Source: an uncultured bacterium
GTDB taxonomy: Bacteria; Patescibacteriota; Patescibacteriia; Patescibacteriales; UBA12465
Assembly (NCBI GenBank): GCA_903874345.1
Contig: CAIQRY010000068.1
Span: 1-35,428 of the forward strand
Length of the DNA stretch: 35,428 nucleotides
Direction: 5' to 3'
Within the stretch, counting starts at the first letter, position 1, and every line of letters begins with the position of its first letter. A program made the position numbers and the translations under genes. Of this stretch, positions 1 to 35,428 are shown in pieces. Below the pieces are notes generated by a model. That model was given only the letters and a program-made list of their open reading frames with translations, was not told where the DNA came from and searched no databases.

Positions 1-17
1 AATAATCAATAAAATAT

Positions 18-170
18 ATGTTAACAATAGAAAAAATGAAAGAGTTAGTCGGCCCGAAATCCTCAGAATATACCGACGCTCAATTAATGGAAGTTAGCCG
101 TGATTTGTATCAATTATCTTATTTGGCTTTTGAGTATTATAAACGCCATATTAATCCAACCTTAATGTAG
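18..170 (+). CDS. Small hypothetical protein (50 aa: MLTIEKMKELVGPKSSEYTDAQLMEVSRDLYQLSYLAFEYYKRHINPTLM) upstream of a serine recombinase
   Basis: Hand-translated ATG-to-TAG frame. Charged, helical-looking composition; ATATATG start context like other genes in the window. Not in the supplied ORF track. Confidence 0.55.
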   Translation: MLTIEKMKELVGPKSSEYTDAQLMEVSRDLYQLSYLAFEYYKRHINPTLM

Positions 171-177
171 CTTAATC

Positions 178-205
178 TTGTAAAAAAGAGAATTTATGCT
201 AATAT
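178..205 (+). promoter_or_regulatory. Candidate promoter TTGTAA-N16-TAATAT with predicted start near 212
   Basis: -35-like TTGTAA (178-183), 16-nt spacer, -10-like TAATAT (200-205). Predicted TSS coincides with the first base of the structured region at 212. Confidence 0.4.
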
Positions 206-211
206 CTTTGA

Positions 212-345
212 TGGACACAATTAATATGGCAAATACTCACTCAAGTCATAATGACGGCGAGATGTCGTTTTGAGATAAAGGGAGCAGTAGCTGTTTCAAT
301 TGAGTGTTTGCTTAATTGTGTCCAACAGTTTACTGCTCTCTTTTT
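212..345 (+). ncRNA. Candidate structured non-coding RNA or leader with pseudoknot topology and terminal U-tract
   Basis: P1: 212-224 with 312-324 (13 bp perfect) and 229-239 with 301-311 (11 bp, one G.U). P2: 240-244 with 270-274 and 250-255 with 264-269. P3: 280-289 with 331-340 (10 bp, one G.U) and 291-293 with 326-328. TTTTT follows at 341-345. Confidence 0.5.
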
Positions 346-360
346 ATTAATTTTAAATTT

Positions 361-1917
361 ATGACTAAAAAAGGAATTATCTATTACCGGGTTTCGACTG
401 AAGATCAGGCTCAATCCGGTGTTAGCTTAGAACAACAGAAAAATGCTTGTTTGGAATACGCTGGTAAGCACGATATTGAAGTTGTCGAAATGTTCCACGA
501 TGACGGCGTGTCGGCGAAAACTATTGAACGGCCGGGGCTAAAAGAATTATTAAAATACTGTGTGAAAAACGCCAAAAATCTTGATTGTGTAATCGTTTAT
601 AAAATCGACCGCTTGTCTCGAAATGTTAATGACTATACCGGCATCCTGGCGTCGCTCTATAAACTTAAAATCAAGTTTATATCGACGACAGAAACGGTTG
701 ACGAAACGCCGAGCGGTCGGTTAGTTGGAACGATTGTTGCCTCGGTCGCTCAATTTGATAATGATGTTAGGAGCGAAAGAATCGCCTCTTGTATGCACGA
801 AAGGATAAAACAAGGCGTTTGGTGTTTTAAAGCCCCCTTTGGCTATTTAAACGCTCGAGACGCTCAAAATAAAGCGATGATAATTTTCGATAAGGTGCGT
901 ATGCCTTTAATCAAATTAGCCTTTGAACGATTTGCGACCGGCTTATATCAAATTGAACAAGTCAGGAAGATGTTAAATGATAAAGGCTTTAGAACGCATA
1001 AAGGCCGAGAGTTAACCCTACAGACACTCCATGAATTACTTCGAGAAAAATTCTATATTGGGATTATGACGGTTAAAGGCCAAGAATATGCCGGCAGTCA
1101 TGAAAAATTTATTGATGAGCGGATTTTTTGGCAGTGTCAGAAATTATTTAGAAACGCCGATAAGGGCGATTGTATTTCTTTAGGCCGAGTTAATGAAAGT
1201 TTTCCTCTAAGGCATTTTGTAGTTTGCCCGCATTGTGGCAGTCCGCTAACCGCTTGTTTTTCAACCGGTAAGATGGGCATTAAATATCCCTATTATAAAT
1301 GCTATAACAAAAAATGCGGTCGGTTAAAATCAATTACTAAAAAAGAAGTTGAAGACAGTTTTTCGCTTGGTTTAAAAAAGATTAGTTATCAGCCCTATAT
1401 GGCCAAGGCCGTTAAAAGAGCGATTATCGAAGTTTATGATGAGAGAAAGAATGAGATATATAGTAATTTTGGTTCGCTCAAGTCGCAACTGGAAAATTTA
1501 AAAGCCGAGAAAGATAAATTAATCGAGATGAAGAAAAAGGAATTATTGGATGATGAGGATTTTAGGGAAGAAATGGATAAGGTAAAAATTATGCTGTCCG
1601 ACAAACAGGAAAGACTCTTGAATTGTAAAGATGACGGTTTTGACGTTAAAAAGAATCTCGATAAAGTTTTTGATTTTATGTGCGATCTGCCAGACTTTTA
1701 TGAAAAGGCTGATTATGCCACTAAACTCAAAGTTCAGAGTTCGATTTTTAAGGAAAAGCCCTCTTTTAATTTTTACACATTTCAAACTCCGAAATTATCG
1801 CCAATCTTAGAAACAAAAAGAGACTTGGAATGCTCCAAATCTCGTAATGTGGACCCTAAGGGATTCGAACCCTTGACCTCCTGCTTGCAAAGCAGGCGCT
1901 CTAACCAGCTGAGCTAA
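361..1917 (+). CDS. Large serine recombinase / site-specific integrase (resolvase N-terminal domain, recombinase domain, zinc ribbon, coiled coil)
   Basis: IYYRVSTEDQAQSGVSLEQQ (catalytic Ser region), VYKIDRLSRNVNDY, zinc-ribbon CPHCGSPL...CYNKKCGR, C-terminal coiled coil. ATG at 361 preferred over the TTG at 316. Frame closes inside the antisense tRNA gene. Confidence 0.92.
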   Translation: MTKKGIIYYRVSTEDQAQSGVSLEQQKNACLEYAGKHDIEVVEMFHDDGVSAKTIERPGLKELLKYCVKNAKNLDCVIVYKIDRLSRNVNDYTGILASLYKLKIKFISTTETVDETPSGRLVGTIVASVAQFDNDVRSERIASCMHERIKQGVWCFKAPFGYLNARDAQNKAMIIFDKVRMPLIKLAFERFATGLYQIEQVRKMLNDKGFRTHKGRELTLQTLHELLREKFYIGIMTVKGQEYAGSHEKFIDERIFWQCQKLFRNADKGDCISLGRVNESFPLRHFVVCPHCGSPLTACFSTGKMGIKYPYYKCYNKKCGRLKSITKKEVEDSFSLGLKKISYQPYMAKAVKRAIIEVYDERKNEIYSNFGSLKSQLENLKAEKDKLIEMKKKELLDDEDFREEMDKVKIMLSDKQERLLNCKDDGFDVKKNLDKVFDFMCDLPDFYEKADYATKLKVQSSIFKEKPSFNFYTFQTPKLSPILETKRDLECSKSRNVDPKGFEPLTSCLQSRRSNQLS

Positions 1918-1923
1918 GGGCCC
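1850..1923 (-). tRNA. tRNA-Ala (anticodon UGC)
   Basis: Reverse complement GGGCCCTTAGCTCAGCTGGTTAGAGCGCCTGCTTTGCAAGCAGGAGGTCAAGGGTTCGAATCCCTTAGGGTCCA folds as a 74-nt cloverleaf: acceptor GGGCCCT/AGGGTCC, anticodon loop TTTGCAA, T-arm AAGGG-TTCGAAT-CCCTT. 3' CCA not encoded. Confidence 0.95.
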
Positions 1924-1951
1924 AGAAATTATTTAGTGCTTTTTAAATTAA

Positions 1952-2209
1952 TTATTGCGGTTGGCTGTATCTTAATAAGGGGGCAAGTAGCCATTGCATA
2001 AAATCTGGGCCGCTACCCGTCATAACAACAATGCCGATGAAGACGGCGAGTAAACCGACCAGTTTATAACCCAATCTTGAGCCACCCTCAGAGCCGAATT
2101 TGTCTTCAAACCAGGCGATGCGCCCGAAGTTATTAATAAACCACTCCGTCTTCATGACCAAGAAAACGCCGGCGGCCGTAATAACGATTCCTAATAAAAC
2201 ATGTCCCAT
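1952..2209 (-). CDS. Small membrane protein (two predicted TM segments)
   Basis: 85-aa ORF with hydrophobic segments VLLGIVITAAGVFLVM and KLVGLLAVFIGIVVM. Confidence 0.7.
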   Translation of the reverse strand: MGHVLLGIVITAAGVFLVMKTEWFINNFGRIAWFEDKFGSEGGSRLGYKLVGLLAVFIGIVVMTGSGPDFMQWLLAPLLRYSQPQ

Positions 2210-2218
2210 ATTATAAAT

Positions 2219-3340
2219 TTATTTTATATAGTTAAGAGGATTATATCTAGTCCCGCTAACAATTACTTCGAAATGAAGATGCGGCCCAGTCGACCAACCA
2301 GTCGAACCCATGGCCATGATATTTTCACCTTTCGTTACTTCGTCACCGACTTTAACGAATAATTTAGAAGAATGTCCGTAACGAGTTTTTATACCATTGC
2401 CATGATCGATAACGATGCTGTTGCCGTAACCCGTGGCCCAGCCGGCAAAGATAACGACGCCATCAGCCGCCGCGTAAACCGGTGTTCCGGATTTATTAGC
2501 AATATCTACGCCAGGATGACGCCAGGAAAAGTATTGTGTTAGATGATGACCTTCGGTTGGCCAAGTCATTTTACCAGCGCTCACCGTTTTAGACGGGGAA
2601 GACTGAATCAGGTTGCTAATAATACTTATCCCGGTTCTATTCTGAGTCGTTGGCTTAACAACGGCAATCGTTTCGACGATTCGCCGTGCCCCGGGAACAA
2701 TAATTTTCTCTCCCGCCGTTAAACCGTTGGCTACATTATTACAGCTTAAAATTTTGTCGACGTCAATATTATAAGTTTTAGCTATTTTAGCAACGGTGTC
2801 GCCGCGCTTCACCGTATACAAGATGCCGCTATAAGGCAAAATAGTCAGTTTGTCTCCCGGTCTAATGAAACCGTAAGCATTTAGATTATTAGCCCAGATT
2901 ATCGTGTTGCTGGTAATTCCAAATTTACGAGCAATCGTTGAAATCGCATCGCCATTCTGGACAGTGTAATAAATGATTTCCGTCCGTTGTGTGGTAGGCG
3001 CGGTGTCATCGCCGCTCATGATAATCGTCGAAGGTTTAAAAATCGAATCGTTGTTATCGCTGAATATCGGTAAATCATTATTATCTGTATTATCGCTTAA
3101 TTGTCCGACGAACGATAATCCGTTTTGTTTTTCTAAAGAGCAGGAATTACTGACATATTTTTCTTTGCCCGCGCTTAACATGCTGGCCGGGGAAGCGGTT
3201 TCTTCGACTAATTGTTCAATCGGCAGATTGCCAAATTCCGTGTTAACCAGATGGGCCATGGTCGTTTGTGGAATTTTGGTTTCTATGGCCACGGCCTGGT
3301 TGCGATTATAAAGATTTCCAAAAAATAAGATTAAGACCAT
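2219..3340 (-). CDS. LysM-domain M23 family metallopeptidase (murein hydrolase-like); true N-terminus probably extends upstream to about 3600
   Basis: Two LysM repeats (YYTVQNGDAISTIARKFGI..., YTVKRGDTVAKIAKTYNI...). M23 motifs HPGVDIANKSGTPVYAAADG and GPHLHFEV. Confidence 0.93.
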   Translation of the reverse strand: MVLILFFGNLYNRNQAVAIETKIPQTTMAHLVNTEFGNLPIEQLVEETASPASMLSAGKEKYVSNSCSLEKQNGLSFVGQLSDNTDNNDLPIFSDNNDSIFKPSTIIMSGDDTAPTTQRTEIIYYTVQNGDAISTIARKFGITSNTIIWANNLNAYGFIRPGDKLTILPYSGILYTVKRGDTVAKIAKTYNIDVDKILSCNNVANGLTAGEKIIVPGARRIVETIAVVKPTTQNRTGISIISNLIQSSPSKTVSAGKMTWPTEGHHLTQYFSWRHPGVDIANKSGTPVYAAADGVVIFAGWATGYGNSIVIDHGNGIKTRYGHSSKLFVKVGDEVTKGENIMAMGSTGWSTGPHLHFEVIVSGTRYNPLNYIK

Positions 3341-3630
3341 TGCTAGAATGAACCAATATAATAGTTTTTCTTTAAAAAATTCGCGCCAAGTTTTGTCAAC
3401 AAGATTGTTCTTTTTTAAGCGAAAAAGACGGTAATATATGCCGATTAATATTTTTACAAATACCCCGCCAAAGATAAAACGAAAAAAGCCGGCGAATCCC
3501 CGGAATAGTGCGGCCAGTAAATTTCCTGAAAATCGTAGGAATTTAATGATTCCTAAGGCGATTTCAATGCCTATTTTTTTAAATTGGCGATTATTAGCGT
3601 CCGCGATATGATTAAAGTTAAGTTATTCTC

Positions 3631-3660
3631 ATACTATCATTTTTAAACTTTTATCGTCAA
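3631..3660 (-). promoter_or_regulatory. Promoter for the M23 gene: TTGACG-N18-TAGTAT
   Basis: Minus strand: -35 TTGACG (3660-3655), -10 TAGTAT (3636-3631). Confidence 0.5.
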
Positions 3661-3664
3661 TTTG

Positions 3665-3673
3665 TGATATAAT
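3665..3673 (+). promoter_or_regulatory. Extended -10 promoter TGATATAAT upstream of phosphoglycerate mutase
   Basis: TGN-TATAAT, about 30 nt before the ATG at 3704. Confidence 0.5.
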
Positions 3674-3703
3674 AATAAAGTAGAGAATAAAAAAATATTT
3701 CTT

Positions 3704-4369
3704 ATGTTTAAAATTGTATTACTCCGTCACGGCGAGAGTGTTTGGAATAAGAAAGGACTGTTTACTGGTTGGACCGATGTGGATTTAAGCCCGCGCGGTC
3801 GCTCTGAGTCGCGAGCAGCTGGTCAAACTCTGAAAGCAAAGAAATTTGTTTTCGATTATGCTTTTACTTCGAAACTTAAGCGGGCGCAAAAAACTTTAGC
3901 CCTGGTTTTAGGTGAGATGAAACTGAAAAATTTACCGGTTAAAGTAGATTGGCGACTTAACGAACGGCATTACGGCGACCTGCAAGGCAAAAATAAAGAA
4001 ATGATTCGGAAAAAATATGGCGATAAGCAATTTTTGCTTTGGCGTCGCGGTTATAGCGCTACGCCACCGGGTGGGGAAAGCCTAAAGGACGTGGAAAAAA
4101 GAGTAGTCGCTTGTTGGCGAGGAAAGATTATGCCGGAAATTAAAAAAGGCCACCTAATTATTATTACGGCATCAGGCAATAGTTTAAGGGCCCTAGTTAA
4201 ATATTTGGATAAGATGACGGCGGCTGAAATCAGCGAGCTTAATATTCCTTATGGTACGCCCTTAGTTTATGAATTTGATGCGGTCTTAAAACCGATTCGG
4301 CATTATTATTTAGGCGACCAGAAAAAAATCAAAGCCGTGATGCGGGAAGTGAAGAAGCAGGGGAAATAG
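3704..4369 (+). CDS. gpmA: 2,3-bisphosphoglycerate-dependent phosphoglycerate mutase-like protein
   Basis: LLRHGESVWN, FTGWTDVDLS, LNERHYGDLQGKNK, LWRRGY, GNSLRALVKYLD. The second catalytic His position reads Ser (ASGNSLR). Confidence 0.9.
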   Translation: MFKIVLLRHGESVWNKKGLFTGWTDVDLSPRGRSESRAAGQTLKAKKFVFDYAFTSKLKRAQKTLALVLGEMKLKNLPVKVDWRLNERHYGDLQGKNKEMIRKKYGDKQFLLWRRGYSATPPGGESLKDVEKRVVACWRGKIMPEIKKGHLIIITASGNSLRALVKYLDKMTAAEISELNIPYGTPLVYEFDAVLKPIRHYYLGDQKKIKAVMREVKKQGK

Positions 4370-4396
4370 ATTAATAAAATTAATTGGATAAAATAA

Positions 4397-4423
4397 AAAA
4401 GCCCGGTGTTAAGTCGGGCTTTT
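4397..4423. terminator. Bidirectional intrinsic terminator
   Basis: AAAAGCCCG-GTGTTAAGT-CGGGCTTTT hairpin between convergent genes. Confidence 0.85.
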
Positions 4424-4438
4424 AGTTTTTGACCTTTT

Positions 4439-5401
4439 TTAGGCCAGGGGGTTTTTGACATCAATGCCTTTTTTCCCTAAATCTATCATGAGATAATTGA
4501 TGCAGCCAAGAAGCTCATTTCTGTTGGCATCATAGCGTAAAGTAGGAAAACAGGTGCCAGCGAAGTTTAATAATTTTTGGATTCGGTCAACTAGATTTTT
4601 AAGAACATCTTCATCCCATGATTTTTCATAGGAATAAACTAAACTTCTAATCAGTCCTTCAAAAATTAAGGGCTTGAATTCCCGTTTAACATCACTATAC
4701 ATAAGTTTTCCGAGAGTCCGACGTGTAACCTCTTCTCCTAAATAAATATCAACAATTTTTTTCTTTCTGGAAGATTGGTCAAATAAGACAGGTAATCTAC
4801 CGAAATAAGTATTTTGGCAGGAAAAAATTAGTTCAGGGACGCCTTTTTCCAGACATTGTCCGGCAATAAGATTAAAGAAGGATCGGCCCAAAGAATAATT
4901 AGCATGGCTAATCTTGTGAACTATTTGTATCAAATCATCGGTAGACAGTGTAAACCCTGATTTCGCCGTCTGAATTAGCGCGCTTAGATAAATTTCGGCC
5001 GCCTTTTTTTCGGTTTCTTTAGTGTCTGGCTTCAGTAGGCTACAACGATGCATATACTCCAAAGCTAGGAGCGAAAGAGGCAGTCCAACCAGGCTATTGA
5101 AAAGTGCTTCTTCGTTTTCTCGCTTTATTTTTTCGGCGCGAATTTTTTTTATTTCGGCCCATTTTTTATTAATGTATCTGATCAGAAGATAAAGAGATAA
5201 AAGCAGGGCAAGTGGCGCAATCACAACGGCGAAGAAAAGCGAAATGGTGTTCATAGAAACCAAAGAAGGGAGTGCCCCCCAGAGCTTCATGAAGAATGAT
5301 GTAATATCGGTCCAGTAATAGTAACCGGTAATACTTGCGAGAACGACAGCGACGATAACCACGCTTTTGGTTTTGGTCGCAAAACTCAGATTAGTTTTCA
5401 T
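4439..5401 (-). CDS. Hypothetical membrane protein with two N-terminal TM segments and a cytoplasmic helical domain
   Basis: 320-aa ORF. Hydrophobic VVIVAVVLASITGYYYW and LFFAVVIAPLALLLSLYLLI, then a soluble region. Clear upstream promoter. Confidence 0.75.
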   Translation of the reverse strand: MKTNLSFATKTKSVVIVAVVLASITGYYYWTDITSFFMKLWGALPSLVSMNTISLFFAVVIAPLALLLSLYLLIRYINKKWAEIKKIRAEKIKRENEEALFNSLVGLPLSLLALEYMHRCSLLKPDTKETEKKAAEIYLSALIQTAKSGFTLSTDDLIQIVHKISHANYSLGRSFFNLIAGQCLEKGVPELIFSCQNTYFGRLPVLFDQSSRKKKIVDIYLGEEVTRRTLGKLMYSDVKREFKPLIFEGLIRSLVYSYEKSWDEDVLKNLVDRIQKLLNFAGTCFPTLRYDANRNELLGCINYLMIDLGKKGIDVKNPLA

Positions 5402-5497
5402 TATTTTAAGTTTTTAAAGAATACCCTTTACCGGGTCGGTCATTCTTAGGAATTAACGCCTAGGCCATTTTCGACCTATTTGCCCTAAGAACTAGAC

Positions 5498-5527
5498 ATA
5501 ATAGCATTTTTTAACCGTTATTGTCAA
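5498..5527 (-). promoter_or_regulatory. Consensus sigma70-type promoter TTGACA-N18-TATTAT
   Basis: Minus strand: -35 TTGACA (5527-5522), -10 TATTAT (5503-5498). Directs the 4439-5401 gene with a leader of about 90 nt. Confidence 0.65.
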
Positions 5528-5533
5528 TATATA

Positions 5534-5561
5534 AAAACCGCCCTAGCTAGAGAGTGGTTTT
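5534..5561 (-). terminator. Intrinsic terminator downstream of the SIS-domain gene
   Basis: Minus strand AAAACCACTC-TCTAGCTA-GGGCGGTTTT: 10-position stem, one mismatch, one G.U; T-run follows. Confidence 0.65.
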
Positions 5562-5587
5562 ATTTTTGTTTTTATCTTAATTTTAGC

Positions 5588-6505
5588 TTAATTACCCGGA
5601 ACAATAATTTCGAAGGGTTTCTTACTGCCGTAGGCTTTTGGCCCAGTCTGGCAAAAAGATTTAATATTCTTTTTAAAATAGGGCGTTTTATTCCCCTGAA
5701 TCTTGCCAATTAAATAATAAGTTAAGGCCATAATTAAACCGCTTTTAGCATCCTTTGGTAGTTTTATTTCGAGGCGATTTTTCGGTAAACCGAAATATTT
5801 ATTTTGGCCCAAGCTAATTACTAATTCTTTATCCCAAGTATTAACGAATTTAGCATGGCGCGCTTCGCCAAAACTAAAAGCGCGGAGAGAAAGATACGGG
5901 CCGAAGAGTTCGTGTCTCTTAATCTCTAACATCGGGGCGACTAAGCCGAATTCATCCGGCAGGATAAAAGAATAAGCTTGATATTTTCCTAGGTTCTTTG
6001 GGAGTTTTAAGCTTTTGATTAAATTTTTGATTTTCTTCGGATCTTCGCCAGTCGCGCTTAAAATCATCCCGAGATAAGTCGACGTATTATACGTATAGGG
6101 TTCGGCAGTTTTTCGGTAAATAATTTTTTGATCGGCTAAACGAGCGGCACTAGAATTAGGACTACAAGTCATTAAGATCGTTTTTAAGCCCGCTTTTTTA
6201 GCCGCTTTTATTTCCCAAATTGAATCTTTCTCGCCGGAGGCAGAGATAATCAGCGCTTGCTTAATCGTCTTATTCTTAATTAATTTTTTATAAGCGCTTA
6301 AAGTTTGTCGGAAATTACTTTCGTTAGTAACGATGGCTGGGCGACCGGAAAAAATTATTAAGCCTGTATTATAAGCATTGCCGCTTCCGACAACCAGGGG
6401 CAGGTCGAATGATTGAAGATTAAGTCGCGCCGGTTTGTTTTTAATAAAAAAGTTTAGGGCGTCAAGGACGGTTTGGTCTAAATTAGGCAGATTATTAGGA
6501 TTCAT
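5588..6505 (-). CDS. SIS-domain sugar isomerase, bifunctional phosphoglucose/phosphomannose isomerase-like
   Basis: SIS-type features (LPLVVGSGNAYNTG, ALIISASGEKDSIWEIKAAKKAGLKTILMT) and a C-terminal HELFGPYLSLRAFSFGEARHAKF region. Confidence 0.7.
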   Translation of the reverse strand: MNPNNLPNLDQTVLDALNFFIKNKPARLNLQSFDLPLVVGSGNAYNTGLIIFSGRPAIVTNESNFRQTLSAYKKLIKNKTIKQALIISASGEKDSIWEIKAAKKAGLKTILMTCSPNSSAARLADQKIIYRKTAEPYTYNTSTYLGMILSATGEDPKKIKNLIKSLKLPKNLGKYQAYSFILPDEFGLVAPMLEIKRHELFGPYLSLRAFSFGEARHAKFVNTWDKELVISLGQNKYFGLPKNRLEIKLPKDAKSGLIMALTYYLIGKIQGNKTPYFKKNIKSFCQTGPKAYGSKKPFEIIVPGN

Positions 6506-6639
6506 AGTTTTTACTTGATTTTACTTATGTTTTTATTATAATTCATCTTGATTTTTATTTCAATTTGTATTAAGATGAGGGTGAAATTAATAATCAAGAA
6601 ATTTAAGCTATAGCCCGCTTTTGGCGGGCTTCATCTTCT

Positions 6640-7365
6640 ATGTCTGGACACTCTAAATGGGCAACCACCCACCGTCAGAAAGAATTAGTCGACGCTAAAC
6701 GCGGCGCGATTTTTACTAAGTTTGCCAATATCATTACCATCGCCGCTCGCCGCGGTGGCGACCCGAATTCTAATCCGTCTTTGCGGGCGGCCGTTGATCG
6801 GGCGCGGGAAGCGAGCATGCCGAAAGACAATATCGAGCGGGCGATTAAAAAAGGAACAGGCGAATTAGGCGGCGAGCAAGTCGAAGAATTATATTATGAA
6901 GGAATAGTTCCGCCAGGCGTCCAAATCGTCGTAAAATGTTTAACGGATAATAAAAATCGTAGCGGTTCGACCGTTCGTCATTTATTTACGAAAAACGGTG
7001 GTAGTTTTAGCGCGGTGATGTGGAATTTTTCGCAGTTCGGCGTCGTGCGCGTCGAGAGTGGAGAGATTAAAGAGAAAAAAATGAATAATGAGACTTTGGA
7101 ATTAGAATTAATTGATCAAGGTATTGAGGATTTTAAGAAAGAAGAGGAGGGTATCACGGTTTACGCTGAAGTTAAGGACTTACAAAAGATTCGTGACTTT
7201 ATAGAGAAGAAAGGATTGAAAGTCAGTTCGGCCGAAATCGAATATGTGGCGAAAGATAAGATTGATTTAGCGGCGAGCGATCAAGAAAAAATGGAAAAAT
7301 TTTTGGAAGAACTCGATGACAACGAAGATGTGAACGACTATTATACTAATATCGCTAACCTCTAA
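6640..7365 (+). CDS. yebC: YebC/PmpR family DNA-binding regulatory protein
   Basis: MSGHSKWATTHRQKELVDAKRGAIFTKFANIITIAARRGGDPNSNPSLRAAVDRAREASMPKDNIERAIKKGTGE. Confidence 0.97.
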   Translation: MSGHSKWATTHRQKELVDAKRGAIFTKFANIITIAARRGGDPNSNPSLRAAVDRAREASMPKDNIERAIKKGTGELGGEQVEELYYEGIVPPGVQIVVKCLTDNKNRSGSTVRHLFTKNGGSFSAVMWNFSQFGVVRVESGEIKEKKMNNETLELELIDQGIEDFKKEEEGITVYAEVKDLQKIRDFIEKKGLKVSSAEIEYVAKDKIDLAASDQEKMEKFLEELDDNEDVNDYYTNIANL

Positions 7366-7374
7366 CGCCTTTAT

Positions 7375-7863
7375 ATGGCTAAGATTATTTTAGGGATTGA
7401 TCCGGGGATTGCTGACACGGGTTACGGCGTGATTAAAGAAGACGGCGGTCGCCTAAGCTGTTTAGCTTATGGCTCGATTAAGACTAGTGCCAAGGCTGAT
7501 TTAATTACGCGTCTAGAAATTTTACATCAGGAACTCGATAAAATAATTAAGAAATACCAACCACAGCTGGCCGCGATTGAACAGCTGTTTTTTAATAAGA
7601 ATGTGCGGACCGCCTTAATTGTCGGTCAAGCGCGCGGCGTAATTCTTTTAACTTTAAAACAAAATAAATTACCGATTATTGATTTTACACCGTCGCAAGT
7701 GAAGCAAGGTGTCTCCGCTTATGGACAGGCCTCGAAAATGCAAGTGCAAAAAATGGTCAAATTAACTTTGAGTTTAAAAGAATTACCAAAGCCCGATGAC
7801 GCCGCCGATGCTTTAGCCGTTGCTTTATGTGCTTTAAATTCTCGTTTATGCCTAAGAAATTAA
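7375..7863 (+). CDS. ruvC: Holliday junction resolvase RuvC
   Basis: ILGIDPGIADTGYGVI, AAIEQLFFNKNVRTALIVGQARGV, PDDAADALAVALC. Confidence 0.97.
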   Translation: MAKIILGIDPGIADTGYGVIKEDGGRLSCLAYGSIKTSAKADLITRLEILHQELDKIIKKYQPQLAAIEQLFFNKNVRTALIVGQARGVILLTLKQNKLPIIDFTPSQVKQGVSAYGQASKMQVQKMVKLTLSLKELPKPDDAADALAVALCALNSRLCLRN

Positions 7864-9314
7864 AGATTGTCCATATTGCTTCCGAGGTGGCGCCGTTTTC
7901 CAAAACGGGCGGTTTAGCTGATGTGACACGCAGCTTACCTAAAGCCGAAGCGCGCTTAGGCCATCACGTGATTATAATTACGCCGCTTTATGGCCGCCTC
8001 ATCGACAAGAAAAAAAATAAATTAAAATTAATTTTTCCTAACATTGATTTACGATTGAACAGTCAGGAAAAAATTAAGGTTAATTATTGGCGCGGTTATC
8101 TCATGGATAATCTGCCAGTTTATTTCATCGAGTATAAACCGTTTTTTTCGAAGCATAAACGCATTTATGGTTCGGCTCGAGAAAATGCGCGTTTTCTAGT
8201 TTTTAATGTGGCCGCTTTGAAGCTTTTATCGCTTTTAAAATTCTCGGCCGATATTATTCACTGCCATGATTGGCAGACGGGGCTCATTCCCTATTATTTA
8301 AAAACGGATTTTCGCTATTCTAAAACCTTAACCAAAGCGAAGACCATATTTACAATTCATAATTTGATTTTCCAATTTGGTCATAATTGGTGGGAGGTGC
8401 CGGCTTCTGATCGTGATTACGGTCGCAGCCGCATCCCACATTTAGCGGATCCGCGTTTAGAAAACATTAATTTTGCCAAACGAGCAATTTTGTCCGCCGA
8501 TATTATTAATACGGTGAGCGAACAATACCGCGAAGAAATCATGACGCGCAAATTTGGCCAGGACTTAAATCGGATTTTAAAGAATCGCGCCGATCGTTTA
8601 TACGGCATTGTGAACGGCATTGATTATAATGCCTATAATCCGGCCCGTGATCCGGGTTTAGCAAAAAATTATACGCCGGCTAGTCCAGCGGGTAAAGTTG
8701 AAAATAAACTGGCTCTGCAAAAAAAATTTCTCTTGCCGCTTGATAAGGATGTTCCGATTTTATGTACAACGTCGCGCGTCACTTTTCAAAAAGGTTTCGA
8801 GCTCATTATTAAACTTTTACCGCAACTTTTAAAATTAGAAGCTCAGTTTATTATCATCGGGTCGGGCGATAAAGCTTATTTAAAGGAGCTTCTTAAAATT
8901 GCTGGAAAGCAGCCCGCGAAAATTGCGGTCATTCCATCGCATGAAGCGAATCAGAAATATGAAACTTTGGTTTACGCCGGGAGCGATTTGTTTTTACTGC
9001 CCTCGGTTCACGAACCCTGCGGCTTGAATCAGCTCATGGCTATGCGCTATGGCGCGATTCCGGTGGTCAGAGCGATTGGCGGTTTGTATGATACGGTTGA
9101 AGACTTTGATCCAGTCAAAGGAAAGGGAACGGGTTTTACTTTTCAGGATGATGATGAAACCATGTTTTATACGACGATTATTCGCGCTTTAGAAAATTAT
9201 AAGCATAAGGCGGCCTGGCGAGAGCTCGTCAAACGCGCCATGAAGAAATCAACCAGCTGGGAAATTCCGGCGCAAAAATATCTGGAATTATATAAAAAAG
9301 CCTTAAAGAAATAA
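7848..9314 (+). CDS. glgA: Glycogen/starch synthase (GT5)
   Basis: KIVHIASEVAPFSKTGGLADVTRSLPKA, HCHDWQTGLIPYYL, LLPSVHEPCGLNQLMAMRYGAIPVVRAIGGLYDTV. ATG at 7848 (MPKKLK) preferred over 7827; overlaps the ruvC 3' end. Confidence 0.95.
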   Translation: MPKKLKIVHIASEVAPFSKTGGLADVTRSLPKAEARLGHHVIIITPLYGRLIDKKKNKLKLIFPNIDLRLNSQEKIKVNYWRGYLMDNLPVYFIEYKPFFSKHKRIYGSARENARFLVFNVAALKLLSLLKFSADIIHCHDWQTGLIPYYLKTDFRYSKTLTKAKTIFTIHNLIFQFGHNWWEVPASDRDYGRSRIPHLADPRLENINFAKRAILSADIINTVSEQYREEIMTRKFGQDLNRILKNRADRLYGIVNGIDYNAYNPARDPGLAKNYTPASPAGKVENKLALQKKFLLPLDKDVPILCTTSRVTFQKGFELIIKLLPQLLKLEAQFIIIGSGDKAYLKELLKIAGKQPAKIAVIPSHEANQKYETLVYAGSDLFLLPSVHEPCGLNQLMAMRYGAIPVVRAIGGLYDTVEDFDPVKGKGTGFTFQDDDETMFYTTIIRALENYKHKAAWRELVKRAMKKSTSWEIPAQKYLELYKKALKK

Positions 9315-9317
9315 AAT

Positions 9318-10544
9318 ATGTGGTGGTTTAATTTTTTACATTTTTATCAGCCAGCGAACGCGGAATTTTATAATATCCGCAAGGCGCTCGATAAAAGTTA
9401 TTGGCGCTTGCTTCGCCTCATGGAAGAGCATCCGGAATTAAAAATGACTTTTAATATTTCCGGCTGTCTTCTTGATCGTTTGGCGGAAGAAAAAGAAATG
9501 GCGTTTATTGAACGCTTGAAATTTTTAGTTAAGAAGGACCGAGTCGAACTTACTGGCTCCGCTTATTATCATGGTTTTTTACCGCTTTTACCTGAGACGG
9601 AAGTGGTTCGCCAAATTAAGGCCAATGAAAAGGCGCTCAAAAAATATTTTGGTAAGAATTTCAAACCGGCTGGTTTCTTTTTGCCGGAAATGGCTTATAG
9701 TCCGGCCGTGGCCAAGATTATTAAACGTTTGGGTTATGATTGGCTGATTCTTGATGAGGTAGCTTATAGCGGTGGTAAGAAAATAAGACCCGATTTTAAT
9801 CGTTTGTATCTTGATGCGGCTAGTAATTTAAAAATTATTTTTCGCAGTCGAGAAATGTCGAGTGCTTATCCGCCTGATAAGTTATGGCCGATTTTGAAAA
9901 ATTTAGCGGTCGGGAAATTTCGGGTTAAAAAAATCGGTGTCGCTGGTAGCGGGGAGCCATTATTTATTACGGCGACGGATGCGGAGCTTTATGGTTTGCG
10001 TCATGAAGATCCGACCGGTGAAATGGAAAAGATCGTGAAACAAAAAAGCTTGCAGACGGCCACTTTTTCTGAGCGGATTAAACAATTAGAAAAAACTAAG
10101 GCCTTAAAAATAAAAATCTGGCCCGCCACTTGGGAATCAAGCGCGGCGGAAGTAAGTTCCGGGCAGCCGTATCAGCTCTGGCAGAATAAGAGTAATAAAA
10201 TTCAAGTTTATCTTTGGAAATTAGCCTATTTATCTTTGGGCTTAGAAAATAAGTTTAAAAAAGATAAAAATTATTATTGGTATCGCTGGCATTTAGCGCG
10301 TGGACTCGCGAGTTGCACTTTTTGGTGGGCGAGCGCCCGGGATTTTAAGCCGGTGTTTGGTCCTTATGCCTGGAGCCCGGATGATATTGAGCGCGGTTTG
10401 GAAGATTTAATTCGTTCCGTGCGCTCTTTGCATGATCCGAAAACCCGTCGCACCAAACTCGAAGCGGAAAAATATTATCTTAAAATAAAAACTTTTATTT
10501 GGGAGGAGCACTGGAAAAAACATTGGCCGAAACAATATGAATAG
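9318..10544 (+). CDS. Glycoside hydrolase family 57-type protein
   Basis: LHFYQPA N-terminal motif, FFLPEMAYSPAVAKIIKRLGYDWLILDE, FITATDAELYGLRHED. Directly follows glgA. Confidence 0.8.
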   Translation: MWWFNFLHFYQPANAEFYNIRKALDKSYWRLLRLMEEHPELKMTFNISGCLLDRLAEEKEMAFIERLKFLVKKDRVELTGSAYYHGFLPLLPETEVVRQIKANEKALKKYFGKNFKPAGFFLPEMAYSPAVAKIIKRLGYDWLILDEVAYSGGKKIRPDFNRLYLDAASNLKIIFRSREMSSAYPPDKLWPILKNLAVGKFRVKKIGVAGSGEPLFITATDAELYGLRHEDPTGEMEKIVKQKSLQTATFSERIKQLEKTKALKIKIWPATWESSAAEVSSGQPYQLWQNKSNKIQVYLWKLAYLSLGLENKFKKDKNYYWYRWHLARGLASCTFWWASARDFKPVFGPYAWSPDDIERGLEDLIRSVRSLHDPKTRRTKLEAEKYYLKIKTFIWEEHWKKHWPKQYE

Positions 10545-11559
10545 AATCGAAAAATTGTTTGACGAACAATATGTCTTAAGTCTATTCAAGCGGAAAGTCC
10601 TACCGCATTATTCGGCGTTTAAAACTATCGCGCGCGTCGAAATTGAACCGTATAAAAAATTAGTTTGGGAGACGACTTATCACGTCGTCATCGGCTACCG
10701 CACTTATTTTGTCAAACCCGATGGGAGCGAAGTAAAAATTCCGATTGTTTGTTCGGCGCATAGTGAGGAGCCGCGGGAGAATGTTTATTTGGCCCTGAAG
10801 TATTTATGGGCGCAAAATTTTGAAACAGAGACGATTGATTTGCCCGATCCTTTATTTTACTCGGAATATTTTAACGGCACTTTCTATCGTGGCTTAAAAG
10901 GCGAAAATTTATTATATTACATTAAGAATAAAGAGTTTGAAACGGTCGAAAAAATTGTGGTGGCGGCCGCTGAGCTTTATGCGCGGCTCCATAATTTGCC
11001 GGCAACGACGGAAGCTAATTTTAATCCGATTAATTCTCGTATTAAAACCGTAGTGCCGGGGACGCCTTTGATTTTTAAGGAGATGAAAGAGCGTTACGCC
11101 GGAAAATATGATGCCGATCTGGAAAAAATTTATCAGTATTTTATTAAAACTGAAGAAAAGTTTTTTGCCAGCACGTCGCGTTTGTATCTGATTCATGGCG
11201 ATGCGCACCCGGAAAATATTATTAAAACAAGTGAGGGTCGTGTCGGCTTAATTGACTTTACGGATTTATGCCTGAGTGACTTTGCGCGTGATCTCGGCGC
11301 TTTTCTACAGCAATTAGAATATAAAGCAATGACTAAAGTTGGTGATAGCGCTTATGCTCGTAAATTAAAAGCCTTGTTTCTGGATAGTTACTTGGGGGCG
11401 GCAGGATTAGAACTTACGCCAGAGCTGCGTTCTCGCATCGATTTATATTATAATTGGACAGCTATACGCACGGCGATTTATTGGTTTATGAGACACGATG
11501 CTCGCCCGGAACGCGGGGTAGCGCTACTGGAAACAGTTAAAAAGAATTTAAATTTTTAA
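10537..11559 (+). CDS. Aminoglycoside phosphotransferase (APH)-fold small-molecule kinase
   Basis: LIHGDAHPENIIKTSEGRVGLIDFTDLCLSDFARDLGAF (HGDxHxxN and DFxD). Confidence 0.85.
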   Translation: MNRIEKLFDEQYVLSLFKRKVLPHYSAFKTIARVEIEPYKKLVWETTYHVVIGYRTYFVKPDGSEVKIPIVCSAHSEEPRENVYLALKYLWAQNFETETIDLPDPLFYSEYFNGTFYRGLKGENLLYYIKNKEFETVEKIVVAAAELYARLHNLPATTEANFNPINSRIKTVVPGTPLIFKEMKERYAGKYDADLEKIYQYFIKTEEKFFASTSRLYLIHGDAHPENIIKTSEGRVGLIDFTDLCLSDFARDLGAFLQQLEYKAMTKVGDSAYARKLKALFLDSYLGAAGLELTPELRSRIDLYYNWTAIRTAIYWFMRHDARPERGVALLETVKKNLNF

Positions 11560-11560
11560 T

Positions 11561-12142
11561 ATGGCGCAGCATTTAATATTTGAAGGGGCAGAACTTTCCG
11601 GCAAGAGCTGGGTAATGGCCCAGATTTATAAACGTCTCGAGCCGGCGGGAGCAACGAGTTCGGATGTTCTTAATGGTTGCTATTGGTTTAATTGCGATCT
11701 GGGATTCTTTGGCACAGCCCCGGCCGGAAAAATATTGAAGAATTATTTAAAAATATTCAAAACACTTAAAGATAAGAATATAATTTTAGAAAAATTTCAA
11801 GTGTCGGCCGCGGTTTACGGCGATCTTTACGACTCACCTTTAAATCATTTTAAGAAAATTGAGAAACGTTTAAAAAAATTGAATTTTAAGATTATTTTGT
11901 TAACTTTTCCGGTCAGTCGCGATTTAATTGCCAAACGGTTGCAAGATCGTCTCAATTTATATCCCGCTTACGGTCGAATTGCGAAAAGTCCGGAATGGTA
12001 TTTAGAACAGCAAGCGCAGTACTTAGAAATCATTAAGAAAAGTAAACTTGATTATTTGGTCTTAGAAGTGGCCCAATTTCCGAACGAAGAAATAATTCAT
12101 AAAATCGAAACGTGGTCAGAAAATAATTTAAATATTAAATAA
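11561..12142 (+). CDS. P-loop nucleoside/nucleotide kinase, thymidylate kinase-like
   Basis: Walker A-like FEGAELSGKS, IILEKF, DRL lid-like region. Confidence 0.65.
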   Translation: MAQHLIFEGAELSGKSWVMAQIYKRLEPAGATSSDVLNGCYWFNCDLGFFGTAPAGKILKNYLKIFKTLKDKNIILEKFQVSAAVYGDLYDSPLNHFKKIEKRLKKLNFKIILLTFPVSRDLIAKRLQDRLNLYPAYGRIAKSPEWYLEQQAQYLEIIKKSKLDYLVLEVAQFPNEEIIHKIETWSENNLNIK

Positions 12143-12143
12143 T

Positions 12144-13154
12144 ATGCCTAAAGCCTCAGGACTTCTACCAGTCATCGCTGCTTTTATCGGTAACGCGGTG
12201 GTCTGCGTCGCTAAATTCATTGGTTTCTTTATCACGGGCTCGGGGGCGCTATTTTCCGAAGCCATTCATAGCTTTGCCGACACCGCTAATCAGTTTCTCC
12301 TTGTCGTTGGCGTTAATAAATCCGTAAAGAAACCGGACAAAGAATTTAATTATGGTTATGGCAAAGAACGTTTCATCTGGGCGCTTATTTCCGCTTGCGG
12401 CATCTTTTTTATTGGCTGCGGCGTGACTGTTTACCACGGTATTTTGTCGCTTCTGGAGCGACCCGCCATCCATTTTAATTATTGGGCAATTATTATTTTA
12501 GTGGTTTCTTTTTTGATTGAATCAAGCACTTTTTTTATTGCCGTTCGAGAATTAAAAGGGCATTTTTCTAAAAAATCAAAAATAAAATTAAAAGCCGCCT
12601 TGGCCGAGGCTGACCCGGCAACACTGGCTGTTTTGTATGAAGACGGTTTGGCGGTTATCGGCATCGCCATCGCGCTCATCAGTATTATCTTAACTTATAT
12701 AACTGGTCAGTATTATTTCGACGCGGCCGGGTCAATTTTGATTGGTTTACTGTTGGGCATTATGGCCATTATCTTAATTGCTAAGAACCGCGATTATTTA
12801 ATTACCAAGTCTGTTCCGGTGGAAATTGAAGAAATTGTTAAAGATATTTTGAATAGTGAACCGACCATTGAGAAAGTTTTAGATTTCAAATCCGCGATTC
12901 TAGACGTTGATAAATATTTAATTAAATGTGATGTGGAATTTAATGCCTCAGCGCTCATGAAAGAGCTGTCCCAGCATCATTTTTTTGAGAATGAGTATGA
13001 GGAGGCAAAAACTAGTTATGAAAATTTCATGAAGTACTCAGTTGATTATTTAGATCGGGTACCTCGTTTGGTCGGCAAGAAGATTGATGATATTGAAAAG
13101 AAGATTCGAACGGCCGTGCCGCAAGCTATTTTTATTGATATCGAAATTAACTAG
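12144..13154 (+). CDS. Cation diffusion facilitator (CDF) family transporter
   Basis: SGALFSEAIHSFADTANQ, FNYGYGKERFIWALIS, ADPATLAVLYEDGLAVIG; multiple TM segments. Confidence 0.92.
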   Translation: MPKASGLLPVIAAFIGNAVVCVAKFIGFFITGSGALFSEAIHSFADTANQFLLVVGVNKSVKKPDKEFNYGYGKERFIWALISACGIFFIGCGVTVYHGILSLLERPAIHFNYWAIIILVVSFLIESSTFFIAVRELKGHFSKKSKIKLKAALAEADPATLAVLYEDGLAVIGIAIALISIILTYITGQYYFDAAGSILIGLLLGIMAIILIAKNRDYLITKSVPVEIEEIVKDILNSEPTIEKVLDFKSAILDVDKYLIKCDVEFNASALMKELSQHHFFENEYEEAKTSYENFMKYSVDYLDRVPRLVGKKIDDIEKKIRTAVPQAIFIDIEIN

Positions 13155-13166
13155 GTTCTTAAGCTG

Positions 13167-13175
13167 TGTTATAAT
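13167..13175 (+). promoter_or_regulatory. Extended -10 promoter TGTTATAAT immediately before ftsK
   Basis: TG-N-TATAAT ends 8 nt before the ATG at 13184. Confidence 0.6.
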
Positions 13176-13183
13176 GTATTTAT

Positions 13184-15694
13184 ATGACTAAAAAGAAAAA
13201 TAATAATCCGCTCGACTATATTAATTTGCCTGGCCTAGACCTAAGTGAGCATGCCAAGCGAAGTATTATGATCGTTGTTCTATTGGTTTTTGGCTTGGTG
13301 AGTTTACTTGGGCTTTTTAATTTGTCCGGTCATTTCGGTCAATTTTTATCTAAGTGGTTGGCCCTTATTTTCGGCTTCGGTAAATGGCTCGTCCCTTTAA
13401 TTTTCTTATATTGGGCCTTGATTTTAATTCGCCGTCAAAAGAAGCCTCTGAAATTTTCGGATTATTTTGGTTTATTTCTCCTTTTTATTTCTTATCAGAC
13501 TTTATTCCATTTTTTTGTTAATCAGACACGTTGGGTCGAACTTGCTCAGGCCGGTCAAGGCGGGGGTTATATTGGTTTATATTTAAGCCAATTTTTTTCC
13601 TATCTTTTTGGTTTCTGGGGTAGTGTTCTCGTCCTAATTGCCCTGCTTTTAATTTCTTTGGTTTTAGTCTTCAATACTTCTTTAGCTCGGATCATCGGAC
13701 AGGAAAGTATTTTAGCCAAATTATTTAAGCCCTTCGGTTTATTTTTTAAGAATTTGTTTACGTCAGTGCCCGAAGACGGGGAAGTTAGAAGTTATGATGA
13801 ACCATCGCCGATAGCTGGTATTTGGCAAAAGAAAGAAGTAAAACCCGGCGAAGAGGGGATGGCGGAGGAAGAAGAAAGCGAGGAGGAAGCGCCAGGCAAG
13901 CCAGTGGTCGCTGCGGTTAAAAAAAATCAACCGCTTATTCAGGAAAAAATCGTTTGGCCCAAGCGTTTAATTAAAATTGATTTGCCTTTAGAATTATTGA
14001 ACAATAAATTCACGCAGGCCATTGGCGGCGACACTGAAGCGAACGCTTTGAAAATTAAAAAAACTTTGGAAAAATTCGGGATTGATGTCGAGATGGGTGA
14101 TACCAAAGTCGGGCCGACGGTCACGCAGTATACTTTCCGTCCAGCCGAAGGAGTTAAGCTGTCGCGGATTACGACTTTAAATAATGATTTATCTTTAGCT
14201 TTGGCGGCTCATCCGATTAGAATTGAAGCGCCAATTCCGGGTAAGTCTTTGGTTGGCGTGGAAGTGCCGAATAAAGCGAAAGCGATTGTGGGGCTACGTG
14301 AAATTTTGGAAGACCCGGCTTTTAAGGCTCGAAAAAATAATTTATATGTGGCGCTTGGTAAGGATGTGGCTGGTACGGCTTGGCTTTATGATTTAACGCG
14401 CATGCCACATTTACTTGTCGCCGGCGCAACCAATTCCGGGAAGTCGGTTTGTCTAAACGCAATTATCGTCAGTTTGCTTTATCAAAATAATCCGGAAAAT
14501 TTACGCTTCATTATGGTTGATCCGAAACGCGTTGAACTCCCGACCTATAATGGCATTCCGCATTTGCTCACGCCGGTGATTACGGACGTCAATAAGACGA
14601 TTAATGCTTTGAAGTGGTGCTTGAATGAAATGGAGCGCCGCTATGATGTTTTAAATAAATCCGGAAAACGCAATATCCAATCGTATAATGCGGTTAGTAA
14701 AGAAAAATTGCCGTACATCGTTTTTATCATTGATGAACTCGCCGATTTTATGATGACGAGCGGTAAAGAAATGGAAGCGGCTATTATTCGTTTAGCCCAG
14801 ATGTCGCGGGCGATTGGTATTCATTTGATTTTAGCGACCCAGCGGCCGAGCGTTGATGTTATTACCGGTTTAATCAAGGCCAATGTCCCGACGCGCATCG
14901 CTTTTGCAACCGCTTCTTTAGTCGACTCGAAAACTATTTTAGATTCTTCCGGCGCGGAAAAATTATTAGGACAGGGCGACATGTTATTTATGGCGGCTGA
15001 ATTTTCGAAACCGAAAAGAATCCAAGGCGCCTATTTGAGCGACGCGGAAATTAATGACGTGGTTAATTATATTAAGGATAAGAGCGGCGTGGCTGAATAT
15101 TTAGAAGGAGTAACGGATCGGCAGAAAGTGGGCGGTAACGCTGGGGTTGGCCTCGACGGTACACATGGTGACGAAGATGAATTATTTGAAGCGGCTAAAG
15201 ATATTATTATTAAAGCCGGTCGCGCTTCGACTTCTTTATTACAACGTCGTTTATCGATTGGTTACGGTCGCGCGGCGAAGATTTTAGACATGTTGGAAGA
15301 GAATGGAATTATTGGTCCACCTAATGGTGCGAAACCGCGTGAAGTTCTTCTTAGCCGCGATCAGTATGAAGCGATGGGTGGCGTGAGTGCCATGCCGGTT
15401 CATAAGCGAGCCGAAGCAGCCGCGCCCGAGGCTTATTTAGGCGAGGAAGAAGCGGATGAAGAGGAGGAGGGTAATGATGACACTTTGGTTTTTAATGGTG
15501 ATAAAGAAAATTCGAGGGCGGAGGATGAAAAAATATCTGAAGATAATGAAGACGATGCTATGAGCGGAGAAATGGTTCGCGATTTGCCGTCAGAAATTGA
15601 GGCACCCGAAGAACCGGAGGAGACAGCTAAACCAAAAGCTAAAAAAGACCGAACCGTTTTTGTTGATGACGATGAAATGTATTTTTCAAAATAA
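13184..15694 (+). CDS. ftsK: DNA translocase FtsK/SpoIIIE
   Basis: N-terminal TM helices, Walker A VAGATNSGKSVCLNA, VDPKRVELPTYNGIPHL, LATQRPSVDVITGLIKAN, C-terminal gamma winged helix LLQRRLSIGYGRAAKILDMLEENGIIGP. Confidence 0.97.
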   Translation: MTKKKNNNPLDYINLPGLDLSEHAKRSIMIVVLLVFGLVSLLGLFNLSGHFGQFLSKWLALIFGFGKWLVPLIFLYWALILIRRQKKPLKFSDYFGLFLLFISYQTLFHFFVNQTRWVELAQAGQGGGYIGLYLSQFFSYLFGFWGSVLVLIALLLISLVLVFNTSLARIIGQESILAKLFKPFGLFFKNLFTSVPEDGEVRSYDEPSPIAGIWQKKEVKPGEEGMAEEEESEEEAPGKPVVAAVKKNQPLIQEKIVWPKRLIKIDLPLELLNNKFTQAIGGDTEANALKIKKTLEKFGIDVEMGDTKVGPTVTQYTFRPAEGVKLSRITTLNNDLSLALAAHPIRIEAPIPGKSLVGVEVPNKAKAIVGLREILEDPAFKARKNNLYVALGKDVAGTAWLYDLTRMPHLLVAGATNSGKSVCLNAIIVSLLYQNNPENLRFIMVDPKRVELPTYNGIPHLLTPVITDVNKTINALKWCLNEMERRYDVLNKSGKRNIQSYNAVSKEKLPYIVFIIDELADFMMTSGKEMEAAIIRLAQMSRAIGIHLILATQRPSVDVITGLIKANVPTRIAFATASLVDSKTILDSSGAEKLLGQGDMLFMAAEFSKPKRIQGAYLSDAEINDVVNYIKDKSGVAEYLEGVTDRQKVGGNAGVGLDGTHGDEDELFEAAKDIIIKAGRASTSLLQRRLSIGYGRAAKILDMLEENGIIGPPNGAKPREVLLSRDQYEAMGGVSAMPVHKRAEAAAPEAYLGEEEADEEEEGNDDTLVFNGDKENSRAEDEKISEDNEDDAMSGEMVRDLPSEIEAPEEPEETAKPKAKKDRTVFVDDDEMYFSK

Positions 15695-15717
15695 ACTGAC
15701 GCCTCATTTTGGCATTA

Positions 15718-15745
15718 TTGACATATTAATGGCAAAGGTTAAACT
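15718..15745 (+). promoter_or_regulatory. Promoter TTGACA-N16-TAAACT for the small secreted protein
   Basis: Consensus -35 at 15718-15723, -10-like TAAACT at 15740-15745. Same hexamers and spacer as the candidate rpoB promoter. Confidence 0.5.
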
Positions 15746-15785
15746 TTAATTAGGATAACCAAGTATTAACCAAACATCCTTAATC

Positions 15786-16184
15786 ATGAAAAAGCTCGTT
15801 TTTGTTCTTTTTATTTTAGCTATCTTTAGTTTTGGCGCTCAAACTCTGGCGCAGTCTAAAGTTGATTCTCTAAAAATTGATTCCGTGGTTTTCGTTAAAC
15901 AGGCCGCGCCGGATACCGCCTGGCCATCTAACGATGAGCCGTATATCTATCCTAATCCTTTCTCGAATGTGATTCACTTCAATATTCCAGGAGAGGGAAA
16001 AACCGAAGTCAAGATTTTTGATCTTTTCTCGGGAAGAATAGTATACGATAAATCTTTTGAGCAAAAAGAAACCCTGGATACGAAAAATTGGCGAGGGAAA
16101 CAATTCGTCGTTTATATGAAACGTTACGACTATGATGGTAATTTCCGCGGGACACTGCCACGGGTAATGTTATACCGCCATTAA
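15786..16184 (+). CDS. Small secreted protein: signal peptide plus T9SS type A sorting-like / FlgD-Ig-like domain
   Basis: Signal peptide MKKLVFVLFILAIFSFGAQTLAQS. YIYPNPFSNVIHFNIPGEGKTEVKIFDLFSGRIVYDKSF matches the YPNPxS...V.I.D..Gr.v pattern of these beta-sandwich domains. Confidence 0.7.
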   Translation: MKKLVFVLFILAIFSFGAQTLAQSKVDSLKIDSVVFVKQAAPDTAWPSNDEPYIYPNPFSNVIHFNIPGEGKTEVKIFDLFSGRIVYDKSFEQKETLDTKNWRGKQFVVYMKRYDYDGNFRGTLPRVMLYRH

Positions 16185-16210
16185 TTTCTTAGCCAAACAA
16201 ACTTCCTCAT

Positions 16211-16240
16211 GAGGCCCTTCCTTTAAGGGCCTCTTTTTTT
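16211..16240 (+). terminator. Intrinsic terminator
   Basis: GAGGCCCTT-CCTTT-AAGGGCCTC followed by TTTTTTT. Confidence 0.9.
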
Positions 16241-16254
16241 ATTTTTTGAATCTC

Positions 16255-16263
16255 TGTTATAAT
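16255..16263 (+). promoter_or_regulatory. Extended -10 promoter TGTTATAAT immediately before the Mur ligase gene
   Basis: TGTTATAAT ends 7 nt before the ATG at 16271. Confidence 0.6.
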
Positions 16264-16270
16264 AATTGAT

Positions 16271-17689
16271 ATGTTGAACCGTTTGAAAAAAGTAATTCCG
16301 CCTCAAATATTTAAGGCCTTGCAACCGCCATATCATTTTTTAATGAACTGGTTGGCGGCTCTTATTTATCGTTTTCCTAGCCAAAAAATGATTGTCGTTG
16401 GTGTAACCGGCACAACGGGCAAAACCTCAACCGTCTATCTTATTGCTAAGATGCTCCAAGCAGCGGGTTACCCGACCGGCTTTACTTCGACAGCCGTTTT
16501 CTCCGATGGCCAAAAGGAATGGTTGAATAATAAAAAAATGACCATGCCGGGACGTTTTTTTATTCAAAAAACTTTGCGGCAAATGCTTCGTAATGGTTGC
16601 CGCTACGCCATTGTCGAAACGACTTCCGAAGGGATTAAACAATTCCGCCATCGTTTTATCAGTTATGATCTTTTGGTTTTTACGGGTTTGTATCCGGAGC
16701 ATATTGAAGCTCATGGCAATTTTGAAAATTATCGATCCGCTAAAGGAAAATTATTTGAGCATTTGAAAAACACAGCGACAAAGTATATTAATGAGCAGAA
16801 AGTTGTTTGTCGACCAAAAAGTGAATTAAAGAAATTAGAGCTCGCTCGCGTCGCCAAAACGATTATCGTCAACGGTGATGATGAGAATGCTGATTACTTT
16901 TTGGACTTTTGGAGCGAGATTAAGATGGTTTATAGCTTTAATCCTGCGGCGAAGGCAGAAAACTTTTTAAAAACTTTAAAAAGCGAGGCGACGGTTAAAG
17001 ATTTTAGCTTAGTTAAGGGAAGTGAGCTAAAAGCAGACGCGACTGGTACCAGCTTTAAGGCTAATGGTTTAGAAATAAATTTAAAACTACTAGGCGAGTT
17101 TAATGCCGCAAACGCCTTAGCGGCCTATTGTCTTGGTTTAAACCAGGAAATAGCGCCTGAAAAAATAAAAAAAGGCTTAGAAAGTGTTAAACACTTAGCC
17201 GGTAAATTAGAAATGATTGAGGTGGGGCAAGATTTTATTGCCGTGGTCGATTATTCTTTCGAGCCAAAGGCCTTGGAAAAACTTTATGCGACCTTGAGTC
17301 TTATTCCGCATAAGCGTTTGATTCATGTTTTAGGTTCGACGGGCGGCGGACGAGATAAGGCACGTCGTCCAGTTTTAGGTCGCCTCGCGGCTGAGAACGC
17401 CGATATCGCTATCGTCACGAACGAAGATCCTTATGACGAAGATCCGGCTTCGATTATCAATCAAGTCGCTTCGGGCGCGGAAATGGCCGGCAAAGAAACA
17501 GGAAAAGATTTGTTTAAAATTATGGATCGCCGCGAAGCGATTAAGAAAGCCTTGTCTTTAGCCGAGACTGGCGACCTGGTTTTGTTTACCGGTAAGGGCG
17601 CGGAACAATATATTTGCTTAGCCAACGGTCAAAAGATCCCTTGGGATGAGAGGGAAGTGGTAAAAAATGAAATTAAAAATTTGAGCTAA
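16271..17689 (+). CDS. Mur ligase family protein, MurE-like (UDP-N-acetylmuramyl-tripeptide synthetase-like), lacking the usual N-terminal domain
   Basis: VVGVTGTTGKTSTVYLIAKML, AIVETTSEG, LGEFNAANALAAYC, HVLGSTGGGRDKARRPVLGRLAAENADIAIVTNEDPYDEDP. Confidence 0.88.
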   Translation: MLNRLKKVIPPQIFKALQPPYHFLMNWLAALIYRFPSQKMIVVGVTGTTGKTSTVYLIAKMLQAAGYPTGFTSTAVFSDGQKEWLNNKKMTMPGRFFIQKTLRQMLRNGCRYAIVETTSEGIKQFRHRFISYDLLVFTGLYPEHIEAHGNFENYRSAKGKLFEHLKNTATKYINEQKVVCRPKSELKKLELARVAKTIIVNGDDENADYFLDFWSEIKMVYSFNPAAKAENFLKTLKSEATVKDFSLVKGSELKADATGTSFKANGLEINLKLLGEFNAANALAAYCLGLNQEIAPEKIKKGLESVKHLAGKLEMIEVGQDFIAVVDYSFEPKALEKLYATLSLIPHKRLIHVLGSTGGGRDKARRPVLGRLAAENADIAIVTNEDPYDEDPASIINQVASGAEMAGKETGKDLFKIMDRREAIKKALSLAETGDLVLFTGKGAEQYICLANGQKIPWDEREVVKNEIKNLS

Positions 17690-17702
17690 TATTAGTTAGT
17701 CT

Positions 17703-17730
17703 TGACAATTTAACTTTTGGGGTATAAACT
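17703..17730 (+). promoter_or_regulatory. rpoB promoter TTGACA-N16-TAAACT
   Basis: Consensus -35 at 17703-17708, TAAACT at 17725-17730; predicted leader of over 100 nt. Confidence 0.5.
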
Positions 17731-17850
17731 AGAGATAACTAACACTTTTTTAAACAAAAAAGTGATTTATAAAGAAACGAATTAATTTAATATTTTTTAA
17801 ACTCAAACCAATTGGGATTGGGATTTTTTTGTTATAAAACATTAATATAT

Positions 17851-20800
17851 ATGTCTAAAAGAAAATCATTTTCTGAGTTTCGCGAAGTAATTCCCATGCC
17901 GGATTTAATTGAAATCCAAAAAGATTCTTATAGTTGGTTCATCAAAGAAGGTTTAACCGAACTCTTTGACGAAATCAATCCGGTGGCTGATTTCATCGGC
18001 CGCGACTTGGAACTTTATTTTGAAGACTATTATTTAGACGAACCGAAATTCTCCGAGGTTGAAAGCCGGGAGAAGAATATCACCTACGAAGCGCCTTTAC
18101 GAGTTAAGACTCGTCTCGTCAATAAAAAAACAAACCATGCCATTAACCAAGAAGTCTTCCTGGGTGATTTTCCTTTGATGACGGAAAAAGGAACCTTTGT
18201 TATTAACGGGATTGAAAGAGTCGTGGTCTCGCAGTTAATTCGTTCCGCCGGGGTAATGTTTACCGCGGAATTTATTAAAGGTAAAAAATGCTACGGCGCG
18301 AAAATTATTCCGAATCGCGGGGCTTGGCTCGAAATTGAGACCGACTCAAATAAAGTTATTTGGGTCCGCATTGATCGTAAGAGAAAAGTCGCGGTGACTT
18401 CGCTCCTGCGCGCTTTTGGTTATGTCACCGACGAAGAACTAATTAAACTATTTGCCGATGTTGATTTAGTTAAGAATAAGGAAGAGAAAACTTTTATTGA
18501 AGCGACGATTGAAAAAGACGCCGCTAAAAATGAAGCGGAAGGTTTGCAGGAAGTTTATCGTCGCATTCGGCCGGGTGATTTGGCTTCGGTTGATAATGCT
18601 CGTCAGCTCATTCATTCCATGTTCTTCCGTTTCGATCGTTATGACTTCGGTCGCGTCGGCCGTTATAAATTAAATCGTCGTTTCTCGCTTGATTTACCGG
18701 CGAATAAAAAAGAATACCGTATTTTGCGTAAGGAAGATTTGGTTTTAATCGTTAAAGAAGTTATCCGTTTAAATATTACCAAGGAGCCGGAGGATGATAT
18801 TGATCATTTAGGAAATCGTCGCGTCCGCGCGATTGGCGGTTTGATTCAGAACCGTTTTCGCGTCGGTTTAGCGCGCATGGAACGTATTATTAAGGATCGC
18901 ATGTCGACTTCCGATATTGCTTCGCTTACCCCGAGCAAATTAGTTAACGCCCGACCGGTCATTGGTGTGGTTCGCGAATTTTTCATGTCTTCGCAGCTTT
19001 CGCAATTTATGGATCAAACTAATCCGCTCGCCGAACTTGAGCATAAACGTCGTTTATCAGCGATGGGCCCGGGCGGTTTAACGCGCGAACGCGCGGGATT
19101 CGATGTCCGCGATGTGCACGCGACGCACTATGGTCGCATCTGTCCGATTGCGACGCCGGAAGGTCCGAATATCGGCTTAGTTGGTCACTTAGCAAGTTAT
19201 GCGCGTCTTAACACTTATGGTTTCTTAGAGACGCCTTATCGCAAAGTGCTGCGCGACAAGCGCGGTAGTAAAGTGACGGACGAGGTGGTTTATTTAGACG
19301 CTTTTGAGGAAGAAAAATATATTACCGTGGACGCGACCATCCCGATGGACGCGGACGGTTATTTTATTGTCCATAAATTTGAAGTTAGAAAACATGGCGA
19401 ACCGGGGGTAGAAGAGGTTGGCAAGATCGACTTCGTCGGTTTAGCCGCCAATCAGATTATTTCCATCGCCACTTCGCTTATTCCGTTCATGGAACATAAC
19501 GACGGACAGAGATCTCTTATGGGTACGAACATGCAACGTCAGGCTGTGCCTTTGATTAAGAGCGAATCGCCGATTGTGGGTACCGGTATTGAAGAACGTG
19601 CAGCGCGTGACAGCGGTCATGTCGTAATTGCCCGCGAAGACGGCGTGATTACTCGGGCGGAAGCGGCTTTAATTGAAATGCAAGATAAGAAGGGTCAAAT
19701 CACTACTTATCATTTAAATAAATTTTTACGTTCCAACTCCTCGACTTGTATTAATCAGCATCCGACGGTTGAAGTTGGCGAGAAAGTGAAGAAGGGACAG
19801 ATTTTGTCCGACGGTCCGGCGATTGATAACGGTGAGTTATCTTTAGGCCGTAACGTCCTCGTCGCTTTCATGACTTGGGAAGGGTTTAACTACGAAGACG
19901 CGGTTATTATTTCCGAACGCTTAGTTCGTGAAGATATTTACTCTTCCATTCATATTGAAAATTATACGATTGATGTTCGCGACACCAAACTCGGTCCGGA
20001 AGTTATTACTAACGACATCCCAAATATCAGCGAGGAAAAATTAAAGAATTTGGATGAAGACGGTATTATCCGTATTGGCGCCGAAGTTTCGTCGGGCGAT
20101 ATTTTAGTCGGTAAGATTACGCCGAAAGGGGAAACAACCTTGTCGGCTGAAGAAAAATTACTGCGCGCAATTTTCGGCGAGAAAGCGAAAGACGTTCGCG
20201 ACTCTTCCTTATATTTGGAACATGGGGAACACGGGAAGGTCGTCGATATTAAAATTTTCTCACGAGAAGATGGCGATAAATTATCGGCTGGCGTTTTGAA
20301 ATCCATTCAGGTCTCCGTCGCTAATTTACGTAAGATTCAAGTCGGTGATAAGATGTCCGGTCGTCACGGTAATAAGGGGGTTATTTCTCAGGTTGTTCCG
20401 GCCGAAGATATGCCTTTTATGGCGGACGGCACACCGATTGATGTTATTTTATCCCCCTTAGGTATTATCTCTCGTATGAACCTCGGACAATTACTGGAAA
20501 CGCATTTAGGTTTCGCCGCGAAAAAATTAGGTTATAAAGTTGTCTCCCCGGCTTTAAACGGTATTAATGAAGAACAGATTAAGGAAGAATTACGTAAGGC
20601 TGGACTGCCGGAAGATGGTAAGGTCACTCTCTTCGACGGTAAAACCGGATCGGCTTATGATCATACGATTACGGTCGGCTATAAATATGTTTTGAAGCTT
20701 AACCATATGGTGGAAGATAAAATCCACCAGCGTTCCATCGGCCCTTACTCCTTGATTACGCAACAGCCTTTAGGCGGTAAAGCGCAATTCGGCGGTCAGA

Positions 20801-21147
20801 GATTCGGAGAAATGGAAGTCTGGGCGCTTGAAGGTTATGGCGCATCGCATACTCTACAGGAAATGTTAACCATCAAATCCGATGACGTTCCGGGACGCAG
20901 TAAGGCTTACGAATCCATCATTAAGGGCGAGGAAATTGAAAAATTGAATGTTCCGGAATCCTTCAATGTTTTGATTCGCGAGTTAAAAGGCTTGGGTCTC
21001 AACGTTGAGCTCTTAGGTGAGGGTGGCAGCCAACCGGCGTCCGAAGTCGAAACGGAATTAGATGAAGAGATTAAGAAAAACGATAAATTCATCTATGATA
21101 AGCCGGAGATTATTGTTGATTTAATGGAAGGCGGCAAGGACGAATAA
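17851..21147 (+). CDS. rpoB: DNA-directed RNA polymerase subunit beta
   Basis: SKRKSFSEFREVIPMPDLIEIQKDSYSWF, GTFVINGIERVVVSQLIRSAGVMF, ICPIATPEGPNIGLVGHLASYAR, GDKMSGRHGNKGVIS. ATG at 17851 preferred over the 17812 track start. Confidence 0.99.
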   Translation: MSKRKSFSEFREVIPMPDLIEIQKDSYSWFIKEGLTELFDEINPVADFIGRDLELYFEDYYLDEPKFSEVESREKNITYEAPLRVKTRLVNKKTNHAINQEVFLGDFPLMTEKGTFVINGIERVVVSQLIRSAGVMFTAEFIKGKKCYGAKIIPNRGAWLEIETDSNKVIWVRIDRKRKVAVTSLLRAFGYVTDEELIKLFADVDLVKNKEEKTFIEATIEKDAAKNEAEGLQEVYRRIRPGDLASVDNARQLIHSMFFRFDRYDFGRVGRYKLNRRFSLDLPANKKEYRILRKEDLVLIVKEVIRLNITKEPEDDIDHLGNRRVRAIGGLIQNRFRVGLARMERIIKDRMSTSDIASLTPSKLVNARPVIGVVREFFMSSQLSQFMDQTNPLAELEHKRRLSAMGPGGLTRERAGFDVRDVHATHYGRICPIATPEGPNIGLVGHLASYARLNTYGFLETPYRKVLRDKRGSKVTDEVVYLDAFEEEKYITVDATIPMDADGYFIVHKFEVRKHGEPGVEEVGKIDFVGLAANQIISIATSLIPFMEHNDGQRSLMGTNMQRQAVPLIKSESPIVGTGIEERAARDSGHVVIAREDGVITRAEAALIEMQDKKGQITTYHLNKFLRSNSSTCINQHPTVEVGEKVKKGQILSDGPAIDNGELSLGRNVLVAFMTWEGFNYEDAVIISERLVREDIYSSIHIENYTIDVRDTKLGPEVITNDIPNISEEKLKNLDEDGIIRIGAEVSSGDILVGKITPKGETTLSAEEKLLRAIFGEKAKDVRDSSLYLEHGEHGKVVDIKIFSREDGDKLSAGVLKSIQVSVANLRKIQVGDKMSGRHGNKGVISQVVPAEDMPFMADGTPIDVILSPLGIISRMNLGQLLETHLGFAAKKLGYKVVSPALNGINEEQIKEELRKAGLPEDGKVTLFDGKTGSAYDHTITVGYKYVLKLNHMVEDKIHQRSIGPYSLITQQPLGGKAQFGGQRFGEMEVWALEGYGASHTLQEMLTIKSDDVPGRSKAYESIIKGEEIEKLNVPESFNVLIRELKGLGLNVELLGEGGSQPASEVETELDEEIKKNDKFIYDKPEIIVDLMEGGKDE

Positions 21148-21180
21148 TAATTAAATAATTGGCAATTAATTTAGAGATAT

Positions 21181-24100
21181 ATGTTAAATCCGATAAAAAC
21201 CAGTGATTTCAACGCGATTCGTCTTAAGCTCGCCAGCCCCGATGAAATTCTCGGCTGGTCGCACGGCGAAGTAACGCGACCAGAAACCATTAATTATCGC
21301 ACGCAAAAACCGGAAAAAGACGGTCTGTTTTGCGAACGAATTTTCGGTCCGACCAAAGACTGGGAGTGCGCCTGCGGTAAATATAAGAAAATCCGTTATA
21401 AAGGAATTGTCTGCGACAAGTGCGGCGTTGAAGTGACCCGCAGCGTCGTTCGTCGCGAACGTTTGGGGCATATTACTCTCCAGGTCCCGGCGACTCACAT
21501 CTGGTTTTTACGCGGCTTGTCTTCAAAGATTGGTTTACTTTTGAATTTAGGCATTCAGTCTTTAGAAAAAGTTATTTATTACGCCAGCTTCATCGTGACC
21601 GATGTTGACGAAACCATGAAAGAGGCAACAATTGATCAGGTTAAGCAAGAATATAAGTCCAAGGTCAAAACGATTGAGAATGATCATAACATGCAGATCA
21701 AGAAGCTTAAGGAAGAAAACAAGGGAGCGGAAGATAGTGGTGAAATTAAAGAAGCCTTGAAACTCAAGGCAGAAAAGATGGCTCGTCTCGACGAAGAATT
21801 TAGTACTGTTTTAAAAGAGTTAAAAGAACTTAAGCCACTTCTGATTTTATCCGAACAGCAATATCAGGGTTTGAGTATTAAATTCGGGCATATTTTCGAA
21901 GCGGGTATCGGCGCGGAAGCGATTCGAAAATTATTAACCAAAATTGATTTAGAAAAAAGCATTAAACATTTAGAAGAGAAGTTAACCGATGCCATTGACT
22001 CGAAAAAAGAAAAATTAGTAAAACGTTTGAAACTCTTGAAGAGTTTTCGTAATAATAGTTTGCGTCCGGAATGGATGATTTTAACCGTTTTGCCGGTTGT
22101 CCCGCCTGATTTACGTCCGATGGTCGCCCTCGACGGCGGTCGTTTTGCGGCGTCCGATTTAAATGATTTATATCGTCGTGTTATTAACCGCAATAATCGC
22201 TTGAAACAGCTCATGGACTTAAATGCGCCGGAAGTTATTTGCCGCAACGAAAAAAGAATGCTTCAAGAAGCGGTTGATGCTTTAATTGATAACTCGGCCC
22301 GCCATACAAAGACTGTGACGGCTTCGACCGGTCAGAAAAGACAACTCAAATCTTTGGCGGACACCTTAAAAGGGAAACAGGGCCGTTTCCGTCAGAACTT
22401 ACTCGGCAAGCGTGTCGATTATTCCGGTCGTTCGGTTATCGTTGTCAATCCGAAATTAAATTTGGATCAATGCGGTTTGCCGAAGATCATGGCCCTAGAA
22501 TTATTTAAACCGTTTATTATTTCCCAACTCATTAAAAGAGAAATTGTTCATAATGTCCGCTCCGCGTCTCGTTATATCGAGGCCGGTCATGATGAGGTTT
22601 GGGATATTTTAGAAGAAATTGTGCGTGGCGCTTACGTTCTCTTAAATCGTGCTCCGACCCTGCATCGTTTAGGTATCCAGGCCTTTAAGCCGATTTTAAT
22701 CGAAGGTAAGGCGATTCAGATTCATCCCTTGGTCTGTACGGCTTTTAATGCTGACTTCGACGGCGACCAGATGGCGGTTCATGTACCGCTCACGAAAGAA
22801 GCGCGCGCCGAAGCGAGAGATATTATGCTCTCTACTCATAACTTACTTAAACCGGCGACCGGCGATCCAATCGTGGCGCCGGCGCAGGATATCGTTTGGG
22901 GAACTTATTACATCACTTTAGTTAATAAAGAATATAATGATCAGCCAATCGAAAAAATGCGTTTCTTCTATAATGAAGATGAAGCCAATTTGGCTTATGA
23001 TAGCGGCTTCATTGATTTACACGAAGCAATTCGTGTTAAATATAATGGTGAGATGCTTAAGACGACGATTGGCCGTATAATTTTCAAGTCCTTGCTGCCG
23101 GAAAAATTACGTTATATTAATGATGTTGTTGGCAAAGGGAAATTAAAAGATTTAATTCGTGAATGTTTACGTATTTACGGCGAAGATGAAACCGTAAAAT
23201 TTATTGACGGCTTAAAGAATCGCAGTTTCGCCTTCATCACTAAATCAGGCTTGTCTTGGGGCTTCGGCGACTTGCCGAGTTTGCCGGACAAGGACCGTTT
23301 AATCGATGAGGCAAATAAGAAAGTCGAGCTTATTCAGGAACAATATGAAGAAGGCCTACTCACCGAAAGCGAACGCTATTCTAAAGTTATTGAAGAATGG
23401 ACAAATACGAAGGATAAGATCGCTGATATCTGTAAAAAAGGCTTAGTCAATATTTTACCGGTTTTCTCTATGATTGATTCCGGGGCGCGCGGTTCTTGGG
23501 CGCAACCGGTGCAGATTTTAGGGATGAAGGGTTTGGTAACCTCGCCGTCTGGCGCCATTATCGAACTCCCGGTTAAAGGAAACTTCAAGGAAGGTTTCGG
23601 CGTACTCGAATACTTTATTTCCACACACGGTGTGCGTAAAGGTTTGTCTGATACCGCTCTTCGTACGGCTAACGCCGGTTATTTGACCCGTCGTTTAGTC
23701 GACGTCTCTCAGGACGTCATCGTTTCCGAAGAAGATTGCGGTGATGACGAAGGTTTGCTCATGAACCGGGAAGAGACCGAAAAGAACGGTGAAGATTTCT
23801 TCAAAAAAATCGGCGGGCGCTATGCAGCCAAAGATATCGTTGATAAGAAAGGCAAAGTCGTTGTTCCGGCCGGAGAAATTTTGAATGAAGAAAAAATTAA
23901 ATTGCTGAAGACTAAAGATATTGTTGAGGTTTATATTCGCTCGGTCTTAAATTGCCATTTACATAAGGGCGTTTGCGCTAAATGCTATGGTTGGGACTTG
24001 GCTTATAATAAGCCGGTCAAGATGGGCTCGACCGTCGGGATTATTGCCGCGCAGTCCATTGGGGAACCGGGCACGCAGCTGACTATGAGAACTTTCCATA

Positions 24101-25110
24101 CGGGCGGTGTGGCTGGTCAAGATGATATCACCCAGGGTTTGCCGCGCGTTGAAGAAATTTTCGAAGCGCGAAGCCCGAAGAAAAAAGCCTTGATGTCCGA
24201 TGTTCATGGTCGCGCCAAGATTGAATTCGCTCAGAAAACAATTAAAGACACAAATGGCAAAGACATCCTCGTTAATAATCCGCAAGCCAAGATTTTAAGT
24301 ATTTTCTATAAAGGTAAGGATCATGATAAATATTATTTTTCGGAAAAGATTAACGAAATGAAACTGGCCGGCGGACTAACGACTAAGGACTCTAAGAAAT
24401 TAGAAGTCAAAGTCATGGTTAAAGACGGCGACGAAGTAACGAAGAACGCGGAATTATTTAAAGTCGGTGGCGAAATTGTGACGGCGAAAGCCGGTGGTAC
24501 GATTGCCGTAACCGACAAGTTTATTTCGGTCGCCAAAGAAGTCGAGAAGGTTAAGGAGTTTTCGATTTTGAAAGGCACGATGCTGATGGTTAAAGATGGT
24601 GATCCGATTGAGAAGGGGACACAACTAACCGAGGGCAGTCTTGATTTACGCGAACTGTATAAACTTAAGGGCCGTCTCGAAACTCAGAAGTATATTATTA
24701 AGGAAATTCAGTATGTGTATTCTTCCCAGGGTCAACCCTTAAATGATAAGCACGTCGAAATTATCGCTCATCAGATGTTCTCTCGTTATTTAATTAAGGA
24801 AGCGGGCGATGCGGCGCTTCTCCCCGGCGAAGTGGTCGAAGAAGAAGTTTTGGATCAGGCGAATAAGAATTTAAAGAAAATCGCTAAGGCGGATCGACTC
24901 CTCATGGGTATTACTAAAGCGTCCTTATCGACCGACAGCTTCTTGTCCGCGGCTTCTTTCCAAGAAACCTCTCGTGTTTTAATCGATGCGGCCGTAAACG
25001 GCAAGATCGATTATCTTGAAGGCTTGAAAGAGAATGTCATTATCGGCTGTTTAATACCGGCCGGTACGGGCTATAAAGGTAAGAAGAAGCGTTTTGATTA
25101 TAGTAAGTAA
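21181..25110 (+). CDS. rpoC: DNA-directed RNA polymerase subunit beta'
   Basis: CACGKYKKIRYKGIVCDKCGVEVT zinc site, NADFDGDQMAVH, GIIAAQSIGEPGTQLTMRTFHTGG. Confidence 0.99.
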   Translation: MLNPIKTSDFNAIRLKLASPDEILGWSHGEVTRPETINYRTQKPEKDGLFCERIFGPTKDWECACGKYKKIRYKGIVCDKCGVEVTRSVVRRERLGHITLQVPATHIWFLRGLSSKIGLLLNLGIQSLEKVIYYASFIVTDVDETMKEATIDQVKQEYKSKVKTIENDHNMQIKKLKEENKGAEDSGEIKEALKLKAEKMARLDEEFSTVLKELKELKPLLILSEQQYQGLSIKFGHIFEAGIGAEAIRKLLTKIDLEKSIKHLEEKLTDAIDSKKEKLVKRLKLLKSFRNNSLRPEWMILTVLPVVPPDLRPMVALDGGRFAASDLNDLYRRVINRNNRLKQLMDLNAPEVICRNEKRMLQEAVDALIDNSARHTKTVTASTGQKRQLKSLADTLKGKQGRFRQNLLGKRVDYSGRSVIVVNPKLNLDQCGLPKIMALELFKPFIISQLIKREIVHNVRSASRYIEAGHDEVWDILEEIVRGAYVLLNRAPTLHRLGIQAFKPILIEGKAIQIHPLVCTAFNADFDGDQMAVHVPLTKEARAEARDIMLSTHNLLKPATGDPIVAPAQDIVWGTYYITLVNKEYNDQPIEKMRFFYNEDEANLAYDSGFIDLHEAIRVKYNGEMLKTTIGRIIFKSLLPEKLRYINDVVGKGKLKDLIRECLRIYGEDETVKFIDGLKNRSFAFITKSGLSWGFGDLPSLPDKDRLIDEANKKVELIQEQYEEGLLTESERYSKVIEEWTNTKDKIADICKKGLVNILPVFSMIDSGARGSWAQPVQILGMKGLVTSPSGAIIELPVKGNFKEGFGVLEYFISTHGVRKGLSDTALRTANAGYLTRRLVDVSQDVIVSEEDCGDDEGLLMNREETEKNGEDFFKKIGGRYAAKDIVDKKGKVVVPAGEILNEEKIKLLKTKDIVEVYIRSVLNCHLHKGVCAKCYGWDLAYNKPVKMGSTVGIIAAQSIGEPGTQLTMRTFHTGGVAGQDDITQGLPRVEEIFEARSPKKKALMSDVHGRAKIEFAQKTIKDTNGKDILVNNPQAKILSIFYKGKDHDKYYFSEKINEMKLAGGLTTKDSKKLEVKVMVKDGDEVTKNAELFKVGGEIVTAKAGGTIAVTDKFISVAKEVEKVKEFSILKGTMLMVKDGDPIEKGTQLTEGSLDLRELYKLKGRLETQKYIIKEIQYVYSSQGQPLNDKHVEIIAHQMFSRYLIKEAGDAALLPGEVVEEEVLDQANKNLKKIAKADRLLMGITKASLSTDSFLSAASFQETSRVLIDAAVNGKIDYLEGLKENVIIGCLIPAGTGYKGKKKRFDYSK

Positions 25111-25131
25111 ACAATTTAGCTAAATTTAGAT

Positions 25132-25164
25132 AAAAAAGAGGCTCTGGCTAAGAGCCTCTTTTTT
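25132..25164 (+). terminator. Strong intrinsic terminator after rpoC
   Basis: Perfect 14-bp stem AAAAAAGAGGCTCT-GGCTA-AGAGCCTCTTTTTT. Confidence 0.93.
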
Positions 25165-25268
25165 ATATCTTGCCTAATTTTTAACAATATGATAATTTGA
25201 GTTAACGCGATTTTGTAGTGATTTCGCGAGCAATTAACATAAATTATGTACCTTAAAAACAAGAGACT

Positions 25269-26012
25269 ATGAGCTCAAAAGAAGACATGTCCGGTCAAGT
25301 GCTGGAAGTCGTAAAAATTTGTTGTCAGGCCCTTAACAAGGCCGACCCTCAAGAGGAGGCAACACAAGATTTAATCGAGGATCCTTCAATAGTTTACAAA
25401 TTCTTTAAGAGACAGCTTAACCGGGATTTTAATTCTCCCCGCGAGCAGCATAAGATCCTGGCCGGATGGTCAAAATTCTATAAAGAGGTGTTTGGTTTCA
25501 GGATTGCACTCCACAGTTTAGAAATTCCACCGCATCGCCAGGGCTTTAACCAATTATTGGTTATGGACCAGTATAAAATTCCCCTAGACACGCTTCTTGG
25601 TGTCTTGGCGAAAAAAGTTCGGGTGAGAATTATTGATCAGAGTCCACTAAACGTAGAGATAGGCGGCCGTAATTCTTCTAGCGCTATCTGGGTAAAGAAA
25701 CAGAAATATCCGGATAAATCGGACGCTGACTTTGATAGCTTCATCAAGACCAAAATCAAGAAGATCCACGGTGAGAGTTTATACGAACATCTTCTGCATT
25801 TCCTTTTTTATTACTATCAGAGCGGCGGCCGTTGTCTCGGCGCCCTGCGCGGCACGGTCTGCATCGGTTCTTATTTCGTTGTTCCGCGCGAGGGAGTATA
25901 TACTTTCAAAGTCGGTTGGGATCCAGAAGGTGGTACTTTAGATATTTGCACTATAGCTGAACGCCGGCCCTTCGGAGACTATAATGGGATACGCGAAGTA
26001 GTTTGGTATTGA
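25269..26012 (+). CDS. Hypothetical protein, 247 aa
   Basis: Full-length ORF flanked by terminators as a monocistronic unit; no recognised motif. Confidence 0.75.
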   Translation: MSSKEDMSGQVLEVVKICCQALNKADPQEEATQDLIEDPSIVYKFFKRQLNRDFNSPREQHKILAGWSKFYKEVFGFRIALHSLEIPPHRQGFNQLLVMDQYKIPLDTLLGVLAKKVRVRIIDQSPLNVEIGGRNSSSAIWVKKQKYPDKSDADFDSFIKTKIKKIHGESLYEHLLHFLFYYYQSGGRCLGALRGTVCIGSYFVVPREGVYTFKVGWDPEGGTLDICTIAERRPFGDYNGIREVVWY

Positions 26013-26029
26013 ACCTTTGTTTATTCAGT

Positions 26030-26057
26030 AAGCCCCTCCTTAAAAGGGGCTTTTTTT
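26030..26057 (+). terminator. Intrinsic terminator
   Basis: AAGCCCCT-CCTTAAA-AGGGGCTT followed by a T-run. Confidence 0.9.
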
Positions 26058-26091
26058 ATTGCCTAAAATGACGTAAAATAGAGGTATCACT

Positions 26092-27579
26092 ATGTTTAAG
26101 ACGTTTTTGACAAAACGGCCATTTTTGTTTAAATTCCGCTTATTTTTAGGACTGATTTTATTAGTCTTTATTTTAGTATTTTTGTATTTAAAGATTGTGC
26201 CTTTTGGTCAGATTACTTATGAACGCGTCTGGCCGAACGTCACACGATCAGGCAAGGGTTTTATTCTTGGTTTTACGCCGGCGGAGCGCGTTGACTTAAA
26301 CGGAACATACCCAAAACTCTCTGGCGATCCGGTTTATTTTTCCTTATTTACGCCGCGCACTTTTGATCACGTTAAGATGACGATTACTTATCGTGATAAT
26401 TTATCGACCGCCACGCCGGTGATTGAGGCCGGCGTCTTGAAGGATAAGATTGCGCGAAATTATGATTTGAGTCCCGTGTCTAATAAAATTTTAGATTATT
26501 TAGGGGCGCGTTGGACGAAAATTAGGAACGGCCAAACAGTTTTTTTACAAGTCACGAAAAATTACGATACTTTGTCGGATTTTTTAAGCGCGTTTAAAGA
26601 TAATAAATTAAAAGATTGTCCGAACGGATCGGCAACTTGTGTGGCTGTTTATAATTATCCTCTAAATTTTGATTATCCGGCACCGGTCGCGCGCGATACC
26701 GCCCTGATTTTAGACAAGCCGCTTCGCGGCGGACATCAATTTTATGTTTATGTGCCAGTCGCAACACTTGATTTGAGTTTTTCTTTTGTCGATATGAACC
26801 GAGATAAAGAACAGGACCCGATTGCCGTTAATCTTTATCAGGATAATAAGTTAGTGGATAGTAAATTTTTAGGGGATAATAATTTGAATCCGACCAGCGG
26901 TATTACGGAGCAAAAAAACATATCTCTAGGCGAAAATAATCTTAAACCCGGAGTTTATAAAGTTGAAGTAAAAATTAGTGACGACGTCGTCATTTCTAGA
27001 ATCGAGAGTTCGGTTAATAAATTATCTTTTATTAATAAAATTTGGCCGGTCTCGACGCCGGGCAATTTAACCTTATATACTGACGCCTCTTATTTATTAA
27101 CCAAGGCCTTTACGCCAGCCAGTTTACAAACTATTAATTTTGCGGGACAAGATTTCAAATTAGATGAACCATATAGTCAATTTAAATTTGTAGCCGACAC
27201 GGCGAATCCACTTAAAGCCGTTAAATTTAAAAAAGATGATATCATCCTTGAAAATAATGGCGTTTTTGCTTGGTCACCGGAGAGTTTATTTAACCCGACT
27301 CTGCCCAAAGTCGATAGTCAGTTTGTTGTTTCGTCTCAAATCAAATATATTGTGGCTGATTATCAAGCGCCTTTAGCTGAGAAAGACTGGCAAGCCGCGA
27401 CTCTGGACTTTGATTTGAAAGATTCCTATCGGGAAAATGGTAAGTATAGTTTCATGATTTCTATCCCCGGCCTCCGAACAGAAACTGGGCAGGGAAATTT
27501 AGAAATTAAAGAAATCAAGATGGAGCTTTCCGGCCGCGGATTATTGGATAAGATTAGGGAGCTCATAAAATCACGTTAA
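26092..27579 (+). CDS. Membrane-anchored extracytoplasmic protein of unknown function
   Basis: N-terminal TM FRLFLGLILLVFILVFLYLKIV, then a long beta-rich soluble region. Confidence 0.8.
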   Translation: MFKTFLTKRPFLFKFRLFLGLILLVFILVFLYLKIVPFGQITYERVWPNVTRSGKGFILGFTPAERVDLNGTYPKLSGDPVYFSLFTPRTFDHVKMTITYRDNLSTATPVIEAGVLKDKIARNYDLSPVSNKILDYLGARWTKIRNGQTVFLQVTKNYDTLSDFLSAFKDNKLKDCPNGSATCVAVYNYPLNFDYPAPVARDTALILDKPLRGGHQFYVYVPVATLDLSFSFVDMNRDKEQDPIAVNLYQDNKLVDSKFLGDNNLNPTSGITEQKNISLGENNLKPGVYKVEVKISDDVVISRIESSVNKLSFINKIWPVSTPGNLTLYTDASYLLTKAFTPASLQTINFAGQDFKLDEPYSQFKFVADTANPLKAVKFKKDDIILENNGVFAWSPESLFNPTLPKVDSQFVVSSQIKYIVADYQAPLAEKDWQAATLDFDLKDSYRENGKYSFMISIPGLRTETGQGNLEIKEIKMELSGRGLLDKIRELIKSR

Positions 27580-27586
27580 ATTATTT

Positions 27587-27763
27587 ATGTCTCAGTCACG
27601 TTTAATTATTAGAGAAATTTTTTACTTTTTAAGTCTCCTCTTAGCGCTATTTATTATTTTAGAAATTATTTGGCCCAATATAATTCTCGCTTATTTTAAT
27701 TTGAACTGGCTTCTTGTTCTTTGGCTAATCTCGGGTCTAAGTTTATTAATTAAAAAACATTAA
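27587..27763 (+). CDS. Small two-TM membrane protein (58 aa: MSQSRLIIREIFYFLSLLLALFIILEIIWPNIILAYFNLNWLLVLWLISGLSLLIKKH)
   Basis: Hand-translated ORF absent from the track, fitting the gap between neighbours. Two hydrophobic helices and a basic C-terminus. Confidence 0.65.
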   Translation: MSQSRLIIREIFYFLSLLLALFIILEIIWPNIILAYFNLNWLLVLWLISGLSLLIKKH

Positions 27764-27772
27764 CATATTTTT

Positions 27773-29758
27773 ATGTCTTTACAGTATTTTTTTAATCCTA
27801 AGGCAGTCGCTGTCATTGGCGCGTCTTCAGACCGTCATAAACTTGGTCGTCAGATGCTCGACAATATTATTAAGGGAGGTTTTAAGGGAAAAATTTATCC
27901 TATTAATCTTAAGGAAAAGAGAATTGCTGGGCTCGCGGCTTATAATAATTTAGCGGATTTGCCAAAAACTGAGTATGCTTCTTTACTCGTCGTTATTGCT
28001 ATCCCCGGGCAATTTGTTCTAGAAGAAATAAAAACCTGCGCGCGTCTGGGCATCAAGAATATTGTTATTATTAGCGCTGGGTTTAAAGAAGCTGGCCCGG
28101 CCGGCAAAGCTTTAGAAGATCAGATTATTAAAATCGCGGCGACGCATCATTTAAATATTCTAGGCCCGAATTGTTTAGGGTTAATTAATACCTGGCAAGG
28201 CTTAAATGCGACTTTTGCTGGAGCAAGCCGGGAAACAGGACGTATCGCCTTTCTGTCGCAGTCGGGAGCCATTGGTTCGGCGGCCTTAGATTGGCTCAAG
28301 ACACAGAATTTTAATCTTGGTTATTTTGTTAGTCTCGGCAATAAAGCGGTTTTGGACGAGAATGACATCTTTGAGTATTTGGCGCATGATGACCGGATTG
28401 ATTTAATTGTTGCTTATTTGGAAGAAATTAAAGATGGCCAAACTTTTATGACTCGCGTGTCGCGTTTAGCGAAGCATAAACCAGTCGCTATTTTAAAAGC
28501 GGGGCAGAGTGCGGCCGGGACACAACTCGCATTGTCGCACACTGGTTCACTCGCCGGTTCCGCGGCGGCCGTCGAGGCGGGCGTCAGACGCAGCGGCGCT
28601 ATTTGGCTACAAAATTTAGAAGAACTTTTTGATTTATTATCACTTTTCCGCAAAGAAGTTTGGCAGAATCATGGAGCGGAAGATCTATACGTTGTAACGA
28701 ATGCTGGCGGGGTCGCGGTGTTAACCGCGGATGCCATTAGTCGCGAAGGGCTAACTCTCGCGCGGAGTTGGGATCTTTTAGGCGACGCCGATGCGGCCCG
28801 CTACGAGATGGCTCTTAAGAAACTACTCCCGGATAAGAAAGTAAATAATCTTTTAATACTCCTTACGCCGCAAACCGATACTGAGCCTTTAAAGACCGCG
28901 CAGGTGGTTTGCGCCATGGCCAAGAAGTATCCGCATAAATTAGTCATGGCCTGTTTCTTGGGTGGCCAGGCCGTAGCCAAGGCTTGGAACTTGATGCAGG
29001 ATAATCAGGTGCCGGTCTTTGATTTTCCGGAAGAAGCGGTCGAATCATTTAAGAAGTTAATTGCTTATAAGAATAGTACGAAGAATTTACGGCCTTATAT
29101 TGTGCCTCGGACTAAGACTAAAAAGAAATTTCAGACGTCCGATTATTTGCGTTCGCTTAAACTCTTAAATCAATATAAAATTCCGACCGTTAAGACGATT
29201 AAATTTTCCGCTTCGAAAATTAAACATCTTAAATCGCCGGTCGTTTTAAAGATCGTCGGCCCTGATTTTTTACATAAGACCGATAAGAAGGCCGTGGTCA
29301 CTAATTTGCAAACCGAAAAAGATTTGCGCGCTGCGAGCCGAGAGCTGCGTCTCAAAAATAAAAAAGCCTTAACTAACCCCAAAAATTATCTTATTTTACA
29401 AACGCAGATTGCGCGAGCGCAGGAAGTGATTCTCGGTTTTAATCGCGATAGCGCTTTCGGGCCGATGATTATGGCTGGCTTAGGTGGAATTTATACCGAA
29501 GTATTTAAGGAAGTAAAACTTACCACTGGTGATTTAGACTTTAATCGCGCCTTGACTTTAATTGAAAGTTTAAAGATTTACCCGATTTTAAACGGCGCGC
29601 GCGGCCATAAGAAGTATGATCTTAAAGGCTTGGCGCGAACGCTTGTTAATTTGACGCGACTCGCCAATGAACACCCGGAAATAAAATCTTTGGATATTAA
29701 TCCTTTATTTGTAACAGAAACAGAAGTTCTCGCTGGCGACGTCAGGGTGATTGTTTAA
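27773..29758 (+). CDS. ADP-forming acyl-CoA (acetate-CoA) synthetase, fused alpha and beta parts
   Basis: FFNPKAVAVIGASSDRHKLGRQ, ILGPNCLGLIN, FLSQSGAIGSAALDW, LSHTGSLAGS, ATP-grasp-like C-terminal region (FGPMIMAGLGGIYTEVFKEV). Confidence 0.93.
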   Translation: MSLQYFFNPKAVAVIGASSDRHKLGRQMLDNIIKGGFKGKIYPINLKEKRIAGLAAYNNLADLPKTEYASLLVVIAIPGQFVLEEIKTCARLGIKNIVIISAGFKEAGPAGKALEDQIIKIAATHHLNILGPNCLGLINTWQGLNATFAGASRETGRIAFLSQSGAIGSAALDWLKTQNFNLGYFVSLGNKAVLDENDIFEYLAHDDRIDLIVAYLEEIKDGQTFMTRVSRLAKHKPVAILKAGQSAAGTQLALSHTGSLAGSAAAVEAGVRRSGAIWLQNLEELFDLLSLFRKEVWQNHGAEDLYVVTNAGGVAVLTADAISREGLTLARSWDLLGDADAARYEMALKKLLPDKKVNNLLILLTPQTDTEPLKTAQVVCAMAKKYPHKLVMACFLGGQAVAKAWNLMQDNQVPVFDFPEEAVESFKKLIAYKNSTKNLRPYIVPRTKTKKKFQTSDYLRSLKLLNQYKIPTVKTIKFSASKIKHLKSPVVLKIVGPDFLHKTDKKAVVTNLQTEKDLRAASRELRLKNKKALTNPKNYLILQTQIARAQEVILGFNRDSAFGPMIMAGLGGIYTEVFKEVKLTTGDLDFNRALTLIESLKIYPILNGARGHKKYDLKGLARTLVNLTRLANEHPEIKSLDINPLFVTETEVLAGDVRVIV

Positions 29759-29783
29759 ATTCGGGATTGTTTGGTAAATATAT

Positions 29784-30515
29784 ATGTATAATAACCAGAA
29801 AATAGTCGTGGTTTTACCGGCGTATAACGCGGTTAAAACTTTAGAGCAAACCGTTTCTGATTTGCCGGCTTTGGTTGACCAGATTATACTAGTCGACGAC
29901 GCGAGTCATGATGAGACCGCTCTTCTGGCTAAACGACTCGGTCTCTTTGTTTTTTCTCATGACCAAAATGGCGGTTACGGCGCTAATCAGAAGACTTGCT
30001 ACCGCCTCGCACTTGCCGAGGGCGCTGATATTATTATTATGATTCATCCCGACTATCAGTATGATCCGAAACTCGTAAAATATTTGGCATCTTTTATCGC
30101 TGATGATTATTTTGATGTTATGTTGGGGACGAGAATTAGAAGTCGCCGCGAAGCCTTGGCGGGCGGCATGCCTTTATATAAATATCTGGCTAACCGTTTT
30201 CTAACCATCTTCGAAAACTTGGCGAGTGGTTATAATTTGTCGGAGTGGCATACGGGGATGCGGGCTTATCGCCGCGCTGTTTTGGAAAAGATTGATTGGA
30301 CGAAGAATTCTGATGATTTTGTTTTTGATAGTCAGGTTCTTTTCCAGATCGTAGCGCAAAAATATCGCATTGGCGAGATTCCGGTTCCGGTCCGTTATTT
30401 TCCCGAGGCCTCGTCTATTAATTTCGGCCGAAGTTTGCGTTACGGGCTCGCAACTCTGGGCGTGGCATTACATTATTTCCTGTCGCCTCAATATTTTCGT
30501 CAGAAAAAATCATGA
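29784..30515 (+). CDS. Glycosyltransferase family 2 (dolichyl-phosphate mannose synthase-like)
   Basis: VVVLPAYNAVKTLEQTVSDLP, IILVDDASHDETALLAKRLG, GGYGANQKTCYRLALAEGADIIIMIHPDYQYDP. Confidence 0.93.
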   Translation: MYNNQKIVVVLPAYNAVKTLEQTVSDLPALVDQIILVDDASHDETALLAKRLGLFVFSHDQNGGYGANQKTCYRLALAEGADIIIMIHPDYQYDPKLVKYLASFIADDYFDVMLGTRIRSRREALAGGMPLYKYLANRFLTIFENLASGYNLSEWHTGMRAYRRAVLEKIDWTKNSDDFVFDSQVLFQIVAQKYRIGEIPVPVRYFPEASSINFGRSLRYGLATLGVALHYFLSPQYFRQKKS

Positions 30516-32035
30516 TTAATTTTAAAGCGCAACACGGATTTTTTAAACCCGGCTGGCTTAATACTTGGCGGCCTTATTTTTTGATTTTTTTGTTCGGTTT
30601 TTTGCTTTACGGCCAGACTCTATTTTTTGATTATACTTATCTTGATGATAATGCCTTAATTCTTGAAAATTATCCGACCATCAGCCAGTTTAAGAACGTC
30701 GGCACTATTTTTTCGAGCGATGTTTTTTTATCAACACCAAAATTTTATTATCGGCCGCTCTTGAACTTATCCTTTTATCCCGAAGCTACGACAACCGGCA
30801 CGGCGCCGGCCATATTCCATCTGGTTAATATTATTTTGCATCTTTCAGCCGTCGCCCTGGTTTTCCGGCTTTTACTTAAATTAGATTGCGCGCCGCCTCT
30901 CGCTTATTTTTTATCTTTATTATTTCTAGTCCATCCGGTTTTGACGCAAGCCGTGGCTTGGATTCCGGGGCGGAATGACCCCTTGCTTGTTATTTTCGTC
31001 TTAGCTTCTTTATTAAGCTTTTTATCTTTTGCTAACCGGCCGCGTTTGCGTTCTTATTTGGCCTATTTATTATTTTTATTTCTAGCCCTACTTTCCAAAG
31101 AAACCGCGGTCTTCTTGCCCGGTTTAGTAATTTTCTATTTTTTGTTTTTGGCGCCTGAGAAAGTAAGTAAGAGCGACCGCTGGCTGCTTGTTTTTGGCTC
31201 GGCCGCTATCGGTTTTATCTGGTTTTTGATGCGGCATTTTGCTTTAGGCGGCGAAACTCTGGGGCTAAGTGCGGCTCTCGTCTCGATTTTTAAAAATTCC
31301 GCGTCTTTAATCGTCTTCTTAGGCAAAGCCGTCTTACCATTTAGTCTTTCAGTTGTGCCATCGCTCGCCGATGCAAAAATTATTTATGGTTTAATTGTTT
31401 TACCGCTTTTAATTTTGGCTTTAGTTTTTTCGAAGGCGAAGAAACAAAAATATTTAGTTTTTGGTGTCTTGTGGTTTTTATTTTTTATCCTGCCGTCTTT
31501 CATTCGGCCCAATCCGGTTGATACGCCAGACTTTTTTGAACATCGTTTATATTTACCCTTGATTGGCCTACTCATAATTTTAGCCGAGATTGATTGGTTT
31601 AAAAAATTAGATTTTAAAAATAAAAAAGTTCAGGCGGGGGCAGCTCTCGTTCTAATATTTTTTGCGATTTTAACCTTTCGTCATAGTCTAAATTTTTCCA
31701 ATCGCTTGACTTTCTGGCGCTCCGCGGTTAAAACTTCGCCGCATTCACCGCTCGCTCATCGTAATCTTGGGGTGATGGAATATTTTGATGGTGAGAGGGC
31801 GGCGGCCGCGAAAGAATATCAAGCCGCTTTAGCCTTAAATCCTAATGAACAAATGGCCCATAATAATTTAGGCGTTATTTACATGGAAGACAAAAACTGG
31901 TCCGCAGCTGAGGCGGAATTTAAGGCTGAATTACGGATTAATCCGGGTTATGACAAGGCCTTGGCTAATTTAAGCGACTTAGCTTACCGCCAACAAGCGG
32001 CGAGCTTGAATAATCCGGAAAAATCGTTAAGATAG
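30512..32035 (+). CDS. Polytopic membrane protein with C-terminal TPR repeats
   Basis: Many TM helices, then TPR-like HRNLGVMEYFDGERAAAAKEYQAALALNPNEQMAHNNLGVIYMEDKNWSAAEAEFKAELRINPGYDKALANL. ATGA overlap with the GT2. Confidence 0.85.
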   Translation: MINFKAQHGFFKPGWLNTWRPYFLIFLFGFLLYGQTLFFDYTYLDDNALILENYPTISQFKNVGTIFSSDVFLSTPKFYYRPLLNLSFYPEATTTGTAPAIFHLVNIILHLSAVALVFRLLLKLDCAPPLAYFLSLLFLVHPVLTQAVAWIPGRNDPLLVIFVLASLLSFLSFANRPRLRSYLAYLLFLFLALLSKETAVFLPGLVIFYFLFLAPEKVSKSDRWLLVFGSAAIGFIWFLMRHFALGGETLGLSAALVSIFKNSASLIVFLGKAVLPFSLSVVPSLADAKIIYGLIVLPLLILALVFSKAKKQKYLVFGVLWFLFFILPSFIRPNPVDTPDFFEHRLYLPLIGLLIILAEIDWFKKLDFKNKKVQAGAALVLIFFAILTFRHSLNFSNRLTFWRSAVKTSPHSPLAHRNLGVMEYFDGERAAAAKEYQAALALNPNEQMAHNNLGVIYMEDKNWSAAEAEFKAELRINPGYDKALANLSDLAYRQQAASLNNPEKSLR

Positions 32036-32039
32036 TATT

Positions 32040-33686
32040 ATGTTTAAGAACCTTTTTCGCCGACAAATCAATAATATTACGGTTGCCGCCGCTCTCGTCG
32101 CCCTATCTTCTTTGGCCTCGCGGTTTTTAGGCGTGTTACGCGATCATATCTTGGCCGGTCAATTCGGTGCCTCGGCCACGCTCGACACTTATTATGCCGC
32201 TTTTCGCGTACCAGACTTAATTTATAATTTGATCGTGCTCGGCGCCTTGTCCGCTGGTTTCATTCCGATTTTTACCTCGTTAATTCGAGATTATAAATGT
32301 GAAAAGGGCCAAAACTGTGATCCGACACTTACTAATCACGAAGCCTGGGGTTTGGCGGCTAATGTCATGAATTTGCTCGGCATCGCCTTGGTCTTCTTAT
32401 CTGTCGCTGGTATTATTTTCGCGCGACCCTTGGTTTATTTAATTACGCCGGGGTTTTCACCTGACCAGCAAGCCACGACAGCGGCCTTAACTCGAATTAT
32501 GTTTTTGTCACCTCTTTTCTTGGGGGTCTCCGGAATTTTAGGCGGCATGCTCCAATCTTTTAAACGATTCTTAATGTATTCCTTTGCGCCGATTTTTTAT
32601 AATTTGGGTATTATTTTTGGGGCGTTATTTTTAACCAGAATTTGGGGAATTTATGGTTTAGCTTGGGGCGTGGTTATCGGCGCTTTTTTGCATATGGCGA
32701 GCCAATTACCGACGGTTTATCATCTCGGTTTCCGTTATCAATTTAAAATTAAGTGGCGCGATGCTAATACTTGGCTCATTGCTAAGATGATGGTGCCGCG
32801 TACGCTAAGCTTGGCGATTGCCCAAATTAATTTAGTCATCGTAACCATTATTGCGTCCGGTTTACCGCACGGCTCGCTGGCGGTTTTTAATTTTGCCAAT
32901 AACTTGCAAGCTTTTCCGGTCGGTATTTTTGGTATTTCTTTTGCCATCGCCGCTTTTCCGGTTTTGTCCGAGTTTGCTTTTAATAAGGAAAAATTAGTTG
33001 AGAATTTTTCTCAAACGATTCGCAAGATTTTGTTCTTTGTTATTCCTGCGACCGTGCTGATTATCGCTTTACGCGCGCAAATTATTCGCATCGTTTTAGG
33101 GACGGGTCGTTTCGGTTGGGAAGATACGATTTTAACCATGAATACCTTGGGGTTCTTTGCCATTAGTTTATTTGCCCAAGCCACGATTCCGCTTTTGGTC
33201 CGTGTTTTTTACGCGCGCCATAATTCGCTTATTCCACTCAGTGTCGGAGCGGTAACAATTGCGATTAATACCATTTTAGCCTTGCTTTTAGCGCCCCGCA
33301 TGGGCGTGGCCGGTTTAGCTTTAGTCTTCTCAATTGATAATATTCTAAGTTTTCTATTGCTTTGGGTCTGGTTGCGTTATAAAGTTGGGTCTTTGGATTT
33401 AAGTAATATTTTGATGACGAGCTTGAAGTTTATCGTTGCTTCGGTCGCGGCTGGTTTAACGACGCAATTAACAAAATTAGCAATTTCACCGATTATTGAT
33501 ATGACCAGGTTCAGCGGCGTTTTTATTCAACTCTGCCTCGCGGCGGGAGCTGGCCTCTTAGCTTATGGTTTTTTCTGCTATTTATTCCAAAGCGAAGAGC
33601 TCTTAGGTTTCTTAGATTCGCTGCGCCATCATTGGCCGTTTAAAAGAGTCGAAGTCGAAGATCAGGGCGAGGCCCGCGGAATTTAA
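32040..33686 (+). CDS. murJ: Lipid II flippase MurJ (MviN)
   Basis: ALSSLASRFLGVLRDHILAGQFGASATLDTYYAAFRVPDLIYNLIVLGALSAGFIPIF; multiple TM helices. Confidence 0.95.
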   Translation: MFKNLFRRQINNITVAAALVALSSLASRFLGVLRDHILAGQFGASATLDTYYAAFRVPDLIYNLIVLGALSAGFIPIFTSLIRDYKCEKGQNCDPTLTNHEAWGLAANVMNLLGIALVFLSVAGIIFARPLVYLITPGFSPDQQATTAALTRIMFLSPLFLGVSGILGGMLQSFKRFLMYSFAPIFYNLGIIFGALFLTRIWGIYGLAWGVVIGAFLHMASQLPTVYHLGFRYQFKIKWRDANTWLIAKMMVPRTLSLAIAQINLVIVTIIASGLPHGSLAVFNFANNLQAFPVGIFGISFAIAAFPVLSEFAFNKEKLVENFSQTIRKILFFVIPATVLIIALRAQIIRIVLGTGRFGWEDTILTMNTLGFFAISLFAQATIPLLVRVFYARHNSLIPLSVGAVTIAINTILALLLAPRMGVAGLALVFSIDNILSFLLLWVWLRYKVGSLDLSNILMTSLKFIVASVAAGLTTQLTKLAISPIIDMTRFSGVFIQLCLAAGAGLLAYGFFCYLFQSEELLGFLDSLRHHWPFKRVEVEDQGEARGI

Positions 33687-33695
33687 TTTATAATT

Positions 33696-35428
33696 ATGAT
33701 GACTGATAAAATTCGAAATTTTTGCATTATTGCGCACATCGATCACGGAAAGTCGACTTTAGCCGACCGGATGTTGGAAATTACTCAGACCGTTGATAAA
33801 CGGAAGATGAAGGATCAGATTTTAGACGGCATGGATATTGAACGGGAACGGGGAATAACAATTAAATTGCAACCTGTGACCATGAATTATCAGGGTTATC
33901 AGCTTAATTTAATTGACACACCCGGGCACGTGGACTTTTCTTATGAAGTTTCTCGGTCTTTGGCCGCGGTCGAAACAGCGGTTTTACTTGTCGACTCAAC
34001 GCAAGGCATTCAAGCGCAAACTTTGGCTAATTTATATTTAGCCATGGAACAGAATTTAACAGTTATTCCGGTTGTTAATAAGATTGATTTACCGGCGGCG
34101 GATGTTGTTAAGACGAAAAAAGAAATTATTGATCTTTTGGGCTGTCAGGAAGATGAAATTATTTGTTCGTCTGGCAAAACCGGCGAGGGAGTCGCTGAAG
34201 TTTTGGCGGCGGTGATTAGTAAGGGACATAAACCGCAGCAACCAGCGGAAATTAATAATACCGATTTTCCGCGGGCCTTGATTTTTGATTCCAAGTACGA
34301 TATTTATCGCGGCGTCGTCGCTTATATTCGGGTTTTTAACGGTTCAATTAAGAAAGGCGACAAAATAAAATTATTATTTACGGGAGCGGCCAGCGAAGTT
34401 TTGGATTGCGGCGTTTTTAAACCCGATTATTTATCGACCGGCGAACTCAAAGTCGGCGAAATTGGCTATGTCGTTACCGGCTTTAAGCAAGTGGCGGATT
34501 GTCGCGTGGGCGATACGATTACGGCCGGCGCCGGCGTGGCTCAGAGCGCGACTTTGTCGCCGCTACCGGGATACAAGGAAGTAAAGCCCATGGTTTTTGC
34601 TGGTATTTTCCCGCGCGAGGGTAATGATTTTAAGGAGCTGCGCGAAGCTATGGAAAAATTAAAGTTAAATGACGCTTCCTTAGCTTATGAGCCAGAACAT
34701 TCCGACGCCTTAGGCTTCGGTTTTCGCTGCGGTTTTTTGGGCCTGCTCCATTTAGAAGTTTTTCAGGAACGTTTACGCCGCGAGTATGACTTAGATTTAA
34801 TTGTGACTGTGCCCAGCGTGGCCTATAAATTAGTTAAGAAGAACGGTGAAGAGATAATTATTCGGACACCACAGAAAATGCCCGATCCAACGCAAGTCGA
34901 TCTCATCGAAGAGCCCTGGGTAAAATTAGATATTATTACCCCGAAGGCTTATCTGGGAAATGTTATTAAATTAGCGCAGGAAAAAAGAGGAATTTATAAA
35001 AATACGGAATATATTTCGACGGATGGCGATGATAGTCGCGTGCTTTTGCATTACGAAATACCGCTCGCCGCGATTTTAACGGATTTTTATGATAAGATAA
35101 AAAGCGTTTCGGCGGGATACGCTTCAATTAACTATGACTACTCGGATTATCGACCGGCGGACGTGGTCAAAATGGATATTTTAGTCGCGGAGGATATTAT
35201 TGAGGCCTTGGCCACGATTGTTTACCGCGATGACGCTTACCGCGAAGGTCGGGAAGTGGTCGATATCTTAAAAGATAATTTGCCAAAACAGATGTTTGCC
35301 GTTAAAATTCAAGCGGCGATTCACGGTAAGGTTATTGCGGCGGAAAAATTATCAGCCATGCGTAAAGATGTGACGGCTAAACTTTATGGCGGGGATGTGA
35401 CGCGTAAGCGCAAATTGCTCGAAAAGCA
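33696..35428 (+). CDS. lepA: Elongation factor 4 (LepA), 3'-truncated by the window end
   Basis: Hand translation MMTDKIRNFCIIAHIDHGKSTLADRMLEIT... with GITIKLQP, DTPGHVDFSYEVSRSLAAVE, NKIDLP. No stop before the window end; not in the ORF track. Confidence 0.95.
   Translation, partial: MMTDKIRNFCIIAHIDHGKSTLADRMLEITQTVDKRKMKDQILDGMDIERERGITIKLQPVTMNYQGYQLNLIDTPGHVDFSYEVSRSLAAVETAVLLVDSTQGIQAQTLANLYLAMEQNLTVIPVVNKIDLPAADVVKTKKEIIDLLGCQEDEIICSSGKTGEGVAEVLAAVISKGHKPQQPAEINNTDFPRALIFDSKYDIYRGVVAYIRVFNGSIKKGDKIKLLFTGAASEVLDCGVFKPDYLSTGELKVGEIGYVVTGFKQVADCRVGDTITAGAGVAQSATLSPLPGYKEVKPMVFAGIFPREGNDFKELREAMEKLKLNDASLAYEPEHSDALGFGFRCGFLGLLHLEVFQERLRREYDLDLIVTVPSVAYKLVKKNGEEIIIRTPQKMPDPTQVDLIEEPWVKLDIITPKAYLGNVIKLAQEKRGIYKNTEYISTDGDDSRVLLHYEIPLAAILTDFYDKIKSVSAGYASINYDYSDYRPADVVKMDILVAEDIIEALATIVYRDDAYREGREVVDILKDNLPKQMFAVKIQAAIHGKVIAAEKLSAMRKDVTAKLYGGDVTRKRKLLEK

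What the first reader, a model, noticed from the sequence alone, without database searches (positions are those of the whole stretch)
212..345. Candidate undescribed structured RNA with pseudoknot topology upstream of a serine recombinase
Three sets of complementary segments lie in about 130 nt. P1: 212-224 with 312-324 (13 perfect bp) and 229-239 with 301-311 (11 bp, one G.U). P2, nested inside P1: 240-244 with 270-274 and 250-255 with 264-269. P3: 280-289 with 331-340 (10 bp) and 291-293 with 326-328. P3 starts inside P1 and closes outside it, so the order is A-B-A'-B', a pseudoknot or a switch between exclusive helices. A promoter-like TTGTAA-N16-TAATAT predicts a start at 212, exactly where P1 begins. 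P3 is followed at once by TTTTT, so it also reads as an intrinsic terminator 16 nt before the recombinase ATG. Possible roles: an attenuator/antiterminator controlling integrase expression, a stand-alone element-encoded ncRNA, or a recombinase-binding DNA structure. It matches no riboswitch or ribozyme consensus I can recognise by eye.
Basis: partly seen in the sequence, partly recalled or inferred. Interest (0 to 1): 0.78.

Follow-up and report, generated by a model that had tools for sequence, protein, structure and literature searches.

The report
Two-state RNA switch before integrase gene
A 135-base stretch in front of an integrase gene on a mobile element of a tiny Patescibacteria cell encodes an undescribed RNA that can fold into two mutually exclusive shapes, one of which should stop transcription before the gene; relatives of it sit in front of the same kind of gene across the phylum.

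Summary
The helices are real and at the stated places, and they belong to an RNA family with no Rfam 15 match. I collected 47 members from Patescibacteria. Every whole-genome covariance-model hit on the gene strand lies upstream of a large serine recombinase (LSR), usually 0-40 nt from its start codon. A sigma-70-like promoter ends about 6 nt before P1 in 85% of members (11% in shuffles).

Covariation is strong: 39 of 48 pairs change on both sides, and G.U outnumbers A.C tenfold, so the sense strand folds. The RNA therefore has two exclusive states of nearly equal energy (median difference -1.1 kcal/mol): a long-range P1/P2 hairpin, or a P3+P4 rod followed by a U-tract. A switch explains the A-B-A'-B' order; no pseudoknot is needed.

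Most likely it is a terminator/antiterminator attenuator limiting LSR expression, also releasing a small RNA. The trigger is unknown. In two lineages an opposite-strand gene separates RNA and LSR, leaving a trans role open. Guide-RNA, antisense-RNA and replication-origin rivals were tested and not supported. There is no transcript data.

The parts
178..183 (+). -35 box TTGTAA
   Evidence: Sequence; best promoter match ends 7 nt before 213; same spacing in 40 of 47 members
200..205 (+). -10 box TAATAT; predicted transcript start about 212
   Evidence: not shown experimentally
212..224 (+). P1a 5' arm (state A), pairs with 312-324
   Evidence: covariation of P1a in 15 of 16 pairs of the family
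228..239 (+). P1b 5' arm (state A), pairs with 301-312
   Evidence: inner arms covary among the close copies and in 9 of 9 pairs of the family
240..274 (+). P2 hairpin: 240-244/270-274 and 250-256/263-269
   Evidence: P2 covariation in the second subfamily
277..295 (+). P3 5' strand (state B), pairs with 324-328 and 330-343
   Evidence: P3 covariation with P3 left out of the alignment model
297..318 (+).
   Evidence: z = -4.05 in the window, mean -3.6 over 39 members; covariation
301..324 (+). 3' strand shared by P1 (state A) and P4 (state B)
324..343 (+). P3 3' strand
341..345 (+). U-tract following P3: intrinsic-terminator signature
   Evidence: Sequence; T-rich tail in the family
361..1917 (+). 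Large serine recombinase (518 aa), regulated gene in this reading
   Evidence: Pfam Resolvase, Recombinase, Zn_ribbon_recom; PHROG integrase
1849..1923 (-). tRNA-Ala(TGC): integration target; the recombinase frame ends inside it

Best explanation
The segment is transcribed from its own promoter as a 5' leader of about 135 nt that has two mutually exclusive folds. In state A the 5' half pairs with the 3' half (P1a, P1b, P2); this ties up the strands that would make P4 and should block P3, letting RNA polymerase read into the recombinase gene. In state B the 3' half folds on itself (P4) inside P3, giving a rod of about 28-32 bp followed by a U-tract, an intrinsic terminator 15-20 nt before the recombinase start codon. 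The balance between the states sets how much recombinase is made, and a small RNA is released when transcription ends. Shown here: the helices, their covariation, the fixed promoter spacing, sense-strand folding, near-equal predicted energies and the association with recombinase genes. Inferred: termination in vivo, which state is regulated, and the trigger. The trigger (recombinase protein, another factor, or simply a built-in low read-through) is unknown.
For: Both states are supported by covariation although they share strands: P1a/P1b/P2 in 30 of 31 pairs, P3 in 9 of 17 pairs without being modelled, P4 in 14 of 15 pairs on 34 sequences and folding of the P4 segment at mean z -3.6. Predicted energies of A and B are nearly equal (median -1.1 kcal/mol; 39 of 47 within 6). 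Promoter fixed 6 nt before P1. All forward genome-wide hits have a serine recombinase downstream. In 37 of 46 readable members only 0-40 nt separate RNA and gene, too little for another promoter. G.U 121 versus A.C 12.
Against: No transcript, termination or read-through data. In the L034/L049 lineage and in L204 an opposite-strand gene lies between RNA and recombinase, yet the RNA is intact. U-tracts are short in some members, e.g. L205, L207, L208. No ligand, protein or antisense trigger was identified. Energies come from a nearest-neighbour model, not measurement. The P4 covariation count uses an alignment fitted to P3+P4, and on the eight close training sequences alone it was not better than shuffles.
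Confidence: 0.62

Rival explanations
1. A stand-alone small RNA, ended at P3, that acts in trans on the recombinase (as RNA partner or inhibitor) or on its mRNA; the position before the gene reflects linkage rather than a leader role.
For: RNA stays intact where an opposite-strand gene separates it from the recombinase (L034, L049, L204), with a compensated P3 change between L034 and L049. Own promoter and own terminator-like end.
Against: Nearly always placed 0-40 nt before the recombinase in the sense direction with no room for another promoter. Two covarying exclusive folds, one ending in a terminator, are what an attenuator needs.
Confidence: 0.2
2. A true pseudoknot: P1 and P3 form together as a tertiary fold with a structural role, for example blocking ribosome access to the nearby start codon.
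For: P1 and P3 both covary and cross; P3 ends a few nt from many start codons.
Against: The P1' strand has a second covarying partner (P4) nested in P3, which a static pseudoknot would not need. With P2 formed only about 5 nt link P3 to P2, so forming all helices at once would demand a sharp fold-back (inference).
Confidence: 0.1
3. Attenuator controlled by an antisense RNA, as in pT181-type plasmids.
For: Same long-range-helix versus terminator logic; about twenty members carry a rolling-circle Rep upstream.
Against: No conserved antisense promoter that would cover the 5' half; the excess near -10 is the reverse of the sense -10 box, and a mild excess before the gene lies in AT-rich DNA.
Confidence: 0.04
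4. A DNA element: a single-strand origin or hairpin of a rolling-circle element, or paired protein-binding inverted repeats.
For: Rolling-circle Rep (Pfam REP_ORF2-G2P) upstream in about twenty members; strong fold also with DNA parameters.
Against: Many members lack that Rep; G.U far exceeds A.C on one strand; promoter fixed to P1.
Confidence: 0.03
5. A guide RNA that directs the recombinase to its tRNA target (bridge-RNA-like).
For: It is a structured RNA encoded beside a DNA recombinase in a mobile element.
Against: RNA complementarity to its own tRNA junction is no better than to other elements' junctions (25.7 versus 24.8; 13 loci). Elements in tRNA-Ala and tRNA-Glu share the same conserved segments.
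Confidence: 0.01

Closest known systems
pT181 repC / pIP501 repR leader attenuators (from general knowledge)
   Same: A long-range helix in the leader pre-empts a terminator hairpin made from its own 3' strand, just before the gene of a mobile element.
   Different: They control replication initiators and are set by an antisense RNA; here the gene is a serine recombinase and no conserved antisense promoter was found. No sequence relation was tested or claimed.
Terminator/antiterminator riboswitches and amino-acid attenuators (from general knowledge)
   Same: Two exclusive folds, one an intrinsic terminator before the gene.
   Different: No separate aptamer domain and no conserved leader peptide seen; no Rfam match.
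STAXI motif (PMC2864571)
   Same: Candidate RNA near genes for DNA-manipulating proteins including integrases.
   Different: STAXI is described as a repeated pseudoknot; here a single two-state element tied to serine recombinases, with no Rfam match.
IS110 bridge RNA (from general knowledge)
   Same: Structured RNA beside a recombinase gene of a mobile element.
   Different: Different recombinase class; no guide-target complementarity.

Membership tests
Transcription attenuator (terminator/antiterminator leader) | Two mutually exclusive folds sharing a strand | tested here: met
   P1/P2 versus P3/P4, both covarying, near-equal energies
Transcription attenuator (terminator/antiterminator leader) | One fold is a hairpin followed at once by a U-tract, upstream of the gene in the sense direction | tested here: met
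   P3+P4 then T-rich tail in most members, 37 of 46 within 40 nt of the gene; weak tails in some, gene separated in nine
Transcription attenuator (terminator/antiterminator leader) | Transcript starts upstream of the folds | tested here: met
   Promoter ends 3-9 nt before P1 in 40 of 47, 11% in shuffles; predicted only
Transcription attenuator (terminator/antiterminator leader) | Termination and regulated read-through occur | not testable with these tools
   Needs in vitro transcription or RNA-seq
pT181-type antisense-controlled attenuator | Antisense RNA covering the 5' half of the leader | tested here: not met
   No conserved antisense promoter
Any Rfam 15 family | Covariance-model match at the gathering score | tested here: not met
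   Only tRNA found in the window and 12 homolog loci
H-type pseudoknot RNA | Crossing helices coexist in one molecule | tested here: inconclusive
   Both helices covary, but P4 offers a competing partner
Bridge/guide RNA of a recombinase | Segments complementary to the element's own target | tested here: not met
   Own 25.7 versus other 24.8 in 13 loci, tRNA side only
Single-strand origin of a rolling-circle element | Tied to the rolling-circle Rep and acting as single-stranded DNA | tested here: not met
   Many members lack the Rep; G.U bias and fixed promoter

The most novel reading that the evidence does not exclude
The RNA is a trans-acting partner of the large serine recombinase, binding it and gating integration or excision through its two folds; its adjacency to the gene then reflects co-inheritance of a two-part recombination system.
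Probability: 0.12. Interest if true: 0.93.

Novelty: new variant of a known kind. Interest (0 to 1): 0.74.

Why it matters
Large serine recombinases are central to mobile-element biology and are genome-engineering tools, and I found no described RNA control of them in the papers searched. Here such a control appears across a phylum known mostly from metagenomes, with a switch whose two states can both be read from covariation. It gives a testable rule for when these elements make their integrase, and a compact new regulator. If the RNA acts in trans it would add an RNA component to a recombinase class thought to be protein-only.

Tried and rejected
Phage and plasmid collections: no match, one query each. 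Guide-RNA test against tRNA junctions: negative. Conserved antisense promoter: not found. A leader peptide from the ATG at 211 was judged by eye: shared by close relatives, broken early in L010, no ATG in L043, so dropped. Weak Rfam microRNA-type hits dismissed. Rep-linked single-strand origin dropped because many members lack the Rep. Exact direct repeats marking the far end of two elements: none of 13 nt or more within 20 kb. A search outside Patescibacteria could not be run, so the host range is not known. Literature searches found nothing describing it.

Full report
OBSERVATION. The window is an entire 35,428-nt contig (C68) of an 835-kb genome. Close relatives of the recombinase are in Candidatus Falkowbacteria-type assemblies, so the host is taken to be a member of the Patescibacteria. 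The RNA fold of 205-350 is -46.8 kcal/mol, z -5.6, and the P1/P3 arrangement scores 66 against a maximum of 43 in 200 shuffles.

HOMOLOGS. Four close copies (L002, L008, L009, L010) share the promoter, P1, P2, P3 and U-tract; the inner arms of P1 differ in sequence but keep pairing. A covariance model from the five sequences (R1) found four distant relatives in other families, all directly upstream of a serine recombinase and all with the same arrangement in different sequence. A scanner for crossing helices followed by T-runs, applied to 104 recombinase upstream regions, gave 16 scores of 50 or more against 0 of 297 shuffles, and revealed a second subfamily. A model of that subfamily (R2) hit 23 of 381 genomes of the class and four more genomes elsewhere in the phylum. 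All 26 forward hits of the first search and all four new ones of the second have a serine recombinase downstream. Eight of those 26 are the sequences R2 was built from or their genome copies, and some others had already been seen through their recombinase; the rest were found by RNA alone. On a recombinase tree the RNA label is strongly clustered but needs about eight changes (one row there, L220, was labelled 'none' although it carries the RNA).

COVARIATION. On a 30-sequence alignment made with R2, which does not model P3, 39 of 48 pairs change on both sides (P1a 15/16, P1b 9/9, P2 6/6, P3 9/17); 94.5% of cells pair, against 40-54% when the partner is slid by 1-3 columns. G.U pairs outnumber A.C mismatches 121 to 12 (P3 alone 61 to 5). 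Only one strand benefits from G.U, so the folded molecule is the recombinase-sense strand, most simply RNA. P1 and P2 counts lean towards the model used for alignment; P3 does not.

THE MISSED HELIX. Folding with the P1 5' arm blocked shows that the strand between the two arms of P3, which is the 3' half of P1 and P2, makes its own hairpin, P4. Of 39 members tested, 35 fold better than shuffles by z below -1.5, mean -3.6. On 34 sequences aligned to a P3+P4 model, 14 of 15 P4 pairs change on both sides, 85% of cells pair (shuffle maximum 71.6%), and G.U to A.C is 86 to 8. On the eight close training sequences alone P3+P4 covariation was not clearly above shuffles, so this evidence rests on the broader, model-fitted set and on the folding test. 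The same strand thus keeps two partners. State A (P1a, P1b, P2) and state B (P3 enclosing P4) exclude each other, and their predicted energies are close: median difference -1.1 kcal/mol, 39 of 47 within 6 kcal/mol. In the window A is favoured by about 5 kcal/mol; in L002, L009, L010 and L075 B is the minimum.

ANATOMY OF EXPRESSION. In 40 of 47 members the best sigma-70-like promoter ends 3-9 nt (mode 6) before P1, against 11% in shuffles, so the transcript should begin with the P1 5' arm. P3 is followed by a T-rich tail, strong in most and short in some. Of 46 members with readable downstream sequence, 37 have 0-40 nt between RNA and recombinase start; five have a small same-strand frame of about 75 aa between, one (L200) a 227-nt gap, and three an opposite-strand frame.

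MECHANISM. The best reading is an attenuator: A lets polymerase pass, B terminates. What is shown is at sequence level; termination, read-through and trigger are inferred. The main evidence against a purely cis role is the L034/L049 lineage and L204, where an opposite-strand gene intervenes. L034 and L049 differ in P3 by a compensated change (GGGCAG/CTGCCC versus GAGCAG/CTGCTC; sequences), which suggests that pairing is still maintained there. This leaves a trans-acting small RNA open.

RIVALS. Guide RNA: no own-target complementarity in 13 loci. Antisense-controlled attenuator of the pT181 kind: similar logic, but no conserved antisense promoter. Replication origin: about twenty members carry a rolling-circle Rep upstream, but many do not. 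Pseudoknot: not excluded, but not needed.

KNOWN OR NEW. No Rfam 15 family matches the window or 12 homolog loci except tRNA. Papers on candidate structured RNAs mention integrase-linked motifs such as STAXI, a repeated pseudoknot (PMC2864571), but nothing like this was found. The library holds open-licence papers only and supplementary files were not searched, so absence there is weak evidence. I rate it a new RNA family of a known kind (attenuator-like switch) with a new kind of target gene. Its presence outside Patescibacteria was not tested by genome search.

Noticed in passing
window 1849-1917: The recombinase reading frame runs into the opposite-strand tRNA-Ala gene and ends there, so its last residues are encoded by the integration target; frames in L009 and L010 run into tRNA-Glu in the same way.
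   Followed up: partly
L012 1501-1525: A 25-nt perfect match to the 3' end of the recombinase gene (window 1800-1824) lies in DNA with no recombinase match nearby; perhaps an att remnant.
   Followed up: no
L002 7-2427: The related element in L002 carries an RloB-like defence gene and a rolling-circle Rep upstream of the RNA.
   Followed up: no
L201, L203, L206, L209, L211, L215, upstream of the RNA: A shared frame of about 200 aa (M..TCE..ISIFWLK..GYL, with Cys pairs) directly precedes the RNA in several elements; not identified.
   Followed up: no
window 18-170; L030, L075, L080, L081, L082, L342: Small frames of about 50-60 aa precede the RNA in many elements; the window's (MLTIEKMKELVG...) has no Pfam or PHROG match.
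   Followed up: partly
G000:C37:8272-8398 (L198): The window's own genome has a second member of the RNA family before another recombinase.
   Followed up: no
L200, between RNA (428-555) and recombinase: The 227-nt gap holds an inverted repeat (AGCCATTAGGCTTGTAGG ... CCTACAATCTAATGGCT) that looks like a small inserted element.
   Followed up: no
window 277-345, minus strand: The A-tract before P3 gives a U-tract on the other strand, so the hairpin may terminate transcription both ways; covariance models also find it weakly in reverse.
   Followed up: no
second-subfamily members, between P1b and P2 5' arms: A conserved U-run (UUUUUUAUA) lies in the 5' half of most members but not in the window's close relatives; role unexplained.
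   Followed up: no
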